Of a stretch of DNA of 64,000 nucleotides, positions 1 through 64,000 are shown piece by piece. The DNA is from Candidatus Accumulibacter sp. ACC003 (lineage in GTDB: Bacteria > Pseudomonadota > Gammaproteobacteria > Burkholderiales > Rhodocyclaceae), in the NCBI RefSeq assembly GCF_907163085.1, contig NZ_CAJQTX010000011.1, positions 62,001-126,000 on the forward strand, given 5' to 3'. The position numbers and the translations under genes are program-made. The notes below the pieces were generated by a model that searched no databases, was not told the DNA's origin, and worked only from the letters and a program-made list of their open reading frames with translations. Every line of letters starts with the position of its first letter. Position 1 is the stretch's first letter.

Positions 1-202
1 GCGCCGAGAAACCGGCGGCGTTGTCGGCGTGCAGCGCTCCGAAGGGTGGCCAGGGAATGGCGTACTGGTCGGTCTGCGCGCCGCCGGCGGCACGGATGTC
101 GTCGAACACGGTGGTGGTATCGAACCAGCCGGTTTCGGAGATGCAGAGAATCCGCAAGCGCTGCAGGGCGCCAATGTCGAGCGTTGGAGAAGTCGTGCTC
201 AT
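1..202 (-). CDS. 5' part of a putative metallo-hydrolase (runs off the window)
   Basis: Only the first ~67 codons are inside the window. The ATG at 202 follows a GAGGTAAGGAAC ribosome site. The N-terminus reads LRILCISETGWFDTTT and then an Asp/Gly-rich stretch with YAIPWPPFG. I associate this opening with MBL-fold hydrolases found beside NifX-like genes in Rhodocyclales, but the zinc-binding HxHxDH motif would lie beyond the window edge, so the family is unproven. The gene is 46 bp downstream of the NifX-like gene on the same strand and probably shares its sigma-54 promoter. It is cut by the window boundary and is not known to be broken. Confidence 0.5.
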   Translation of the reverse strand, partial: MSTTSPTLDIGALQRLRILCISETGWFDTTTVFDDIRAAGGAQTDQYAIPWPPFGALHADNAAGFSA

Positions 203-248
203 GTTCCTTACCTCGCTATTCGCTGGTGATTTCGGCTTGCGTCCGGCC

Positions 249-605
249 TTAATGGCTGTATTCGTGATGCTGCCGGTAAACGGGCAGCCGCTGCAACTCG
301 TTGGCGAGCAAGGCCGCGACAGCGGTATCGGGATCTTCCTCGCTGGTGATCACCGGCAGGATGCCACTCTGCATCAGGCGATCGTGCAGCGCGGCACCCA
401 TGCCGCCGGTAATCAGGATATTGATTCCGGCCAGCGGTTCGGCGAGTTGTTGGGGGCTGGCGTGCAAGCTCTGTTGCATGGAAAGCTCGACCAGGCGTTT
501 GCCGACGAGCACGCCTTTTTCAAGCTCGTAAATCCAGAATTTGCGGCACTTTCCAGCGTGCTCGGTGATCACTTTTCGATCCTGGCTGGTGACGGCGATT
601 TGCAT
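249..605 (-). CDS. NifX/NafY-type dinitrogenase iron-molybdenum cofactor family protein
   Basis: 118 aa. It begins MQIAVTSQDRKVITEHAGKC and contains ILITGGMGAALHDRLMQSG, the pattern of the NifX/NifB-C-terminal/MTH1175 fold that binds FeMo-cofactor precursors or related metal clusters. I chose the ATG at 605 because AAAGGA lies ten bases upstream and the family motif starts there; an upstream in-frame start at 665 would add 20 atypical residues. No nif structural genes are visible, so a role in nitrogenase assembly is not shown. It sits first in a two-gene unit behind a sigma-54 promoter (689-704), with the activator gene divergent at 842. Confidence 0.8.
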   Translation of the reverse strand: MQIAVTSQDRKVITEHAGKCRKFWIYELEKGVLVGKRLVELSMQQSLHASPQQLAEPLAGINILITGGMGAALHDRLMQSGILPVITSEEDPDTAVAALLANELQRLPVYRQHHEYSH

Positions 606-688
606 GCTGTGGTGTCCTTTGCTGTCGATCAAGAGGGGCAGGGCGAAGCGGCCGACTGCCGCCAATAGGCAAGTATCAGTAAGTGCTT

Positions 689-704
689 ATCAAGATTCGT
701 GCCA
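689..704 (-). promoter_or_regulatory. Sigma-54 (-24/-12) promoter for the NifX-like/hydrolase pair
   Basis: On the minus strand the sequence reads TGGCACG-AATC-TTGAT against the consensus TGGCACG-N4-TTGC. The -24 element is an exact match and the -12 element differs at the final C. It lies about 85 bp upstream of the NifX-like ATG, and the divergent gene encodes a sigma-54 activator, which fits local control. Confidence 0.75.
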
Positions 705-787
705 GCTGGCGCGGCAAAGAACAAATTCCGGGAAAGCAATGGCTTGGCTGACGATGAGGGCGACGACGGCCGTCGTTTTTGACAGCC

Positions 788-806
788 TGCTGCCAATATG
801 GCAGCA
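788..806. promoter_or_regulatory. Palindromic upstream activator site candidate
   Basis: TGCTGCCA-ATA-TGGCAGCA is a perfect 8-bp inverted repeat. Its centre is about 100 bp upstream of the sigma-54 promoter, a typical distance for an enhancer-binding protein. It lies 36 bp before the preferred activator start at 842, so it could also serve autoregulation. Inference: this is the binding site of the adjacent Fis-type HTH activator. Confidence 0.6.
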
Positions 807-841
807 TTTGGCAGTCAATTCGGCAGAAGTGGTGGCCTTCG

Positions 842-2203
842 ATGGCAGTTGATCAAGAATCGCTGGTGGAACTGGTGTCTTTCCTGGAGACGCTTCCCGA
901 ACCGCACATTCTGTGCGACCGCGACTATCGGATACTCGCTGCCAACGAGGCGTATCGGGCGAACTGGCTCGATCGCCTGGAAGTCGTTGGCCGCAAGTGC
1001 TTCGAGGTCTCGCATCGCTACACGGTGCCTTGTGATCAGGCCGGCGAGTCGTGCCCGCTGCAGCGCAGCCTGCAATCGGGCGAGCGCGAGCGGGTGCTGC
1101 ACCTCCATCACACGTCTTGCGGCGAAAGCTTTGAAAACATCGAGTTGTCGCCGATCCGCGACGGCAGCGGCGCGATCGCCTATTACGTCGAGAAGCTGGA
1201 GCCGCTGCCGGGAGCCAGCAGTCTTGCTGGCGTGCAGGGGCTGCTCGGTCGCTCGCCGGCTTTTCTGGAGATGATGGGGCTGGTCGCGCGGGTGGCGCCG
1301 TCGGAGGCATCGGTGTTGCTGCAGGGCGAATCGGGTACCGGCAAGGAACTCGTCGCCAATGCCATACATCAGCTCAGCCGGCGCGTTGCACGGCCCTTCG
1401 TTGCCGTTGATTGTTCGGGCCTGCCGGAAACGCTGTTCGAGAGCAGCTTGTTTGGCCATGAGCGCGGCGCCTTCACCGGCGCGACGAGCCGCAGCACCGG
1501 CCTGATCGAGGCAGCGGCGGGTGGCACGCTGTTTCTCGATGAACTCGGCGATATCCCGCTGTCGATCCAGATCAAGCTTCTGCGCTTGCTGGAAACCGCT
1601 ACCTATCGCCGGGTCGGCTCGTCGGAACTGCTCAAGGCCGACGTCCGGGTCGTTTCGGCGACGCATCGCCCACTCGCCGAAATGGTCGCCGGCGGGCAGT
1701 TTCGGCAGGACTTGTTCTACCGGCTGAATGTTTTTCCGATACGGCTGCCGCCCTTGCGCCAGCGCGGTACCGACGTCTTGCTGCTCGCCGAAAGCCTGCT
1801 CGGTCGGGTCTCAGCCGGGCATTCTGCCAGCCACCTGGCGCCGGCGGCGGCCGCCTGGCTGAGCCGCTATCACTACCCGGGAAACGTGCGCGAACTGCGC
1901 AACATCCTTGAGCGTGCCTGCCTGCTCTGCGACGGCGATGAAATTCGCCTGCAGCACCTGCCGCTGGAGTTGGCTTTGCAGTCTGGCTTGGAGTCTGGGT
2001 TGGCTGCTGACGCCAAGCCGCTTGCCAGCGCACCCGAACGCATGCCGCGAGCGGGAGGCGGCCTCGCTGATCGGCACGCTTCGTCGTTCGCCGAGACGGT
2101 CGAAAGCTTTTCCGGCAACCGAAAAGAGCTGGCCAGCCAGCTCGGTCTGTCGGAGCGGACGCTCTACCGCCGCCTGCAAGCGCTGGCCAGCCGCCAGCGC
2201 TGA
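842..2203 (+). CDS. Sigma-54-dependent transcriptional activator (PAS-AAA+-Fis HTH)
   Basis: 453 aa from the ATG at 842. A longer frame opens at 779, but it would run through the palindrome at 788-806 and gives no family residues. Residues ~10-115 form a PAS-like sensor ([21 protein letters not shown]) with several Cys. The AAA+ core carries Walker A GESGTGKE, the sigma-54 contact loop GAFTGA, Walker [12 protein letters not shown] and [13 protein letters not shown] with the arginine finger. The C-terminus has a Fis-type HTH ([20 protein letters not shown]). It lacks a receiver domain, so it is probably tuned by a ligand or redox signal through the PAS domain. It is divergent from the NifX-like pair and ends 7 bp from nhaD. 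Confidence 0.9.
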
Positions 2204-2210
2204 GCGGTGT

Positions 2211-3674
2211 TCAGTGGAACAAACTGGCGTTGACCAGGAAGTGCACCCAGATACTGGCGGCGTAGCCGAGCAAGATCGCCCAGGTCCACTTGAGGTGCGA
2301 AAAGAAGGTGTAGACGCCGCGGGCCTGGCCCATCACGGCGACGCCTGCGGCGGAACCCACCGACAGCAGCGAGCCGCCTACGCCGGCGGTCAGCGTCACC
2401 AGCATCCACTGGCCGTGGTCCATATCCGGGCGCATCGCCAGGACGGCGAACATCACCGGAATGTTGTCGACAACTGCGGAAAGAAAGCCGATCAGGATGT
2501 TGGCCGTGGTCGGGCCGAGTTGGCCGTACATCAGCTGCGAGCCCAGCGCCAGGTAGCCCATGGTGCCGAGCCCGCCGACGCAGAGAATGACTCCGTAGAA
2601 GAACATCAGCGTATCCCACTCGGCACGCTCCAGCGACTTGAAGATGTTGTACTGCTTGGCACCGTCGTTGATTTTCTGGGTCGACGACGCGCCGTCCAGT
2701 GCCAATGCCCTGTCGCTCATCAGCTGTTGCTCGGACGCCGGGAAGAAGTGAGCGCGCCGCTTGAGGTAGTAGCCGAAGAATTTCAGCAGGCCGAGGCCGG
2801 TCATCATGCCCATCACCGGTGGCAGGTGCAGGAAGTTGTGCGCGCAGACCGCCATGACGATGGTCAGAAGAAACAGGCCGACGATCACCCAGGCGCCGTG
2901 CTGGAGAGTCGCTTCTTCGTGAACGGGGTCAGGTGCGCCTTTGCCGATGGTCAGGCTCATGATTGCCGCGGGCACCAGCCAGTTGACTACCGCAGGGATG
3001 AACAGATGGAAGAACTGCGCGAAGTCGACCAGGCCTTTCTGCCAGACCATCAGCGTCGTGATGTCGCCGAACGGCGAGAAGGCGCCGCCAGCGTTGGCGG
3101 CTATGACGATGTTGATACACGCGACACCGACGAATTTCTTGTTCTGACCACCGACGGCAATGGCCACGGTCGACAGCAACAAGGCGGTGGTCAGGTTGTC
3201 GGCGACCGGCGAAATCGAGAACGACAGCGCGCCGGTGATCCAGAAGATGGTTCGCAGCGAGTAGCCCCGCGTCACCAGTTTGACGCGCAGCAGGTCGAAC
3301 ACGCCGCGTTCGTCCATGGCGTTGATGTAGGTCATCGCCGCCAGCAGGAACAGGAACAGTTCGGCGAATTCAAGCAGATTGTGGCGTACCGCCGTCTCGG
3401 CGGTATGCGTGTCACCATGCTGGGCGTAGACGAACGCCACCAGCACCCAGATGATTCCCGCGCCGACCATCACCGGTTTGGACTTGCGCAGGTGTAGTGT
3501 TTCCTCGGCAATGACCAGGCCGTAAGCGATAAAGAACACGGCCAGCGCGGCGAAGCCGGCCCAGTGGCCGGTCAGGTCGAGCGTCGTCGACAGGGCGGCG
3601 TCGGAAGCGAGAACCGAAAACGGCAAAAGGGCGGCCGCGATGGCCAGGAACACCCGGGGGGACAGCTGTATCAT
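2211..3674 (-). CDS. nhaD: Sodium/proton antiporter NhaD
   Basis: 487 aa inner-membrane protein with about a dozen hydrophobic segments and an N-terminal signal-like helix. It is recognised by NhaD-type stretches such as SFSISPVADNLTTALLLSTV, NAGGAFSPFGDITTLMVWQKG and SAVVDNIPVMFAVL, which hold the conserved Asp and Thr of the ion path. The start at 3674 follows AGGAAGG; an in-frame upstream ATG would add 38 Pro/Gly/Arg-rich residues encoded by the repeat next door. It exports Na+ in exchange for H+. It converges on the sigma-54 activator. Confidence 0.9.
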   Translation of the reverse strand: MIQLSPRVFLAIAAALLPFSVLASDAALSTTLDLTGHWAGFAALAVFFIAYGLVIAEETLHLRKSKPVMVGAGIIWVLVAFVYAQHGDTHTAETAVRHNLLEFAELFLFLLAAMTYINAMDERGVFDLLRVKLVTRGYSLRTIFWITGALSFSISPVADNLTTALLLSTVAIAVGGQNKKFVGVACINIVIAANAGGAFSPFGDITTLMVWQKGLVDFAQFFHLFIPAVVNWLVPAAIMSLTIGKGAPDPVHEEATLQHGAWVIVGLFLLTIVMAVCAHNFLHLPPVMGMMTGLGLLKFFGYYLKRRAHFFPASEQQLMSDRALALDGASSTQKINDGAKQYNIFKSLERAEWDTLMFFYGVILCVGGLGTMGYLALGSQLMYGQLGPTTANILIGFLSAVVDNIPVMFAVLAMRPDMDHGQWMLVTLTAGVGGSLLSVGSAAGVAVMGQARGVYTFFSHLKWTWAILLGYAASIWVHFLVNASLFH

Positions 3675-3690
3675 CGATCGCCTTCCTGTA

Positions 3691-3821
3691 AATGTGAAAG
3701 CCGCGCACGCGACTCCCGAATCTCCCCTCGCCCCTCTCCCCACCGCGGGAGAGGGGCCGGGAAAGAGGGGGACGGTCATGGCTTTCATGATCTCGGGTAT
3801 CTCGACGTGTGATGACCCTTA
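3691..3821. repeat. Dispersed palindromic repeat, copy 1 (interrupted by IS630)
   Basis: It starts AATGTGAAAGCCGCG, has a central CCCCTCTCCC/GGGAGAGGGG hairpin, and ends TCATGATCTCGGGTATCTCG and then GTGATGACCCTTA. A second copy with the same ends is at 6767-6974. The IS630 at 3822-4963 sits in its last bases; the tail GCTTCAA continues at 4966. It lies upstream of nhaD and could also affect transcription or mRNA ends there. Confidence 0.7.
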
Positions 3822-4963
3822 GTGTTTAATTGCATAGATTAACGATAGTATTCCGCAGCTGCGCGCCCTTGACCTCTCGCTTTCGCCAGGCGAATGGGGC
3901 GGCGTTCTGGTTGTAAGCCGCGGTGAAGCTGTGAATGGCGGCAACGAGTTGATCCAGGCTCGAGAAGCTGGCGTTTCTCAGGGTCTTGCGCTGGAAGATG
4001 CCGAACCAAATCTCCACTTGGTTTAGCCAACTGGCGCTGGTGGGCGTGAAGTGAAAGGTGACGTTGGGGTGAGCGGCGAGCCACTCGTCGTTTTTCTTGT
4101 GCGTGTTGAGGTTGTCCAAGATGACGTGGATCTCACGGTCGACGGGTTCATCAGCGATGGTCTCCTCCATGAAGGCCTGGAAATCAGCGCGCTTCTTGGT
4201 TAGGGTAGTCTTGCCTCGAATGACGCCGGTGGCCACTTCGAGGGCGGCGAACAGGTTGACCGTGCCATGGCGTTTGTAGGTGCTTTTCAGTCCCTGAACC
4301 ACCTTTCCGCTACTGGTTTGGACATAGCCGCGCCGACGCTCCAGAGCCTGGATCGAGGGTTTCTCGTCGACGCTCAGGACCAGCGCGTTTTCAGGTGGGT
4401 TAAGGTACAACCCGATGACATCCGCTGCTTTGGCGGCGAACTCTGGGTCCGTGCTCACGCACCAGGAGCGATGCCGCTGCAGCTGGATGCCCTCCCGACG
4501 CAACACGCGCCACACGGCATCGTCCGATACTTCCAGCGCCTTCGCCAGCGAACCACCATCCCAACTTGCCATACCTTCCGGCGGTGTCCGTTCGAGTTGC
4601 GCCAGAATGCGGTCACGCAGATCCTGCCCGTACTTCGCCGGCTTGCCCGGCCGCGCAGCATCACGCAAGCCCGACAAACCATGCTCGGCAAAGCGCCGAC
4701 GCCACAGCCCCACCGTGTTCGCACGTACGCCAACTGCGCGGGCAACCTCGTCGTTTCGCAGACCCTCCAAACAACCCAGCACGATTCTCGCTCGCTCGGC
4801 CAAGCGAACCTCGCCACTGCGACTCCGTGACATACGCTCCAATTCCTCCTTCACCTCCGCTGTGCAAGACAGCGCCACCGCCACACGTCCCACCACATCT
4901 CCTCCACCACGAAGCAATGGAGAAGCATGATAGTTACTACCGGTTAATAATGCAATTAGACAT
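3822..4963 (-). mobile_element. IS630-family insertion sequence, copy 1
   Basis: 1,142 bp bounded by TA dinucleotides (3820-3821 and 4964-4965), the target duplication typical of IS630/Tc1. The terminal inverted repeats start GTGTTTAATTGCAT on one side and ATGTCTAATTGCAT on the other, so the outermost base of one end differs from copy 2 (54569-55710). Removing the IS and one TA restores the end of the dispersed repeat, matching the intact copy at 6767-6974. Confidence 0.92.
3826..4893 (-). CDS. IS630-family transposase
   Basis: About 355 aa. An N-terminal HTH (NDEVARAVGVRANTVGLWRR) is followed by a DDE/RNase H-fold domain with the acidic residues in LVLSVDEKPS, VILDNLNTHK and SWLNQVEIWFG. 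The likely start is a GTG at 4893 behind GGAGGAG; a TTG 24 bases upstream is also in frame. The protein is identical to that of copy 2, which suggests recent transposition. It occupies almost the whole IS. Confidence 0.92.
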   Translation of the reverse strand: MGRVAVALSCTAEVKEELERMSRSRSGEVRLAERARIVLGCLEGLRNDEVARAVGVRANTVGLWRRRFAEHGLSGLRDAARPGKPAKYGQDLRDRILAQLERTPPEGMASWDGGSLAKALEVSDDAVWRVLRREGIQLQRHRSWCVSTDPEFAAKAADVIGLYLNPPENALVLSVDEKPSIQALERRRGYVQTSSGKVVQGLKSTYKRHGTVNLFAALEVATGVIRGKTTLTKKRADFQAFMEETIADEPVDREIHVILDNLNTHKKNDEWLAAHPNVTFHFTPTSASWLNQVEIWFGIFQRKTLRNASFSSLDQLVAAIHSFTAAYNQNAAPFAWRKREVKGAQLRNTIVNLCN

Positions 4964-5232
4964 TAGCTTCAAAAAAAACGCCGCGTGCTCTTGCCAGAGG
5001 GAGAAATAGTAACCCAATAGGCGGCACAGACGCACCGCGATTGGCATGTCGTGGCGCAGCATGGTGAAGCACGACGATCGACAGAGCACAGCGGCGGCGC
5101 GTGCGGATGTTCACCAGGCCTCGCGCTGTGGCAAGATCAAGCGGCGCGAGCGTCTCTTGCCGATGCGAGAAGAAGCTCGCTGCGCGTGTGTTTCCTTGAT
5201 GATGATTTCCACTGGCAACCCGGAGGCCTCTC

Positions 5233-6384
5233 TTGCCGTCTCGCGTCTCGATCAGCATTGTTTCGGCGGCCAGCGCGCTTCCGCGTGCGCTGTGGGGCGA
5301 GCTCTGTCCGCCCGGCGACCCTTTTCTGAACGCCGATTTCCTGGCGATCATCGAGCGCCACGGAGCCGCGGCGAGCGCCGGCGGGTGGACCGCTCGCCAT
5401 CTGCTGGCCAGCGACGATGACGGTTCGGTCGTCGGTCTGCTGCCGCTCTACGTCAAGACGCATTCGCATGGCGACTTCATCTACGACTGGTCGTGGGCCT
5501 CGGCTTATCGGCAACTGGGTCGCCAGTACTATCCGAAGCTGATGAGTTGCCTGCCGTATACGCCAGCGGCCGGGCCGCGCCTGCTGGTCGCCGAAGGGCC
5601 GCAAGCGGCGACGATTCGCCAGGCGCTGGTCGACGGCGCGCAGGCGCTGGCCAGCCGGCTGGGCGTTTCGTCATGGCACGTGGCATTACCCGCCGGCGCC
5701 GAAATCGAACTCCTGCGAGGCGCCGGCCTGTTGATCAGCCATGACGTCCAGTTCCACTGGAACGACGGCGGCGCTGGCGACTTCGACGGCTATCTGGCCA
5801 CTTTCAGCGCCGCCAAGCGCCGCAAGGTCAGGGCCGAGCGGCGGCGAGTGCAGGCTAGCGGCCTGTGCATCGAAACGCTGCACGGCGATCAGATCGACGC
5901 CGCCGAGTGGCCATTGTTGCACGCGCTCTACGCCGACACCTTCGCCAGATTCAACAACCATGCCGTTTTCTCGGCGGCGTGTTTTGCCGATCTGGCGGCG
6001 GCGCTGGGTCGTCGGATGGTCGCCTTCATCGCCAGAGAGCGCGGCTTGCCGGTCGCCGTCGCGCTCTGTTTTCGCAGCGACGAGGTGCTCTATGGGCGCT
6101 ATTGGGGTTGCCGCGGGAATTACCACAGCCTGCACTTCGAATTGTGTTTCTACCAGGGAATCGCGTATTGCCTGCAGAACGGATTACGGCGTTTCGAACC
6201 CGGTGCCGGCGGCGAACACAAGGTTTCGCGCGGCTTCACGCCGACCGTCGTGCATTCGGCGCACTGGATCGCCGATCCCGGCATGCGTGAGTTGCTCGGC
6301 CGCCACCTGGCGCTGCAAGGCCAGGCGCTCGCCGAGTACCGCGACGAAGCGGCCGCGCATCTGCCCTTCCGCCGCGACGATTAG
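5233..6384 (+). CDS. GNAT/FemAB-like N-acyltransferase (COG3146 type)
   Basis: 383 aa. The start is TTG with GGAGG seven bases upstream; nearby ATG codons are out of frame. It shows family signatures such as DFIYDWSWASAYRQLGRQYYPKL, AKRRKVRAERRRV, YWGCRGNYHSLHFELCFYQGI and FEPGAGGEHKVSRGF. The family is a duplicated acetyltransferase fold related to peptidoglycan-bridge enzymes. Its substrate is unknown. No signal peptide is seen, so it is cytoplasmic. It stands alone between the IS630 and a gene-poor stretch. Confidence 0.85.
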   Translation: MPSRVSISIVSAASALPRALWGELCPPGDPFLNADFLAIIERHGAAASAGGWTARHLLASDDDGSVVGLLPLYVKTHSHGDFIYDWSWASAYRQLGRQYYPKLMSCLPYTPAAGPRLLVAEGPQAATIRQALVDGAQALASRLGVSSWHVALPAGAEIELLRGAGLLISHDVQFHWNDGGAGDFDGYLATFSAAKRRKVRAERRRVQASGLCIETLHGDQIDAAEWPLLHALYADTFARFNNHAVFSAACFADLAAALGRRMVAFIARERGLPVAVALCFRSDEVLYGRYWGCRGNYHSLHFELCFYQGIAYCLQNGLRRFEPGAGGEHKVSRGFTPTVVHSAHWIADPGMRELLGRHLALQGQALAEYRDEAAAHLPFRRDD

Positions 6385-6766
6385 CTGCCGCAGCTTCTCA
6401 ACGCGAGTTTGCGGTGCAGAGCAGTGCTGCGGCACATTGTGCGTCATGATGGTGCTCAATTCGGAGAGCATTGCAGATGACGCCGTAGTCGCATCCTGGC
6501 CCATGGGACACCCTGCAGCGACAGGCGGCAGCCGGCCAGTAGCCGACCGTCAAGAAGTCTGCCGAAAGCAGCCGTTGACGCGGTCTGGGTGTAGGCTGTC
6601 GCCCTAGGCTGGCAAGTGCCGGCTTTCACGATTCTCTAGTCGGTATGGCATCAGCGCTCATAGGGCTCCGAGCCTGCTGCGGGAGGCTTCCGGCGTCCGA
6701 CTTAGGGCGAAGTTATGCAGAAAATCTGGCACCGTAATACAAAGCAAGGCAAAGGAAATGAACTTT
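6385..6766. other. Intergenic, no gene seen
   Basis: Reading frames here are short, without ribosome sites or recognisable protein patterns. No clear promoter or terminator was found. Confidence 0.5.
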
Positions 6767-6974
6767 AATGTGAAAGTAGCGTACGCGACTCTCGAAACTC
6801 CCGTCTCCCCTTGCGAGAGAAGGGCCAGGGGTGAGGCGGGGAATTCAGGGAGCACGCTCCCTGCCCGGCGAACGATTCCGGCGTGCAAGCCGGAATGCGC
6901 ACTGCAAGTGAGAGGGGGGCGGTCATGACTTTCATGATCTGGGGTATCTCGACATGTCATGACCGTTAGCTTTA
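6767..6974. repeat. Dispersed palindromic repeat, copy 2 (intact, longer)
   Basis: Its ends match copy 1 (AATGTGAAAG at the start, GATCTGGGGTATCTCGACAT and GACCGTTAGCTTTAA at the end). It carries about 75 extra internal bases containing two more hairpins, AGGGAGC-AC-GCTCCCT (6847-6862) and ATTCCGGC-GTGCAA-GCCGGAAT (6875-6896). It looks like a non-autonomous, REP/MITE-like element. It is the uninterrupted reference for the IS630 insertion at 3822. Confidence 0.7.
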
Positions 6975-7583
6975 ACTTAGAGGACGCAAGTCAAGTCGAT
7001 ATTGGTGCTTTTGCCTTGGCCGTTCCAATTGCGTTCTCTGAAGAGGCCTGGAAACCAGGCGATACACTCCCTGCACATAACCTGCTGATACTGTTTATTT
7101 TTAGGAATTGTCGCATATGAAAGTGTATTCCAAGGTGATAGAAAGTACAGAATTTCTGTTTTTTTGTGGCGTATAGCAATTGCTTATACGATTACGGAAA
7201 TAGTTGTTGTGTTAGTGCTGTTTTAATTAAATAAATTCCGGTGCTTACAGACACGCTCGTCGCATTTAAACGCCTAATAGTGATTGCCATGCCTGCTTCT
7301 ATGGGTGTTATCATTGTGGATGGTGTTGATAAATAGTAAATCTAAAATCAGCAAGGCAACCTTGAGTTACGGCTTAAAAAGCAAGCCTTTGGTAAGGTTT
7401 CCGGTTATGTAAGCGTTTGGCGTCAATAGTGGAAAAAGTTTGCTTCCGACCTAAACAGATGTTCGTAATAAACAACATGCACTGTGGAACTCTACACGCA
7501 AAAAAGTTTTCTGCCGGGAGATTTGACCACCGGAAGAGGGCTTCGTAGCGGCTCGTCATGCCGAACTACTGGGGAATGAAGTA
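6975..7583. other. Lower-GC intergenic stretch
   Basis: About 600 bp clearly richer in A/T than its surroundings, with runs such as TTTTTTTGT and TTTTAATTAAATAAATT. No frame has a convincing ribosome site or family pattern. It probably holds the promoter of the DUF2254 gene and may mark an acquired segment together with 7584-9818. Confidence 0.5.
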
Positions 7584-8846
7584 ATGGGTGATCGATTGAG
7601 GTTCCTTCTAAACCGCATCGGCGAGCGGCTGTGGGTCAGGCCTCTCGCGATGTGCGTGCTGTCAACGGCGGTAGTGTTCCTTGCGAAGACGGCGGACAAT
7701 ACCGGAATCGGCCCACTTGTTCCGGCGATTACTCCAGGCTCGATAGAGACCCTGCTTAACATTATTGCCGCAAGCATGTTGGTGATCTCCACCTTTGCTG
7801 TCGCATCGATGGTCTCGGCCTATGCGTCGGCCAGCAGCACCGCAACGCCGCGCTCTTTTTCCCTGGTCATCTCCGACGACGTTTCCCAGAACGCTCTCTC
7901 GACTTTTATTGGTGCCTTCATCTTCAGCATCGTCGCGCTTATCGCCTTACAAAATGGCTATTACGATAGAGCAGGTCGTTTCGCGTTATTTTCTCTAACG
8001 TTAATGATTCTTGCCATGGTTGTTATTACGTTCGTGAGCTGGGTGGATCGAATCGCACGCCTTGGGCGCCTCGGGGGAACCATCGATAAGGTTGAGGCAG
8101 CGACTGCTGCTGCTTTACAGCGAAGGCGATGCGCCCCTACACTTCGCGGTGTCCCTGCAGGACCGTGTCAGAATGAGGGTCAGGCCATTTACGGCGGGTC
8201 AATCGGGTATGTGCAGCGCGTCGATGTCACCGCGCTGCAGACGTATGCGGAAGAATCGCGAGCACGAATCACCGTAGCAGCCTTGCCCGGTACTTTTTCT
8301 GCGCCGGGCCGAGCGCTTGCCTATGTGACTGCAGACTCAGGTGATTTGTCTGACATCGATGCAAGACGGGTAGCACAGGCATTCATACTCGGTAATGGCA
8401 GACAATTCGACGAAGATCCTCGATTCGGTCTTATCGTTCTTTCTGAAATCGCAAGTCGAGCGTTGTCACCTGCTGTCAATGATCCCGGTACAGCAATCGG
8501 AATTATTGGAACGTTCGTGCGACTTTTTGCGCTTTGGAGTGAGCCTGTCAAGGAGGACGACACACGCATTTCTGAATGTGATCGTGTGGAGGTGCCGAAA
8601 ATATGTTTGCGGGACATGTTTGATGATGCCTTCACAGCGATTGCTCGTGACGGAGCGGGTGCCATTGAAGTCGCGGGGCGGCTACAAAAAGCGTTTGAGT
8701 CGCTGGCATCGATCGGAGATGCCGAGATTCGGGGCGCCGCGATACACCATTCCCGCTTGGCACTTGCTAGAGCAGAAAATGTGCTGGCAATTCCTGAAGA
8801 CCTGGAGGTTGTGCGAAAATTGGCGAAATTCGCCAGTTCTGTTTAG
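7584..8846 (+). CDS. DUF2254 family membrane protein
   Basis: 420 aa. Hydrophobic segments occur near residues 20-36, 57-77, 103-124 and 132-150, followed by a soluble C-terminal half. Features include TFAVASMVSAYASASSTATPRSF, DDVSQNALSTFIGAFIF, SGYVQ-like GGSIGYVQRVD and ALSPAVNDPGTAIG, all typical of DUF2254. Length matches the family. Function is unknown; it is an inner-membrane protein. GGGGA lies nine bases before the ATG. Base composition is lower in GC than neighbouring genes, in line with acquisition. The PLDc_N gene follows on the same strand. Confidence 0.85.
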   Translation: MGDRLRFLLNRIGERLWVRPLAMCVLSTAVVFLAKTADNTGIGPLVPAITPGSIETLLNIIAASMLVISTFAVASMVSAYASASSTATPRSFSLVISDDVSQNALSTFIGAFIFSIVALIALQNGYYDRAGRFALFSLTLMILAMVVITFVSWVDRIARLGRLGGTIDKVEAATAAALQRRRCAPTLRGVPAGPCQNEGQAIYGGSIGYVQRVDVTALQTYAEESRARITVAALPGTFSAPGRALAYVTADSGDLSDIDARRVAQAFILGNGRQFDEDPRFGLIVLSEIASRALSPAVNDPGTAIGIIGTFVRLFALWSEPVKEDDTRISECDRVEVPKICLRDMFDDAFTAIARDGAGAIEVAGRLQKAFESLASIGDAEIRGAAIHHSRLALARAENVLAIPEDLEVVRKLAKFASSV

Positions 8847-8928
8847 CCGAATGAGTTCTGCACGATTAGGCGTGCACCTGGCGGGCGTCAGGGAATGACA
8901 GCTCTCACTGAATAAGGAAGGAACCCAA

Positions 8929-9120
8929 ATGATGAACTTCGAATACAGCGGCGTCTTAGGCCTCCTGATACTGATCGGAGATATCTGGGCAATTATCAAT
9001 ATTTTTCAAGGCTCTGCTTCGAACGAGAAGAAGCTGATTTGGATAGTCGCAGTGGTGCTGCTGCCCGTGCTGGGCTTGATCCTCTGGTTCTTCCTTGGAC
9101 CGCGTAATCGAGGCGCGTAG
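8929..9120 (+). CDS. PLDc_N domain small membrane protein
   Basis: 63 aa with two hydrophobic helices (about 8-27 and 36-55) ending WFFLGPRNRGA. The YSGVLGLLILIGDIWAIINI and KLIWIVAVVLLPVLGLILWF pattern is the phospholipase D N-terminal transmembrane domain found as a stand-alone protein. AGGAAGG precedes the start. It has no catalytic domain. It may be cotranscribed with the DUF2254 gene 82 bp upstream. Confidence 0.8.
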   Translation: MMNFEYSGVLGLLILIGDIWAIINIFQGSASNEKKLIWIVAVVLLPVLGLILWFFLGPRNRGA

Positions 9121-9473
9121 CGTGCCAAGGTGCACTTGGCTGCGAGGCGTCCTGCCGGGAGTTGCGAGTGAGTCTGTACTTGAAAACGAGCATGGCGTCG
9201 CGCTCCCTAACGAAGGAGAATAGACCGCGCGAGGCCACCATCTGATCCGTTTTTTGGAGGTCCGCTCCCAGCGACGACGAAGGTCGCCCCTGGGTCGGGA
9301 GTCCGCATTGACAATCTTGGAAAGCAGCCGTTAGACAGCGACACTGAAGAAATCGACAGGGCGCGGCCAATAAAACCAGACCTTGACATCGGTCTTTTGC
9401 AGCCTCAATTACTCCAGCGTATTTCACTATAAAATTTAATCGCCTTTATCATGGCACACTCGATGGAGCACCT
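9121..9473. other. Intergenic, no gene seen
   Basis: No frame with a ribosome site or recognisable product. The last 60 bases are A/T-rich (ACTATAAAATTTAATCG) and may hold the promoter of the gene at 9474. Confidence 0.45.
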
Positions 9474-9818
9474 TTGAACACCCGTATCCAAAAAACAAGC
9501 CGCAAGGCGCAGATCGATACCCTTTTTCTTAAATTTCCAGGCGTCAGCGCAAGAAAAATTAGCGACCTTGACGCCTTCTTCGTCAACGACAAGATGTTTG
9601 CTTGTATAAGTGGAAATGGCGTCGGACTACGTGTGCCGGCCTCCACTGCGTCCGAGTTGCAATTCTCGAGAAACAACGTCGTTCCATTTCAACCCGGTGG
9701 GATGGCAAGTTCGAGGGAGTGGATTCAAATCGATAGGGCCGACGCAGCAGACTACGAGCAAGATCTCGAATTATTTCGGGCTTCACTTGAGTTCGTAAAA
9801 GGCGCCCGAACCCGGTGA
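9474..9818 (+). CDS. TfoX N-terminal-domain-like protein
   Basis: 114 aa from a TTG preceded by GGAG; nearby ATGs are out of frame. The order SARKISDLDAFFVNDKMFACI, GVGLRVPAS and VVPFQPGGMASSREWIQI matches the TfoX/Sxy N-terminal (YjbR/MmcQ-like) fold. It is a small cytoplasmic protein. A link to competence is not implied by the fold alone. It is a single gene in a low-density region, and base use is lower in GC than the core genes. Confidence 0.65.
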   Translation: MNTRIQKTSRKAQIDTLFLKFPGVSARKISDLDAFFVNDKMFACISGNGVGLRVPASTASELQFSRNNVVPFQPGGMASSREWIQIDRADAADYEQDLELFRASLEFVKGARTR

Positions 9819-10056
9819 TTTCTCAGCGGAAGCCTACTATTCGAAGGGACGGCGCTCGTGGCGAGCTTTTCTGGCTGGAAAGCCGAGCCCACAACATGAC
9901 CAAGGCCTAAGCCGATCTTCCGTTCTTATGGCAAGCCTCAAACCGCAAACACCCTTTGCCTCGACGCTGTCGGATGTCGTCCGGCGAAGTGCCGTCGGCA
10001 AGGGCCTGATCGCGACCTGTTTCTTTTCCGACTCGTGCGCGTGCTGCCTTGCCGAA
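9819..10056. other. Intergenic, no gene seen
   Basis: A short forward frame at 9928-10143 overlaps the end of the metallophosphoesterase gene and has no support. Confidence 0.4.
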
Positions 10057-11559
10057 TCAAGGAGCAGGGACGCCGCAAGCGATTTCCTTGCGCTTGCCGT
10101 TCAACTGGCAGTGGCTGAGCGGCAGCCCGTCGGCGTCGAGTAGCGTGCCGGACCAGCCCGCGCTGCCGCGTTCGAGCAAGAGGAAGCTGTAGCGGTTGAG
10201 GACGATGCCGCTGCTGGCGGCGACGCCGTCGTACAGCTGCTTGCCGGGTCGCGCTCTTTCGGCGCTGCCGGCACCGGTTTTCCCTTCGTAGAACGGTGAC
10301 TGCGGATCGGTGGCTTCAAGCTCGGTGCCGCCGACGCCGACGATCAGCTGCGCCGGCCGGCCCGTCGGATAGCTGGCGGGGTCGGCGGTGGCCGCGAAAT
10401 TGATCGTTTCGAAGGCGTGTTCGTGGCCCGAGACGATCATCTGCACGTTCTTCGGGAGCGTCTTGCGCAGCGCCACCTGCAGGGCGTTCGGCTGCGACGA
10501 CGTGGCGAGCAGGTCGTACCACAGCGGCCGGTGCGTCAGCAGCCACACCTGCCTGCTTTCGGGAATCTCCTGGAGAACGCGCAACTGGTCTCTGAATAGA
10601 TCGACATCGCCGCTGGTGGCCGCCGCGGGCCGGTAGTCCTGCTGACCTGCGTTGTCGGCGACGACCAGCGTCAGTTGCTCGTCGAGGTCAACGCGGTAGG
10701 CGTTGGCCGTGCGATTGTTGGCCAGTACCGAGGCCGTCGCCGTGCGGTACAACTGGTCGTCGCAAGTCTGGTAGGGCAGCGGCGAGAGAAAGCGCATCCA
10801 GCCATCGCCGGCACGGTCACAGTTCTCGTGGTTGCCGCGCACCATGATCCACGGCGCGGCGGTCAACAGGGGTGCCGCCGGTGCGAAGAAGTCGGCGTTC
10901 CAGCCGGGCCAGCCGTAGCCGACGACGACCTGCTGCTCCCTGATTGGTGCACACACTGTGGGGTTGTCGCAGTATTCGCGGTAGTGATAGTCGCCGACGT
11001 GCATTACCAGGTCAGGCTTGGTGCGCGCGGCGGCCGCCGCGATGCGCTGCCAGGGCCAGGCGCTGCTGCTCGCGCAATCCTGGATCGGCGGATTGGTGCT
11101 GGGCGCGGCGACCTTGATCCGGCAGCCGGTGTCGCCAATCACGACGATGCGTTGCGGGTGGCCGTGCGGCAAGTTAACCGGCTGGCCGGCGATGCTCGCC
11201 TGGCGCGTGCTCGCTGGCACAATGAGCTCGCAGGCGGTGACCAGAAACTCGGGTCGATACGCCGGATTGCTGGGCGAGGTAGCGGGCTTTGCCGCTGCGG
11301 TCGCCTCGGCGCGGCGCTGCAGGCGCTGCGCGTTGCCGTCGACGGTCGCCGTCGGGCAGTCGTCGTCGGCGGTAACGATCGCCCGCAGGCTGACGACGCC
11401 ATCCGGGCCCAGCTGGCTCCAGCGATTGAGCGGCGCGTGCGGGCTCGCTGGCGGTGTCGCACAGCCGGCAATCGTCGTCAGCACGGCCATCAGCAAGGTG
11501 GCTCTCAGCGACACGCTCGTCGCGCCCGCCCGCTCGGCTATCAATAGGGAAGAGGGCAT
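10057..11559 (-). CDS. Lipoprotein metallophosphoesterase
   Basis: 500 aa. The N-terminus ends in a lipobox (LTTIAGC), so the protein is probably membrane-anchored outside the cytoplasm. The calcineurin-like phosphoesterase motifs occur in order: VVIGDTGCR, VMHVGDYHYR, MVRGNHENC, LLTHRPLW and VSGHEHAFE, giving the Asp, Asn and His ligands of a two-metal centre. It should hydrolyse phosphate esters; the substrate is unknown. GGAG is seven bases before the ATG. It lies downstream of the sirtuin and radical SAM genes on the same strand. Confidence 0.85.
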   Translation of the reverse strand: MPSSLLIAERAGATSVSLRATLLMAVLTTIAGCATPPASPHAPLNRWSQLGPDGVVSLRAIVTADDDCPTATVDGNAQRLQRRAEATAAAKPATSPSNPAYRPEFLVTACELIVPASTRQASIAGQPVNLPHGHPQRIVVIGDTGCRIKVAAPSTNPPIQDCASSSAWPWQRIAAAAARTKPDLVMHVGDYHYREYCDNPTVCAPIREQQVVVGYGWPGWNADFFAPAAPLLTAAPWIMVRGNHENCDRAGDGWMRFLSPLPYQTCDDQLYRTATASVLANNRTANAYRVDLDEQLTLVVADNAGQQDYRPAAATSGDVDLFRDQLRVLQEIPESRQVWLLTHRPLWYDLLATSSQPNALQVALRKTLPKNVQMIVSGHEHAFETINFAATADPASYPTGRPAQLIVGVGGTELEATDPQSPFYEGKTGAGSAERARPGKQLYDGVAASSGIVLNRYSFLLLERGSAGWSGTLLDADGLPLSHCQLNGKRKEIACGVPAP

Positions 11560-11583
11560 CGCGGCGCTCCGTTTCAGCGGTGT

Positions 11584-12423
11584 CTAGTCCAGCGCCGCGG
11601 CGATCGCGCGCAGCGCGACCAGGCCGCCGGCGGCGATCGATACGCCTTTGCCTGGCGGCAATTGCGGCGCACCCGGATTGATGCGGATCAGCGGTCCCTT
11701 GACGCGTTCGCCGAGCAGGCGGGCGGTCGGGATGTCGGTGCCGGCGCCGACTTCGATGGTCAGCAGGTTGGTCACCTGGCGTAGCCAGGTTCGCCGCCGG
11801 TCGTCCTGCGCGTCGCTGCGTTCGCTCCGCCATCGCCAGTCGCCGAACATCAGGATGTTCGGTCGGGCGATTTGCTGGCAATGCGGGCACAGCGGCAAGT
11901 CGGAGCGCAGCAGGCATTGCTCCTCGTCGACCTCGGGGTCGAAGTCGTCGGCCGGCCAGATGCCGTCCCGGTCGGCGTCGCAGCCTTCGTAAGCGTCGCA
12001 GCCGTCGCTGCACTGCAGGTAGTGAATCGAACCGTGACACTCGCTGATGCGCTCTGCGGCGAAGGCCGCTTTCTGGAATTGTCCGTCGACGTTGCTGGTG
12101 AACACGAAGGCGCCGTGCGGCATTTGTTCGCCGATGCGCCGCAGAATCTCGAAGCCCTGGTGCGGCTGCGTTCGCCGGTAGAGCTGCAAGCGATGGCCGT
12201 AGAAGCCCCAGGCCAGGCGTGGCTGGCTGGCGAAAGCGGCCGGATTGGCGATCTGCTCGAAGGCCAGGCGCGCCCTGCCGAGCGCCGGATACGCGCCCCA
12301 GAAGCCGTGCGGGCCGCGAAAGTCGGGCATCCCCGAGTCGACGCCGATGCCGGCGCCGGCGGTGATCAGCAGGCCGTCGGCCTGGCGGATCAGTTGTGCG
12401 CAGCGCGCGTAATCGTTGCTCAC
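11584..12423 (-). CDS. Sir2-family NAD-dependent protein deacylase (sirtuin)
   Basis: 279 aa. The NAD site reads GAGIGVDSGMPDFRG. TSNVDGQ replaces the usual TQNID, the catalytic His is in ECHGS, and zinc-type Cys occur as CSDGCDAYEGC and CPHC. RPNILMFGD completes the fold. The variant TSNVD motif and the long Cys/Asp-rich insert suggest a divergent class. The start is GTG directly after the TAA of the radical SAM gene (TAAGTG), so translation is probably coupled. Confidence 0.88.
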   Translation of the reverse strand: MSNDYARCAQLIRQADGLLITAGAGIGVDSGMPDFRGPHGFWGAYPALGRARLAFEQIANPAAFASQPRLAWGFYGHRLQLYRRTQPHQGFEILRRIGEQMPHGAFVFTSNVDGQFQKAAFAAERISECHGSIHYLQCSDGCDAYEGCDADRDGIWPADDFDPEVDEEQCLLRSDLPLCPHCQQIARPNILMFGDWRWRSERSDAQDDRRRTWLRQVTNLLTIEVGAGTDIPTARLLGERVKGPLIRINPGAPQLPPGKGVSIAAGGLVALRAIAAALD

Positions 12424-13323
12424 TTACAGGCCTCGCGCCGACGCCGACCGCAGATCGGCGTTCTCCGGGCAGGCGATTGCCTGCCGCACCTGTTGCAGCA
12501 GGCGCTGCTTGTCGGCGCCCAGGGTGCCCTTGAGGATCAACCAGTTCGACGCGTGGTCGCTGCGAAAGACCGTACGCTTGAGCTGCAGTTGTTCGAGAAA
12601 GTGCTCCATTTCGACAAACAGTTGGTGCTGGCTGAGTGGCCGCCAGGTGGGGAAGGCGCCTCGGAAGCGCTGCTCGCCAAGCGGAAAGCTGACGACCAGC
12701 GTTGCGACATACTCGGGTTGCGTGGCGTTGAGCAGGCGCGCCGAGTTTTCGGCGTGCCGTAGCGACAGCTGCGGGCCGGCGAGGCCATTGAGAATCATCA
12801 CCGAGCGCTTGATGCCGGCGGCGCCGAGCTTGTCGAGCGCGTCACAGGTCGAGGCGAAGGTCTCGCCCTTGTTGACGCGTTCGAGAACTTCATCGTCGCC
12901 GGATTCGGCGCCGACGTAGGCGATCGACAAGCCGGCGGCGGCCAACTCGTGCAGTTCGTCGACCGACTTGCGGCGCAGGTTGCGCGGCAGGCAGTAGGTC
13001 GACACCCGGCGAACCGCCGGTAGCTGCTCGCGGATCGCCTGCAGCACCGTCAGCAGGCGGCTCGTCGGCAGCACCAGGGCATCGCCGTCGGCCAGGAAGA
13101 CGCGGCGAATCTCGCTGCCGAAGCGTTCGCCGGTGCGCGCGATGCTTTCCAGCACCTCGGCCTCGGCGCGCGCGCGAAAGCGCTTCTGCGGCGCGGTGTA
13201 CATCTCGCAGAAGGTGCAGTGATTCCACGAACAGCCGTCGGTAATTGGCAGAATCAGCGACGCCGCCTCGCTGGGTGGGCGGTAGACGGGTTCGATGTAA
13301 CGGATCGGGATGACGGATGACAT
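12424..13323 (-). CDS. Radical SAM protein
   Basis: 299 aa. The iron-sulfur cluster motif is CSWNHCTFC (CX4CX2C) near residues 31-39, a variant used by a COG1032-type group. ADGDALVLP and YVGAESGDDEVLERVNKGET are the SAM-binding strand and glycine-rich region. There is no B12 domain. The substrate is unknown. It is the first gene of an apparent operon with the sirtuin, which suggests a shared task such as modification of a protein or metabolite; that is inference. Confidence 0.85.
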   Translation of the reverse strand: MSSVIPIRYIEPVYRPPSEAASLILPITDGCSWNHCTFCEMYTAPQKRFRARAEAEVLESIARTGERFGSEIRRVFLADGDALVLPTSRLLTVLQAIREQLPAVRRVSTYCLPRNLRRKSVDELHELAAAGLSIAYVGAESGDDEVLERVNKGETFASTCDALDKLGAAGIKRSVMILNGLAGPQLSLRHAENSARLLNATQPEYVATLVVSFPLGEQRFRGAFPTWRPLSQHQLFVEMEHFLEQLQLKRTVFRSDHASNWLILKGTLGADKQRLLQQVRQAIACPENADLRSASARGL

Positions 13324-13411
13324 GTTTTCGGACGCTCGGCGTGACGATTCAACAAGCTCATATTAGCGCTTTGGTGCTCTTGGCGGTGGCCGCGCCGCGC
13401 CGACGGCGCGC

Positions 13412-15157
13412 TCAGCGCTGCTCGTCGCGCGTCGCCGCCGGTCGACCCTCCGGGCCCGAGCGCACCATGGCGTAGTCGGCGCTGCGCACCTCGCGCAGCA
13501 ACATATCGGTTTCGCTGTCACTGACGCCCAGCGCCTCGAGGGTTTCGGCGGCCAGTCGCAAGCTGGCTTCGAGCGTCTCGGGATAGGCCTTGCTGGCGCC
13601 GGCGCGCAGCAGCGCGTCGCAGCTCGCCAGGTCGCGGGCGCGGGCGACGATGCTCACCTGCGGCAGTTGCGTGCGAATCAGCGACACGGCACGCACGGCG
13701 GTAGGTCGCTGGTCGATGGTCAACACCACCAGGTCAACGTTCTGGAGAGAGCCGGCAATCAGCAACTGCGGGTCAGCGAGGTCGCCGTAGAAGACCGGGT
13801 GGCCTTCGGCGTTCCATCTGGCGACCAGTACGGCGTCGCTGTCGAAGGCCACGTAGGGAATTCCTTTGCTGGCCAGGATGGTGCCGACGGTGTGGCCGAC
13901 GCGGCCGTAGCCGCCGACCACCACGCGCACGGCCGCTTCGTTGCCCTGGCCAGCGTAGCGGAAGCTCTGATGAACGCCGCTCGGTGCCTCGGTAGCGCGC
14001 CGTGCCAGGTGATTGCCGAGTTTCACCAGCAGCGGCGTCAGCAACATGGTCACCGAAATGATCGCCGCGCCCATCACGAAAACGAGATCGTCGATCAGGC
14101 CCAGCGCCTTGGCGGCGCCAAAGAGCACGAAACCGAACTCACCACCCTGCGCCAACAGGAAGGCGACGCGCAAGGCGATGCGGCGACCCGTTCCGAAGGC
14201 CAGGCATAGCAGGTAGAGGACGCCGACCTTTATGGCCACGATCGCCAGGACGTGCGAGGTGAACTCGAAGGGGTGCTGGAGCAACGCACGCAGGTCCAGC
14301 GACATGCCGACGGCGACGAAGAAGAGGCTCATCAGCAGGCCCTTGTGCGGCTCCATGCCGGCCTCGATCTGCAGGCTGTAACGCGAGGTCGACAGCATCA
14401 TGCCCATCAGGAAGGCGCCCAGCGCCATCGACATGCCGGCGTGGTGCATCGCCCAGGCGGCGACGAAGACCGCGCCCATCGCCGCCAGCAGGAAGGCTTC
14501 GCGATTGTTCTGGCGCGCCAGGTGGTCGAGAATCCGTGGCACCAGGTAGCGACCGCCGAGGACCACCAGCGCGACCATCGCCGCCGCCAGGCCGATCTGT
14601 TCCGACAAGGGCGTGTCTCTGGCCAGCGGCCCGACGTCGGCGAGGACCGGCACCAGCGCCAGCAGAGGCACGACCGCCAGATCCTGCATCAAGAGCACGG
14701 CGAAAGCCGTCTGTCCGTGATGGCTGGCGATTTCGCCCTGGTCCCTGAGCATTTGCACGACGAAAGCGGTGGACGAGAGCGCGAAACTGCTGCCGATCAG
14801 CAGCGCCGTTCCCCAGTTGTACTGGAAGAGTCTGAAATAGCCGGCGATCAGGAGCGCCGAAACGACAATCTGCAGCGAACCGAGGCCGAACAGCGTTCGC
14901 CGCAGATCCCACAGGTGGCGTGGCTTCATCTCCAGACCGATCAGGAACAGCAGCAGCACGACGCCGAGTTCGGTGAACTGGCGCACGTCGTCGACGTTGG
15001 CGGTGACGAAAGGGCCCATCGTATGCGGCCCGACGACGACGCCGGTGACCAGCAGGCCGAGCACCGAACCGAGGCCGAAATGCCGGAAGACGGCGACGGC
15101 GATCGAGGCGACGACCAGTAGCAGTACGGCGGAGTCAACGAAGGACTTGGGGTCCAT
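13412..15157 (-). CDS. Kef/CPA2-type cation:proton antiporter with TrkA-N domain
   Basis: 581 aa. About twelve membrane segments cover residues 1-385, with LGVVLLLFLIGLEM and LSSTAFVVQML typical of the CPA2 family. A cytosolic Rossmann domain (VVVGGYGRVGHTVG, then FDSDAVLVARW and FYGDLADPQLL) follows from about residue 410. It exchanges K+ or Na+ for H+ and is gated by a nucleotide or glutathione adduct in relatives. No KefF/KefG partner lies next to it, so the exact subtype is open. Confidence 0.88.
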   Translation of the reverse strand: MDPKSFVDSAVLLLVVASIAVAVFRHFGLGSVLGLLVTGVVVGPHTMGPFVTANVDDVRQFTELGVVLLLFLIGLEMKPRHLWDLRRTLFGLGSLQIVVSALLIAGYFRLFQYNWGTALLIGSSFALSSTAFVVQMLRDQGEIASHHGQTAFAVLLMQDLAVVPLLALVPVLADVGPLARDTPLSEQIGLAAAMVALVVLGGRYLVPRILDHLARQNNREAFLLAAMGAVFVAAWAMHHAGMSMALGAFLMGMMLSTSRYSLQIEAGMEPHKGLLMSLFFVAVGMSLDLRALLQHPFEFTSHVLAIVAIKVGVLYLLCLAFGTGRRIALRVAFLLAQGGEFGFVLFGAAKALGLIDDLVFVMGAAIISVTMLLTPLLVKLGNHLARRATEAPSGVHQSFRYAGQGNEAAVRVVVGGYGRVGHTVGTILASKGIPYVAFDSDAVLVARWNAEGHPVFYGDLADPQLLIAGSLQNVDLVVLTIDQRPTAVRAVSLIRTQLPQVSIVARARDLASCDALLRAGASKAYPETLEASLRLAAETLEALGVSDSETDMLLREVRSADYAMVRSGPEGRPAATRDEQR

Positions 15158-15317
15158 GGGACGGTTTCCGAGATCTCGTCAAGGTGAGCTGACAGGCACA
15201 TACTAGCGCGCTTTGGCCGCCCTGGCGCCGGCTCGGGCAGTGCTAAGATGGCCGCTCTGGCCCGGCCTGGGCGTTTGCCGCGGCGGCCGTTACCATGCTT
15301 CGAGAGGAGTACTTGTC

Positions 15318-15779
15318 ATGCAACGCAAGACGATCGTCGGCGCCGTATCAGTGGCGCTATCGCTGGCCCTGTCCTGGCCGCAACTGGTGGTGGCGCAAAC
15401 CGCGCTGCAGTTGCCGAGCGGCGATGAGGACTATCGCCAGCTGCAGCAGGAGCAGCGCAGCGGTCCTTGCCAGCTCTGCGGTGTCGTCTTTGCGATTCGC
15501 ACGCTGACTGCTGCGGGCAGCGGGCGGCGCGACCCGGCCGCTGCCGCCAGGCGTAACGTCGGCGCCGCCGACGCGCATATGGTGACCGCGCCGATCATCG
15601 GCACCGGCAGTACGGTCAAGGACGACCGCCAGGCGCGCGCGCCGGTGCGCAGCTACGAACTCACGATCCGCTACGAAGATGGCAGCTTTGCCTCCATCAC
15701 CCAGAGCGAGCCGCCGCTGGTTCACAAGGGCGACCGCGTGCGGGTGGTCGACGGCCGCGTCGAACTGCGCAACGACTGA
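15318..15779 (+). CDS. Secreted SlyB-like envelope protein, short
   Basis: 153 aa. The start at 15318 follows GAGGAG; an upstream frame from 15213 has no ribosome site. Residues 1-26 are a Sec signal peptide (ending VVAQ). The C-terminal stretch YELTIRYEDGSFASITQSEP...GDRVRVVDGRVEL matches the C-terminal module of SlyB/PcP-type outer-membrane lipoproteins. No lipobox is seen and a glycine-zipper core is not obvious. It is periplasmic or outer membrane; function unknown. Confidence 0.7.
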   Translation: MQRKTIVGAVSVALSLALSWPQLVVAQTALQLPSGDEDYRQLQQEQRSGPCQLCGVVFAIRTLTAAGSGRRDPAAAARRNVGAADAHMVTAPIIGTGSTVKDDRQARAPVRSYELTIRYEDGSFASITQSEPPLVHKGDRVRVVDGRVELRND

Positions 15780-15928
15780 TGTAAAAAGATCTGGATTGCC
15801 GCGTCGGTTACGCCTCCTGGCAATGACGTGTCGGCGGCTGCAGGGCGCTGCTGCACTGGTGTCGTGACTTTCCGCAGAGCACGGCCGCTCGCCGCTGTGA
15901 CGATGCCGGAGCGGCGAGCGGGTCGCCG

Positions 15929-16414
15929 CTACTCGAAGTACGAGCGCGCGGTCTCGAAGCGCTGCGCGTAGTACTCGGTAGCCAGGTAATCGATACGCAC
16001 CTTGCCGCGGGTAGATGGGGCATGGACGAAACGGCCATCGCCGATGTAGATCCCGACATGCGAAAAAGAAGAGCTGCGCGTGTTGAAGAACAGCAGGTCG
16101 CCGGGGTGCAGGTCGTCGCGTGGCACCGGCCGACCGGCGCGGGCGATGTCGGCGGCGCTGCCGCCGACCTTGACGCCCGCGGCGTGTCCGTAGATGTAGG
16201 CGACCATGCCGCTGCAATCGAAACCGGCTTCGGGATTCTTGCCGCCGAAGCGGTAGCCGGTATCGATCAGGCCCAGTGCGAAGATCACGACGTTGCTGCT
16301 TTTCTCGCTAAGCACGGGTCGCTCGCGAAGCTCGGATCGCCGCTCGCTGGTGCTGCCACAGGCGGCGACGAGGAGCGACAGCGCTGCAGCGATGAGGAAC
16401 TGTAGTACACGCAT
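15929..16414 (-). CDS. NlpC/P60 family lipoprotein peptidase
   Basis: 161 aa. The signal ends in the lipobox LLVAAC at residues 15-20. The catalytic triad is visible as Cys in FDCSGMVAYIY, His in SHVGIYIGDG and a second His in FVHAPS. It should cleave peptidoglycan stem peptides at the envelope. The length matches short Spr/NlpC proteins. It is divergent from the aldehyde dehydrogenase gene, with 44 bp between starts. Confidence 0.9.
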   Translation of the reverse strand: MRVLQFLIAAALSLLVAACGSTSERRSELRERPVLSEKSSNVVIFALGLIDTGYRFGGKNPEAGFDCSGMVAYIYGHAAGVKVGGSAADIARAGRPVPRDDLHPGDLLFFNTRSSSFSHVGIYIGDGRFVHAPSTRGKVRIDYLATEYYAQRFETARSYFE

Positions 16415-16458
16415 GGCGCACAGTATAAACTGCGGCTTTCGGAATTTCGGAGGTTGAC

Positions 16459-17910
16459 ATGCATCTTAGTGATCCGCGCCTGCTGCGCTCCAACTGTTAC
16501 ATAGACGGGCGTTGGGAAGCCGCCGACGACGGTCGGACGCTGCTGGTCGTCGATCCGGCAAGCGGCGCGACCCTGGCCGAGGTGCCGCTAATGGCCGCAG
16601 GCGAGACGGCGCGCGCGATCGCCGCCGCCGAAGCCGCGCTGCCGGCGTGGCAGGCGAGGACGGCCAAGGAGCGCGCGGCTGTCTTGCGTCGCTGGTACGA
16701 CCTGATCCTCGCCAATGCCGAGGACCTGGCGCAGTTGATGACCGCCGAATGCGGCAAGCCGATCGCCGAAGCACGCGGTGAAGTGGCCTATGGCGCGTCT
16801 TTTATCGAGTGGTTTGCCGAGGAAGGCAAGCGCGCCTATGGCGAAACCATCCCGACTCCGGCGGCTGATCGGCGGCTGTTGACGATCCGCCAGCCGGTCG
16901 GCGTCTGTGCGGCGATCACGCCCTGGAACTTCCCGCTGGCGATGATCACCCGCAAGGTCGCGCCGGCGCTGGCGGCCGGCTGTACGGTGGTCGTCAAGCC
17001 GGCCGAGCAGACGCCCTTGACGGCGCTGGCGCTGGCCCGGCTGGCGCATGACGCCGATTTGCCGGCCGGCGTGCTCAACGTGCTGACCGGCGATCCGGTG
17101 GCCATTGGCGGCACCCTGACCGCCAGCCCGGTGGTTCGCAAGCTGTCGTTTACCGGTTCGACCGAAATTGGCCGCTTGCTGATGGCGCAGTGCGCACCGA
17201 CCATCAAGAAACTCTCGCTCGAGCTTGGCGGTAATGCGCCGTTCATCGTTTTCGACGACGCCGACGTCGACGCCGCCGTCGAAGGCGCGCTGATCGCCAA
17301 GTATCGCAATACCGGCCAGACCTGCGTCTGCGCCAACCGCTTGCTGGTTCAGGACGGCGTGTACGACAGCTTCGTCGCCCGCCTCGCCAGGCGGGTGCAG
17401 TCGTTCAGGGTCGGGCCAGGCAGCGACGAAGGGGTGACGCAAGGGCCACTGATCGATGCGGCGGCGCTGGCCAAGGTTGAGGAGCACATCGCCGACGCGC
17501 TCAACAAGGGCGCGCGGGTGGTCACCGGTGGTAGCCGGCATGCGCTCGGCGGCAGCTTTTTCGAGCCGACGGTGCTCGCCGACGTGACGCCGGAAATGCG
17601 TGTCGCGCGCGAAGAAACCTTCGGGCCGGTGGCGCCTGTTTTTCGATTCACCGACGAGGCGGAGGCGGTGCTGATGGCCAACGACACCGAGTTCGGACTC
17701 GCCGCCTACTTCTATTCGCGTGACGTCGGGCGCTGTCTGCGCGTCGGCGAAGCGCTCGAATACGGCATGATCGGCATCAATACCGGGCTGATCTCGAACG
17801 AGGTGGCGCCGTTCGGCGGCGTCAAGCAGTCCGGGCTGGGCCGCGAGGGATCGAAGCACGGGCTCGACGAGTATCTCGAGCTCAAATACCTGTGCTTCAG
17901 TACCGCTTGA
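16459..17910 (+). CDS. gabD: NAD(P)-dependent succinate-semialdehyde dehydrogenase
   Basis: 483 aa, the usual length of GabD. It shows PWNFPLAMITRKVAPALAAG, the nucleotide loop FTGSTEIGRLL, the general-base Glu in LELGGNAPFIVF and the catalytic Cys in NTGQTCVCANR. It oxidises succinate semialdehyde to succinate, although related aldehydes cannot be excluded from sequence. No gabT or gabP lies next to it. GGAGG precedes the ATG. Confidence 0.9.
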   Translation: MHLSDPRLLRSNCYIDGRWEAADDGRTLLVVDPASGATLAEVPLMAAGETARAIAAAEAALPAWQARTAKERAAVLRRWYDLILANAEDLAQLMTAECGKPIAEARGEVAYGASFIEWFAEEGKRAYGETIPTPAADRRLLTIRQPVGVCAAITPWNFPLAMITRKVAPALAAGCTVVVKPAEQTPLTALALARLAHDADLPAGVLNVLTGDPVAIGGTLTASPVVRKLSFTGSTEIGRLLMAQCAPTIKKLSLELGGNAPFIVFDDADVDAAVEGALIAKYRNTGQTCVCANRLLVQDGVYDSFVARLARRVQSFRVGPGSDEGVTQGPLIDAAALAKVEEHIADALNKGARVVTGGSRHALGGSFFEPTVLADVTPEMRVAREETFGPVAPVFRFTDEAEAVLMANDTEFGLAAYFYSRDVGRCLRVGEALEYGMIGINTGLISNEVAPFGGVKQSGLGREGSKHGLDEYLELKYLCFSTA

Positions 17911-17979
17911 CACGCCGGCGGTGACTCTGCGGGCGACGGCTGTAGTGACGGCGGCGGCGATCAGCCGCCGCCGTCACGA

Positions 17980-18888
17980 TCAGACGCCGTGCTCCTTGAA
18001 CCACGCCTGCAGGCGCCGCCAGCCATCGTCGGCGGCGTCCTTGCGGTAGCTCGGTCGGTAGTCGGCGTGAAAGGCGTGCGGTGCACCGTCATAAACCCGG
18101 ATCGTCGACGCCCGGCTGGCGGCGCTGGGCGCCAGCGCAAGCGCTTTGCGCATCTCTTCGATGCTCGCCAGCGGGATGCTTGCGTCGGCGCCGCCGTAGA
18201 GCCCCAGAACCGGCCCGTGCAGTTCGCCGGCGACGTCGAGCGGCTGCCTGGGGGTCAGCTCGTTGACCTGGCCAACGAGCTTGCCGTACCAGGCGACGCC
18301 GGCCTTTAGCCGCGGGTTGTGCGCCGCGTACAGCCAGGTGATTCGCCCGCCCCAGCAAAAACCGGTGATCCCCAGCCTGCCGGTGTCGCCGCCATTGGCC
18401 TGCGCCCAGGCGACGCAGGCGTCGAGGTCGGCCATCACCTGCGCATCGGGCACCTTGCTGACCACCTGCTTGAGCAGCTCCTGCACGTCACTGTACTGCT
18501 GCGGATTGCCGTGACGCGCGTAGAGTTCAGGCGCAATCGCCTGGTAGCCGAGCTTGGCCAGGCGGCGGCAGACGTCCTTGATGTGTTCGTGAACGCCGAA
18601 AATCTCCTGCACGACGAGAATCACCGGCCAGCCGCTACCTTTGGCCGGCTGCGCTCGATAGGCCGGCATTGCGCCATCGGCTTTGTCGATCGTGATCGCG
18701 CCGGCGGTCAGGCCGTCGCTGTCGGTGGTGATCAGCGTCTGGGCGGCGACCGGCTGCACCGCCAGCGCGAAGCCGGCGCCGAGAGCGGTGACGATGAAGC
18801 TGCGGCGGCTGTAGGGAAGGGGGGGCAGGCGGTCGAAGTCGGTGTTGGTGGTCACGGAAGTCTCCTGGCGGGATTGTTGATCGGCCAT
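17980..18888 (-). CDS. Exported dienelactone hydrolase family protein
   Basis: 302 aa. A Tat-type leader (SRRSFIVTALGAGFALAVQP) points to export in a folded state. The alpha/beta hydrolase core has Cys in GFCWGG, Asp in GGADASIP and His in APHAFHADY, the Cys-Asp-His triad of dienelactone hydrolase. LVVQEIFGVHEHIKD is also typical. Substrate unknown. It lies downstream of folK, with a 9-bp tandem array between the two genes. Confidence 0.88.
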   Translation of the reverse strand: MADQQSRQETSVTTNTDFDRLPPLPYSRRSFIVTALGAGFALAVQPVAAQTLITTDSDGLTAGAITIDKADGAMPAYRAQPAKGSGWPVILVVQEIFGVHEHIKDVCRRLAKLGYQAIAPELYARHGNPQQYSDVQELLKQVVSKVPDAQVMADLDACVAWAQANGGDTGRLGITGFCWGGRITWLYAAHNPRLKAGVAWYGKLVGQVNELTPRQPLDVAGELHGPVLGLYGGADASIPLASIEEMRKALALAPSAASRASTIRVYDGAPHAFHADYRPSYRKDAADDGWRRLQAWFKEHGV

Positions 18889-18947
18889 GATGCCGCAAAT
18901 CAGCGTTCTCTGACCGTCGCCAGCGCGATCAATTCACCCGTCGACGA

Positions 18948-19001
18948 TTGGCACGCTTGGCACGCTTGGCACGCTTGGCACGCTTGGCACGCTCGGCACG
19001 C
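18948..19001. repeat. 9-bp tandem repeat, six units
   Basis: Five exact TTGGCACGC units and one TCGGCACGC unit. It begins 18 bp past the folK stop. On the other strand the unit is GCGTGCCAA, sharing the GTGCCA core with the larger array at 23636-23878. Confidence 0.95.
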
Positions 19002-19018
19002 GGGTTCGCGCGCGAACG

Positions 19019-19606
19019 CTAGTCAGGTAGCCTGGCGATGCGTTGCATGCTGACCGCCGGCAGCCACGCGGCCGCTTGGCCGCGACCCGGAATGCTCGCC
19101 TGCGGCGCGATTTCGAGCAAGGGTGCGATGACGAAGGCGCGCAGGTGCATGCGCGGGTGCGGGACGCGCAGGCGCGGGCTGTCGATGAGCGCATCGTCGT
19201 AGAGCAGCAGGTCGAGGTCAAGTGTGCGTGGGGCGTTGAGATACTCGCGGTGGCGGCCAAAAAGACGTTCGATGGCGAACAGCGCGTCGAGCAGCTGCAG
19301 CGCGCCAAGCCCGGTGGCCAGCGCGGCAACGGCGTTGATGAAGTCGGACTGGCCACGGATGCCAACCGGGGCGGTGCGATAAAGCGAAGAAACCGATAAC
19401 AGTCGCGATGCCGGCAGGCTGGCCAGCGCCGTTGCCGCGGCGCGGACCTGTGCCAGCGGGTCGGCGAGGTTGGCACCGAGTGCGATATAGGCCAGATGCG
19501 AAACTTCCGGCAGCGCGCGCAGCGGCGACGCATCGACACGCCGTTCGCTCGCCTGGCGGTCGGCATTCGCCGCCGTGGCTGATGCGCTGGCGTGGCCGCG
19601 CGTCAT
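19019..19606 (-). CDS. folK: 2-amino-4-hydroxy-6-hydroxymethyldihydropteridine pyrophosphokinase
   Basis: 195 aa. HPPK signatures include AYIALGANLADP, the loop SSLYRTAPVG, DFINAVAALATGLGALQLLDAL and RTLDLDLLLYDD (metal-binding Asp pair), then VPHPRMHLRAFVIAPL. It transfers pyrophosphate from ATP to the pterin in folate synthesis. I placed the start at 19606, where ATGA overlaps the pcnB stop; this leaves a ~35-residue tail before the fold. The order pcnB-folK is common in betaproteobacteria. Confidence 0.92.
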   Translation of the reverse strand: MTRGHASASATAANADRQASERRVDASPLRALPEVSHLAYIALGANLADPLAQVRAAATALASLPASRLLSVSSLYRTAPVGIRGQSDFINAVAALATGLGALQLLDALFAIERLFGRHREYLNAPRTLDLDLLLYDDALIDSPRLRVPHPRMHLRAFVIAPLLEIAPQASIPGRGQAAAWLPAVSMQRIARLPD

Positions 19607-20958
19607 TGTGGCGCGTTCGGGTATTGCCGGGTGGCCGCTGGCGTGCGCCGACGACGGCGGCGTTTTTTGGTTTCGCCGGCCGCTGGCGGCAACAGCATCG
19701 CCGCCCGGCCCTCGTCGTTGGCGTGCAGAAAATCGCTCCACCAGACGCTGATCTCCTGCTCGACTTCACCGGATTCGGCGCGCAGCAGCAGAAAGTCGTA
19801 GCCAGCCTTGAAGCGGGGTTGCTCGAGGATGCCGTAGGGCCGCTTGCCGGAGCGTTGTTCGAAGCGTGGCTGCAAGGCCCAGATGTCCTTGATGTCGCCG
19901 GCAATGCGGCGGGTGATCGCGAGCTTGCCGGCCTGGACATCGAGGACCTCGTCCATGGCCAGGAAGAGTGCGAGCGTCGCGGGTTCGCCGCGGCTCTTGA
20001 ACAGAGTCCATTTGGCCAGCACCTCGTGCCACAGCAGCGTCGCGAAAAGGAAGCCGGGTGAGATTGGCTTGCCCTCTTCGACGCGCCGATCGGTCGCTGC
20101 CAGGGCGAGCAGCACGAAGCGTTCGCCGAGCGGCTGTTCGAGAATGACGTCGAGGAGCGGCAGCAGGCCCTTGTGCAATCCCTCTTCGCGCAATTGCGCG
20201 ACACAGCGCAGCGCGTGCCCGGAGGTGAGGAGCTTCAACATCTCGTCGAACAGGCGCGACGGCGGCACGTTGTCGATCAACTCGGACATCTCGCGGATCG
20301 GTCGGCTGGCCGCCGGATCGATGGTCAGTCCGAGCTTGGCCGCCAGGCGTACAGCCCGCAGCATGCGCACCGGGTCTTCCCGGTAACGCGTCTTCGGGTC
20401 GCCGATCATGCGCAGCGTCTTTTGCCGCAGGTCGGCAACGCCATGGTGGTAATCGGTAATGATCTCGGAGCTGGGGTCGTAGTACAGCGCGTTGACCGTG
20501 AAATCGCGGCGCGCGGCGTCCTCCTCCTGGCTTCCGAAGACGTTGTCGCGCAGCACCCGACCTTGTTCGTCGGTTTGCGCCTTGTTGCCGGTGTGTTCGC
20601 CGTGATGGCCGCGGAAAGTGGTGACCTCGAGGGTCTCCGCGCCGATGCTGACGTGCACGATCTGGAAGCGGCGGCCAATGATCCGTGCGCGGCGGAAGCA
20701 GTGGCGCACCTGCTCGGGCGTAGCGTTGGTCGCGATGTCGAAGTCTTTCGGTGTCAGACCGGCCAGGAGGTCGCGAACGGCGCCGCCGACGATGTACGCT
20801 TGATAGCCGTTTTCCTGCAGCGTCGTGACGGTATTCTGGCCGCCGCGGCTGATCTGCTCACGCCGAAGACCGTGTTGGGCGACGGCGAGGATCGCCGGCT
20901 CGTTGGCGGTGCTGGCAGGTTTTCGGCGGAGAACGCGGGATATGAACTTGCGGATCAT
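19603..20958 (-). CDS. pcnB: Poly(A) polymerase I
   Basis: 451 aa. The nucleotidyltransferase head has YIVGGAVRDLLAG and the metal pair in PKDFDIATNATP; RRDFTVNALYY and RYREDPVRMLRAVRLAAKLG follow. The C-terminal tail is very basic (KKRRRRRRTP), as in PcnB rather than CCA-adding enzymes. It adds 3' poly(A) tails that promote RNA decay. It starts the folK overlap and lies downstream of the HAD gene. Confidence 0.92.
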   Translation of the reverse strand: MIRKFISRVLRRKPASTANEPAILAVAQHGLRREQISRGGQNTVTTLQENGYQAYIVGGAVRDLLAGLTPKDFDIATNATPEQVRHCFRRARIIGRRFQIVHVSIGAETLEVTTFRGHHGEHTGNKAQTDEQGRVLRDNVFGSQEEDAARRDFTVNALYYDPSSEIITDYHHGVADLRQKTLRMIGDPKTRYREDPVRMLRAVRLAAKLGLTIDPAASRPIREMSELIDNVPPSRLFDEMLKLLTSGHALRCVAQLREEGLHKGLLPLLDVILEQPLGERFVLLALAATDRRVEEGKPISPGFLFATLLWHEVLAKWTLFKSRGEPATLALFLAMDEVLDVQAGKLAITRRIAGDIKDIWALQPRFEQRSGKRPYGILEQPRFKAGYDFLLLRAESGEVEQEISVWWSDFLHANDEGRAAMLLPPAAGETKKRRRRRRTPAATRQYPNAPQ

Positions 20959-21064
20959 CGCTGGTGTGTACTTCCTGAGTCTACTCTGTGGGTTATATCG
21001 TGCGTCAGGCGCCGCATGATAGCCGATATGGCGCCCGCCAGCGCTGATCGTCCGCTGATCGGCT

Positions 21065-21730
21065 TCAGCTCAGGAGGCTCAGGATCGGCCAGCCGGCCGC
21101 TTCGGCACGCGCCCGCAGCGTCGGGTCGGGGTCTACCGCGACCGGGTTGCTGACCCTGGACAGCAAGGGTAGGTCGTTTTGCGAGTCGCTGTAGAACCAG
21201 CTGCGCTCGAAACTTCCCCACCACATCCCCATCGCTTCAAGCCAGTCGTCCACGCGTTTGACCTTGCCTTCCCGGAACGACGGCGTGCCGCGAGCAAAGC
21301 CCGTGAACTGGCCGTTTTCGTGTGCCGGGATGGTGGCGATCAGATGCGCGACACCGAGTTCGCGGAGCAGCGGTGCGGTGACGAAGCTATTGGTCGCGGT
21401 GACGATGGCGCACAGCGCGCCGCTGTCGAGGTGTTGCCGAACCAGTGCACGTGCCTTGGCGCCGACAATCGGCACGATGTGTCGAGTCATGAACTCGCCG
21501 AGCCAGGCGTCGAGGACGCTGCGCGGGTGGCGTGCCAGGGGCCGCAGCTGGAAATCGAGAAAGGCGTTGATATCGAGGGTGCCAGCCTTGTATTGCTCAT
21601 AAAACTCGATATTCCGTGTTTCGTACACGCCGCGCTCGAGAACGCCCTTGGCGATCAGAAACTGCGCCCATTCAAAATCGCTGTCACCAGCGATCAAGGT
21701 GTTGTCGAGGTCAAAGAGGACAAGATCCAT
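21065..21730 (-). CDS. HAD-IB family phosphatase (SerB-like)
   Basis: 221 aa. The nucleophile motif is LVLFDLDNTLI, motif II is IVTATNSF, and motif III/IV are KVKRVDDW and YSDSQNDLPLL. The cap region contains EFYEQYKAGTLD. It resembles the HAD-IB phosphatases usually found between hda and pcnB in this group. The phosphorylated substrate is unknown. It is 19 bp downstream of hda on the same strand. Confidence 0.88.
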   Translation of the reverse strand: MDLVLFDLDNTLIAGDSDFEWAQFLIAKGVLERGVYETRNIEFYEQYKAGTLDINAFLDFQLRPLARHPRSVLDAWLGEFMTRHIVPIVGAKARALVRQHLDSGALCAIVTATNSFVTAPLLRELGVAHLIATIPAHENGQFTGFARGTPSFREGKVKRVDDWLEAMGMWWGSFERSWFYSDSQNDLPLLSRVSNPVAVDPDPTLRARAEAAGWPILSLLS

Positions 21731-21749
21731 CGTTGTTCTTTCGGGCAGG

Positions 21750-22406
21750 TCAGATATTCAGCGAAGTCTGCAGGATTTCACGCAGCAGCGGCAGGGTGAC
21801 CGGGCGCTTGTGTTCGAGCGAGTAGCGGTCGATCGTCGCCAGCAAGGCCGCCAGGCTGCGCATGTCGCGCGGCGCCCGCGAAAAAAGGTAGTTGAAAGCG
21901 TCCGGCGGCAGGACCAGACCGCGGGCGCGCGCCTGTTCGGCGAGCGCCGCCAGCTTTTCGGCGTCGCTCAGTGGCTGCAGTCGGTAGAGCAAGCCGCTGG
22001 CCAGCCGCGTGCGCAGGTCTTCGCGCATCGCCAGGCGCAGCGGCGGTACGCTGGCCGCCGCGAGCAGGCGGCCAGCGTGAGCGGGCAAGCGATTGATCAG
22101 GTTAAAGAGCGCGATCTGGCCAATCTCACTGAGGGCTTCGACGTTGTCGACCGCGTGCCAGCTACTGTCGGGCGAGATGCCGGACAGATCGGCATCGAGC
22201 TGTGCGTCCAGGTAGCTTGCCTGGCAGGCCTGCAACAGATGCGACTTGCCGGCGCCGGCGTCGCCCCAGAGAAAGAACAGCGGCTCGTGCCTGGTCGGTG
22301 CCAGCCAGTCCGCCAGTCCGGTCAGCACCTCGGCGTTGCTACCGGCGACGAAATTCTCCAGGCTGGGGCTGGCCTCGGGCAGCAGGTCAAGGATCAGCTG
22401 GCGCAT
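21750..22406 (-). CDS. hda: DnaA regulatory inactivator Hda
   Basis: 218 aa starting [19 protein letters not shown], the clamp-binding QL-containing N-terminus typical of Hda; an upstream in-frame ATG at 22448 would add a Pro-rich tail. It has Walker A-like [19 protein letters not shown] and a DnaA-like AAA+ lid. With the beta clamp it stimulates ATP hydrolysis on DnaA to limit reinitiation. It is divergent from purM with about 140 bp between starts. Confidence 0.9.
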
Positions 22407-22549
22407 CGGGGGTGGTTCAGGCTTGGGGGTTGGCGGTGCGATCAACACGCGGGAGGACCATTTCGGATAAAATTCGGCATCAGGCGGTCGGAGTGGCGCA
22501 TTCTAGCACTACCCGGCGTTCGCCAGCCTTGCTCGGGATGCGCTCCAAG

Positions 22550-23587
22550 ATGACTCAGGAATCTCTCTCCTATCGCGACGCCGGTGTCGATATCGATGCC
22601 GGCGATGAACTCGTCGAACGAATCAAGCCCTTTGCGCGAAAAACGCATCGCGAAGGCGTACTCGGTGGTATCGGCGGCTTTGGCGCCTTGTTCGAAGTGC
22701 CGAAGCGCTATCGCGAACCGGTGCTGGTCTCGGGTACCGACGGCGTCGGCACCAAACTCAAGCTGGCCTTCCAGTTGCAGCGGCATGACACCATCGGCAT
22801 CGACCTGGTGGCGATGAGCGTCAACGACATCCTCGTGCAAGGCGCCGAGCCGCTGTTCTTCCTCGACTATCTGGCTTGCGGCAAGCTCGATGTGGTGACC
22901 GCGGCGCGCGTCGTGAAAGGGATCGCCAGCGGCTGCGAGCTGGCGGGCTGCGCGCTGATCGGTGGCGAGACGGCCGAAATGCCGGGGATGTATCCCGAAG
23001 GCGAATACGACCTCGCCGGCTTCGCCGTCGGTGTCGTCGAAAAGTCGGCGATCATCGACGGGTCGACGATCATTGCCGGTGACGTCGTGCTCGGCCTGCC
23101 GTCATCGGGAGCGCATTCCAACGGCTACTCCTTGCTGCGCAAGATCGTCGCCCGCTCGGGTGCTGATCTGAACGCGTCGTTCGACGCCGAGCAGACGCTG
23201 GCCGACGCGCTAATGGCGCCGACGCGGATCTACGTCAAGCCGCTGCTGGCCTTGCTGCGGACGCTGCCGGTGAAGGGCATGGCGCACATTACCGGCGGTG
23301 GCTTGACCGGCAACGTGCCGCGTGTCCTGCCGGCCGGCGTCAAGGCCGAGATCGTGCAGACGGCGTGGCAGCGCCCGCCGCTGTTCGACTGGCTGCAAAG
23401 CGAAGGCGGCGTTGCCGACAGCGAGATGCACCGGGTCTTCAACTGCGGCATCGGGATGGTCGTCGTCGTCGCCCGCGAGAGCGTGCAACAGGCCTTGCAG
23501 GTCCTGCACGACGCGGGCGAGCCAGCGCTGGTCATCGGCAGCATCACGCCGCGCCGCGACGGCGAAGCGCCGACCATCGTCACCTAG
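22550..23587 (+). CDS. purM: Phosphoribosylformylglycinamidine cyclo-ligase
   Basis: 345 aa, the same length as the E. coli enzyme. It begins [20 protein letters not shown] and contains [47 protein letters not shown] and [16 protein letters not shown]. It closes the imidazole ring to give AIR in purine synthesis. The frame stays open upstream to 22202, but the family N-terminus fixes the start at 22550. The 3' side carries the 27-unit tandem array 48 bp past the stop. Confidence 0.95.
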
Positions 23588-23635
23588 TCTTTGGTCGTCC
23601 AGGCTGCGGCGCCAGGCCGGGCACTCTGCAGCAGC

Positions 23636-23878
23636 GCCAGGAGTGCCAGGAGTGCCAGGAGTGCCAGGAGTGCCAGGAGTGCCAGGAGTGCCAGGAGTGC
23701 CAGGAGTGCCAGGAGTGCCAGGAGTGCCAGGAGTGCCAGGAGTGCCAGGAGTGCCAGGAGTGCCAGGAGTGCCAGGAGTGCCAGGAGTGCCAGGAGTGCC
23801 AGGAGTGCCAGGAGTGCCAGGAGTGCCAGGAGTGCCAGGAGTGCCAGGAGTGCCAGGAGTGCCAGGAGTGCCAGGAGT
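23636..23878. repeat. Perfect 9-bp minisatellite, 27 units
   Basis: Twenty-seven GCCAGGAGT units (243 bp) with no mismatch that I can see. It lies between the convergent 3' ends of purM and the gene at 23922-24260. Because 9 is a multiple of 3, several frames stay open and would encode GVP, ECQ, SAR or, in reverse, GTP repeats; none has a plausible start. Confidence 0.97.
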
Positions 23879-23921
23879 GCCGCCGGGGCCGCAGTGCTGC
23901 ACCTGCTCCGCAGGCGCTGGC

Positions 23922-24260
23922 TCAGACCTTGATGTTGATCTTGACGTCGTCGCCGGCTTTCCGCCGCCCTCTTTGCGAGCGCGTGTCGAGCAACACCGGG
24001 AGTTTTTCCGAGCGCCGCTCGACTTGCCGGCGCTCGATGGCGACGGTTTGCCCTGCCGGCTCGGGGACGTCCGGGGTGGCTGTTTCATGCTGCGGTCGCG
24101 GCTGGCGTTCGGTCACCGGCAACGACTGATCGTGCGCGGCGGCTGACAGCTCGTCGCCAACTCTGTTCGAACTGGTGACCGGTTCTGTTTTCCTGACTTC
24201 GTCGGTCTCTGGTTTGCCGACATTGCTGACCAGCGGTACGACTTCAGCTGGAATCCTCAT
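23922..24260 (-). CDS. Conserved hypothetical protein, basic C-terminus
   Basis: 112 aa. It starts [15 protein letters not shown] after AGGAG; an in-frame ATG 93 bases upstream lacks a ribosome site. The centre is polar and low in complexity. The C-terminus [25 protein letters not shown] ends in an Arg-rich segment and then VKINIKV. I believe the pattern recurs in related Rhodocyclales proteins but know no function for it. No signal or membrane segment is seen. It converges on purM across the tandem array. Confidence 0.6.
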
Positions 24261-24560
24261 TGTCCTACTCCTGCGCAAGGGACCGTCAGAGAAAGAAAGC
24301 GCCGGCTGCCGGGAAATCGGCAGATAACGGGTTGACGGCAAACTGCCGGCCAAACTTTAGCATCGCGGCGGGAAAGGCCGGACGCTCGCTGCCAATTGCA
24401 CGCCGTTCTCGCCCGCTCCTGAACTGTCGGCGGTGTCGATTGGCGAGCCTAGCGAAGGCGCTGCCGGGGCGCTTCGCCGCGTCGGCCGCTCGTCGAGTTT
24501 GCGATTTGCGCGGCCTTCGATACACTGCGCTGGCCTGCCGGTCGCTGCCGGTTGAACGCT
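24261..24560. other. Intergenic, no gene seen
   Basis: Between the divergent hypothetical gene and the fold-back element. No frame with support and no clear promoter found. Confidence 0.4.
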
Positions 24561-24725
24561 TTAAGGCGATTGCCGGAAAAGGACGTACCAGATTGCGCCG
24601 GATTTTCGGTCGTCTTCAAGGCGCGACAACAGGCGCATAGTCCAACTATGTAACTGTTGTCGCAACACCGAAGACGGGTGAAAAGACAAGCAAGATGGTA
24701 TGTTCTTTGACAGAAATCGCCTAAC
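24561..24725. repeat. 165-bp imperfect fold-back element upstream of the RND operon
   Basis: The two ~80-bp halves are inverted copies with roughly two-thirds match. The outer blocks are TTAAGGCGATT and its partner, then ACGTACCA/ACATACCA and GTCTTC, with the best match in GCGACAACAG near the centre. The tip is CATAG-TCCAA-CTATG. It ends 35 bp before the adaptor ATG, so it would form the 5' leader of any longer transcript. Confidence 0.75.
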
Positions 24726-24759
24726 TACTTACTCGCCGCGGCGGGAGATGTGGATCCTC

Positions 24760-25956
24760 ATGTCGAGCACAAATAATCGTTTTCTCGTAGTGGCCGCGGC
24801 GATCGTCGGTCTGGTCGTTCTCGGCTACCTGGCTTATACAGGCTTCCGCGCGCCAGGCGGCCCGAAGATCGCCGCGGCGCCCGCCGCTGGCGCTGCCAAG
24901 CCCGGCGCCGCAGCGCCAACCGGGGCGCCGGGTGTTTTTCCCTTGCCGGTGGAAACGGCCCGCGTCGAGGCCTCCGAAGTCGCTGTCGACGCGACCGCCG
25001 TCGGCTCGCTGCGTTCGAACGAGTCGGTCGTTCTGCGCCCGGAGATCGCTGGGCGTATTGCGTCGATCCACTTCAAGGACGGCGTCGCGGTCGGCAAGGG
25101 CGCTCTACTGGTGGCGCTCGACGCCGCGACGCAGGCGGCCGAAGTCGATCAGGCGCAGGCCAGTCTGGCTCTGGCGCAGGCCAACTACCAACGTACGCAG
25201 GATCTCTTCGCCAGGAAATTCATCAGCGGCCAGGCGCTTGACAACACGCAGGCCGCGCTCAAAGTTCAGGAAGCCGCGCTGGCTCTGGCGCAGGCGCGCT
25301 TTGACAAGACGCGTCTGCGGGCGCCGTTTTCAGGGGTCGTCGGGATTCGCAGCGTCAGCGTCGGTGATTACGTCAAGGAAGGGCAGGAGTTGGTCAACCT
25401 TGAGGACATCGCTACCCTCAAGGTCGATTTTCGCTTGCCCGAGTCTTACCTCGCGCGGCTCAGACCCGGGCAGGCCCTCGAGGTGTCGAGCGACGCGCTG
25501 CCGGGCCACGTCTTCGCGGCCGTTCTGGAGGCGGTCAATCCGCTGGTCGAGGCCAGCGGTCGTGCCATCTCGCTGCGCGCCAGTCTGGCAAACGGCGAGG
25601 GCCGGCTGCGTCCCGGCATGTTCGTCCGCGTTCGCCTGATCTTCGAGCACCGCAACAATGTGCTGTTGATTCCGGAACAGGCGGTGGTCCCGGACAGCAA
25701 AACGCCCTACGTCTATCGCGTCGTCGATGGCCAGGCGAAACGCGCGCCAATCAAGACCGGCTTGCGGCGCGGCGCGCAGGTCGAGGTGATCGAGGGTTTG
25801 CAGGTCGGTGACGAGATCGTGACCGCTGGCCAGCTGAAGCTGCGTGACGGCGCGCCGGTGCGCGCCGTCGGCGACGGCCTTGGCCAGGCGCCACCTGCCG
25901 CCGATACGCCGGCGGCGGCCGGCCAGGCCGCCGGATCGCCAGGGCAGGCCAAATGA
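24760..25956 (+). CDS. RND efflux periplasmic adaptor (membrane fusion protein)
   Basis: 398 aa. One N-terminal membrane helix (RFLVVAAAIVGLVVLGYLAY) is followed by an Ala/Pro-rich linker. The lipoyl halves are seen as GRIASIHFKDGVAVGKGALL and TRLRAPFSGVVGIRSVSVGDYV, with an alpha hairpin between (QAQASLALAQANYQRTQDL). Beta-barrel and membrane-proximal domains follow. It links the inner-membrane pump to an outer-membrane channel, which is not encoded next to it. The start is the ATG at 24760; 24748 is an alternative. It overlaps the pump gene by four bases (ATGA). Confidence 0.9.
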   Translation: MSSTNNRFLVVAAAIVGLVVLGYLAYTGFRAPGGPKIAAAPAAGAAKPGAAAPTGAPGVFPLPVETARVEASEVAVDATAVGSLRSNESVVLRPEIAGRIASIHFKDGVAVGKGALLVALDAATQAAEVDQAQASLALAQANYQRTQDLFARKFISGQALDNTQAALKVQEAALALAQARFDKTRLRAPFSGVVGIRSVSVGDYVKEGQELVNLEDIATLKVDFRLPESYLARLRPGQALEVSSDALPGHVFAAVLEAVNPLVEASGRAISLRASLANGEGRLRPGMFVRVRLIFEHRNNVLLIPEQAVVPDSKTPYVYRVVDGQAKRAPIKTGLRRGAQVEVIEGLQVGDEIVTAGQLKLRDGAPVRAVGDGLGQAPPAADTPAAAGQAAGSPGQAK

Positions 25957-28900
25957 AGATTTCCGATCTGTGCATCCGTCGGCCGGTCTTCGCGACGGTG
26001 CTGTCGCTGGCGATCATGCTCGTCGGGCTGGTCTCGTACACGCGTTTGCCGGTCCGCGAATACCCGAAAATCGACGAGCCGGTGGTGACCGTAGACACCA
26101 CCTATCGCGGCGCGTCGGCCGAGATCGTCGAGTCGCAGATCAGCAAACCACTCGAGGATTCTCTGGCCGGCATCGAGGGGGTTGACGTGATCACCTCGAT
26201 CTCGCGGCAGGAGAACAGCCAGATCTCGGTGCGCTTCAAGCTCGAACGCAACCCCGACTCGGCGGCCGCCGACGTCCGCGACCGTGTTTCCCGGGTCCGC
26301 GCCAAGCTGCCGACGGACATCGACGAGCCAGTGATTGCCAAGGTCGAGGCCGACGCCAATCCGATCATCTGGCTGGCTTTCTCGTCCGACCAGCACTCGG
26401 CGCTGGAAGTCACCGACGTCGCCAATCGCATCGTCAAACCGCGCCTGCAGACGCTGCCCGGCGCCGCCGACGTGCGCGTCTTCGGCGAACGCCGCTACGC
26501 GATGCGCATCTGGCTCGATCGCGATCGGCTGGCGGCTTTCAAACTGACACCGCAGGACGTCGAGGATGCCTTGCGGCGGCAGAACGTCGAGGTGCCGGCA
26601 GGCCGTATCGAAAGCCAGAGTCGCGAGTTCTCGGTGGTCGCCCGGACCGATCTGTCCGAGCCGAAACAGTTCGCCGAGATCATCGTCAAGCAGACCAGCG
26701 ACGGCCAGGGCAGCTACCCGGTGCGCATCGCTGATATTGGCCGTGTCGAGCTCGGTGCGGCGTCGGAGCGCAGCAGCGTTCGTTTCAACGGCCGGCCGGC
26801 GGTTGCCCTGGGAGTGATCAAGCAGGCGACGGCCAATCCACTCGAGTTGTCGAAGGCCTTGCGCGCCGAGCTCCCGAAAGTGATCGGCGAATTGCCGGCG
26901 GGGATGACGGTGAACATCGCGTACGACTCGTCGGTGTTCATCGCGCGCTCGATCGATGCGGTATTCGAGACCATCGGCGAGGCGATGTTGCTGGTGCTAC
27001 TGATCATCTTCCTGTTTCTGCGTAACTTCCGGGCGACTTTGATCCCGCTGGTGACCATCCCGGTGTCGCTGATCGGCTCTTTTGCGCTGATGCTGATGCT
27101 CGGCTTCACGATCAACACGCTGACGCTACTGGCGCTGGTCCTGGCCATCGGCCTGGTGGTCGACGACGCGATCGTCGTCCTCGAGAATATCTATCGGCAC
27201 ATCGAACAAGGCATGCCGCGGCGGCAGGCGGCGCTGCAGGGCGCGCAGGAGATTGGCTTTGCGGTCGTCGCGATGACCATCACGCTGGCCGCGGTCTATG
27301 CGCCGGTGGCCTTCATGACCGGTCGTACCGGCAAGCTGTTCGTCGAGTTCGCGCTGACGCTGGCTGGCGCCGTCCTGGTTTCGGGCTTCGTCGCGCTGAC
27401 GCTGTCGCCGATGATGTGTTCCTTGCTGCTGAAACACGAAACCCGGCACGGCAAAGCCTACGTCTGGGTCGAGAATGTCCTGAATGGGCTGACGCGCGGC
27501 TATCGCCGGGTGCTGACGCTGGCGCTGGCGCGGCGCTGGTTGGTGATGCTGGTCTTCGTCGTCGTCGCCGGCTCGAATGTCTTCCTGCTCAAGGCTTTGA
27601 AGTCCGAACTGGCGCCGATCGAGGATCGCGGCATCATTCTCGGCGTCTTCCTGGCGCCGGAAGGCGCGACGCTGGACTATACCGACAAGTACGCGCGGCA
27701 GCTCGAGGACATTTACGCCCATACCAAAGACGTCGAGCGTTACTTCGTCGTCGCCGGTAACCCGACGGTCAGCCAGGGCATCTCCTTTGTCGGCCTCGCC
27801 GACTGGAAGGAACGCCAGCGCAGCTCCGGCGACGTGGTCAAGGAGTTGTTCCCCCGCTTCATGGGAATTCCCGGCGTGCTGGCCTTCCCCGTACAGCCGC
27901 CTTCGCTGGGTCAGAGCCCGCGTGAGCGGCCGATCAACTTCGTCATCCTGACCTCGGCGTCGTACGCCGAACTTGAACAGATGACTCGCAAGATTCTCGA
28001 CGAGGTCGCCAAGAATTCGGGTTTCAGCAACGTCGATATCGATCTCAAGCTCAACAAGCCCGAGCTGTCGGTGCTCGTCAATCGTGACAAATCGTCCGAT
28101 ACCGGTGTGCAGATCGAGACCGTCGGCCGGACGCTGGAAACGATGCTCGGCGGTCGCCAGGTCACGCGCTTCAAGCGCGAAGGCGAGCAGTACGACGTGA
28201 TCGTGCAGGTCGCCGACAGCGATCGGGCAACGCCTTCCGACATCCGCGACATCTTTGTCCGTGCCAGGGACGGCAGCATGATCCCGCTGGCCAACCTGTT
28301 GACCGTCAACGAAACGGTCAGCCCGCGCGAACTCAACCACTTCGGGCAGCGCCGGGCGGTCACCATAACCGCCAACCTGACGCCGGGCTACACCATGGGT
28401 GAGGCGCTGAGCTTTCTGGAGCAAACCGCCGGCAGCGTTCTGCCAGCGGGCTACGCGATCGATTACGCCGGCCAGTCGCGTGAGTTCAAACTTTCGTCGT
28501 CGTCGTTGGCCCTGACCTTCGTGCTCGCGCTGGCTTTCATCTATCTGGTCCTCGCCGCCCAGTTCGAGAGTTTCCGCGATCCGTTCATCATCATGCTGAC
28601 GGTGCCCCTGTCGATGACCGGCGCGTTGCTGGCGTTGCTGCTCAGTGGCGGCACGCTCAACGTTTATAGCCAGATCGGGCTGGTGACGCTGGTCGGGCTG
28701 ATCACCAAGCACGGCATCCTGATCGTCGAGTTCGCCAACCAGCTGCAGGAGCAGGGGAAGGAAATCAGGCAGGCGGTGATCGACGCCTCCGAATTGCGGC
28801 TGCGGCCGATCCTGATGACCACCGGGGCGATGGTCCTGGGAACGATTCCGCTGGCCCTGGCCAGCGGCGCCGGCGCCGAGAGTCGGCAGCAGATCGGTTG

Positions 28901-29030
28901 GGTTATCGTCGGTGGCTTGCTGCTCGGCACCTTCTTCACGCTGTTTGTGGTGCCGACCGTTTACACGCTGCTTGCCCGGCGCAAGACATCGGAGACGGCG
29001 ACCGTGCAGCCGCTTGTCGAGGCCGGCTGA
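25953..29030 (+). CDS. RND efflux transporter permease (AcrB/MexB-like)
   Basis: 1025 aa with twelve membrane helices and two large periplasmic loops. It begins MKISDLCIRRPVFATVLSLAIM. TM4 carries the proton-relay pair as LVLAIGLVVDDAIVVLENIYR, and PVAFMTGRTGKLFVEFALTL and LVTLVGLITKHGILIVEFAN are hallmark strings of hydrophobe/amphiphile exporters. It is proton driven; the drug range cannot be read from sequence. Its start overlaps the adaptor stop, so the two are translationally coupled. No regulator is adjacent. Confidence 0.93.
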   Translation: MKISDLCIRRPVFATVLSLAIMLVGLVSYTRLPVREYPKIDEPVVTVDTTYRGASAEIVESQISKPLEDSLAGIEGVDVITSISRQENSQISVRFKLERNPDSAAADVRDRVSRVRAKLPTDIDEPVIAKVEADANPIIWLAFSSDQHSALEVTDVANRIVKPRLQTLPGAADVRVFGERRYAMRIWLDRDRLAAFKLTPQDVEDALRRQNVEVPAGRIESQSREFSVVARTDLSEPKQFAEIIVKQTSDGQGSYPVRIADIGRVELGAASERSSVRFNGRPAVALGVIKQATANPLELSKALRAELPKVIGELPAGMTVNIAYDSSVFIARSIDAVFETIGEAMLLVLLIIFLFLRNFRATLIPLVTIPVSLIGSFALMLMLGFTINTLTLLALVLAIGLVVDDAIVVLENIYRHIEQGMPRRQAALQGAQEIGFAVVAMTITLAAVYAPVAFMTGRTGKLFVEFALTLAGAVLVSGFVALTLSPMMCSLLLKHETRHGKAYVWVENVLNGLTRGYRRVLTLALARRWLVMLVFVVVAGSNVFLLKALKSELAPIEDRGIILGVFLAPEGATLDYTDKYARQLEDIYAHTKDVERYFVVAGNPTVSQGISFVGLADWKERQRSSGDVVKELFPRFMGIPGVLAFPVQPPSLGQSPRERPINFVILTSASYAELEQMTRKILDEVAKNSGFSNVDIDLKLNKPELSVLVNRDKSSDTGVQIETVGRTLETMLGGRQVTRFKREGEQYDVIVQVADSDRATPSDIRDIFVRARDGSMIPLANLLTVNETVSPRELNHFGQRRAVTITANLTPGYTMGEALSFLEQTAGSVLPAGYAIDYAGQSREFKLSSSSLALTFVLALAFIYLVLAAQFESFRDPFIIMLTVPLSMTGALLALLLSGGTLNVYSQIGLVTLVGLITKHGILIVEFANQLQEQGKEIRQAVIDASELRLRPILMTTGAMVLGTIPLALASGAGAESRQQIGWVIVGGLLLGTFFTLFVVPTVYTLLARRKTSETATVQPLVEAG

Positions 29031-29184
29031 GCACTTGAGGGCGGGTTGCGAGCGTCGCGTCAAGGCGCTTCAGGGGCTGCCTTAGGACGCCGCCAGGTTC
29101 CCTTTCGCCGCGCACGCGAGTATGCTTCCGCGCTATGCCGTCGCCGATCGCGCGGCGCCTTCGCCGGCCCTGGAGACGGTCCTC

Positions 29185-29568
29185 ATGAACCTTGAAAAAG
29201 TCGTTTTCGGTTTCTTTATTGTTCTCGCGGCAACGCTGAATTTCGGCTTTTTCATCGGCAATATCGACAACCCGGTTCATCATCACATCTACGAGTTGTT
29301 TGCCGCCATCGTCGTCAACCTCATTGCCACGGTGCTCAAGTTCGGTGATCGGACACAGATCGGCGCCGTCCATTTGTCGACCAGTCTGGTCGCCGACCTG
29401 CAGTTGGTTGCGGCGGCCTGCGTGTGGGGCATCGCCGTGCATGTGACCGGCGAGGGAATGTCGCCTGACGTTACTACCAGCGTCGTTTCGCTGAGCGGCG
29501 GCGCGCTGTTCGCCAACGTCGTTTCGGTTGTTCTGTTGATTGCGGAAACCGTCATGTTGCGGCGCTGA
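29185..29568 (+). CDS. DUF6394-like membrane protein beside a potassium channel
   Basis: 127 aa. The start at 29185 has GGAG upstream. It has four hydrophobic stretches (about 5-24, 34-52, 68-85 and 103-122) and the sequence NIDNPVHHHIYELFAAIVVNLIATVLKFGDRTQIG. I associate it with the DUF6394 family that accompanies two-RCK potassium channels. It precedes the channel gene by 12 bp on the same strand, so it may be a channel partner. That role is inference. Confidence 0.7.
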   Translation: MNLEKVVFGFFIVLAATLNFGFFIGNIDNPVHHHIYELFAAIVVNLIATVLKFGDRTQIGAVHLSTSLVADLQLVAAACVWGIAVHVTGEGMSPDVTTSVVSLSGGALFANVVSVVLLIAETVMLRR

Positions 29569-29580
29569 CGGCGCGGCGGG

Positions 29581-31287
29581 ATGAACACCAGCGTCTTCTT
29601 TCTGGCCCTGCGGCGAGTGCGTGTGCCGCTGATCGTGCTGATCGTCATCTACGCCGTGTCTACGCTCGGGCTGACGCTGATTCCCGGCATCGACGCGCAG
29701 GGTCGGCCGGCGCCTGCGATGAGCTTCTTTCACGCCTTCTATTTCGTCAGCTACACCGCCAGCACGATCGGTTTTGGCGAGATTCCGAGTGCTTTCTCGG
29801 ACGCCCAGCGGATGTGGGTCACGGTGTGCATCTTTCTCTCGGTGATTGGCTGGTCGTACTCGATCATCAGCCTGCTCGGCCTGGTCCAGGACCAAGGTTT
29901 CCAGCAGGTCTTGCTCAGCGGCCGCTTTGCGCGCCGCGTCAAGCATCTCGGCGAGCCCTTTTACATCGTCTGTGGCTGCGGCGAAACCGGACTGCTGATC
30001 GCGCGTGCGCTCGATCGGAGCCGTATCCGCGTCGTTGCGCTCGAACGCGACGACGCGCGCGTTCAGGAAATCGAACTCGAAGATTTCGACGCCGACATTC
30101 TGGTGATGTGTGCCGATGCGGCGCAGCCACAAAACCTGTTGATGGCGGGCTTGAAACATCGCAGCTGTCGTGGCGTCCTGGCGATCACCGACGACGATTC
30201 GGCCAATCTTGCGGTGGCGATCGCCAGCCGACTGGTCAATCCGGAGCTGATGATCGTCGCTCGCGTCGCCAATCCATCGATCGAACGCAACATGATGTCT
30301 TTCGGCACCCACTACGTCGTCAATCATTTCGAGAAATTTGCTGACTATCTGGCACAGGCAATTCAGTCGCCAAGCTGGTTCCGCCTGGTCGACCTGCTGA
30401 CGCGGCTGCCGGGTCAGGCCGTTCCCGAGCGCAAGGATCCGCCGGTTGGCGACTGGGTGGTCTGTGGCTACGGCCTTTTCGGGCAGGCGGTCGTGCGCAA
30501 TCTGGATCGCCAGGGGGTGAGCCTGACGGTCATCGCGCCGGAGCCTGATCTACCGGTCAATGTCCGTCATATCGTTGGTCACGGCATGGAGGCGGAGCCG
30601 CTCCGACAGGCCGGTATCGAAAGCGCGGTGGGCATCGTCGCTGGTAGCGATAACGACACCAACAACCTGTCGACGGCCATGACGGCCAAGGAACTCAACC
30701 CGGATTTGTTCGTCGTCGTCCGTCAGAACCGGGTCGCCAATGAGGTCTTGTTTGACGCCTACGACGCCGACTTCACGATGGTTCCCTCACGGATCGTGGC
30801 ACGTGAGTGCATGGCACTAATCACTTCACCGCTGTTGCCGAGATTCCTTCGTCACGTTCGTGCCTGGCCAGATGCACACGCGGGCAGCGTTGCCAGGGTG
30901 CTCGAGGACCTCTGTGGCCATCGCGTGCCGCTGGTCTGGGGCGTTCGATTGAACGCAACGGACGCGCCGGCAGCGCACAAGTTGCTGAGCTTCGAGCAGG
31001 CCGTGATGGACATCGGGATTTTGCGGCGTAATCCTGGCGCTCGCCAGGAACTTCTGCCGGTATTGACCTTGCTGCTGGTGCGTAACGGCCGCGACCAGGA
31101 AATGCCCGGCGATGAAATCGAGCTGGAGGCCGGCGATGAACTGCTTTTCGCGGGCACGCGAGCGGCAAAACTGGCGCAGAGCCTGACGCTCGACAATCGC
31201 AATGTGCTCGACTATGTGTTGACCGGCGACGACGCACAAGGCTGGCTGTGGCGCTTGTTCAGCGCCAGACGAGGGCGCTGCAAGTAG
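29581..31287 (+). CDS. Potassium channel with two RCK/TrkA domains
   Basis: 568 aa. Two membrane helices (about 14-36 and 78-101) flank a pore loop with selectivity filter TIGFGE, a variant of TVGYGD. Two NAD-binding RCK units follow: FYIVCGCGETGLLIARAL and WVVCGYGLFGQAVVRNL. A TrkA-C-like segment is near the end (PGDEIELEAGDELLFAGT). It should pass K+ with gating by ligand binding to the RCK ring. The F/E changes in the filter are worth noting. It forms a unit with the small membrane protein upstream. Confidence 0.85.
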   Translation: MNTSVFFLALRRVRVPLIVLIVIYAVSTLGLTLIPGIDAQGRPAPAMSFFHAFYFVSYTASTIGFGEIPSAFSDAQRMWVTVCIFLSVIGWSYSIISLLGLVQDQGFQQVLLSGRFARRVKHLGEPFYIVCGCGETGLLIARALDRSRIRVVALERDDARVQEIELEDFDADILVMCADAAQPQNLLMAGLKHRSCRGVLAITDDDSANLAVAIASRLVNPELMIVARVANPSIERNMMSFGTHYVVNHFEKFADYLAQAIQSPSWFRLVDLLTRLPGQAVPERKDPPVGDWVVCGYGLFGQAVVRNLDRQGVSLTVIAPEPDLPVNVRHIVGHGMEAEPLRQAGIESAVGIVAGSDNDTNNLSTAMTAKELNPDLFVVVRQNRVANEVLFDAYDADFTMVPSRIVARECMALITSPLLPRFLRHVRAWPDAHAGSVARVLEDLCGHRVPLVWGVRLNATDAPAAHKLLSFEQAVMDIGILRRNPGARQELLPVLTLLLVRNGRDQEMPGDEIELEAGDELLFAGTRAAKLAQSLTLDNRNVLDYVLTGDDAQGWLWRLFSARRGRCK

Positions 31288-31478
31288 CCGGGGATATGCC
31301 CGCCAGCCTGTATGAGTAGCGATCGTCGGCTCGCGTACCGGGTGACTCTGGCTGCGCGCCTTTGACGGCGACTATCACCGGCCAGGCTGATTATTGTACC
31401 GGCAAGAGCCTCGCCGCGACCATCGGCCTGCGCCGTGTTGACTCGCGGATCGGCGCTCGCCGGATCGGGCCGCGGGCG
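31288..31478. other. Intergenic between convergent genes
   Basis: Gap between the channel and erpA 3' ends. No gene seen. Confidence 0.4.
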
Positions 31479-31829
31479 CTAAACCGAGAACGACGACCCG
31501 CAACCGCAGGTCGATGACGCATTCGGGTTCTTGATCACGAATTGTGATCCCTCGAGTCCTTCGGTGTAGTCGATTTCGGCGCCAACCAGATACTGGTAGC
31601 TCATGGGGTCTACCAGCAAGGTCACGCCGTTCTTTTGCAGCGCCGTGTCGTCTTCGTTGGCGACCTCGTCGAAAGTGAATCCGTACTGAAACCCGGAGCA
31701 TCCGCCACCGGTCACGAAGACGCGCAGTTTCAATTCCGGGTTACCTTCGTCCTCGATCAATTCCTTCACCTTGCCGGCCGCGTTGTCGGTAAAGACAAAA
31801 GGCATCGGCATTTCGGTTTCTGCATTCAT
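31479..31829 (-). CDS. erpA: Iron-sulfur cluster insertion protein ErpA
   Basis: 116 aa, the usual size. It has the three A-type carrier cysteines: Cys in [12 protein letters not shown] and the pair in [11 protein letters not shown] at the C-terminus. [15 protein letters not shown] is also typical. It passes Fe-S clusters to targets such as IspG. The ATG at 31829 follows AGAGGA; an upstream in-frame ATG at 31883 is unlikely. It follows argC on the same strand. Confidence 0.92.
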
Positions 31830-32320
31830 TGGTTTTTCCTCTTGAACCTGATATCTGAGATTGCTGACAACGAGGCCAGCCACTTTAAGCCTGTTTGATC
31901 TCTAGCGCCCTGGCGCCAGCCTGACACACCAGAGATCCTTCAACGACCGCTGCAGCCGAGTTGCGATCGGGCGGTGTTCAACGTCCCCTGAGACACGTGC
32001 GCCGGGAAGGAGTTCCTGCGCGTCGGTGGTCATGATCGCGCCTCCACGCCTTCAGCGTCGCTGCGGGGGTAGCGAAAAAGGTCGTTCAATCCGCTGATGG
32101 TGCTTGATTTCTATCATGAAGCTTCGGGAATTCTGCGCCTGCCTGCATGGCAGGCCGATGATAACATTTTTGTTTCGCTGCCGTAGCTCAAGCCGTTGAT
32201 CGAGCCTTGCCGTGAGGGATCAGGCCTGCTGGCGAGCCCCGTCGCGGCGCGACGATGCCCGGGAAGCAGCGTACGGAATGTCGGCTTCGGCGCATTGATC
32301 CCGAAGCAGCCATTCGACGC
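31830..32320. other. Intergenic, no gene seen
   Basis: About 490 bp between argC and erpA. It probably holds the erpA promoter. No frame shows a known pattern or a good ribosome site. Confidence 0.4.
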
Positions 32321-33349
32321 TTACGGAAGCACCGCCAGTTGCCACAGGCCTTCGGTCTCCGGCACTCCGAACATGATGTTCATGTTCTGCACCGCCTGCC
32401 CGGCTGCGCCCTTGACCAGATTGTCGATCACCGACAGGACGACCAGAACCTTGCCTCCCTGTGGGCGGTGTACGGCGATGCGGCAGCTATTGGCGGCTCG
32501 TACACTGCGTGTGTCGGGATGCGACCCTGGCGGCAGGACGTCGACGAATGGTTCGCCGCTGTAGCGCTCTTCGAAGAGTTGCTGAAAATCGGCATCGCTG
32601 TTGACGCGGGCGTAAAGCGTTGCGTGGATACCCCGAATCATCGGCGTCAAATGCGGCACGAAGGTCAGGGTGACCGCTTGCGCTGCCATTGCCGACAAGC
32701 CCTGCTGAATTTCCGGCAAGTGCCGGTGTCCGGGAGCGGCGTAGGCTTTGAAATTGTCCGACGCTTCCGAGAACAGGGCGGCGACCTCGGCCTTGCGCCC
32801 AGCCCCCGAGACGCCCGATTTGGCGTCGGCAATCAGTTCGTCGAGCTTGACCAGGCCGGCTTCGACGAGAGGCATGAAGCCCAGTTGTACGGCGGTCGGG
32901 TAACAGCCCGGGTTGGCCACCAGCTGAGCGTCGCGGATGCTGGCTCGATCGTGTTCCGGGAGTCCGTAGACGGCCTTCGCCACCCATTCTGGACTGGCGT
33001 GCCGCATCCCGTACCATTTTTCCCACACCGCAAGGTCCTTGATACGGAAATCGGCCGCCAGGTCGATCACCCGGACGCCTGCTTCGAGTAGTGCCGGCGC
33101 CTGCGTCATCGCCACGCCGTTGGGGGTGGCGAAGAACACCAGATCACAGCCTGTGAGGTTGGCGCTGGCTGGATCCTCGAACTTCAGGTCCAGCCTTCGC
33201 CGCAAGCTCGGAAACATGCTGGCGACAGACGTGCCAGCGTCGCCACGAGAAGTAATGGCGATGATCTCAACCTGCGGATGCTGAGCCAGCAAACGCAACA
33301 ACTCGACGCCGGTGTAACCGGTACCGCCGACGATTCCAACCTTGATCAT
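32321..33349 (-). CDS. argC: N-acetyl-gamma-glutamyl-phosphate reductase
   Basis: 342 aa. The NADP fold starts [20 protein letters not shown], the catalytic Cys is in [14 protein letters not shown], and [10 protein letters not shown] and [18 protein letters not shown] complete the family set. It reduces N-acetylglutamyl phosphate to the semialdehyde in arginine synthesis. It lies downstream of rplM-rpsI but behind a terminator, so it likely has its own promoter. Confidence 0.95.
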
Positions 33350-33401
33350 GAGAGACTCCTGGATAGCCCGGAATCAGGGTTCCGATGTCACGAAAACGGC
33401 A

Positions 33402-33421
33402 AAGCCGCCCGGAGGCGGCTT
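33402..33421 (-). terminator. Terminator of the rplM-rpsI operon
   Basis: AAGCCGCC-loop-GGCGGCTT stem of 8 bp with a 4-base loop, 20 bp past the rpsI stop. On the minus strand it is followed by TGCCGTTTTC, a weak T tract. Confidence 0.7.
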
Positions 33422-33441
33422 CGCTGGCAGACAGTCTTCGC

Positions 33442-33834
33442 TTAGCGCTTCGAGAACTGCTTGCGGCGACGTGCTTTGTGGAAACCGACCTTCTTGCGCT
33501 CTACTTCACGCGCATCGCGAGTAACGAAGCCGGCCTTGGATAGCGTCGGCTTGAGCGAGGCGTCGTAGGCGATCAGGGCGCGGGTGATCCCGTGCCGCAC
33601 GGCACCGGCTTGTCCGGACTCGCCGCCACCGCCGACATTGACCAGGATGTCAAAGCCGGTCAGCTGTTCGACGAGGGTGAGCGGTTGGCGGACAATCATC
33701 CGTCCGGTTTCGCGAGAGAAGAACTCATCTACCGGTTTGCCGTTGACGACAAAATTGCCGCTTCCACGTTTCATGAAAACGCGAGCTACGGCGCTTTTTC
33801 GCCGACCCGTGCCATAGAAATAGTTATCAGCCAT
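33442..33834 (-). CDS. rpsI: 30S ribosomal protein S9
   Basis: 130 aa. It starts [20 protein letters not shown] and ends with the basic tail [16 protein letters not shown] that reaches the P-site t[26 protein letters not shown] and [14 protein letters not shown] are also typical. It is 9 bp downstream of rplM. Confidence 0.98.
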
Positions 33835-33843
33835 TGTGACCTC

Positions 33844-34272
33844 TTAGAGTTCCAGAACTTTCGGCTGCTGGGCAGCGTGCGGATGCGTTGTGCCTGCGTA
33901 GCACTTCATCTTCTTCAGCATCGCATAACCGAGGGGCCCCTTGGGGAGCATGCCTTTTACGGCATGTTCAAGAACTCGCCCGGGAAAGCGCTGCTGCATC
34001 TTGGTGAAGTTCGTCTCGTAGATGCCGCCCGGGTAGCCCGAGTGCCGATAGTATTTCTTGTCTTCGGCCTTGTTGCCGGTGACGCGCAGCTTTTCGACAT
34101 TGGTAACGACGATGTAGTCGCCAGTGTCCACGTGCGGGGTGAACTCAGGCTTGTGTTTGCCGCGTAGGCGGCGAGCGATTTCGGTTGCAAGGCGACCCAG
34201 CACCTTGTCCGTGGCATCAACAACTAGCCACTCGCGTTGCACTTCATGCGACTTGGCGGAGAAAGTCTTCAT
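33844..34272 (-). CDS. rplM: 50S ribosomal protein L13
   Basis: 142 aa. It starts [20 protein letters not shown], with [39 protein letters not shown] and [28 protein letters not shown] is the ribosome site. It is the first gene of rplM-rpsI, behind the promoter at 34317-34344. Confidence 0.98.
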
Positions 34273-34316
34273 TTAAAACGCCGTCCTTATTTGCCTGATC
34301 ACGGAAAGCCCAGCAT

Positions 34317-34344
34317 CTTATGGCAAGTATCCAAGGCGTGTCAA
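34317..34344 (-). promoter_or_regulatory. Sigma-70 promoter of rplM-rpsI
   Basis: On the minus strand TTGACA is followed after 16 bases by CATAAG (ATAAGA at 17). The -10 is about 45 bp upstream of the rplM start. Confidence 0.65.
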
Positions 34345-34511
34345 TCGCTGTTTGGCTGTTCGCTCGACGAGCCCTTGTGGAGCGCATTCGGAAAGCGCCG
34401 GCGGGCTACCCCGGCCGCTCATCCGGCGCTCTGGGGAGTGGCCTTGCAAGGGAGCTGTTTTCGCCGTTGGTCGTCGCCGCTGCCAAGCGACGCTCAGTCT
34501 GAATAGCGGGC

Positions 34512-34542
34512 AAAAAAAAGCGCGGCTCGTTGGAGCCGCGCT
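34512..34542 (-). terminator. Intrinsic terminator on the minus strand
   Basis: A 10-bp stem AGCGCGGCTC/GAGCCGCGCT with a 4-base loop, followed on the minus strand by eight T (34512-34519 read as A on the plus strand). No annotated minus-strand gene lies upstream of it, which is what points to the sRNA. Confidence 0.85.
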
Positions 34543-34608
34543 AAATCCACACCAAAGGAGGAGGGTGGAGGAGACATCGGTGAAGCGGAACAGCTAAGTG
34601 CTTACGGT
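34512..34608 (-). ncRNA. Candidate small RNA, about 97 nt
   Basis: A sigma-70 promoter (34615-34643) and a strong intrinsic terminator (34512-34542) on the minus strand enclose about 97 bases with no coding gene. The middle of the transcript contains CUCCUCCACCCUCCUCCUUU, a C-rich anti-Shine-Dalgarno sequence. This resembles sRNAs that base-pair with ribosome sites of target mRNAs. An in-frame AUG exists in it but has no ribosome site. The transcription start is estimated from the -10. I do not recognise a named family. Confidence 0.65.
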
Positions 34609-34614
34609 GCAAAC

Positions 34615-34643
34615 ATTATGCCTCGACCTAGTGCATAGGTCAA
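34615..34643 (-). promoter_or_regulatory. Sigma-70 promoter with operator-like dyad
   Basis: Minus strand: TTGACC, 17-base spacer, CATAAT. The spacer and -35 overlap a perfect dyad GACCTA-TGCAC-TAGGTC, suggesting a dimeric regulator binds between the two elements. Confidence 0.7.
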
Positions 34644-35027
34644 GTATTTTTGGTGCGTTGCGCCATATTTTTTTGCTTGGTCGATTGCATGTGCGTATCT
34701 ATCATACAAAAATACTCTAAAACAATAGTATACAATCATAGCAAGACATAGATTTCACAATAAGCAACGCTGTAGAGCGTCGTGTAAAGATGACTGCGTA
34801 CTTAAAATGCTGCGGTGCAGCAGGGGTTCTTGGCGTTCGCGTGCGCGCTCTTGCGTCTACAATGACAGGGCATGGTGTAGTTACCGCTGCTTCTGCGGGA
34901 AGGCGTCGAGCACTCTTTGGCGACGTGCCGTGCAAGCGCGGCGTACGATCATTGTTGCGTACGCAGGTTTTGATCATTGGGCTTTGACGTCTGTCATGCC
35001 CATTGGAGAACAGAGGGAGAGCAGGGC
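34644..35027. other. Intergenic, A/T-rich at its left side
   Basis: Positions 34644-34790 are unusually A/T-rich (TATTTTTTTGC, CAATAGTATACAATC). A minus-strand frame at 34717-34977 shows no family pattern. The OsmC promoter should lie at the right side. Confidence 0.4.
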
Positions 35028-35447
35028 ATGGAATGTAAAGTGAAGTGGACCGGTGACGGAATGTCCTTTATCGCCGAAACGGGGACCAATCACGCGCTGG
35101 TGATGGACGGTGCCGTCGAGGCCGGGGGGCGCAATCTGGCGCCGCGCCCGATGGAGCTGATGCTGGCCGGGGCCGGCGGCTGCGCCGCGTTCGACGTCGT
35201 CCTGATCCTGAAAAAAGGGCGGCACACCGTCAAGGGCTGTGAAGTGAGCCTGCAGGCCGAGCGCGCGGAGGTCGAGCCAAGGGTCTTTACGCGCATCCAT
35301 TTCCACTTCCGCGTTGCCGGCAAGCAACTGAAGCCGGAGCACGTGGCGCGAGCCATCGAGCTGTCACACGACAAGTATTGCTCGGCGACCAGCATGCTCA
35401 GCAAGACGGCGGTGATCACGCACGACTTCGAGATCGTCGAGGCTTGA
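35028..35447 (+). CDS. OsmC/Ohr family protein
   Basis: 139 aa. The start at 35028 follows GAGGGAGAGCAGGGC; 34977 is in frame but unsupported. The redox cysteines are in GAGGCAAFDVVLIL and DKYCSATSML, matching the YhfA-like branch of OsmC. It detoxifies organic peroxides or reactive sulfur with a thiol partner. It stands alone upstream of the IS91-type element. Confidence 0.88.
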   Translation: MECKVKWTGDGMSFIAETGTNHALVMDGAVEAGGRNLAPRPMELMLAGAGGCAAFDVVLILKKGRHTVKGCEVSLQAERAEVEPRVFTRIHFHFRVAGKQLKPEHVARAIELSHDKYCSATSMLSKTAVITHDFEIVEA

Positions 35448-35618
35448 AGGCGGGCGCTACTGCTGACACCTCGCGCCGTCTGCCGAAAGACTCACTCGCG
35501 AGGTGTTGGACGAAGCCGCTACGCGGAGGAAACCCCGGTGCTGTCGTCGCGTTGACTCAAGATGTGACCTCGCCCCTCATCCGAGGGACGTTCATGACGA
35601 ATGCGAGGTTACCGCAAG

Positions 35619-36535
35619 ATGGAAGAGATGTCCGCTGTCGCAACGACGATTTTTGACACGAACTACGAGCTGCACCAGAAGCACCTGAAGCTCAAGGGCT
35701 TGCAGCCGAAGACGATCGACGCGTATTCGCGCGCCGTCCGCCGGGTGGGAGATTACTTCGCTCATCAGATCGACGATCTGAGCGAGGCCGACCTGTTGGA
35801 TTACTTCGCCGACCTGCGTGAGACGCACTCCTGGAGTTCGCTCAAGCTCGATCTGTACGGGCTCAAGTTTTACTACGAGCACGTGCTGAAGAAACCCTGG
35901 GTGGCGCCCGGTCTGATCAAGCCGCCGCGCTCGCTGCGCCTGCCGGACATCGTCACGGTCGAGGAGACCGAGCGGATTTTTCTGGCCACGCAGGTGCTCA
36001 GTTACCGCGTTTTCTTCTTCACCCTCTACAGTCTCGGCCTGCGCCTGGGCGAAGGCTTACGGCTGACGGTCGCCGACATCGACGGCGCGCGCGGGCGGGT
36101 GCATATCCGCGATGCCAAGGGCAACAAGGATCGCCTGGTGCCGCTGCCGACGGCCACCTACCGACTCCTGCGTTGTTTCTGGCAGCGCCACCGTAATCCC
36201 GTTCTGCTGTTTCCCAATCGCCGCGGCGGCTTGCCAGGTGCGAGCAGCGCCAGGACACCGCTCAATCGCAGCGGCGTTCAGAAGGCACTGCGGGCGGTGG
36301 TCGAATCCTGCGGGCTAAAAAAAACATTTCGCCGCACAGTTTGCGTCACGCCTATGCCACGCACCTGATCGAGGCGGGCGTCGAGCTCACCGAGGTGCAG
36401 AGCATTCTCGGCCATCACTCGATTCTCACGACGGTTCGCTACACCCATCTGACGGATCAAACCCGGCATCACGCCATCGACCGCATCAACGCGCTGATGG
36501 ACCGCTTTTGTCTGAGCAAGGGGACGCCGCGATGA
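35619..36535 (+). CDS. Tyrosine recombinase of an IS91-type element, needs a -1 frameshift
   Basis: The first frame (to 36368) gives the core-binding domain (YELHQKHLKLKGLQPKTIDAY) and the catalytic domain up to LGLRLGEGLRL (Arg) and KGNKDRLVPLP (Lys). It then leaves phase at eight A (36317-36324). The -1 frame (to 36535) continues ISPHSLRHAYATHLIEAGVE and ILGHHSILTTVRYTHL with His, Arg, His and the Tyr nucleophile. A AAA AAA at 36317-36323 is a slippery heptamer in the right phase. Either programmed frameshifting gives the full ~305-aa enzyme, or the gene is mutated. The stop overlaps the next ATG. Confidence 0.75.
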
Positions 36536-37638
36536 TCCGCCTCGGCTCTGTCATTGCCGAATTCGAAGCGGACTTCATGACGCAATTTCGCCACCGCCTG
36601 AGCTTCGATCAGCTTCGGGCACTCTCGGCGATGCGCGATTGCCGCGGCCCGGCCAGCCCGATGATGCAGCTCCAGTGCGAAGGCTGCGATCAGCAAAAAC
36701 TCGTTCCGCATTCCTGCGGCCATCGCCTTTGCCCGCACTGCCAGCACCACGAGAGCCAGCAATGGCTGGAACGTCAGATAGAGCGCCTCGTCCCGGCCGA
36801 CTACTTTCTGCTGACCTTCACGCTGCCGGCCGAATTGCGCGGGCTCGCTGCGGCGCACGCCGACGTCGTCTTCGATGGCTTGATGCGCTGTGCCTGGGAA
36901 ACGGTGCACCGCTTCAGTCAGAACGACCGGCAGTTGCAGGGCACGCCCGGCGCCATCGCGGTCCTGCACACGCACTCGCGTCGGCTCGACTTCCACCCGC
37001 ATGTCCATCTCGTCGTCCCCGCGGCAGCGATCGATGCCGCGAAGCAGCGCTGGCGACGCAAGCGGCGCGGCAAGAACGGCACCTACCTGTTCAACGAGAA
37101 GGCGATGGCCAAGGTCTTCCGGGCCAAAATGCTGGCGGCGATCGAGGCGGCCGGCATTTGCCTGCCGGCGTCCTATCCGCGGGAATGGGTAGCGCACTGC
37201 AAATCGGTGGGCAGCGGCGAGAAGGCCCTGATCTACCTCGGTCGTTACCTCTACCGCGGCGTCATCCGTGAACAGGACATCCTCGCTTGTAAGGATGGGC
37301 GGGTGAGCTTCCGCTACCGCAACGCACAAACCGGCAAGTCGGAAAAGCGCTCGCTAGCCGGCGCCGATTTCCTCTGGCTGATCCTCCAGCACGTGCTACC
37401 CAAGGGCTTTCGCCGCGCCCGCAATTTCGGCTTCCTGCACGCCAACTGCAAGCGCCTGATCAGTTTGCTGCACCGCTTGCTGAAGTTCGATCCCAGCCGC
37501 TTCACGCCGCCGCGCAAGGAGCGGCCAGCGATGCTTTGCCCGTGCTGTGGCTCCGTGATGTCAATTGTCCGGACGCGTATTCGATCAACATCGCCCGCCT
37601 TCGTCGCTGCTCCACCGCTCGTCGCGATCGCTGCCTGA
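36532..37638 (+). CDS. IS91-family HUH transposase
   Basis: 368 aa. A zinc finger near the N-terminus has C-x2-C (LQCEGCDQQ) and HSCGHRLCPHCQ. The HUH metal motif is LDFHPHVHLVV, and the catalytic tyrosine region is LIYLGRYLYRG. It nicks and joins single strands for rolling-circle transposition. The start at 36532 overlaps the recombinase stop (ATGA). The C-terminus has LCPCCGS, a second Cys pair. The length matches the family. Confidence 0.9.
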   Translation: MIRLGSVIAEFEADFMTQFRHRLSFDQLRALSAMRDCRGPASPMMQLQCEGCDQQKLVPHSCGHRLCPHCQHHESQQWLERQIERLVPADYFLLTFTLPAELRGLAAAHADVVFDGLMRCAWETVHRFSQNDRQLQGTPGAIAVLHTHSRRLDFHPHVHLVVPAAAIDAAKQRWRRKRRGKNGTYLFNEKAMAKVFRAKMLAAIEAAGICLPASYPREWVAHCKSVGSGEKALIYLGRYLYRGVIREQDILACKDGRVSFRYRNAQTGKSEKRSLAGADFLWLILQHVLPKGFRRARNFGFLHANCKRLISLLHRLLKFDPSRFTPPRKERPAMLCPCCGSVMSIVRTRIRSTSPAFVAAPPLVAIAA

Positions 37639-38123
37639 TCGTGTAAGCCGCCTTCACAGCGCTGTCCGGCCGCCTTTGGGACTTCAGTTTCCCCAAGCTG
37701 AGTGACGGGGTCGCCCGGAGTTCAGTGGCCGGGACGCCAAAACGGCCGGATTTGCGCGATCTTCGCTGACGGTGCCGCAGCGCGCGGCGACGGCCCGCTC
37801 CCCGCCCTTCGGCATTCATGCCTGCGGGGTAAATCCAAAAAAGATATTTGCAGAGGGCGCGCCCAGCGCTCCGGCCCGGGCTCGTCCAACAAACGGATCA
37901 GATCGTGGCTTCGCACGATCTATCCTTATTCGTTGCACGATCTATCCTTATTCGTTAGGGGTGCGCCTGCTGGTCTGGCCATCGGGCAAGCGCCGTCGTC
38001 TCCGGCCGACAGCCTGATGGGTGTGGCGGTTCGGGGAGCGTTCCGTTCCGGGGTTTTGGTCGGCGCCGCCAGTTATACGGTCGCCGTGGCGAGCGGCCGC
38101 CGGCGCAGCGGGCGCTGCAAGTC
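37639..38123. other. 3' flank of the IS91 element, no gene
   Basis: No supported frame. Contains the 22-bp duplication and probably the element end. Confidence 0.5.
37913..37956. repeat. 22-bp perfect tandem duplication
   Basis: Two exact units beginning GCACGATCTATCC and ending TTATTCGTT. They lie 275 bp past the IS91 transposase stop and are followed by AGGGGTGCG. Confidence 0.9.
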
Positions 38124-38747
38124 CTAGACGTAGTAGGCGGTGCGGGTCATTGTTCGCGACGCCAGCTGCATACCCAGTCGTGCCGCAGCAGGCAGTTCGC
38201 GCGCACCCAGGCGGACGGCCGTCGCCGCATGCGAAATCTCGTCGACTCGCATCTGCTCGACGATCGCTCTGGATTTACGGTCTTGCCATGGTAGATCGCT
38301 GAGGTGATGGTCGAGGTGCGCTTCGACCTGTCGCTCGGTCTCGGCGAGAAAGCCAAGGCTCCATGGGTCGCCAAGCTTGCCGGCGCCGATGCCGATGGTC
38401 AGCGCGCCGATGTACCACAAAGGGTTCAAGAGGCTCTTGCGTCCGCGCAGTTCGACCAGGCGGCGCTCGGTCCAGGCCAGATGCTCGGTTTCTTCGGACG
38501 CCGCTTGCTGTAGAGCGTCGCGAAGTTCGGGATTACGGCAAGTCAGCGCCTGTCCCTGGTAAAGCGCCTGCGCGCAGACTTCGCCGACGTGGTTGACGCG
38601 CATCAGCGCAGCGGCATGGTTTCGCTCGTCATCGGACAGCTGCGCTTCAGCGTGCTTGCTTCCTGGCACTTCACGGGCAGTTGTCGCTGGCACAAAAAGC
38701 GTGCGCAGAGCCTTGTCGAACTCGATGACCAAGCGGTCGCTAATCAT
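38124..38747 (-). CDS. coq7: 5-demethoxyubiquinone hydroxylase Coq7
   Basis: 207 aa. The di-iron ligands are seen in [41 protein letters not shown] and [10 protein letters not shown]. It catalyses the last ring hydroxylation of ubiquinone at the membrane surface. Presence of Coq7 rather than UbiF fits betaproteobacteria. It follows the CNP1-like and rppH genes on the same strand. Confidence 0.93.
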
Positions 38748-38806
38748 TTCTGGCCTCTGTGATGGTTGTTTTTCCGGTCGGCGTCAAGGCGGCAGTGACG
38801 CCAGGC

Positions 38807-39427
38807 CTAAGGGCGCAATCTGGAGCGATCGCCGCCGGCACGGAGGATACGGCGGGCGTCCTCGGCATCGCGCAGCGTCACGCCGATGGCGCAGAAATAG
38901 TCGCCAAACAGCGCGGCATAATGTCGATTGACAGTGCTTTCCTGGATGCGCGTCCACTGATCGCTGCGCGCCTTCGACCAAGTCCTGTCGGAGCGGCCAA
39001 AGGCGTAGGCGCGGCGTTCGGCGGTGGCGCAGCGCATCGCCTCGTAGCTTATGGTCTGCGCACCGGCCGAGCTGACGATCACCAGGGTGAAGCGCAGGAC
39101 GCGGTCGGGGCTTACCGACAGCGACTCGCCGTCGATCAGGAACTTGTTGTCGGTGTTCGCGCTGACGATGAAGGGGATGAGATTCTCATCCTGCGGAAAC
39201 GGTGGTAGTTGAACGTCGGTTTCCTTGTCGCTGGCGGCTTCAAGATCGCGCTCGGCACTGGCCGCCGGTGCGGCGGACGGAGCAAGCAGCAGCAGTGGAA
39301 AGACGGCGCGGATAAGGGCGCGGCGGACAAGGCCTCGCATCGACAGCGAACAGCGTGCCGGAGTTCGGGTCGTCAAGCGGAACTCATCTGACGCGCGCTG
39401 CGCCGGTGCCGGCGGCGGAGTATTCAT
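38807..39427 (-). CDS. CNP1-like exported protein
   Basis: 206 aa. A hydrophobic segment ending [10 protein letters not shown] (about 40-57) acts as a late signal peptide. The body contains [32 protein letters not shown] and [19 protein letters not shown] with two Cys (AMRC, YFCAIG), the CNP1-like domain. ATG overlaps the rppH stop (ATGA); an internal ATG at 39340 would give a more normal signal peptide. Function unknown; probably periplasmic. Confidence 0.75.
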
Positions 39428-39969
39428 TTCTTGGCCTCCAGTGCGATTGGTGGAGTGATTGCTGGTGGCTTCGCCGGGCGACGAGGGCGCCGATGATCGG
39501 CATCGAGAAAGCGGGCGAGTTCATTCAACGCCTCTTCGTAAACCCGGCGTTTGAACTCGATTACGGCGTCGAGAGACACCCAGTATTGGTTCCATCGCCA
39601 CGCATCAAACTCGGGATGGTCGCAGGCGCGCAAGGAAACGTCGGTGTCGCGGCCGAGGAGTCGAAGCAAAAACCAGATCTGTTTTTGCCCCCGGTAGCTG
39701 CCGCGCCATTCGCGTCTTACCCAGTGCGTGGGGACGTCGTAACGCAACCAGTCTTTGGTGCGACCAAGGATGAACACATGCTCGGGAAGCAAGCCGACCT
39801 CTTCGTGCAACTCACGGTACATCGCCTGTTCGGGCGTTTCGCCCCGCTTGATGCCACCCTGCGGAAACTGCCATGAATGCTCTCGGATGCGCTTGCCCCA
39901 GAAGACCTCGTTCCTGGTGTTGCAAAGAATGATGCCGACGTTCGGGCGATAGCCTTCACGGTCAAGCAT
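39424..39969 (-). CDS. rppH: RNA pyrophosphohydrolase
   Basis: 181 aa starting [17 protein letters not shown], the RppH N-terminus; an upstream in-frame ATG at 39984 is not needed. The Nudix box is [23 protein letters not shown]. It removes pyrophosphate from 5' triphosphate mRNA to start decay. [18 protein letters not shown] and a basic C-terminal tail are typical. It is divergent from proS. Confidence 0.93.
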
Positions 39970-40191
39970 TGTTATAACCTGCAATTCGATTGATTGCCTT
40001 CATTTTTTCACAATTCAATGTCCTTGCAAAGCGGCGTATAACCCTTGTTGCGTAGCGTGTTCGATGGCGTCTCGGCGTCCTGCCGGACATGCCGAACGGC
40101 GCTTGAGCGCGGACCTTGAGCTCAATTGCCCGCACCTTATGACGATCTGTCGCGTAAAATCAGGGCTTCCATTGTTGCCAAGTTGAATCCC

Positions 40192-41916
40192 ATGCGCACT
40201 TCCCGCTTCTTCCTGTCGACGCTCAGAGAGGCGCCATCCGACGCGGAAATCATCAGCCACCAGCTGATGCTGCGCGCTGGCATGATCAAGCGACTGGCTG
40301 GCGGCATTTACACGTGGATGCCGATCGGGCTGCGCGTCGTGCGCAAGGTGGAGAAGATTGTCCGCGAGGAGATGGATCGAGCCGGGGCAATCGAGCTGTC
40401 GATGCCGGCCGTTCAGCCCGCTGAGCTGTGGCAGGAATCCGGGCGCTGGGACAAGTACGGCCCTGAGCTGCTGCGCTGCAAGGACAGGCACCAGCGCGAT
40501 TTCGTCATTGGCCCGACGCACGAGGAAGTAATCACCGACGTCGTGCGCAAGGACGTCAAGAGCTACCGGCAGCTGCCGCTGCACTTCTATCAGGTGCAGG
40601 TGAAGTTTCGTGACGAGATCCGGCCGCGTTTCGGGATCATGCGTGGTCGCGAATTCTTGATGAAGGACGGCTACTCTTTCCACAGCAGTTTCGCCGACCT
40701 GCAGCGCGAATACCGCAACATGTTCGAAACCTACACGCGCATCTTTACTCGTCTTGGCCTGAAATTCCGCGCCGTCGCCGCCGACACCGGCTCGATCGGT
40801 GGTACTGGATCGCACGAGTTTCACGTTCTCGCCGACTCCGGTGAGGACGCGCTGGCGTATTGTCCGGACTCTGATTTCGCCGCCAATGTCGAATTGGCCG
40901 AGGCGCTGGCGCCGACTGTCGCACGCGCGCCGGCGTCCGCTGCCTTGGAGAAGCTTGCGACGCCGGGACGTTCGACCTGCGAGGACGTCGCGGCACTGCT
41001 CGGGACGCCACTGACCAGCACGGTCAAGGCGATCGCCGTCGTGATCGGCGCACCGGAAGCGGCCGGGCAGTTCACGCTGATCCTGCTGCGTGGTGACCAC
41101 AACCTCAATGAAGTCAAGGCCGAGAAGACGCTTGGTGAGTTTCGCTTTGCGCGCGAGGACGAGATCGTCGCCGCCCTGGCTTGTCAGCCGGGCTACATCG
41201 GCCCGGTCGGTGTAGCCGACGTGCAAGTCGTTGCCGATCGCAGCGTGGCGGTGATGAGCGACTTCGTCTGTGGCGCCAACGAAGCCGGGTTTCACCTGGC
41301 CGGCGTCAACTTCGTGCGCGATCTGGCCGAGCCGACGATCGTCGCCGACCTGCGCAATGTCGTCGTCGGCGACGCGTCTCCCGATGGCAAGGGCCGCCTG
41401 GAGCTGTGCCGTGGCATCGAGGTCGGCCACATCTTCCAGTTGCGTCGTAAGTACGCCGAGGCGCTGAAGTGCAGCTTTCTCGACGAAAGCGGTCAGAGCC
41501 AGATCATGGAAATGGGTTGCTACGGTATTGGTGTGACGCGCATCGTCGGCGCGGCCATCGAACAAGGACACGATCAGCGCGGCATCACTTTTCCGGCGGC
41601 GATCGCCCCCTTCGAGGTGGTTATCGTGCCGATGGGCTACGCCAAGAGCGAGGCGGTAAGAGCGGCAGCCGATGCGCTTTACGGCGAGCTGACGAGCGCC
41701 GGCATCGACGTTTTGCTCGACGACCGCAACGAGCGCCCGGGTGTGATGTTCGCCGAAATGGAGCTGATTGGCATCCCGCACCGGGTAGTCGTCGGCGAGC
41801 GCGGTCTTGCCGAAGGTAAACTCGAATACAAGGGCCGTGGCGACGCCGAGTCGCAGATGTTGCCGCTTGGCGAACTTGGCCAGTTCCTGGGAGCCCGCCT
41901 ATGCGCCGAGCAATAG
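40192..41916 (+). CDS. proS: Proline--tRNA ligase (bacterial type)
   Basis: 574 aa, near the E. coli length of 572. It starts [20 protein letters not shown]; the frame upstream to 40126 is not family-like. Class II motifs are in [36 protein letters not shown] and [11 protein letters not shown] YbaK-like editing insert lies at about 225-400. An anticodon-binding domain ends it. The transglycosylase gene overlaps its 3' end by 16 bp. Confidence 0.96.
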
Positions 41917-42509
41917 CGCTTGCTCTTCTCGTGCTGGCGCCCGCTATGGCGTACGCCGGTGCGCAGAAGTACGAGCCGCTGTCGGCCAGCGTTCATGGCG
42001 CGCTGTCGCGAGCGGTTTCCGATCGGGCGCCGCAGAACAGCTCGTTTCAGGATTCGGCAGTCGCCATCGACTGGTTGACCGAGATGTCGGCGCGCCTCAC
42101 CAAGCGCATCCCGGACCGCGAGTCGCGCCTCGACTTCCTGCGCTCGGTGCATTACGAAGCGACGCGCGCGGGTCTCGACCCACAGTTGGTGCTCGGCCTG
42201 ATTCAGGTCGAAAGTGGCTTCAAGAAGTACGCGGTGTCTACTGCCGGCGCGCGCGGCTTCATGCAGGTGATGCCCTTCTGGGTCAAGCTGGTCGGCCGCA
42301 GCGACGACAACCTGTTCCATCTGCGCACCAATTTGCGCTACGGCTGCACCATCCTTCGCCACTACCTCGACATCGAACGCGGTGACCTCTACCGTGCGCT
42401 TGGCCGCTACAACGGCAGCCTGGGGCAGGCGGCGTACCCGAACATGGTGCGTGCCGCGTGGGACAAGCAGTGGACCTATAACAGCAGGAGTGCGCTGGCA
42501 TTACGATAG
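41901..42509 (+). CDS. Lytic transglycosylase (SLT domain)
   Basis: 202 aa with a signal peptide ([19 protein letters not shown]). The catalytic Glu is in [18 protein letters not shown], followed by [26 protein letters not shown] and ALGRYNGS. It cleaves glycan strands to 1,6-anhydro products in the periplasm. The start overlaps proS by 16 bp, so it is probably cotranscribed. It converges on ffh. Confidence 0.92.
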
Positions 42510-42542
42510 ACGGCGCGCTAAACAGCGCGCCGAGCGGAGCGC

Positions 42543-43898
42543 TCAACGCATTCCCGGCAACATCCCCTTGACGCCACGCATCAGCTGCGCGATACCGCCT
42601 CGCGAGAACTGCTTCATCATCTTCTGGGTCTGTTCGAACTGCTTCAGCAGGCGATTGACTTCCTGTACCTGAACGCCGGCACCGACCGCGATGCGACGCT
42701 TGCGGGCGGCCTTGATCAGATCCGGATGAATGCGCTCGGTCGGCGTCATCGAATTGATGATTCCTTCGATGCGGGCGACCGCCTTCTCCTCGCCGCCGGC
42801 CGGTAGCTGCCCGGCCGCTTGCGAAAACTGCGCCGGCAGTTTTTCCATCATCGACGACAGTCCGCCCATCTTGCGCACCTGGCCGATCTGCTCCTTGAAG
42901 TCATTCAGATCGAAGCCCTTGCCGGACTTCAACTTCCTGGCGAACTCGACAGCTTTCTGCTCGTCGATTCCTTTTTTCGCGTCCTCGATCAGCGACAGCA
43001 CGTCACCCATACCGAGAATTCTCGACGCCATCCGCTCCGGATGAAAGGCCTCGATACCGGTGAGTTTTTCGCCGACGCCCGCGTACTTGATTGGTCGACC
43101 GGTGACGTGCCGAACCGACAGCGCGGCGCCGCCGCGCGCGTCACCATCGAGTTTGGTGAGGATGATGCCGGTCAGCGGCAGCGCCTCGCTGAACGCCTTG
43201 GCCGTGTTGATGGCATCCTGGCCGAGCATCGCATCGACGACGAACAGCGTCTCGATCGGCTTGAGCGCCGCGTGCAGTTCGGCGATTTCCTTCATCATCG
43301 CTTCGTCGATCGCCAGGCGGCCGGCGGTGTCCACCAGCAGCACGTCGTGGAAGTGCCGCTTCGCCCAGTCGAGCGCGTTGCGCGCGATGTCGAGCGGCTT
43401 CTCGGTCGGCGTCGAGGGCAGGAAATCGACGCCCGCTTGCGCCGCGACGGTCTTCAGCTGCTCGATAGCTGCCGGCCGGTAGACGTCGCAGGAAACGACC
43501 AGCACCTTCTTCTTCTGGGTTTCGCGCAGCAGTTTGGCCAGCTTGCCGACGGTGGTCGTCTTGCCGGCGCCCTGCAAGCCGGCCATCAGGACCACCGCCG
43601 GTGGCTGCGTGGCGAGATTGAGACCGGTATGTGCTTCGCCCATCAGCTTGGTCAGCTCACGGTGCACGACGCCGATCAGCGCCTGCCCCGGGCTCAGCGA
43701 GCCAATTACTTCCTCGCCGACGGCCTTTTCCCTGACTGCGGCGATCAGTTCCTTGATGGCCGGCAAGGCGACATCGGCCTCGAGCAGGGCGAGGCGAACT
43801 TCGCGTAAGGCGTCGCCGATATTGGCTTCGGTCAGCCGCGCTTCACCGCGCAGCGTCTTCATGACGCGGGCAAGGCGTTGGGTCAGGTTGTCGAGCAT
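42543..43898 (-). CDS. ffh: Signal recognition particle protein Ffh
   Basis: 451 aa starting MLDNLTQRLARVMKTLRGEA; the upstream in-frame ATG at 43925 gives no family residues. GTPase motifs: GLQGAGKTTTVGKLA, DVYRPAAIEQL, VDTAGRL and TKLDGDARGGAAL. The C-terminal M domain is Met-rich and ends RGVKGMLPGMR. It binds 4.5S RNA and targets nascent membrane proteins. It is divergent from the CcsA-like gene by 30 bp. Confidence 0.97.
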   Translation of the reverse strand: MLDNLTQRLARVMKTLRGEARLTEANIGDALREVRLALLEADVALPAIKELIAAVREKAVGEEVIGSLSPGQALIGVVHRELTKLMGEAHTGLNLATQPPAVVLMAGLQGAGKTTTVGKLAKLLRETQKKKVLVVSCDVYRPAAIEQLKTVAAQAGVDFLPSTPTEKPLDIARNALDWAKRHFHDVLLVDTAGRLAIDEAMMKEIAELHAALKPIETLFVVDAMLGQDAINTAKAFSEALPLTGIILTKLDGDARGGAALSVRHVTGRPIKYAGVGEKLTGIEAFHPERMASRILGMGDVLSLIEDAKKGIDEQKAVEFARKLKSGKGFDLNDFKEQIGQVRKMGGLSSMMEKLPAQFSQAAGQLPAGGEEKAVARIEGIINSMTPTERIHPDLIKAARKRRIAVGAGVQVQEVNRLLKQFEQTQKMMKQFSRGGIAQLMRGVKGMLPGMR

Positions 43899-43928
43899 TT
43901 GGATTCCGGCTTGGTGTAAACTCAAAAT

Positions 43929-44768
43929 ATGCCGGACATTCTACTGCACCTTCTCCCACACGTCGTTTCGTCGCTGCTCTACGCGGCTCTGGGCGCTCAT
44001 TTCTGGCATACCCGCTGGCGCGAAAGCGACCGCCCGCTGGTCACCCTGCCGATGCAACAGTGGGAGCGTGCCGCGCTATTTGGCGCACTGGCAGTTCAGG
44101 GCTTCGGTTTATACGAAAACCTGTTCAGTGCCGGTGGCATGCGCTTTTCATTCAGTCTCGCGCTCTCGCTGATGCTCTGGCTGGCGGTGCTGATCTACTG
44201 GCTGGAGAGTTTTCGTTCGCGCATGGACGGTCTGCAGCCGATGGTCCTGCCGCTGGCCGCGCTGGCCGCCATCGCGCCGGCACTGTTCCCGCAACTGCGC
44301 GTCGTCGCGCACGCCGGCGCCTGGGGTTTTCAGCTCCATTTTCTGACGGCGATGCTCGCCTACAGCCTGTTCACGCTGTCGGCGCTGCACGCCATTTTCA
44401 TGGGTTTTGCCGAGCGCAAGCTGCATCAGCGGGCGATCACCAAGAGCCTGACCAGCCTGCCACCGATTCTGACCATGGAAGCCTTGCTGTTTCGGATGAT
44501 TACAGTCGCCTTCTGCCTGCTCACCGTCGCGCTGGTCAGCGGCGTGATGTTTTCCGAAGCGATCTTCGGCAAAGCGATGGCTCTCGATCACAAGACACTG
44601 TTCGCCTTCGCTTCGTGGGGAATCTTCGCCGCCTTGCTCGTCGGCCGGCGGATTTACGGCTGGCGTGGGCGGGTCGCGCTGCGCTGGACGCTGGCCGGAT
44701 TCCTGGTGCTGCTACTGGCCTACATCGGTAGCCGCTTCGTCGCCGAAGTCCTGCTGCATCGCTTGTGA
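43929..44768 (+). CDS. CcsA/YpjD-type cytochrome c assembly family membrane protein
   Basis: 279 aa with about eight membrane segments. HAGAWGFQLHFLTAMLAYSLFTLSALHAIF and the C-terminal DHKTLFAFASWGIFAALLVGRR carry the conserved His of the family. The WWD heme motif is not obvious, which fits the YpjD branch. It commonly stands opposite ffh. The exact function is unknown. Confidence 0.85.
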   Translation: MPDILLHLLPHVVSSLLYAALGAHFWHTRWRESDRPLVTLPMQQWERAALFGALAVQGFGLYENLFSAGGMRFSFSLALSLMLWLAVLIYWLESFRSRMDGLQPMVLPLAALAAIAPALFPQLRVVAHAGAWGFQLHFLTAMLAYSLFTLSALHAIFMGFAERKLHQRAITKSLTSLPPILTMEALLFRMITVAFCLLTVALVSGVMFSEAIFGKAMALDHKTLFAFASWGIFAALLVGRRIYGWRGRVALRWTLAGFLVLLLAYIGSRFVAEVLLHRL

Positions 44769-44879
44769 GCCGGCGCGGCGTGCGCCGTGTCGACGCGCAC
44801 GCTGGAGAAGCGCACTTGGCGCTCTGCCCCTGCCAACGGGCGGCCGTTGGCCACTTTCACCTCACAGAGGAGCACGAGT

Positions 44880-45263
44880 ATGGAAAAATCGGCCAACCCG
44901 GTCGGCTGGTTCGAGATCTACGTGGTCGACATGGCACGCGCCAGGGCCTTCTACACGGCGGTCTTCGGTCGCGAATTGATCGCTCTGCCCGACTCTGACG
45001 ACGGTGGCGAAATGTACGCCTTTCCATGGGTCGAGGGTGGCGCCGGCGCTGCCGGAGCTCTCGTCCGGCACGCCATGGGGGGACCGGGGAAGGGCGGCAC
45101 GCTGGTCTATTTCGCATGCGACGACGCCGCCGACGAAGCCCAGCGCGCCGCGCAGGCGGGCGGACGGATCGTCCAGCCGAAGATGGCCATCGGTCAGTAT
45201 GGTCACATCGCGCTGGTCGAAGATAGCGAAGGCAATATCATCGGCCTGCACTCGCTGCAGTAA
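44880..45263 (+). CDS. VOC (glyoxalase/bleomycin resistance) family protein
   Basis: 127 aa. The start follows AGAGGAG. It reads NPVGWFEIYVVDMARARAFYTAVFG and ends GHIALVEDSEGNIIGLHSLQ, the paired beta-alpha-beta units of a VOC fold. The metal-site Glu/His are partly conserved. Substrate unknown. It precedes the SGNH hydrolase gene. Confidence 0.85.
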   Translation: MEKSANPVGWFEIYVVDMARARAFYTAVFGRELIALPDSDDGGEMYAFPWVEGGAGAAGALVRHAMGGPGKGGTLVYFACDDAADEAQRAAQAGGRIVQPKMAIGQYGHIALVEDSEGNIIGLHSLQ

Positions 45264-45314
45264 TAGACGCGGCCGTTGGCCAAGCGCCGCCGCAACCATT
45301 GAGGAGCGCTTGCG

Positions 45315-45953
45315 ATGCAGCACATTCTGCTCTATGGCGATTCGCTGTCCTGGGGACTCATTCCCGAGGCGCGACGCCGCTTGTCTTTCGACCAACGCTG
45401 GCCGGGAGTCATGGAAAACGCCCTCACCGCCGCAGGCCGGCGCGTGCGCGTCGTCGAGGACTGCCTGAACGGCCGCCGGACGGTCTGGGACGATCCCTTC
45501 AAGCCAGGTCGCAAGGGCATCGACGGGCTCGCCCAGCGCATCGAAATCAATTCGCCGCTGGCGCTGGTGATCGTGATGCTCGGGAGCAACGACTTTCAGT
45601 CGATGCATGCGCACAATGCCTGGCATTCGGCGCAGGGCATCGCGGTCCTGGTCAATGCCATCCGCCAGGCGCCGATTGAGCCCGAAATGCCGGTGCCGCC
45701 GATCCTGATCGTCGTGCCGCCGGCGCAGGCGACACCGCGCGGTGCAATTGCGCCGAAGTTCGTCGGTGGCGAGCAGAAGTGCCACGGCCTCGCTGCCGCG
45801 TGCCGAGAAGTCGCTACCACCCTTTTTTGCGACTATTCTGACGCCGGCACGGTGGCTACCGTCAGCCCGATCGACGGCGTGCACCTCGACGCCGACCAGC
45901 ACGCGCGCCTGGGCGAAGCGCTGGCAGCAGTGGTCGCCGGACTCCTGCGCTGA
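45315..45953 (+). CDS. SGNH/GDSL hydrolase (arylesterase-like)
   Basis: 212 aa, no signal peptide. Block I is ILLYGDSLSWG (Ser), block III VIVMLGSNDFQ (Asn) and block V SPIDGVHLDADQHARLG (Asp-His). It cleaves short esters or acyl groups. GAGGAGC lies upstream. It is 51 bp after the VOC gene. Confidence 0.88.
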   Translation: MQHILLYGDSLSWGLIPEARRRLSFDQRWPGVMENALTAAGRRVRVVEDCLNGRRTVWDDPFKPGRKGIDGLAQRIEINSPLALVIVMLGSNDFQSMHAHNAWHSAQGIAVLVNAIRQAPIEPEMPVPPILIVVPPAQATPRGAIAPKFVGGEQKCHGLAAACREVATTLFCDYSDAGTVATVSPIDGVHLDADQHARLGEALAAVVAGLLR

Positions 45954-46002
45954 GCGGCGTGGACGCTGGCGCGCCCGGCCGCTTTGGCGGCGGGCGAGCT
46001 GC

Positions 46003-46482
46003 TCAGGCAGGCGGCGGATCGAAAACCGGTTCGCAGCGCAGTTCGGACTTCACCGAGTTGGCAATAAAGCACTCCTGGTGCGCCTTGTCGTGCATTTGCT
46101 CGATCTCGTCGCGACCGGGCAGGTGATCGCCCGAGAAGGCGACGGCAGGTCGGAGCGTGACGACGGTAATGGCCAGCTTGCCGTCGCTGTTCCTGGCCAT
46201 GACGCCGACCGGGTCGTCGGCGTAGCGATCGACGCAGAAGCCGCGGCGGGCGGCGATCGAAAGAAACCACAGCATGTGGCAACTCGCCAGCGAGGCGACA
46301 AAAGCCTCTTCGGGATCGACCGCGGCCGGATCGGACATCGGCACCGGCACGACGTGCGGCGACGACGACGCGGCGATCTCGAGCCCGCCATCGAAGCGCA
46401 GCAGGTGTTTGCGGCTGTAGCGGTTGCCGAGGAAATCCTCGTCACCACGGCGCCAGAGAAGGTGTGCAAAATATTCGGCCAT
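46003..46482 (-). CDS. OsmC family protein (second, distinct type)
   Basis: 159 aa starting MAEYFAHLLWRRGDEDFLGN. Redox cysteines are in SLASCHMLWFLSIAARRG and AHQECFIANSVKSE. It differs from the OsmC protein at 35028 in length and motif spacing and matches the YhfA-unlike OsmC branch with SDPAAVDPEEAFVAS. A frame continuing to 46584 lacks support. It is divergent from the SDR gene. Confidence 0.85.
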   Translation of the reverse strand: MAEYFAHLLWRRGDEDFLGNRYSRKHLLRFDGGLEIAASSSPHVVPVPMSDPAAVDPEEAFVASLASCHMLWFLSIAARRGFCVDRYADDPVGVMARNSDGKLAITVVTLRPAVAFSGDHLPGRDEIEQMHDKAHQECFIANSVKSELRCEPVFDPPPA

Positions 46483-46619
46483 GGCGAGTCTCCCGGCAGT
46501 GAGCGTGATCGGCAGCCGCCAGTAATAGCACAGCCGGTGCTTGGCGTCGGCGCTCTTTTCGGATCTCGCCCACCACAGCGACAATCGTTGGCGTGCAACA
46601 CCAAATCAAGGAGAGCGAC

Positions 46620-47351
46620 ATGAAAGCAATCGTTACCGGACATAGCCGCGGGCTTGGCGCGGCTGTTGCAGAAGACCTCCTGGCGCGCGGTATTGCCGTC
46701 CTCGGGCTGGCCAGGCAGGGGAACGCCGCTCTGCGGCAGCGCTATCCGCGCTTGCTCGGCGAGGTGCCGATCGACCTCGGCGATAGCGCCGCGGTGCAAG
46801 GCTGGCTCGCCGCTGGCGCTCTGGCCGAATTCGTCGCCGCTGGCTCGTCGCTGCTGTTGATCAACAACGCCGGCACGGTACAACCCGTCGGTCCGCTCGG
46901 CAGTCAGCAGAGCGCAGCGATCGTCGCGGCGTTGACGGTGAACGTCGCGACGCCGCTGATCTTGGCCAACGCGCTGATCGCATTGGCACCCGGGGTGCCT
47001 GAAAAGCGCATCCTGCACGTCTCCAGTGGCGCGGCGCGCAGCGCTTTCTCTGGCTGGAGCGTCTATTGCGCGAGCAAAGCGGCGCTCGATCAGCACGCCC
47101 GCTCGGTAGCGCTCGACGCCGTCGCCGGCGTGCGCATCGCCAGTGTCGCCCCGGGCGTCATTGATACCGCCATGCAGAGCGAAATCCGCGCCACGCCGCT
47201 AGCCAGTTTTCCGCTTCGCCCCCAGTTCGAAGCGCTGCAGCGCAAGGGCCAACTTGCCGACGCGGCAGACTGTGCCGAGCGTCTGGTGGCATACCTGTTG
47301 AGCGCTAAATTTGGCGCGGAGCCGGTCGTTGATCTCAGCGATTGCCGTTGA
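46620..47351 (+). CDS. Short-chain dehydrogenase/reductase
   Basis: 243 aa starting MKAIVTGHSRGLGAAVAEDL. The cofactor loop is TGHSRGLG, NNAG is in LLINNAGTVQP, and the catalytic Tyr-Lys is in VYCASKAALDQHARS. It resembles sepiapterin-reductase-like SDRs, with NADP the likely cofactor. GGAG precedes the ATG. Substrate unknown. Confidence 0.88.
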   Translation: MKAIVTGHSRGLGAAVAEDLLARGIAVLGLARQGNAALRQRYPRLLGEVPIDLGDSAAVQGWLAAGALAEFVAAGSSLLLINNAGTVQPVGPLGSQQSAAIVAALTVNVATPLILANALIALAPGVPEKRILHVSSGAARSAFSGWSVYCASKAALDQHARSVALDAVAGVRIASVAPGVIDTAMQSEIRATPLASFPLRPQFEALQRKGQLADAADCAERLVAYLLSAKFGAEPVVDLSDCR

Positions 47352-47484
47352 CGGCGAGCGATTGGCGAGGCGGCGAAATGCCTGGGCGGAAACGCAGGCG
47401 CCGCCCGCGTCCAGGACGCATTGCCGGCCACCGGCCCACGGCGCCCGATCCAAGTGCAGGCGAGCTCCGAAGTGGAATTTCGGT

Positions 47485-47513
47485 TTGGTGTTCGCCTTGC
47501 CTTCTGCTAGAAT
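47485..47513 (+). promoter_or_regulatory. Promoter of the tRNA-Ser gene
   Basis: TTGGTG, 17-base spacer, TAGAAT; the -10 ends 12 bp before the tRNA. Confidence 0.65.
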
Positions 47514-47525
47514 CCGCGGTCTTGC

Positions 47526-47616
47526 GGAGAGATGGATGAGTGGTTTAAGTCGCACGCCTGGAAAGCGTGTTTAGGATAATATCCTAACGCGGGTTCGAAT
47601 CCCGCTCTCTCCGCCA
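47526..47616 (+). tRNA. tRNA-Ser (anticodon GGA)
   Basis: The 91-nt sequence starts GGAGAGATGG and ends with the matching CTCTCC, a G discriminator and an encoded CCA. The anticodon loop is CTGGAAA between ACGC and GCGT. A long variable arm (TTAGGATAATATCCTAA) marks it as serine. The T arm reads GCGGGTTCGAATCCCGC. Accessory DNA begins directly after it. Confidence 0.98.
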
Positions 47617-48321
47617 GTATTGCCTAGCAAGTGTCTGAAAAATAAAAATAATAGGAATAGTGGCCAAAGGCGACCCACAAAACAACCCACAAAGTAACAT
47701 GTGCCAACGAATGCTCCCCTGCCGGGAAACGGTGGCTACGTAGTCTGATTCTGTACGTAGCTTGCCAGGGTGACTCGGACGGAGATGCGTGCGAGGTTGC
47801 AGAGCCCAGAGGTCGGCTCTTGTCCTGCAACGACAGGGCGCCATGAAGAGCCGGGTGGTCGAGATCTTCGGCAAAGAATACGTTTTTGGTTCGTCGGTGA
47901 GCTACGAAGACAACAGAGCGTATCGAGGCCAAGGCGGGAATGATCGCGATCCGGCAATGATTCTCCGGCGGTTTAGTTGCCAACGCGCATGTGACTGTTC
48001 GCATAGGTGACGCTGACCGGGTGGCACAAGGCCCGCAGTTGTTCAGCGACGAACGGAGGCTAAACCCTACCCAGGGCTTGCTGCGTCGATCTCCTTCCGC
48101 GTGTGCCGATGGATGACGGGCAGAGGACGCTTGAGCCAGAGCCGCATGCGGCGCAACGGCTGTCGACTCAGTTTTTGGCTGGCGCTCGAGGTGCTTGTGC
48201 CTGTATAAGGTCGCGGCCGAGGGCAAAAAAGCAAGCAGCTTCGGCTTGACGTGTACACGGGCACTGAGCGTTGGAAGAGGGACAACATAACCGCTTCCTG
48301 CAGAAACCGGCTGGGGGCTTT
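47617..48321. other. Start of the accessory region, no confident gene
   Basis: About 700 bp without a supported frame. Compositional texture changes after the tRNA. A minus-strand frame ending near 48067 (RLWLKRPLPVIHRHTRKEID) may be a gene remnant but cannot be placed in a family. No copy of the tRNA 3' end was found in the rest of the window to serve as an attachment site. Confidence 0.45.
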
Positions 48322-48966
48322 CTACTCGCTTTCGGCGCGTTCCTTGGTGGCGTCTTCCGTCGCAGAATTCTCAACCCCCACCACCGGGCCATCGGTTTCT
48401 TCAGCAACCGTTTCCTTCCGCCGTGCCGCCAGCACCGCGCGCGTGGCCATCTGCCGGATCTGCCCCGCCAGCCGCAAAATCCGCCGCTTCCATTCATAGA
48501 CCCCGCGCGCGTATTGGCTGTCGGTGATGACGCATGACAGCCAGAGCGCATCCAGGTGGGTCATCATCCCGTCGAACTCGCGGATGATCGCCAGGTACTT
48601 TATCGACCGCGGCGAGGTGATCTGCACATCGATGGTCTTTGCACTGGTGTAGCCGATCGCGGTCTCGATGCCATTGCCCTCGGCCACTTCCTTCAGCCGC
48701 AGCGACTCCTTGCGAATCTCCTCCAGGGTCTGGTCGATCTGAGTATCGACCAAGGCATCGACTTCCTGCGCCTGCTCTTCGCTCCCGATGAATCGCAAGA
48801 CCACACTCAACGAGAACAGCGCGTTGGCGCACATCTCGTAGCCACGGTCGAAGATTTGCTGCGCGTGTAGCGAATTGAGCAAGGCCTTCTGCGTCAGGAA
48901 GGGCCGGCTGTTGTCCTGCCGGACCGATGGAATGTGCGTCGAACCGTTCCTCTGTCGCTGTGCCAT
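48322..48966 (-). CDS. Conjugative-element-like protein (possibly DUF1845/AcaB type)
   Basis: 214 aa, no signal or membrane segment. The body reads TIDVQITSPRSIKYLAIIREFDGMMTHLDALWL and then VYEWKRRILRLAGQIRQMATRAV, which resembles the PFL_4669/DUF1845 proteins of integrating conjugative elements. The tail is acidic and low-complexity. It stands alone, so it may be a leftover of a larger element next to the tRNA. Family call is tentative. Confidence 0.5.
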   Translation of the reverse strand: MAQRQRNGSTHIPSVRQDNSRPFLTQKALLNSLHAQQIFDRGYEMCANALFSLSVVLRFIGSEEQAQEVDALVDTQIDQTLEEIRKESLRLKEVAEGNGIETAIGYTSAKTIDVQITSPRSIKYLAIIREFDGMMTHLDALWLSCVITDSQYARGVYEWKRRILRLAGQIRQMATRAVLAARRKETVAEETDGPVVGVENSATEDATKERAESE

Positions 48967-49349
48967 CTGCCGTCTCCCGGAGTATCGATCAAGCCCAGCG
49001 TATCCTTGACGCTCCCCGGAACTGACCCGCCTTTGCTCACCAAAGCTGACCCATCAAGCGTGACCCATTGAGCCCGTGTTGAGGCCCGTAGTGGTTCCCG
49101 GGAAGCGAACTTCGTAACTCCCCAAGCTTGGTTCGGCAGGCATCGCCCGTTGGCAACGCGGCAGCGCGCGTCGCTCCGGCTGCCCGACCTTCTGATTGCG
49201 CGGTCAAGCCCCTTCGCCAAGCTCGTCGCGTTCGCCGAGTCCGCCCGCCGCCAGGTTGCGATCAAGCCTCGCCAGCTCTCCGGCTCCGCGACAGGAAGCC
49301 CGGCACGGGCCCATTCTTCCCGCACGACGTCGTGTGGGGAGAAACCGTC
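48967..49349. other. Gap with an IS-end-like repeat
   Basis: At about 49020-49075, CTGACCCGCCTTTGCTCACC and CTGACCCATCAAGCGTGACC form the short multiple repeats usual at IS21-family ends, but no transposase accompanies them. The rest has no supported gene. Confidence 0.45.
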
Positions 49350-49781
49350 ATGGAATTCCGACAGTGCGAGGCGTGTCATCAGTCGTTCCGGCCGCGTCCG
49401 CAGAACCCCGACCAATGCTTCTGTTCGGCCGCCGCCTGCCAGCGCGAACGGCGACGGCGTTGGCAGGCGGCCAAGCGCCAGAACGATCCCGACTATCGCG
49501 ATAACCAGAAGCGTGCGCAGAAGGCCTGGGCGGAGCGTCACCCCGACTACTGGCGGGCGTATCGAGAGCAGCATCCGGAGTACGTCGCACGCAATCGGGC
49601 TCGGCAGCGGGAACGCGCGCCCACCCCGGCCGGCGTTGCAAAGATGGACGCGTCAAAGCCGGAAATCCCGCTGCGCTCAGGCACTTACCGTTTGTCACCG
49701 GTGGTGGACGCGTCGTTTGCAAAGATGGACGCGTGGATGGTTGAAATCACCGTTATTTCAGCCGCTTGCGCCTCGCCCTGA
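49350..49781 (+). CDS. Zinc-finger protein with C-terminal KMDA repeats
   Basis: 143 aa. The N-terminus reads FRQCEACHQSFRPRPQN and then CFCSAAACQRERRRRWQ, giving about five Cys for one zinc site and a basic helix. The middle is rich in Tyr/Arg (DPDYRDNQKRAQKAW, HPDYWRAYREQHPEY). The C-terminus repeats AKMDAS-PEI and AKMDAW-VEI, encoded by the 81-bp unit at 49636. Likely DNA binding. It precedes the ParB-like gene by 86 bp. Confidence 0.65.
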   Translation: MEFRQCEACHQSFRPRPQNPDQCFCSAAACQRERRRRWQAAKRQNDPDYRDNQKRAQKAWAERHPDYWRAYREQHPEYVARNRARQRERAPTPAGVAKMDASKPEIPLRSGTYRLSPVVDASFAKMDAWMVEITVISAACASP

Positions 49782-49814
49782 GGCCCCTGCCGCGGCTTGC
49801 AAAGAGAGGACTCG
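49636..49814. repeat. Three ~80-bp-spaced copies of an 18-bp motif
   Basis: TTGCAAAGATGGACGCGT at 49636 and 49717 (exact), and a diverged TTGCAAAGAGAGGACTCG at 49797. Spacings are 81 and 80 bp, and the intervals share GAAATC and TCAG blocks. It overlaps the end of the zinc-finger gene and its 3' gap. Confidence 0.75.
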
Positions 49815-49867
49815 ATCGCCTTGCGGCGGTCGCCTCGCTAGGCTGGATGCCATAGGAGGTCAAGCGC

Positions 49868-50689
49868 ATGGATCACACGGCCGCTACGGCTCAGACTCTG
49901 GATTTGCACCGCCTGGAGTTGCGCTACGCTGAGCTTCGCGTGCTGGATACGGCGGCGATCACGCGTCTGGCCCAGTCGATCGCGGTCAATGGCCAGCTCG
50001 TCCCGTGCATCGCGGTCGCCGGCGAGGGCAACTCGGCGATCCTGCTCGACGGCTATCGACGCGTCGCCGCGTTACGGCAACTCGGCCGGGATACGGCCGA
50101 GGTCGAATGCTGGGACGGCGATCCGGTGCAAGGCCTGCTGGGCGTGTTGGCACGAACCCGCAGCCGCGCGTTTGCGCCGATCGAAGAAGCGCTGCTGCTG
50201 CGCGAACTGATCGCCAGCGGCCCCCTGAGCCAGCATGAAATCGCCCGCCGCTGCGGCCGCGACGTGAGCTGGGTCAGTCGCCGCCTGCAACTGGTGACGG
50301 TGCTCTCGGATGCGGTGTTGACGGCGGTACGCCAGGGAAAGGTCTCCACCTGGGCGGCGGTCCGGATTCTCGGCCCGTTGGCGCGCGCCAACAGCGCCCA
50401 CGCCGAACAACTACTGGCCAGCCTGCGCACGACGCCGCTGACGACCCGCCAGCTGGCGACCTGGTTCGCGCACTATCAAGGCGCTTCGCGGACGGTGCGC
50501 GAGCGGATGGTCGAGGCCCCACAGCTGTTGCTCAATTCGCTGACCGCCAAAGCCGACGAGAAGAGCGCCGAGAGCCTGCGCGAGGGTCCGGAAGGCGAAG
50601 TCCTGGCCGACATCCGCATTCTCGACGCGGTGGGCGCTGTTACGTCCGGCCCTAATCCAGACTCCTCGGCCCAAGCTTTTCGAGGTTGA
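49868..50689 (+). CDS. ParB/Spo0J N-terminal-domain protein
   Basis: 273 aa behind AGGAGGT. The ParB-like N-terminal domain has VLDTAAITRLAQSIAVNGQ and LLDGYRRVAALRQLG (equivalent of the CTP-binding DGxRR motif). An HTH follows: LSQHEIARRCGRDVSWVSRRLQLV. There is no ParA next to it. It probably binds DNA for the transposon rather than partitioning a replicon. It converges on the transposition genes 65 bp away. Confidence 0.8.
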   Translation: MDHTAATAQTLDLHRLELRYAELRVLDTAAITRLAQSIAVNGQLVPCIAVAGEGNSAILLDGYRRVAALRQLGRDTAEVECWDGDPVQGLLGVLARTRSRAFAPIEEALLLRELIASGPLSQHEIARRCGRDVSWVSRRLQLVTVLSDAVLTAVRQGKVSTWAAVRILGPLARANSAHAEQLLASLRTTPLTTRQLATWFAHYQGASRTVRERMVEAPQLLLNSLTAKADEKSAESLREGPEGEVLADIRILDAVGAVTSGPNPDSSAQAFRG

Positions 50690-50754
50690 AACGATGGCCG
50701 AGTCCCATGCTGCAACCGGAAGAGTGATCCCGGCGGCAACGTGGGATGAAGGCC

Positions 50755-50955
50755 CTACCGAGGCGGCAGCAGCGGCAACCGCCAAGGCTCTTCGGGGTCG
50801 TACAGATTCATCTGCCGCTGGTGGTAGCGGCGTAGCTGTACGGCATAGCGGCTTTCGCAAGCGACGGCGAGTTGGTGAAGGAAGTGGCTGAGCGCGGCCA
50901 CGCTTTCATCGGAGAGGCCGTCGGGGAATAGCGGCTCGGCAGAGCGGCGCTTCAT
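50755..50955 (-). CDS. Small protein at the end of the transposition operon
   Basis: 66 aa starting MKRRSAEPLFPDGLSDESVA and ending [15 protein letters not shown]. The start overlaps the ATPase stop (ATGA), so translation is coupled. It is helical in the middle (ALSHFLHQLAVACESRYAVQ). No known family; the overlap makes it credible as a gene. Confidence 0.65.
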   Translation of the reverse strand: MKRRSAEPLFPDGLSDESVAALSHFLHQLAVACESRYAVQLRRYHQRQMNLYDPEEPWRLPLLPPR

Positions 50956-51746
50956 CGCAATTCCTCGATCGCCAACTGCAACAGATTGTCGGGCAAATGA
51001 TTCAGGCCACGCGGCACCGCCAGGCGCATCGCCGTGCGCAGAATTCGCCCGGCGTGCCGCGGCAAGCCCTTGCTCACCTGGCGCACGATCTCCAGGCCCG
51101 AATCGCTGAGCAGCGTACTGGTACAACCGGCACTCTTCAAACTGTGCTGGATCAGCTGCGCGAAGCGCTCGCGTTCGAGCACCGGTTTGAGCTGCACGCG
51201 CACCTGAATTCGCCCCGCCAGCGCCGCGTACGGTGCCCGCTCCAGCGTTTGCGCCAGTGTCGGATGGCCGATCAACCAGACCGCCATCACATCGCGCGTA
51301 TCGAAGGCGAAGTTGAGGAAGGCCGGCAAATCCCGAAAGAACTCCGGCGGCAGATTCTGCGCCTCATCGATGATCCACACCGGCATCAGCTGACGGCTAT
51401 CGACCAACTGCAGAATCCGCTCCTTCAGATCGCGCCACAGCTGCGCCCGCCGATACCCCGGCTCGACGCCCAGCGCCCGTGCCAGACCGCGGTAGATATC
51501 CAGCCGACCAAAGTCCGTCTCCGCCTGATAGATCACCTGATAACGATGCGGATTCAGGCCACGGGTCAATTGGCGCAAGGCCGCCGTCTTGCCCACCCCC
51601 GGTTCGCCGGTGATCAGCCCGACCCCGGGCGAGTGCAACAACCACGCAAAGCGCTCGGCCAACTGTCCCAGCGTACCGTCATCCCACAGCTCGGCCGCTT
51701 GCTTGCCCAGCGGCGGATGCCGCAAACCAAAGTGTTGAAGGTCCAC
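50952..51746 (-). CDS. TniB/ExeA-type AAA+ transposition ATPase
   Basis: 264 aa. Walker A is ITGEPGVGKTAALRQL, Walker B MPVWIIDEAQNL, and sensor-like VWLIGHPTLAQTL follows. It resembles TniB/TnsC/ExeA proteins that select targets and activate a DDE transposase. HFGLRHPPLGKQ at the N-terminus is typical of this group. It follows the transposase gene by one base on the minus strand. Confidence 0.88.
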   Translation of the reverse strand: MDLQHFGLRHPPLGKQAAELWDDGTLGQLAERFAWLLHSPGVGLITGEPGVGKTAALRQLTRGLNPHRYQVIYQAETDFGRLDIYRGLARALGVEPGYRRAQLWRDLKERILQLVDSRQLMPVWIIDEAQNLPPEFFRDLPAFLNFAFDTRDVMAVWLIGHPTLAQTLERAPYAALAGRIQVRVQLKPVLERERFAQLIQHSLKSAGCTSTLLSDSGLEIVRQVSKGLPRHAGRILRTAMRLAVPRGLNHLPDNLLQLAIEELR

Positions 51747-51747
51747 C

Positions 51748-52296
51748 TCACTCTCCTTCGGGGTCGTAGTACTGCTGATAGATCTGCTCGATCAGATTCG
51801 GGCCGCTCGTCCCTTTCTGGGGCGGGCTAGCGTCCGCTGGGTCAGGCTGGCGTCGTTGGCGCGTGGTATTGGCCAGCGCATCGAGTGGCGCCGCCGCACC
51901 GATCGATTCCCCTTTCTCGTCCTCGACGCCGATCACCGTCTCGGTATGCGGATCGACCACCAGAGACACCGTTTTGCCCGACAGTTCAAAGGGCACCTCG
52001 AAGCGTTGTCCCTGATACGATACCGTGCCATCCTTCCTGACCAGTCGCGTGACGCGATGCTGGAACAGGGCATCGAGGCTTGCCGCCAACGGCCCCAACG
52101 GACGAATCCTGGACAGGTCCTGCTGGTAACGCGCCAACGGCGTCATGCCGGCGAGACCGGCGTGCGGGCTGCGGTGATAGACCTGTTCAAGCCAGGCCCA
52201 CAGGCGAGCATTGAGATCGTCCAGGCTGGCGATATGGCGCTCATCGAGTTCGCTGAGAAACTGATCGCGGCAGCGGCGGTGCCAGCGCTCCAACTT
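51748..52296 (-). pseudogene. 3' part of the interrupted DDE transposase
   Basis: Encodes the C-terminal ~180 residues, starting at the join (KLERWHRRCRDQFLSEL), with the third catalytic residue (the Glu of KLERW). A beta-barrel-like region (RKDGTVSYQGQRFEVPFEL) follows. Translation now begins, if at all, at a spurious Met inside the IS. The other half is at 55822-56601. Joining the two across a single AACTT gives an open frame of 443 codons. Confidence 0.9.
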
Positions 52297-52333
52297 CAGA
52301 TTTCCTGATCTCGGAGGAAACCGGGTTGGCACT

Positions 52334-54544
52334 TTAGACGAGGGCGAAGGTCATTCTTGCCCCGGTTTCCGGATGCGGGAAATCCTGCAGGGTGAGTTCA
52401 TAGAGGAGCGCGGCGATAGCGCGATCATGAGCTGGGCTGGCCATCCGGTGAATTTTGATGGTCAGGGTGTTGGCTAGCGCGTTCGGTTCGATGTCAGCGG
52501 AAGAAACGAACAATTCGCGAATGAGCGCACGTGCGTCGTCCTCCTTCTTCAAGTGGCGGCGCAATAGCGCCACCATGGCGGTCTCGGCCCGGTAGGCGAC
52601 CATTTTCACGGTATCGCAGAGCATCTTGTTCAGGGGCGGCAGTTGGGTCGGTCGCTCGGCCTCGGGCAGACTGTCGATCGTCACCTTTCGGGGGCTTGCC
52701 TTGCGCGCCGCGCAAAGTCGCTTGAGTTCCTCCTGAACGGCCTGCAGTGCTTCGACAGACTCGGCGTTTTTCTGGATTTCGCCGCCGTCGTTCAAGGCCG
52801 TCCTGGCGATTGCGGCCTGCAGTTTTCTTTCGCTCTGGCGGGTTTGCCTGACGGCCTTGTCGAGTTCCCGCCAGCGGGGGTTGACGACCTGGTGAGTGCC
52901 GGGAAGAGAGTCGTCTCCGTACTCGATAAGTCCATCAATATCATAGTGTTCCATCATGTACGCGAAGTAGTTTTCCTGGCACCAACGGGCGAACATCCGC
53001 TCAGCGATGGTGGTGTTTCCGAGTTGCCGGGCGGTCGTGATCACGGCTGTTTGATGTCCCGTCTGGGTCAGCCGACGAACTTCGCTCACGGCCAGGCTGC
53101 TATCGCCTGTGCCGAGTCGGGTTTCGCGCATGGCGAGTTTCATCCCGGTGCTGCCGCCTGCCGGCAGATGGACTTCCTGTTCCTGAAACACCTCTTCGGA
53201 CCAGAGGTCCTTGACGTTCTTGCGGTAGGTCAGTGCGCCGATGCGCTGTTTCCAGAGTCTGCCGAGGAGACTCTGGGTGGCCCCTTCCCGATCGAAGACC
53301 ATGACAAACCGGTGCAGGGTCGGGTCGGCGTCCAGTTCGGCGGGCGTCGGCTGTCCCGGGACAATCTCCAGCAGTTGCGGGACGATGTCCTTGAGCAGGG
53401 TCTCGGCGAGTCCGTCATTGAGCGGCTGCGAAACCACAAAGAACGGGCGACCCAGGGCATCGTTAACCCAGTAGTCGGTGGTGCCCCGCAGGCACAGGCG
53501 TTCGCGCGAGACGTAGCGCTTCGACAGCCTGGCCTGCTCGCCGTGATACACCCGAACATGACCATCGACATACAGGTAACCCGCTTCTTCTGGCTCGCTT
53601 TCCATCCAGAGCTTCGCGAGATCCCGCATCCAGGCTGCCGGGTCACCCGTCTTGGCCAGCAGATGGACCTTTTCCCGCAGGGTGCGGACTTCCGGTACCC
53701 GGTCCAGGCCGATGACTTTGCCGAGTTCTCCGGGCGAGGTTTGTCGCAGATGTTCCGGCCGCTTGATTCGCCCCAGGGCCATGAAGCCGAGGACGAGAAG
53801 GATGTGCAAGGCGCTGTAGAATCCCCGGGGCAGCTTGAGATGGCGATCCAGGCCGGTCAGTAGCCCGTTCGCGCACAAGGCCGGCAAGCCGGCCAACAGC
53901 CCCCCCATCGCCACATCGTGGCTCGCTTCGAAGCGCGTCGTCGCACCGGTCGCCAATCCCAGCGCCGTTTGGATCCGCTCGTCGGCGCGCGTGCAGGCGG
54001 TGCCCATCCCCGCGGCGGCTTCCGCATCCGCCCGGCTGCGCTCACTCTTGGTGCTCGCCGCTTCCAACTCCCCTGCCTCTTGCGGCAAGGCGGCCAACTG
54101 CGGCACGCCCTGGCGCCGGATCGCCTTGCGCAGCGTCGACTCCTGGACGCCCACCTGCCGTGCCACTTCGGCAGGACGCTTTCCCTCGCTCAACAGCCGC
54201 GCGCATTCGGCACTCTTGTCCGGCGTCATGATCCGCGGCCGGCTCGCCGCCGCCGGTCGAAAGAAAGACGATGGCCCGGCTTTGCGGCTTTGTCCCACCC
54301 AGTTCATCAGCGTGCGGTGCGGGATGCACAGCGGTGGCCTTTCCAGTTCGACCGCCTTGACGTGCCCGTTCTCCATCAGGCTGGTCAGAGCGAACCTGCG
54401 GCCAGCGTCGTCTCCTACGGGGTGCGAGAAGTAATTGTCTCCCCCAACAAAGTAGATCGCTTGGCCATCCTTCTCCAGAATCGCCAACCCTTCTCCCACT
54501 TTCTGCGCACCATCGGGAAACCCTGGAAGCCACGATTGCCTCAA
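52334..54544 (-). CDS. Large transposase of the 2,376-bp IS, copy A
   Basis: 736 aa from a TTG behind AGGAGG. Order: an N-terminal ~150 residues with an HTH (RPAEVARQVGVQESTLRKAI), a middle region with YLYVDGHVRVYHGE and FVMVFDREGATQSLL that may hold catalytic Asp residues, and a long helical C-terminus. It differs from copy B at only a handful of residues. The IS630 lies 24 bp upstream of the start and probably separates it from its promoter. Confidence 0.8.
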   Translation of the reverse strand: MRQSWLPGFPDGAQKVGEGLAILEKDGQAIYFVGGDNYFSHPVGDDAGRRFALTSLMENGHVKAVELERPPLCIPHRTLMNWVGQSRKAGPSSFFRPAAASRPRIMTPDKSAECARLLSEGKRPAEVARQVGVQESTLRKAIRRQGVPQLAALPQEAGELEAASTKSERSRADAEAAAGMGTACTRADERIQTALGLATGATTRFEASHDVAMGGLLAGLPALCANGLLTGLDRHLKLPRGFYSALHILLVLGFMALGRIKRPEHLRQTSPGELGKVIGLDRVPEVRTLREKVHLLAKTGDPAAWMRDLAKLWMESEPEEAGYLYVDGHVRVYHGEQARLSKRYVSRERLCLRGTTDYWVNDALGRPFFVVSQPLNDGLAETLLKDIVPQLLEIVPGQPTPAELDADPTLHRFVMVFDREGATQSLLGRLWKQRIGALTYRKNVKDLWSEEVFQEQEVHLPAGGSTGMKLAMRETRLGTGDSSLAVSEVRRLTQTGHQTAVITTARQLGNTTIAERMFARWCQENYFAYMMEHYDIDGLIEYGDDSLPGTHQVVNPRWRELDKAVRQTRQSERKLQAAIARTALNDGGEIQKNAESVEALQAVQEELKRLCAARKASPRKVTIDSLPEAERPTQLPPLNKMLCDTVKMVAYRAETAMVALLRRHLKKEDDARALIRELFVSSADIEPNALANTLTIKIHRMASPAHDRAIAALLYELTLQDFPHPETGARMTFALV

Positions 54545-54568
54545 CGTCTGCTCCTCCTTGCACTCCTA

Positions 54569-55710
54569 GTGTCTAATTGCATTATTAACCGGTAGTAACT
54601 ATCATGCTTCTCCATTGCTTCGTGGTGGAGGAGATGTGGTGGGACGTGTGGCGGTGGCGCTGTCTTGCACAGCGGAGGTGAAGGAGGAATTGGAGCGTAT
54701 GTCACGGAGTCGCAGTGGCGAGGTTCGCTTGGCCGAGCGAGCGAGAATCGTGCTGGGTTGTTTGGAGGGTCTGCGAAACGACGAGGTTGCCCGCGCAGTT
54801 GGCGTACGTGCGAACACGGTGGGGCTGTGGCGTCGGCGCTTTGCCGAGCATGGTTTGTCGGGCTTGCGTGATGCTGCGCGGCCGGGCAAGCCGGCGAAGT
54901 ACGGGCAGGATCTGCGTGACCGCATTCTGGCGCAACTCGAACGGACACCGCCGGAAGGTATGGCAAGTTGGGATGGTGGTTCGCTGGCGAAGGCGCTGGA
55001 AGTATCGGACGATGCCGTGTGGCGCGTGTTGCGTCGGGAGGGCATCCAGCTGCAGCGGCATCGCTCCTGGTGCGTGAGCACGGACCCAGAGTTCGCCGCC
55101 AAAGCAGCGGATGTCATCGGGTTGTACCTTAACCCACCTGAAAACGCGCTGGTCCTGAGCGTCGACGAGAAACCCTCGATCCAGGCTCTGGAGCGTCGGC
55201 GCGGCTATGTCCAAACCAGTAGCGGAAAGGTGGTTCAGGGACTGAAAAGCACCTACAAACGCCATGGCACGGTCAACCTGTTCGCCGCCCTCGAAGTGGC
55301 CACCGGCGTCATTCGAGGCAAGACTACCCTAACCAAGAAGCGCGCTGATTTCCAGGCCTTCATGGAGGAGACCATCGCTGATGAACCCGTCGACCGTGAG
55401 ATCCACGTCATCTTGGACAACCTCAACACGCACAAGAAAAACGACGAGTGGCTCGCCGCTCACCCCAACGTCACCTTTCACTTCACGCCCACCAGCGCCA
55501 GTTGGCTAAACCAAGTGGAGATTTGGTTCGGCATCTTCCAGCGCAAGACCCTGAGAAACGCCAGCTTCTCGAGCCTGGATCAACTCGTTGCCGCCATTCA
55601 CAGCTTCACCGCGGCTTACAACCAGAACGCCGCCCCATTCGCCTGGCGAAAGCGAGAGGTCAAGGGCGCGCAGCTGCGGAATACTATCGTTAATCTATGC
55701 AATTAAACAC
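54569..55710 (+). mobile_element. IS630-family insertion sequence, copy 2 (nested)
   Basis: 1,142 bp flanked by TA (54567-54568 and 55711-55712). The ends start GTGTCTAATTGCAT and end ATGCAATTAAACAC. The empty site is preserved in copy B of the host IS, where CACTCCTAGCGA is uninterrupted. It is in the opposite orientation to copy 1. Confidence 0.95.
54639..55706 (+). CDS. IS630-family transposase, copy 2
   Basis: Same protein as at 3826-4893, with no residue difference seen. HTH, then DDE acids in SVDEKPS, LDNLNTHK and NQVEIWFG. The GTG start follows GGAGGAG; a TTG at 54615 is also in frame. Confidence 0.92.
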   Translation: MGRVAVALSCTAEVKEELERMSRSRSGEVRLAERARIVLGCLEGLRNDEVARAVGVRANTVGLWRRRFAEHGLSGLRDAARPGKPAKYGQDLRDRILAQLERTPPEGMASWDGGSLAKALEVSDDAVWRVLRREGIQLQRHRSWCVSTDPEFAAKAADVIGLYLNPPENALVLSVDEKPSIQALERRRGYVQTSSGKVVQGLKSTYKRHGTVNLFAALEVATGVIRGKTTLTKKRADFQAFMEETIADEPVDREIHVILDNLNTHKKNDEWLAAHPNVTFHFTPTSASWLNQVEIWFGIFQRKTLRNASFSSLDQLVAAIHSFTAAYNQNAAPFAWRKREVKGAQLRNTIVNLCN

Positions 55711-55821
55711 TAGCGACGCTTGGTTTATGCCATAAGAAAATCATGGCCGTCAAAATAAAGTGCCACGTGCAATTCCGGAATTCTACCTACATTCCCGGCC
55801 GGGATCAGGAAATCTGAACTT

Positions 55822-56601
55822 CCCTTTGCCCTCGGGCGCGTACGGCCGACAGTGAATCAGATGGATGCCGAGCCGGGCGCAGATCCCTTGCAGCGTCTCG
55901 GCGCGGTAGGCGGCGCCGTTATCGACCACCAGCTTGAGCGGAATGCCGCGCTTGAGCACCGCCTGCTTGAGCACGCCTTCGATATCCAGGGCGGTTTCTC
56001 CGGGGCAGAAGGCGCTGTGCGTGAGCAGCCGGGAGGCGTCGTCGAAGAGCGATACGAGATAGCTCTTGGCGAGTTTGCCGTCGATCGGCACGCGTGGGCC
56101 GTGCATCACGTCGCCGTACCAGATCGCCCCCGCTGTCGCGGCGACGAAGCTGCGTTTCTCCTCGGGCAGGCTGGCCGAGCCGGTGATCCGTGACAGGCCG
56201 TGCTGCTGCAGCAGACGGTGAATGGTCGACCGGGCCAGGCGGCCACGGGCGACGGTGCCGGTGGCTTCGAGCAATTGTCGAATCTGGCACAGCGAGCGCC
56301 GCGGGTTGTCGCGCTTGGCGGCGAGAATGGCCGCCTGGGTGGCGGCCGGGAGCTTCGACTGCCCGCGGTCGGCGCGTGGCTTGGGCGTCAGGCCGTCAAG
56401 CTGGCGGAGGCGCCAGGCGTAGTACCACGCCTGAATCGTCTTCTCGCTCAGATAGCGCCGACGGCTGCCGGGGATGGCGTACTCGCGGCTGGCCAGCTCC
56501 CGGAGGAGCTGTTGCAGTTCGCCACGTTCCAGCCGCTCGCGGCTGATCAGGGGACCGAGAACGGACAGGCGAAACAGGGCTTTCGGATCAATCGGGTTCA
56601 T
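55822..56601 (-). pseudogene. 5' part of the interrupted DDE transposase
   Basis: Starts MNPIDPKALFRLSVLGPLIS behind AGGAG at 56601 (an upstream ATG at 56667 is in frame). An HTH (SEKTIQAWYYAWRLRQL) and a second one are followed by the first two catalytic acids in WYGDVMHGP and LVVDNGAAYRAE. The frame breaks after EGKGK, just before the Glu. In the present state it ends in the IS with FRFPDPGRECR. Confidence 0.9.
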
Positions 56602-56639
56602 AACCACTCCTGGTGATAAATCGGAGCGGTGATCAAACC

Positions 56640-56698
56640 AGAACGGCCGTTCTAATGACAGGAGCAAACTGTGTGGGGTCCCCGCCCGGGCGGGGACC
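56640..56698. promoter_or_regulatory. Two perfect palindromes between the Zn-ribbon and DDE genes
   Basis: AGAACGGCCGTTCT (56640-56653) and a 22-bp palindrome with arm GGTCCCCGCCC (56677-56698). The second could form a hairpin after the Zn-ribbon stop but lacks a T tract. The first is upstream of the transposase start and may be an operator. Confidence 0.55.
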
Positions 56699-56730
56699 TC
56701 ACCGTCTGCCGCTCGTTCGGAATCAGTTCA

Positions 56731-57264
56731 TCACGGGACGCTGATCTGCCGATCAAGCCAGGTCATGGCCTGTGCCAGGCCGATCGATTCGAACACCCGG
56801 CGCCAGAAAGCGCTGCCGTCGACCGTCCGCCCGAGGTCGGCAAAGCGGGCGCGCAGGTGAAACGCGAACAGCAGGCTGCGCTCCTGGAGCCAGGCCCACC
56901 AGCGGCCGGCGGTGCGCCGCTCGGGCGCCGCGCCGGGTGCGCCGGGGCGATCGGGCGCACCGCTCAGCCGCTGTGCCAGGACCGCTTGCTGCACTGACCA
57001 GTCATACCAGCGGCGCGGCGCGATGCACGCCGGCAGACGCGAACACGTGCGCCGACATCCAGAGCAACAGTAGCGGCAGATCGGCACCGGATTGAGTGAA
57101 TCCTGCCCGGCTCGCCGGTCAGCCTTGCGCTCGTAGTGCCCGTGCTGCCAGAGAATCTTCAGGCCGCAATGCGGGCAGCACGGCGGGCGATACGCTTCGG
57201 GGGTTTGCTTGATGGCCTCAAGATGCTGCTCGATCGTCTCGATGCCGGCTACAATTCGCTGCAT
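56731..57264 (-). CDS. Zn-ribbon transposon-accessory protein
   Basis: 177 aa. Two Cys clusters, CCPHCGLKILWQHGHYER and CRYCCSGCRRTCSRLP, form a zinc ribbon, followed by PRRWYDWSVQQAVLAQRL. It resembles the DUF6431-like proteins that precede DDE/ATPase pairs in transposons. It is the first gene of the minus-strand unit, 130 bp before the DDE start. Likely DNA binding. Confidence 0.65.
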   Translation of the reverse strand: MQRIVAGIETIEQHLEAIKQTPEAYRPPCCPHCGLKILWQHGHYERKADRRAGQDSLNPVPICRYCCSGCRRTCSRLPACIAPRRWYDWSVQQAVLAQRLSGAPDRPGAPGAAPERRTAGRWWAWLQERSLLFAFHLRARFADLGRTVDGSAFWRRVFESIGLAQAMTWLDRQISVP

Positions 57265-57548
57265 GGGCTGGGCGCTTTGCTGTGTGGTTTGTCTTGATAA
57301 CTTCCCACGATAGCAGAGTTGTCCCGGCCCTTCTTTCGTTCACTTCGTCCCAACATCCTTCAGGCAGGCCGCCTTCTTTCGCCCTGACTGTGTATTCCAC
57401 GCAAACTGGACACCGATTCCACGGCAAACTGGACACCCATTCCACGTCAATCTGGACAGTCGGAGCGTAGCGACGCGGGGTTAAAAGGTTTTACTCTGAG
57501 CCTCGTCTTGTGGTCAAGTTTTTGGCATGCAAAGGCAACCGCTTGGCG

Positions 57549-57830
57549 TTACTGCGTAACGGCTTCTTTGGCCAATAGAAGGCGCTTTTCGTAGTAGTCC
57601 GTCTCTCCATTCGGAACCCGCGCCGCGCGCTTCAAAGCGGCGTGGTCAGCCTCCCGAAGCAGGCTTTCAAGGACCTCACGTTGCGTTACTGCGTAACACG
57701 CCGCCAGGCGCTCCAAGGCACGCTTGGCGTGAAGATTGACCAGCAGATTCAGCCGCTCGGCCTGGCCGTCCACATCTTTCAAGTGACGAACGCGATAGTC
57801 CGATTGCCGTTGAGCATTAGTTTTTGCCAT
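57549..57830 (-). CDS. Plasmid-type small protein, passenger of the IS21 element
   Basis: 93 aa starting MAKTNAQRQSDYRVRHLKDV. QAERLNLLVNLHAKRALERLA and YAVTQREVLESLLREAD look like a small helical DNA-binding (ribbon-helix-helix-like) protein; similar short proteins occur on plasmids and conjugative elements. Codons for AVTQ recur at the end. The palindrome GTTAC-TGC-GTAAC occurs twice in the gene and once 20 bp before the ATG, suggesting self-regulation. Function inferred only. Confidence 0.6.
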   Translation of the reverse strand: MAKTNAQRQSDYRVRHLKDVDGQAERLNLLVNLHAKRALERLAACYAVTQREVLESLLREADHAALKRAARVPNGETDYYEKRLLLAKEAVTQ

Positions 57831-57849
57831 GTTGATGGTCCTGTTGAGC

Positions 57850-57862
57850 GTTACGCAGTAAC
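57850..57862. promoter_or_regulatory. Operator candidate (5-bp arms, GTTAC/GTAAC)
   Basis: Palindrome GTTAC-GCA-GTAAC upstream of the passenger gene. The same 13-mer occurs at 57548-57560 and 57685-57697 inside or at the end of that gene. Confidence 0.5.
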
Positions 57863-58044
57863 GGTTTGATGGAGGGGTTGCCATGCCAGCAGCGCAGCAA
57901 TCGAGGGCACAGGCCGTGGGGCGCTTTGGGCGCAACGAGTGGCACCGCGCAGAGTTATCCACGGCCGCCCGCCAGGCTGCGCTCCTTCTATAGCAGGCGG
58001 GCTGGCGGGCGGCGGTGGGTAACTTGTTGGGCTTGCTGAGGCGT

Positions 58045-58779
58045 TCATACCGGCGTCTCGGGCTTGCGCAACGATTCGCCATCGAGGTCCAGCGTATGTG
58101 CCTGATGGACCAGCCGGTCGAGGATCGCATCGGCCAGCGTCGGATCGCCAATCGACGCATGCCAATGCTCGACCTGCAGCTGGCTGGTGATGATCGTCGA
58201 GCGCGTCCCGTGGCGGTCATCGAAGATCTCCAGGAGATCGCGGCGGCTCTCGTCGGAGAGCGGTGCCAGCCCCCATTCGTCGATCACCAGGACCTCGGTC
58301 TTGGCCAACTGCGCCAGCGACTTCAGATAACTGCCATCGCCGCGGCCGATCGCCAGCGCCGGCAAGAGACGCGTCAAACGCACATAGAGGACCGAATGCC
58401 CCTGCCGGCACGCCTGGTTGGCCAGGGCGCACGCCAGATAGGTCTTGCCGATCCCCGTCGGCCCGCAGATCAGCACGTTCTGGTGATCGCTCACCCAGCG
58501 CCCGGTCATCAAGCGGGCGAACAGCCCCCGGTCGAGTCGGCGCGGATGCCGGAAATTGACATCCTCTGGCGTCGCCGCCTGTTTCAACCCGGCGCGTTTC
58601 AGACGCGCCGCATTCTGTCGCGACTCGCGTTCGGCCGCCTCGCAGTCGACCAGCAGCCCGAGGCGCTCCTCGAACGACAACTGGTCGATCTCGGGGCTTT
58701 GCGCCTGGCTGGCCAAGGCCCGGGCCATGCCCGGCAGGCGCAGTTGGTGGAGTCTCTCGACGGTCGGATGATTCAGCAT
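58045..58779 (-). CDS. istB: IS21-family helper ATPase
   Basis: 244 aa. Walker A is LICGPTGIGKTYLACAL, Walker B VLVIDEWGLAPL, and STIITSQLQVEHWHASI is the IstB sensor region. It is a AAA+ target-selection partner of IstA. It follows istA by 12 bp on the same strand. Confidence 0.95.
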   Translation of the reverse strand: MLNHPTVERLHQLRLPGMARALASQAQSPEIDQLSFEERLGLLVDCEAAERESRQNAARLKRAGLKQAATPEDVNFRHPRRLDRGLFARLMTGRWVSDHQNVLICGPTGIGKTYLACALANQACRQGHSVLYVRLTRLLPALAIGRGDGSYLKSLAQLAKTEVLVIDEWGLAPLSDESRRDLLEIFDDRHGTRSTIITSQLQVEHWHASIGDPTLADAILDRLVHQAHTLDLDGESLRKPETPV

Positions 58780-58791
58780 GGCAAAGCTCCT

Positions 58792-60330
58792 TCAGTGGTA
58801 GTAACCGGGGCCACGCACATTGGCGTGCTCCGGAGGTAAATGGGTCTGGGCGGGTGCGCTCACCCGCTGCTTGTCCAGGCCGTTCTTCAAGATCGATTTC
58901 AGGCTGCTGTAGGACGTCGCCCCGATAGCGATGGCCCGCTCGCAGGCAGCTTCCAGGCGCTCGTCCCCGTAGGCCTGGCCCAGGCGCAGGATGCCCAGGC
59001 ACGCCCGATAGGCCTGTTGCGGATGGCGGCGTTGATGCAGAAGGCTCTGCACGACGCCCTGGGCATGCGGCCCGATACGCCCGGCCCAGTCGAGTAGGCG
59101 CGGGGCATTCCAGCCCTGTACCGCCCGGTGGGCCGGCGCCATGTGCGCATCGACGGTGGTGTGCCGGCCGCGGGCGTCGTTGCGGACATGACTGGCAATG
59201 CGCGTGCCGCGATGGAACAGTTCGACGGTACTCGCCGTCAGCCGGCTATCGACTTGCTCGCGGGCGAAGCGGTAGGGCACCGAGTAGTAGTGGCCGACGA
59301 GCTCGACGTGGTAATCAATGCCGACCCTGACGACTTTCCATTCGGCGAACTCGTAACGCGTCACCGGCAAGGGCAGTAAAGCCGGCCGATCGAGTTCGAT
59401 GAAGGCCGATTGGCGGCAGCCGGGCAACTTCTTGAACGGACGGTTATTGAGCCGGGTCATCAGTTCGGCGATGCTGCGGTTGAGCTCAGCCAGGCTGAAG
59501 AAACGCTGGTGGCGCAGACGCGCCAGGACCCAGCGCTCGACCAGAAGCACCCCAGCTTCGGCCTTGGCCTTGTCTTTCGGGCGACGCGGCCGGGCGGGGA
59601 GAACCGCGGTGCCGTAATGGGTGGCCAGGTCGCGGTACGTCGGGTTGAGTTCGGGCTCGTAGTAGCAGGCGCTGGTGACGCCGCTCTTGAGGTTGTCGGG
59701 CACCATCAGGGCGGTGACGCCGCCGAGGTGTTCGAAGGTGCGCACATGGCTGCCGATCCAGTCCGGCAGGCTCTGGCTCCAGGTGGCTTCGCCGTAGGTG
59801 TAGTTGGAGGCGCCGAGGACGGCGACGAAGATCGCCGCCAGCCGGATTTCACCGCTCATCGGGTCGGTGATCGGCACCGTCTGGCCGGCGTAGTCGACGA
59901 ACAGTTTCTCGCCCGGGGGGTGCGTCTGGCGCAGGCTCAGCGAGAGCCGCCCGACCCACTGCCGATAGAGGGCGCAGAAGCCGCTGTAGCGGTAGCCGGC
60001 CGGGTGTTCGGTCTTGTATTCCTGCCAGAGGAGGTCGAGGGTGACGCCCTTGCGCCGCAGTTCGCGGTGCACGACCGGCCAATCGGGTTCGGGGCGGGTC
60101 TGGTTCGACGGTGCCGCCGGCGGGTACAGCTGCGCCTCCAGCTCCGGCTCGCTCATTCCCGCCGGCAGTGGCCAGGTGACGCCGTAGAGCTTCGCACGAC
60201 GGAGGAGATCGCCGACGGTCGTCGGTGAGGCGTGGGTCGCCCGGGCGATCTCGCGGTGGCTGCGGCCGCCCTCAAGGGACAGCCGTAAAACGTCAAGAAT
60301 CTTGCGCATGGATAGCCTGCTATTCGCCAT
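58792..60330 (-). CDS. istA: IS21-family transposase
   Basis: 512 aa. HTH at the N-terminus (RSHREIARATHASPTTVGDLL). DDE acids in LFVDYAGQTVPI, MVPDNLKSGV and KDKAKAEAGVLL. A C-terminal Mu-like domain follows. Length matches IstA. Confidence 0.95.
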   Translation of the reverse strand: MANSRLSMRKILDVLRLSLEGGRSHREIARATHASPTTVGDLLRRAKLYGVTWPLPAGMSEPELEAQLYPPAAPSNQTRPEPDWPVVHRELRRKGVTLDLLWQEYKTEHPAGYRYSGFCALYRQWVGRLSLSLRQTHPPGEKLFVDYAGQTVPITDPMSGEIRLAAIFVAVLGASNYTYGEATWSQSLPDWIGSHVRTFEHLGGVTALMVPDNLKSGVTSACYYEPELNPTYRDLATHYGTAVLPARPRRPKDKAKAEAGVLLVERWVLARLRHQRFFSLAELNRSIAELMTRLNNRPFKKLPGCRQSAFIELDRPALLPLPVTRYEFAEWKVVRVGIDYHVELVGHYYSVPYRFAREQVDSRLTASTVELFHRGTRIASHVRNDARGRHTTVDAHMAPAHRAVQGWNAPRLLDWAGRIGPHAQGVVQSLLHQRRHPQQAYRACLGILRLGQAYGDERLEAACERAIAIGATSYSSLKSILKNGLDKQRVSAPAQTHLPPEHANVRGPGYYH

Positions 60331-60403
60331 GTGGGCCTCGGCAAATCTCCCGAGGGTGCCACGGTTATCCCGCGCGCTACGATATTACAAATGACTGTCC
60401 AGT

Positions 60404-61378
60404 TTGCTCTGGAATCGGTGTCCAGTTTGCCGTGGAATCACTGTCCAGTTTCGTCTGGAATCGGTGTCCAGTTTGGTGTGGAATACGCACCCTGACCGTT
60501 CTCGGGATGAAGCGCGCCGTCAGACCCGGGAGAGCGGCGGACGTAACACCGCCGACGAACTGCAGACGATCCGCGGCCTGATCGAGGCCCCTCCCGGCGC
60601 CAGCCGCGCACAACTCTCGCGTCAGGTGTGCGAGCTCTTCGACTGGCGCAAGCCCAATGGTGAGCTGAAGGATATGACCTGCCGGGTGGCCATGCTGCGC
60701 ATGCAAGCCGACGGCCTGCTCACCCTGCCGGCTGCACGACGGACCGCTCCTCGCCAACCCGAGTATCGGCCCACGCACGCCACCGATCCACAACCCTTGC
60801 TCACTCAGCCGGTGCATGAACTGCCGCCTCTCTCGGTGCGACAGGTCGTCGGTTCGGCGAACTCGCGTCTGTGGAACGAGTACATCGCTCGTTACCACTA
60901 TCTCGGCCACACGCCCATGGCCGGCAGTCAGAGCCGATACTTCGTCTTCGCCGGCGAGACACTCGTCGCCTTGCTCAGCTTCGCCGCCAGCGCCTGGAAA
61001 CTCGCCGCGCGCGAGCAATTCATCGGTTGGCACGATGACCAGCGACAAAGGAACCTGCAACTGGTGGTGAACAATGCCCGCTTTCTGATCCTGCCCTGGA
61101 TCCAGTGCAAGGGCCTGGCCTCCAAGATCCTCTCGCTCATGCAGCGGCAACTGCCCAAGGACTGGCTGGCGCGCTACGGTTACCGCCCCGTGCTGCTCGA
61201 AACCTTCGTCGAGACCCCCCGCCACCGCGGCACCTGCTACAAGGCCGCCAACTGGATCAAGGTCGGCCAAACCGTCGGCCGAGGCAAGAAGTGCCCCACC
61301 CGCAAGTCGATCCTCCCGATCAAGGATATCTGGCTCTATCCCCTTCACCGATCCTTCCGATCAGTCCTCTGCCGCTAA
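60404..61378 (+). CDS. DUF4338 (DruA-like) protein, 5' end altered by IS21
   Basis: The body is a clear DUF4338 domain: LSRQVCELFDWRKPNGELKD, YHYLGHTPMAGSQSRYFVF, VVNNARFLILPWIQCKGLASKIL, LLETFVETPRHRGTCYKAANWIKVG. The first ~31 residues come from the IS21 end (TTG at 60404), and removing the IS21 gives no ATG, GTG or TTG start in frame back to a stop at 57311. So the native start is lost or unusual. DUF4338 proteins are common on transposons, and one is the DruA subunit of Druantia defence; no other Druantia gene is present. Confidence 0.75.
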   Translation: MLWNRCPVCRGITVQFRLESVSSLVWNTHPDRSRDEARRQTRESGGRNTADELQTIRGLIEAPPGASRAQLSRQVCELFDWRKPNGELKDMTCRVAMLRMQADGLLTLPAARRTAPRQPEYRPTHATDPQPLLTQPVHELPPLSVRQVVGSANSRLWNEYIARYHYLGHTPMAGSQSRYFVFAGETLVALLSFAASAWKLAAREQFIGWHDDQRQRNLQLVVNNARFLILPWIQCKGLASKILSLMQRQLPKDWLARYGYRPVLLETFVETPRHRGTCYKAANWIKVGQTVGRGKKCPTRKSILPIKDIWLYPLHRSFRSVLCR

Positions 61379-61408
61379 CCGGCCTCGCCAACGGCGCTGG
61401 CTCACTAC

Positions 61409-61427
61409 GGGTTGGCCGAATACTTAC
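61409..61427 (+). repeat. Terminal inverted repeat, left member
   Basis: GGGTTGGCCGAATACTTAC. It pairs with 63818-63836 with two mismatches. It lies 31 bp past the DUF4338 stop and probably marks the right end of the element that carries that gene. Confidence 0.65.
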
Positions 61428-61432
61428 AACTT

Positions 61433-63808
61433 CAGATTTCCTGATCTCGGAGGAAACCGGGTTGGCACTTCAGACAAGAGTGAAGGTCATTCTTGCCCCG
61501 GTTTCCGGATGCGGAAAATCTTGCAGGGTGAGTTCCTCGAGGAGCGCGGCGATAGCGCGATCATGAGCTGGGCTGGCCATCCGGTGAATTTTGATGGTCA
61601 GGGTGTTGGCTAGCGCGTTCGGTTCGATGTCAGCGGAAGAAACGAACAATTCGCGAATGAGCGCACGTGCGTCGTCCTCCTTCTTCAAGTGGCGGCGCAA
61701 TAGCGCCACCATGGCGGTCTCGGCCCGGTAGGCGACCATTTTCACGGTATCGCAGAGCATCTTGTTCAGCGGCGGCAGTTGGGTCGGTCGCTCGGCCTCG
61801 GGCAGACTGTCGATCGTCACCTTTCGGGGGCTTGCCTTGCGCGCCGCGCAAAGTCGCTTGAGCTCCTCCTGAACGGCCTGCAGTGCTTCGACAGACTCGG
61901 CGTTTTTCTGGATTTCGCCGCCGTCGTTCAAGGCCGTCCTGGCGATTGCGGCCTGCAGTTTTCTTTCGCTCTGGCGGGTTTGCCTGACGGCCTTGTCGAG
62001 TTCCCGCCAGCGGGGGTTAACGACCTGGTGAGTGCCGGGAAGAGATTCGTCTCCGTACTCGATAAGCCCATCAATATCATAATGTTCCATCATGTACGCG
62101 AAGTAGTTTTCCTGGCACCAACGGGCGAACATCCGCCCAGCGATGGTGGTGTTTCCGAGTTGCCGGGCGGTCGTGATCACGGCTGTTTGATGTCCCGTCT
62201 GGGTCAGCCGACGAACTTCGCTCACGGCCAGGCTGCCATCGCCTGTGCCGAGTCGGGTTTCGCGCATGGCGAGTTTCATCCCGGTGCTGCCGCCTGCCGG
62301 CAGATGGACTTCCTGTTCCTGAAACACCTCTTCGGACCAGAGGTCCTTGACGTTCTTGCGGTAGGTCAGTGCGCCGATGCGCTGTTTCCAGAGTCTGCCG
62401 AGGAGACTCTGGGTGGCCCCTTCCCGATCGAAGACCATGACAAACCGGTGCAGGGTCGGGTCGGCGTCCAGTTCGGCCGGCGTCGGCTGTCCCGGGACAA
62501 TCTCCAGCAGTTGGGGGACGATGTCCTTGAGCAGGGTCTCGGCGAGTCCGTCATTGAGCGGCTGCGAAACCACAAAGAACGGGCGACCCAGGGCATCGTT
62601 AACCCAGTAGTCGGTGGTGCCCCGCAGGCACAGGCGTTCGCGCGAGACGTAGCGCTTCGACAGCCTGGCCTGCTCGCCGTGATACACCCGAACATGACCA
62701 TCGACATACAGGTAACCCGCTTCTTCTGGCTCGCTTTCCATCCAGAGCTTCGCGAGATCCCGCATCCAGGCTGCCGGGTCACCCGTCTTGGCCAGCAGAT
62801 GGACCTTTTCCCGCAGGGTGCGGACTTCCGGTACCCGGTCCAGGCCGATGACTTTGCCGAGTTCTCCGGGCGAGGTTTGTCGCAGATGTTCCGGCCGCTT
62901 GATTCGCCCCAGGGCCATGAAGCCGAGGACGAGAAGGATGTGCAAGGCGCTGTAGAATCCCCGGGGCAGCTTGAGATGGCGATCCAGGCCGGTCAGTAGC
63001 CCGTTCGCGCACAAGGCCGGCAAGCCGGCCAACAGCCCCCCCATCGCCACATCGTGGCTCGCTTCGAAGCGCGTCGTCGCACCGGTCGCCAATCCCAGCG
63101 CCGTTTGGATCCGCTCGTCGGCGCGCGTGCAGGCGGTGCCCATCCCCGCGGCGGCTTCCGCATCCGCCCGGCTGCGCTCACTCTTGGTGCTCGCCGCTTC
63201 CAACTCCCCTGCCTCTTGCGGCAAGGCGGCCAACTGCGGCACGCCCTGGCGCCGGATCGCCTTGCGCAGCGTCGACTCTTGGACGCCCACCTGCCGTGCC
63301 ACTTCGGCAGGACGCTTTCCCTCGCTCAACAGCCGCGCGCATTCGGCACTCTTGTCCGGCGTCATGATCCGCGGCCGGCTCGCCGCCGCCGGTCGAAAGA
63401 AAGACGATGGCCCGGCTTTGCGGCTTTGTCCCACCCAGTTCATCAGCGTGCGGTGCGGGATGCACAGCGGTGGCCTTTCCAGTTCGACCGCCTTGACGTG
63501 CCCGTTCTCCATCAGGCTGGTCAGAGCGAACCTGCGGCCAGCGTCGTCTCCTACGGGGTGCGAGAAGTAATTGTCTCCCCCAACAAAGTAGATCGCTTGG
63601 CCATCCTTCTCCAGAATCGCCAACCCTTCTCCCACTTTCTGCGCACCATCCGGAAACCCTGGAAGCCACGATTGCCTCAACGTCTGCTCCTCCTTGCACT
63701 CCTAGCGAAGCTTGGTTTATGCCATAAGAAAATCATGGCCGTCAAAATAAAGTGCCACGTGCAATTCCGGAATTCTACCTACATTCCCGGCCGGGATCAG
63801 GAAATCTG
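61433..63808 (-). mobile_element. 2,376-bp IS, copy B (uninterrupted)
   Basis: Inverted ends CAGATTTCCTGATC and GATCAGGAAATCTG, flanked by AACTT at 61428-61432 and 63809-63813. Same orientation as copy A, about 9.1 kb apart. It sits in the short spacer of an inverted repeat. Confidence 0.93.
61470..63680 (-). CDS. Large transposase of the 2,376-bp IS, copy B
   Basis: 736 aa, TTG start behind AGGAGG. It differs from copy A at five residues that I can see, among them Ala/Thr in the last residues and Tyr/Glu in LL(Y/E)ELTL. HTH and possible catalytic Asp as in copy A. The upstream sequence is intact, so this copy may be the active one. Confidence 0.82.
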   Translation of the reverse strand: MRQSWLPGFPDGAQKVGEGLAILEKDGQAIYFVGGDNYFSHPVGDDAGRRFALTSLMENGHVKAVELERPPLCIPHRTLMNWVGQSRKAGPSSFFRPAAASRPRIMTPDKSAECARLLSEGKRPAEVARQVGVQESTLRKAIRRQGVPQLAALPQEAGELEAASTKSERSRADAEAAAGMGTACTRADERIQTALGLATGATTRFEASHDVAMGGLLAGLPALCANGLLTGLDRHLKLPRGFYSALHILLVLGFMALGRIKRPEHLRQTSPGELGKVIGLDRVPEVRTLREKVHLLAKTGDPAAWMRDLAKLWMESEPEEAGYLYVDGHVRVYHGEQARLSKRYVSRERLCLRGTTDYWVNDALGRPFFVVSQPLNDGLAETLLKDIVPQLLEIVPGQPTPAELDADPTLHRFVMVFDREGATQSLLGRLWKQRIGALTYRKNVKDLWSEEVFQEQEVHLPAGGSTGMKLAMRETRLGTGDGSLAVSEVRRLTQTGHQTAVITTARQLGNTTIAGRMFARWCQENYFAYMMEHYDIDGLIEYGDESLPGTHQVVNPRWRELDKAVRQTRQSERKLQAAIARTALNDGGEIQKNAESVEALQAVQEELKRLCAARKASPRKVTIDSLPEAERPTQLPPLNKMLCDTVKMVAYRAETAMVALLRRHLKKEDDARALIRELFVSSADIEPNALANTLTIKIHRMASPAHDRAIAALLEELTLQDFPHPETGARMTFTLV

Positions 63809-63817
63809 AACTTGCGT

Positions 63818-63836
63818 GTAAGTATTCGGTGAACCC
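63818..63836 (+). repeat. Terminal inverted repeat, right member
   Basis: GTAAGTATTCGGTGAACCC. It begins GTAAG, as IS66-family ends do, and is the presumed left end of the next element. Confidence 0.6.
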
Positions 63837-63929
63837 GTAGCCCCCGCTTTTTTGGTCGGCGTGGTTCAGTCAGCGATTGGCGGGTAGACCGGAAATCTGG
63901 ACTGGACACAGCAGCGGAAATCCGGCACC

Positions 63930-64000
63930 ATGCGGCGCATGGACACGGGTGCGGACATCATTGGCGGAGGATCGGCGGCAAGTCACCGCCAAGTGGCGCC
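63930..64000 (+). CDS. Start of a possible IS66-type transposase accessory protein (partial)
   Basis: ATG at 63930 or 63939 opens a frame (MDTGADIIGGGSAASHRQVA) that runs off the window. It lies about 110 bp inside the GTAAG end, the expected place for the first IS66 gene (TnpA, HTH). Too short for a firm call. Confidence 0.35.
   Translation, partial: MRRMDTGADIIGGGSAASHRQVA

What the first reader, a model, noticed from the sequence alone, without database searches (positions are those of the whole stretch)
34512..34643. Unannotated small-RNA gene with its own promoter, operator-like dyad and terminator
Seen: on the minus strand, TTGACC-17-CATAAT (34615-34643), then about 97 bases, then a 10-bp GC stem and eight T (34512-34542). 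There is no coding gene to explain the terminator. The promoter spacer overlaps a perfect GACCTA-N5-TAGGTC dyad. The body is rich in CCUCC, complementary to Shine-Dalgarno sequences. Inference: a regulated trans-acting sRNA that blocks ribosome sites.
Basis: partly seen in the sequence, partly recalled or inferred. Interest (0 to 1): 0.78.

Follow-up and report, generated by a model that had tools for sequence, protein, structure and literature searches.

The report
Storage-linked small RNA that blocks ribosomes
The stretch is a real small-RNA gene of an already described family that covers ribosome-binding sites, and its promoter carries what look like binding sites for PhaR, the protein that senses stored carbon (PHB), which suggests that cells use this RNA to turn fuel uptake and use down when their store is filling.

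Summary
The minus-strand gene (predicted 97-nt RNA, 34608-34512) is Rfam RF02278, 'Betaproteobacteria toxic sRNA' (69.9 bits, cut-off 50), the family of S17 (Bordetella pertussis) and of the Burkholderia double-hairpin RNAs. By position (coq7-osmC / sRNA-rplM-rpsI) it is the counterpart of S17. Promoter and terminator are conserved in Candidatus Accumulibacter and the terminator stem covaries.

The conserved operator-like sites lie upstream: 34648-34668 beside the -35, and 34805-34825, 156-158 bp apart in 21 of 22 Accumulibacter loci. They resemble published motifs of PhaR/PhbF, the PHB-sensing repressor. In the same genome such sites precede phaP and phaR. In a Burkholderiales sample the site precedes 44 of 55 sRNA copies of phaR-bearing genomes and 1 of 27 copies of genomes without phaR. 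In a Bordetella S17-type promoter it covers the -35, a candidate for S17's unidentified repressor site.

Best model: PHB accumulation titrates PhaR, the sRNA rises and masks Shine-Dalgarno sites of uptake and catabolic genes. Binding and direction are inferred. PhaR control of another sRNA (MmgR) is known in Sinorhizobium; my searches found no report for this family.

The parts
34512..34576 (-). RF02278 core of the sRNA, probably also the processed short form (S17S-like)
   Evidence: cmscan 69.9 bits, gathering 50, model 1-64 of 64; the near-invariant block begins at about UGUCUCC. Processing is inferred from S17
34577..34608 (-). variable 5' leader of the predicted primary transcript; start predicted at A34608
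   Evidence: 7 nt after the -10; the distance from -10 to core varies from 37 to 125 nt in 22 loci; the start is an inference
34570..34576 (-). single-stranded UGUCUCC, anti-Shine-Dalgarno site 1
   Evidence: RNA fold; conservation
34546..34569 (-). first hairpin UCCACCC-UCCUCCUUU-GGUGUGGA; its loop (34554-34562) is anti-Shine-Dalgarno site 2
   Evidence: RNA fold; its pairs hardly vary, so covariation says nothing about it
34512..34542 (-). intrinsic terminator: 10-bp stem and U tract
   Evidence: 8 of 10 pairs show changes on both sides in 24 sequences
34615..34620 (-). -10 CATAAT
   Evidence: nATAAn in 22 of 22
34638..34643 (-). -35 TTGACC
   Evidence: TTGA in 22 of 22
34648..34668 (-). proximal PhaR-type site ATATGGCGCAACGCACCAAAA
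   Evidence: 0 mismatches to the published S. meliloti PhaR 21-mer; a core YGCRNYGCA here in 22 of 22 loci
34805..34825 (-). distal PhaR-type site; perfect palindrome TGCTGC-ACC-GCAGCA at 34808-34822
   Evidence: 2 arm mismatches to the 21-mer; own-genome scan; distal site in 21 of 22 loci, 156-158 bp from the proximal one
34744..34772 (-). conserved block TTnCnTATtgTGnAAnnnATnT of unknown role between the two sites
   Evidence: conservation profile of 22 loci
   Evidence: 1 of 22 promoters
33844..34272 (-). rplM (downstream neighbour; rpsI at 33442-33834)
   Evidence: ORFs, synteny by tblastn; gene names recalled from the protein sequences, no family search made
35028..35447 (+). OsmC-family gene, divergent upstream neighbour
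   Evidence: NF008009, 150.4 bits, cut-off 138; conserved neighbour
38124..38747 (-). coq7, the gene beside S17 in B. pertussis
   Evidence: ORF, tblastn synteny; gene name recalled; S17-coq7 neighbourhood from PMC11722255

Best explanation
This is the Candidatus Accumulibacter member of the RF02278 anti-Shine-Dalgarno sRNA family. A sigma-70-type promoter makes a roughly 97-nt RNA that is probably trimmed to the 65-nt core. Two CU-rich segments pair with ribosome-binding sites of uptake and catabolic mRNAs and block translation. Its transcription is controlled by PhaR through two sites, one beside the -35 and one about 157 bp upstream. When PHB is low, free PhaR represses the gene; when PHB granules form they titrate PhaR and the sRNA rises, slowing fuel intake. 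Shown here: family membership, structure, conserved promoter, sites that fit published PhaR motifs, and absence of such sites where phaR is absent. Inferred: PhaR binding, the sign of control, processing, and the targets in this organism.
For: Family: 69.9 bits over cut-off 50, single copy, 22 of 25 same-genus genomes, own included. Locus counterpart of S17: of 121 named copies 111 have at least one of rplM, rpsI, osmC, coq7 in the held DNA. Structure: z -3.98, covariation. Sites by published motifs: PhbF consensus exact upstream of 66 of 141 copies, downstream control 0 of 132; S. meliloti PhaR 21-mer with up to 2 arm mismatches 118 of 141 against 10 of 132. phaR test: TGC-RNY-GCA in 44 of 55 copies with phaR, 1 of 27 without, p 1e-11; PhbF consensus 22 of 55 against 0 of 27. 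Same genome: sites before the phasin gene and before phaR; phaR in one copy. The phasin promoter has a site at nearly the same distance from its -35 (8 against 7 bp). TGYTGCRNYGCARCA in 16 Accumulibacter genomes: 107 places, backwards control 6. Function of relatives: S17 represses BP2158; NcS27 overexpression slows growth on several substrates (PMC11722255, PMC10987360).
Against: Eleven of 55 copies in phaR-bearing genomes lack the strict site. 38 of 159 sRNA-bearing genomes have no phaR, so the family persists without it, and sRNA and phaR are only weakly associated as genes (p 0.003). The proximal site has CGC in place of TGC in 21 of 22 Accumulibacter loci, so it fits the alphaproteobacterial motif but not the Herbaspirillum one. 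Of 26 motif places in the own genome my script called only 3 intergenic; the phaR, sRNA, globin and phosphotransacetylase cases were judged upstream by eye, and most other places have no PHB connection. In G010 only 1 of 9 further places precedes a phasin gene. The RNY centre was thought of after seeing and then measured on the named loci. Relatedness inflates the phaR comparison; by family it is 15 of 17 against 1 of 9. No binding, transcript or mutant data exist here.
Confidence: 0.75

Rival explanations
1. The sRNA is an ordinary RF02278 member and the TGC-N3-GCA palindromes belong to another regulator that happens to be lost together with phaR.
For: No binding data; 11 of 55 phaR-bearing copies lack the strict site; a further conserved block at 34744-34772 shows that other factors may bind; most own-genome motif places have no PHB connection.
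Against: The motif fits two published PhaR/PhbF motifs and precedes phaP and phaR in the same genome; elsewhere it precedes a phasin gene (G010) and a short-chain dehydrogenase that could be phaB (G028).
Confidence: 0.12
2. PhaR binds here but activates the sRNA, so the RNA is high when PHB is absent.
For: The proximal site lies upstream of the -35, a place used by activators too; S. meliloti PhaR has proteins that appear activated (passages of PMC12542648).
Against: In a Bordetella locus and in one genome of family f31 (G262) the palindrome contains the -35 itself, which suits a repressor; PhbF represses phaP1 and phbF, and PhaR is reported as a repressor of mmgR.
Confidence: 0.1
3. The palindromes serve the divergent osmC gene and not the sRNA.
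For: The distal site lies between the two genes, 206 bp from the osmC start codon; osmC is a conserved neighbour.
Against: Of 10 named copies without any of the four neighbour genes in the held DNA, 7 still have TGC-N3-GCA upstream (some of these stretches end close to the gene); in the Bordetella locus the nearest of the four is coq7 and the site overlaps the sRNA -35.
Confidence: 0.05
4. The element is only an intrinsic terminator or the 3' end of another transcript, with no sRNA function.
For: No transcript data for this organism; short frames in the gap were not tested.
Against: Own conserved promoter, near-invariant CU-rich core, covarying stem, and expression of homologues shown by others in Bordetella and Burkholderia.
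Confidence: 0.02

Closest known systems
Rfam RF02278 Betaproteobacteria toxic small RNA (double-hairpin RNAs ncS03, ncS05, ncS27, ncS62 of Burkholderia cenocepacia)
   Same: Sequence, two hairpins, CU-rich unpaired segments, terminator; over the family cut-off
   Different: Single copy here, four in B. cenocepacia J2315; toxicity not tested; PhaR control not mentioned in the passages I read
S17 of Bordetella pertussis
   Same: Same neighbourhood (coq7), same kind of 5' core, leader plus short core, sigma-70-type promoter
   Different: S17 is described as higher in the Bvg+ mode, with a postulated, unidentified repressor; in the Bordetella contig read here the site covers the -35, in Accumulibacter it lies just upstream
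MmgR (alpha r8; Rfam RF00519) of Sinorhizobium meliloti
   Same: Hfq-dependent sRNA of 77 nt tied to PHB and reported as repressed by PhaR (AniA) through the same kind of palindrome
   Different: Other RNA family: this RNA scores 23 bits where 41 are needed and 2 of 20 relatives gave a weak match; MmgR acts on phasin expression
NmsR RNAs of Neisseria (RF02877)
   Same: CU-rich segments complementary to ribosome-binding sites, metabolic targets; weak score 30.3 bits and weak matches in some of 20 relatives
   Different: Below the cut-off of 52; tandem genes; no PhaR link known to me

Membership tests
RF02278 Betaproteobacteria toxic sRNA | Covariance-model score at or above the gathering score | tested here: met
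   69.9 against 50 bits, full length
RF02278 Betaproteobacteria toxic sRNA | Two hairpins, CU-rich unpaired stretches, rho-independent terminator | tested here: met
RF02278 Betaproteobacteria toxic sRNA | Growth inhibition when expressed in E. coli | not testable with these tools
   Reported for Burkholderia members; [quoted passage not shown] coli (PMC11722255)
S17 locus counterpart | Position next to coq7 / osmC / rplM | tested here: met
   S17 beside coq7. In the window an IS91 transposase gene lies between osmC and coq7
PhaR regulon | Promoter site fitting a published PhaR/PhbF motif | tested here: met
   Proximal 0 and distal 2 arm mismatches to the S. meliloti 21-mer; the proximal site does not fit the PhbF consensus
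PhaR regulon | phaR present, and sites absent where phaR is absent | tested here: met
   44 of 55 against 1 of 27; 17 of the 38 sRNA-bearing genomes without phaR were not read
PhaR regulon | PhaR binds the promoter and a phaR deletion changes expression | not testable with these tools
   needs EMSA and Northern blot
RF00519 MmgR / suhB | Score at or above the gathering score | tested here: not met
   23 of 41 bits; 2 of 20 relatives with weak matches
RF02877 NmsRb | Score at or above the gathering score | tested here: not met
   30.3 of 52 bits

The most novel reading that the evidence does not exclude
RF02278 sRNAs across Betaproteobacteria are the output arm of the PHB-store sensor PhaR: granule content is converted into an anti-ribosome-binding-site RNA that shuts down carbon and amino-acid intake. 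This would explain NcS27's metabolic shutdown, supply the missing repressor of S17, and, with MmgR in Alphaproteobacteria, make 'PhaR controls a CU-rich sRNA' a recurrent proteobacterial design carried by different RNA families. In Accumulibacter it would couple the PHA cycle of phosphorus-removing sludge to translation.
Probability: 0.6. Interest if true: 0.74.

Novelty: new variant of a known kind. Interest (0 to 1): 0.6.

Why it matters
A widespread RNA family known as 'toxic', for which I found no named regulator, gets a specific, testable input. It gives a candidate for the repressor that the S17 authors postulated, a possible reason why the Burkholderia RNAs rise at growth arrest, and a handle on how PHA cycling is tied to gene expression in organisms used for phosphorus removal and bioplastic production.

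Tried and rejected
A first script for this used a wrong spacer length and matched nothing; corrected.

Homology with MmgR (RF00519): not supported.

Plain co-occurrence of sRNA and phaR: only a weak association (121 both, 38 sRNA only, 52 phaR only, 39 neither, of 250; p 0.003). Presence of the genes is not the argument; the site is.

Helical phasing or looping as a rule: the spacing of 156-158 bp holds in Accumulibacter and in six named loci (157-158), but other pairs are 56, 123, 146, 175, 196 bp apart and so on; no looping claim is made.

Target prediction: GGAGGAGA-N2-10-ATG gave 31 places in the own genome (backwards control 6). Of the 30 fetched, 14 are one repeated element with an identical 42-codon frame, 11 start an ORF of 80 aa or more, 5 do not. 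Ten of the 11 went to Pfam: CoA transferase, polyphosphate kinase 2 domain (polyphosphate:AMP phosphotransferase), malonyl-CoA decarboxylase, AMP-binding enzyme, DctP, GshA, ferredoxin and three others. These are leads only, since any Shine-Dalgarno-like sequence would match.

Unread: Kimelman 2012, the source of the name 'toxic', is not held. PMC5688073 mentions an upstream motif shared by three double-hairpin RNAs in its Fig. S3; the session allows no look at supplements and I tried none, so the same motif may be drawn there without a name.

Corrected on checking: the spacer of the own phasin promoter is 16, not 17.

Full report
What is there. On the minus strand the window holds a -35 (34643-34638), a 17-bp spacer, a -10 (34620-34615), a leader, a CU-rich core and an intrinsic terminator ending at 34512. 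In the 64 kb two Rfam matches reach their gathering score: a tRNA and, at 34576-34512, RF02278, Betaproteobacteria toxic small RNA, with 69.9 bits (cut-off 50). The predicted 97-nt RNA folds into a first hairpin with a CU-rich loop and a terminator hairpin (z -3.98). The gene is single copy in its own genome and found in 22 of 25 same-genus genomes, own included; the three misses are 72, 88 and 83% complete. The genus is taken to be Candidatus Accumulibacter because two relatives have contigs whose lengths equal those of named Accumulibacter records (G008:C67 44677 and L056; G012:C59 47553 and L088); this is an inference.

Of the 30 loci kept, 22 are of this genus. In these the promoter TTGAnn-17-nATAAn is present in 22 and the spacer dyad in 1, the window itself. 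In 24 aligned sequences (21 of the genus, 3 of other genera; L025 left out because of an insertion) the CU-rich core is almost invariant and 8 of 10 terminator pairs show changes on both sides, against a shuffle mean of 1.9 pairs for the whole structure. So the sRNA reading passes and the dyad reading fails.

Known relatives. S17 of Bordetella pertussis (PMC11722255; abstract, passages and sections 5, 13 and 30 seen) is a 190-nt RNA cut by RNase E to 67 nt, Hfq-dependent, beside coq7, repressing BP2158; its authors name RF02278 as kin and postulate an unidentified repressor of its promoter. Burkholderia cenocepacia double-hairpin RNAs (PMC4603805 passages; PMC5688073 section 6 and passages) are RF02278 members; ncS27 overexpression attenuates growth. 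A review calls NcS27 a regulator of metabolism shutdown (PMC10987360 passages). Herbaspirillum seropedicae has four (PMC7011215 passages). Synteny ties the window gene to S17: of 121 named copies, 111 have at least one of RplM, RpsI, OsmC and Coq7 in the held stretch (RplM 58, RpsI 56, OsmC 98, Coq7 65; many stretches end close to the gene); in a Bordetella contig (L086) Coq7 lies 231 bp away. In the window an IS91 transposase gene (36508-37638, NF033538) lies between osmC and coq7.

The sites. In the genus the upstream region has a few islands of conservation: a distal palindrome aTGcTGC..cGCA.CAT, a block of unknown role, a proximal palindrome against the -35, and the promoter. The palindromes resemble TG[N]TGC[N]3GCAA, the consensus of PhbF (PhaR) of H. 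seropedicae, found by MEME and supported by footprinting (PMC3206438 passages). With that consensus used exactly on both strands, 66 of 141 sRNA copies have a site within 400 nt upstream, against 0 of 132 downstream stretches. With the S. meliloti PhaR motif (PMC12542648 passages; read by me as the 21-mer WNWDDNYGCRNYGCRNHHWNW), core intact and up to two arm mismatches, it is 118 of 141 against 10 of 132; with none, 47 against 0. The 141 are the copies with at least 250 nt upstream out of 147; 6 were dropped. Looser counts agree: 97 of 146 against 4 downstream and 1.7 by shuffling, though the bare TGC-N3-GCA is found upstream of 132 and downstream of 66 of the 146, so the bare core alone is weak evidence; 78 of 141 at 11 or more of 12 positions, against 2 of 132 downstream and 23 of 1889 other 400-nt windows of the same loci.

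Link to phaR. In an order-wide sample of 250 genomes (at least 95% completeness asked), 159 have the sRNA at E 0.001 and 173 have phaR (TIGR01848); 121 have both and 38 the sRNA without phaR. I read the upstream DNA of 27 sRNA copies from 21 of those 38 genomes (strong matches mostly; the other 17 were not read) and of 55 copies from 55 phaR-bearing genomes: 35 from the top of the score list, in which range G000, G034, G027 (held already) and G201 were not taken, and 20 to widen the families and to get same-genus pairs. TGC-RNY-GCA is present in 44 of 55 and in 1 of 27 (p 1e-11; by family 15 of 17 and 1 of 9). The RNY centre occurred to me on seeing; measured on the named loci it holds for 147 of 175 upstream and 7 of 50 downstream cores. 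Some named loci may be the same species as sampled genomes. Shuffling expects 1.5 of 55 and 0.7 of 25. Without the RNY rule the first 35 gave 30 of 35 against 6 of 27. Untuned motifs agree: PhbF consensus 22 of 55 against 0 of 27; 21-mer with up to two mismatches 46 of 55 against 2 of 27. One genus holds both states: G174 with phaR has TCTTGCAACGCAACA, G270 without phaR has none. In another, G273 with phaR has a site, G149 with phaR lacks the strict one, and G033 without phaR lacks it.

The same motif in the same genome. TGYTGCNNNGCANCA occurs at 26 places in the window's genome (35 rows; backwards control 0). My ORF script called 3 of the 26 intergenic and 23 inside a frame of at least 70 aa, but several of those frames are overlong or spurious. 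By domain search and by eye the places include two in the promoter of a phasin gene, one just before the start of phaR, one between divergent phosphotransacetylase-like and NADH-dehydrogenase-like genes, one between isocitrate dehydrogenase and aceK, one upstream of a globin gene, and the sRNA distal site. Most of the rest have no PHB connection that I could see. The phasin promoter resembles the sRNA promoter: TGTTGCGGCGCACCA, eight bases, TTGACA, 16 bases, TATAAT, then a second site. The stricter TGYTGCRNYGCARCA occurs 107 times in 16 Accumulibacter genomes, backwards control 6. Of nine such places in G010 other than the sRNA's, one precedes a phasin gene, one lies by the phosphotransacetylase/NADH-dehydrogenase pair and one by a CoA-ligase gene; the other six showed no PHB gene (one was not scanned). 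Of five places in G027, G028 and G031, one precedes a short-chain dehydrogenase that could be phaB.

Position and sign. In the window the proximal core ends 10 bp before the -35; the distal one is 156-158 bp further up in 21 of 22 loci, and the 22nd (L014) lacks the distal site. In the Bordetella contig L086 the promoter TTGCAA-17-TACTAT (the paper gives TTGCAT and TACTAT for B. pertussis S17) lies inside the site TTGCAACGCACAA, with a second site 57 bp upstream. In G262, a genome of the unnamed family f31 in which the core lies 9 nt after the -10, the near-site TGTTGCAATGCGGAA likewise contains the -35. Such placing suits repression, as reported for phaP1 and phbF and for mmgR of S. meliloti, an sRNA whose promoter PhaR binds. 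Hence the model: PHB titrates PhaR and the sRNA is released. The sign is inferred.

What it would do. The two CU-rich segments correspond to the binding sites described for S17. A strict search for complementary ribosome sites in the window's genome gives candidates among acyl-CoA, polyphosphate, malonyl-CoA and uptake genes, which I rate as leads only.

Whether it is in print. Searches for the Rfam name and number, toxic small RNA, BdhR1, ncS27, PhbF, PhaR with sRNA, Accumulibacter with sRNA, and PhaR regulon (three lists were capped at 15 or 20 of 31 to 59 papers) and passages of PMC12542648, PMC8401924, PMC9049629 and PMC12576926 gave no statement that PhaR controls RF02278 RNAs. The Kimelman paper, the NcS27 paper of 2019 and all supplements were not seen, and most subscription papers are not held, so this is not proof of absence.

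Noticed in passing
window 34744-34772 (minus strand): A block TTnCnTATtgTGnAAnnnATnT is conserved between the two PhaR-type sites in 22 Accumulibacter loci; it fits no motif I know and may be a second regulator's site or part of the osmC promoter region.
   Followed up: partly
window 35601-37638: An IS91-family transposase gene (36508-37638, NF033538), with a recombinase-like ORF before it (recalled, not searched), sits between osmC and coq7, splitting a neighbourhood that is conserved elsewhere.
   Followed up: partly
window 3826-4917 (-) and 54615-55706 (+): Two 363-aa ORFs with the same translation as printed, transposase-like (IS630 type, recalled); a 20-base stretch inside them occurs 14 times in the genome pattern search.
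   Followed up: partly
L086 (contig labelled Bordetella parapertussis MAG), about 199 and 142 nt upstream of the sRNA core: Two PhaR-type sites, one containing the -35 of an S17-type promoter: a candidate for the unidentified S17 repressor site.
   Followed up: partly
L273:1-1503 (own genome, C2:594207): A polyphosphate:AMP phosphotransferase gene has GGAGGAGA at its ribosome site, complementary to the sRNA; possible link between PHA and polyphosphate control.
   Followed up: no
L078, L112, L147 (Pandoraea): sRNA copies with none of the four usual neighbours in the held DNA share the same best (8 of 12) upstream match and have no TGC-N3-GCA within 400 nt, so some paralogues may have escaped this control.
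   Followed up: no
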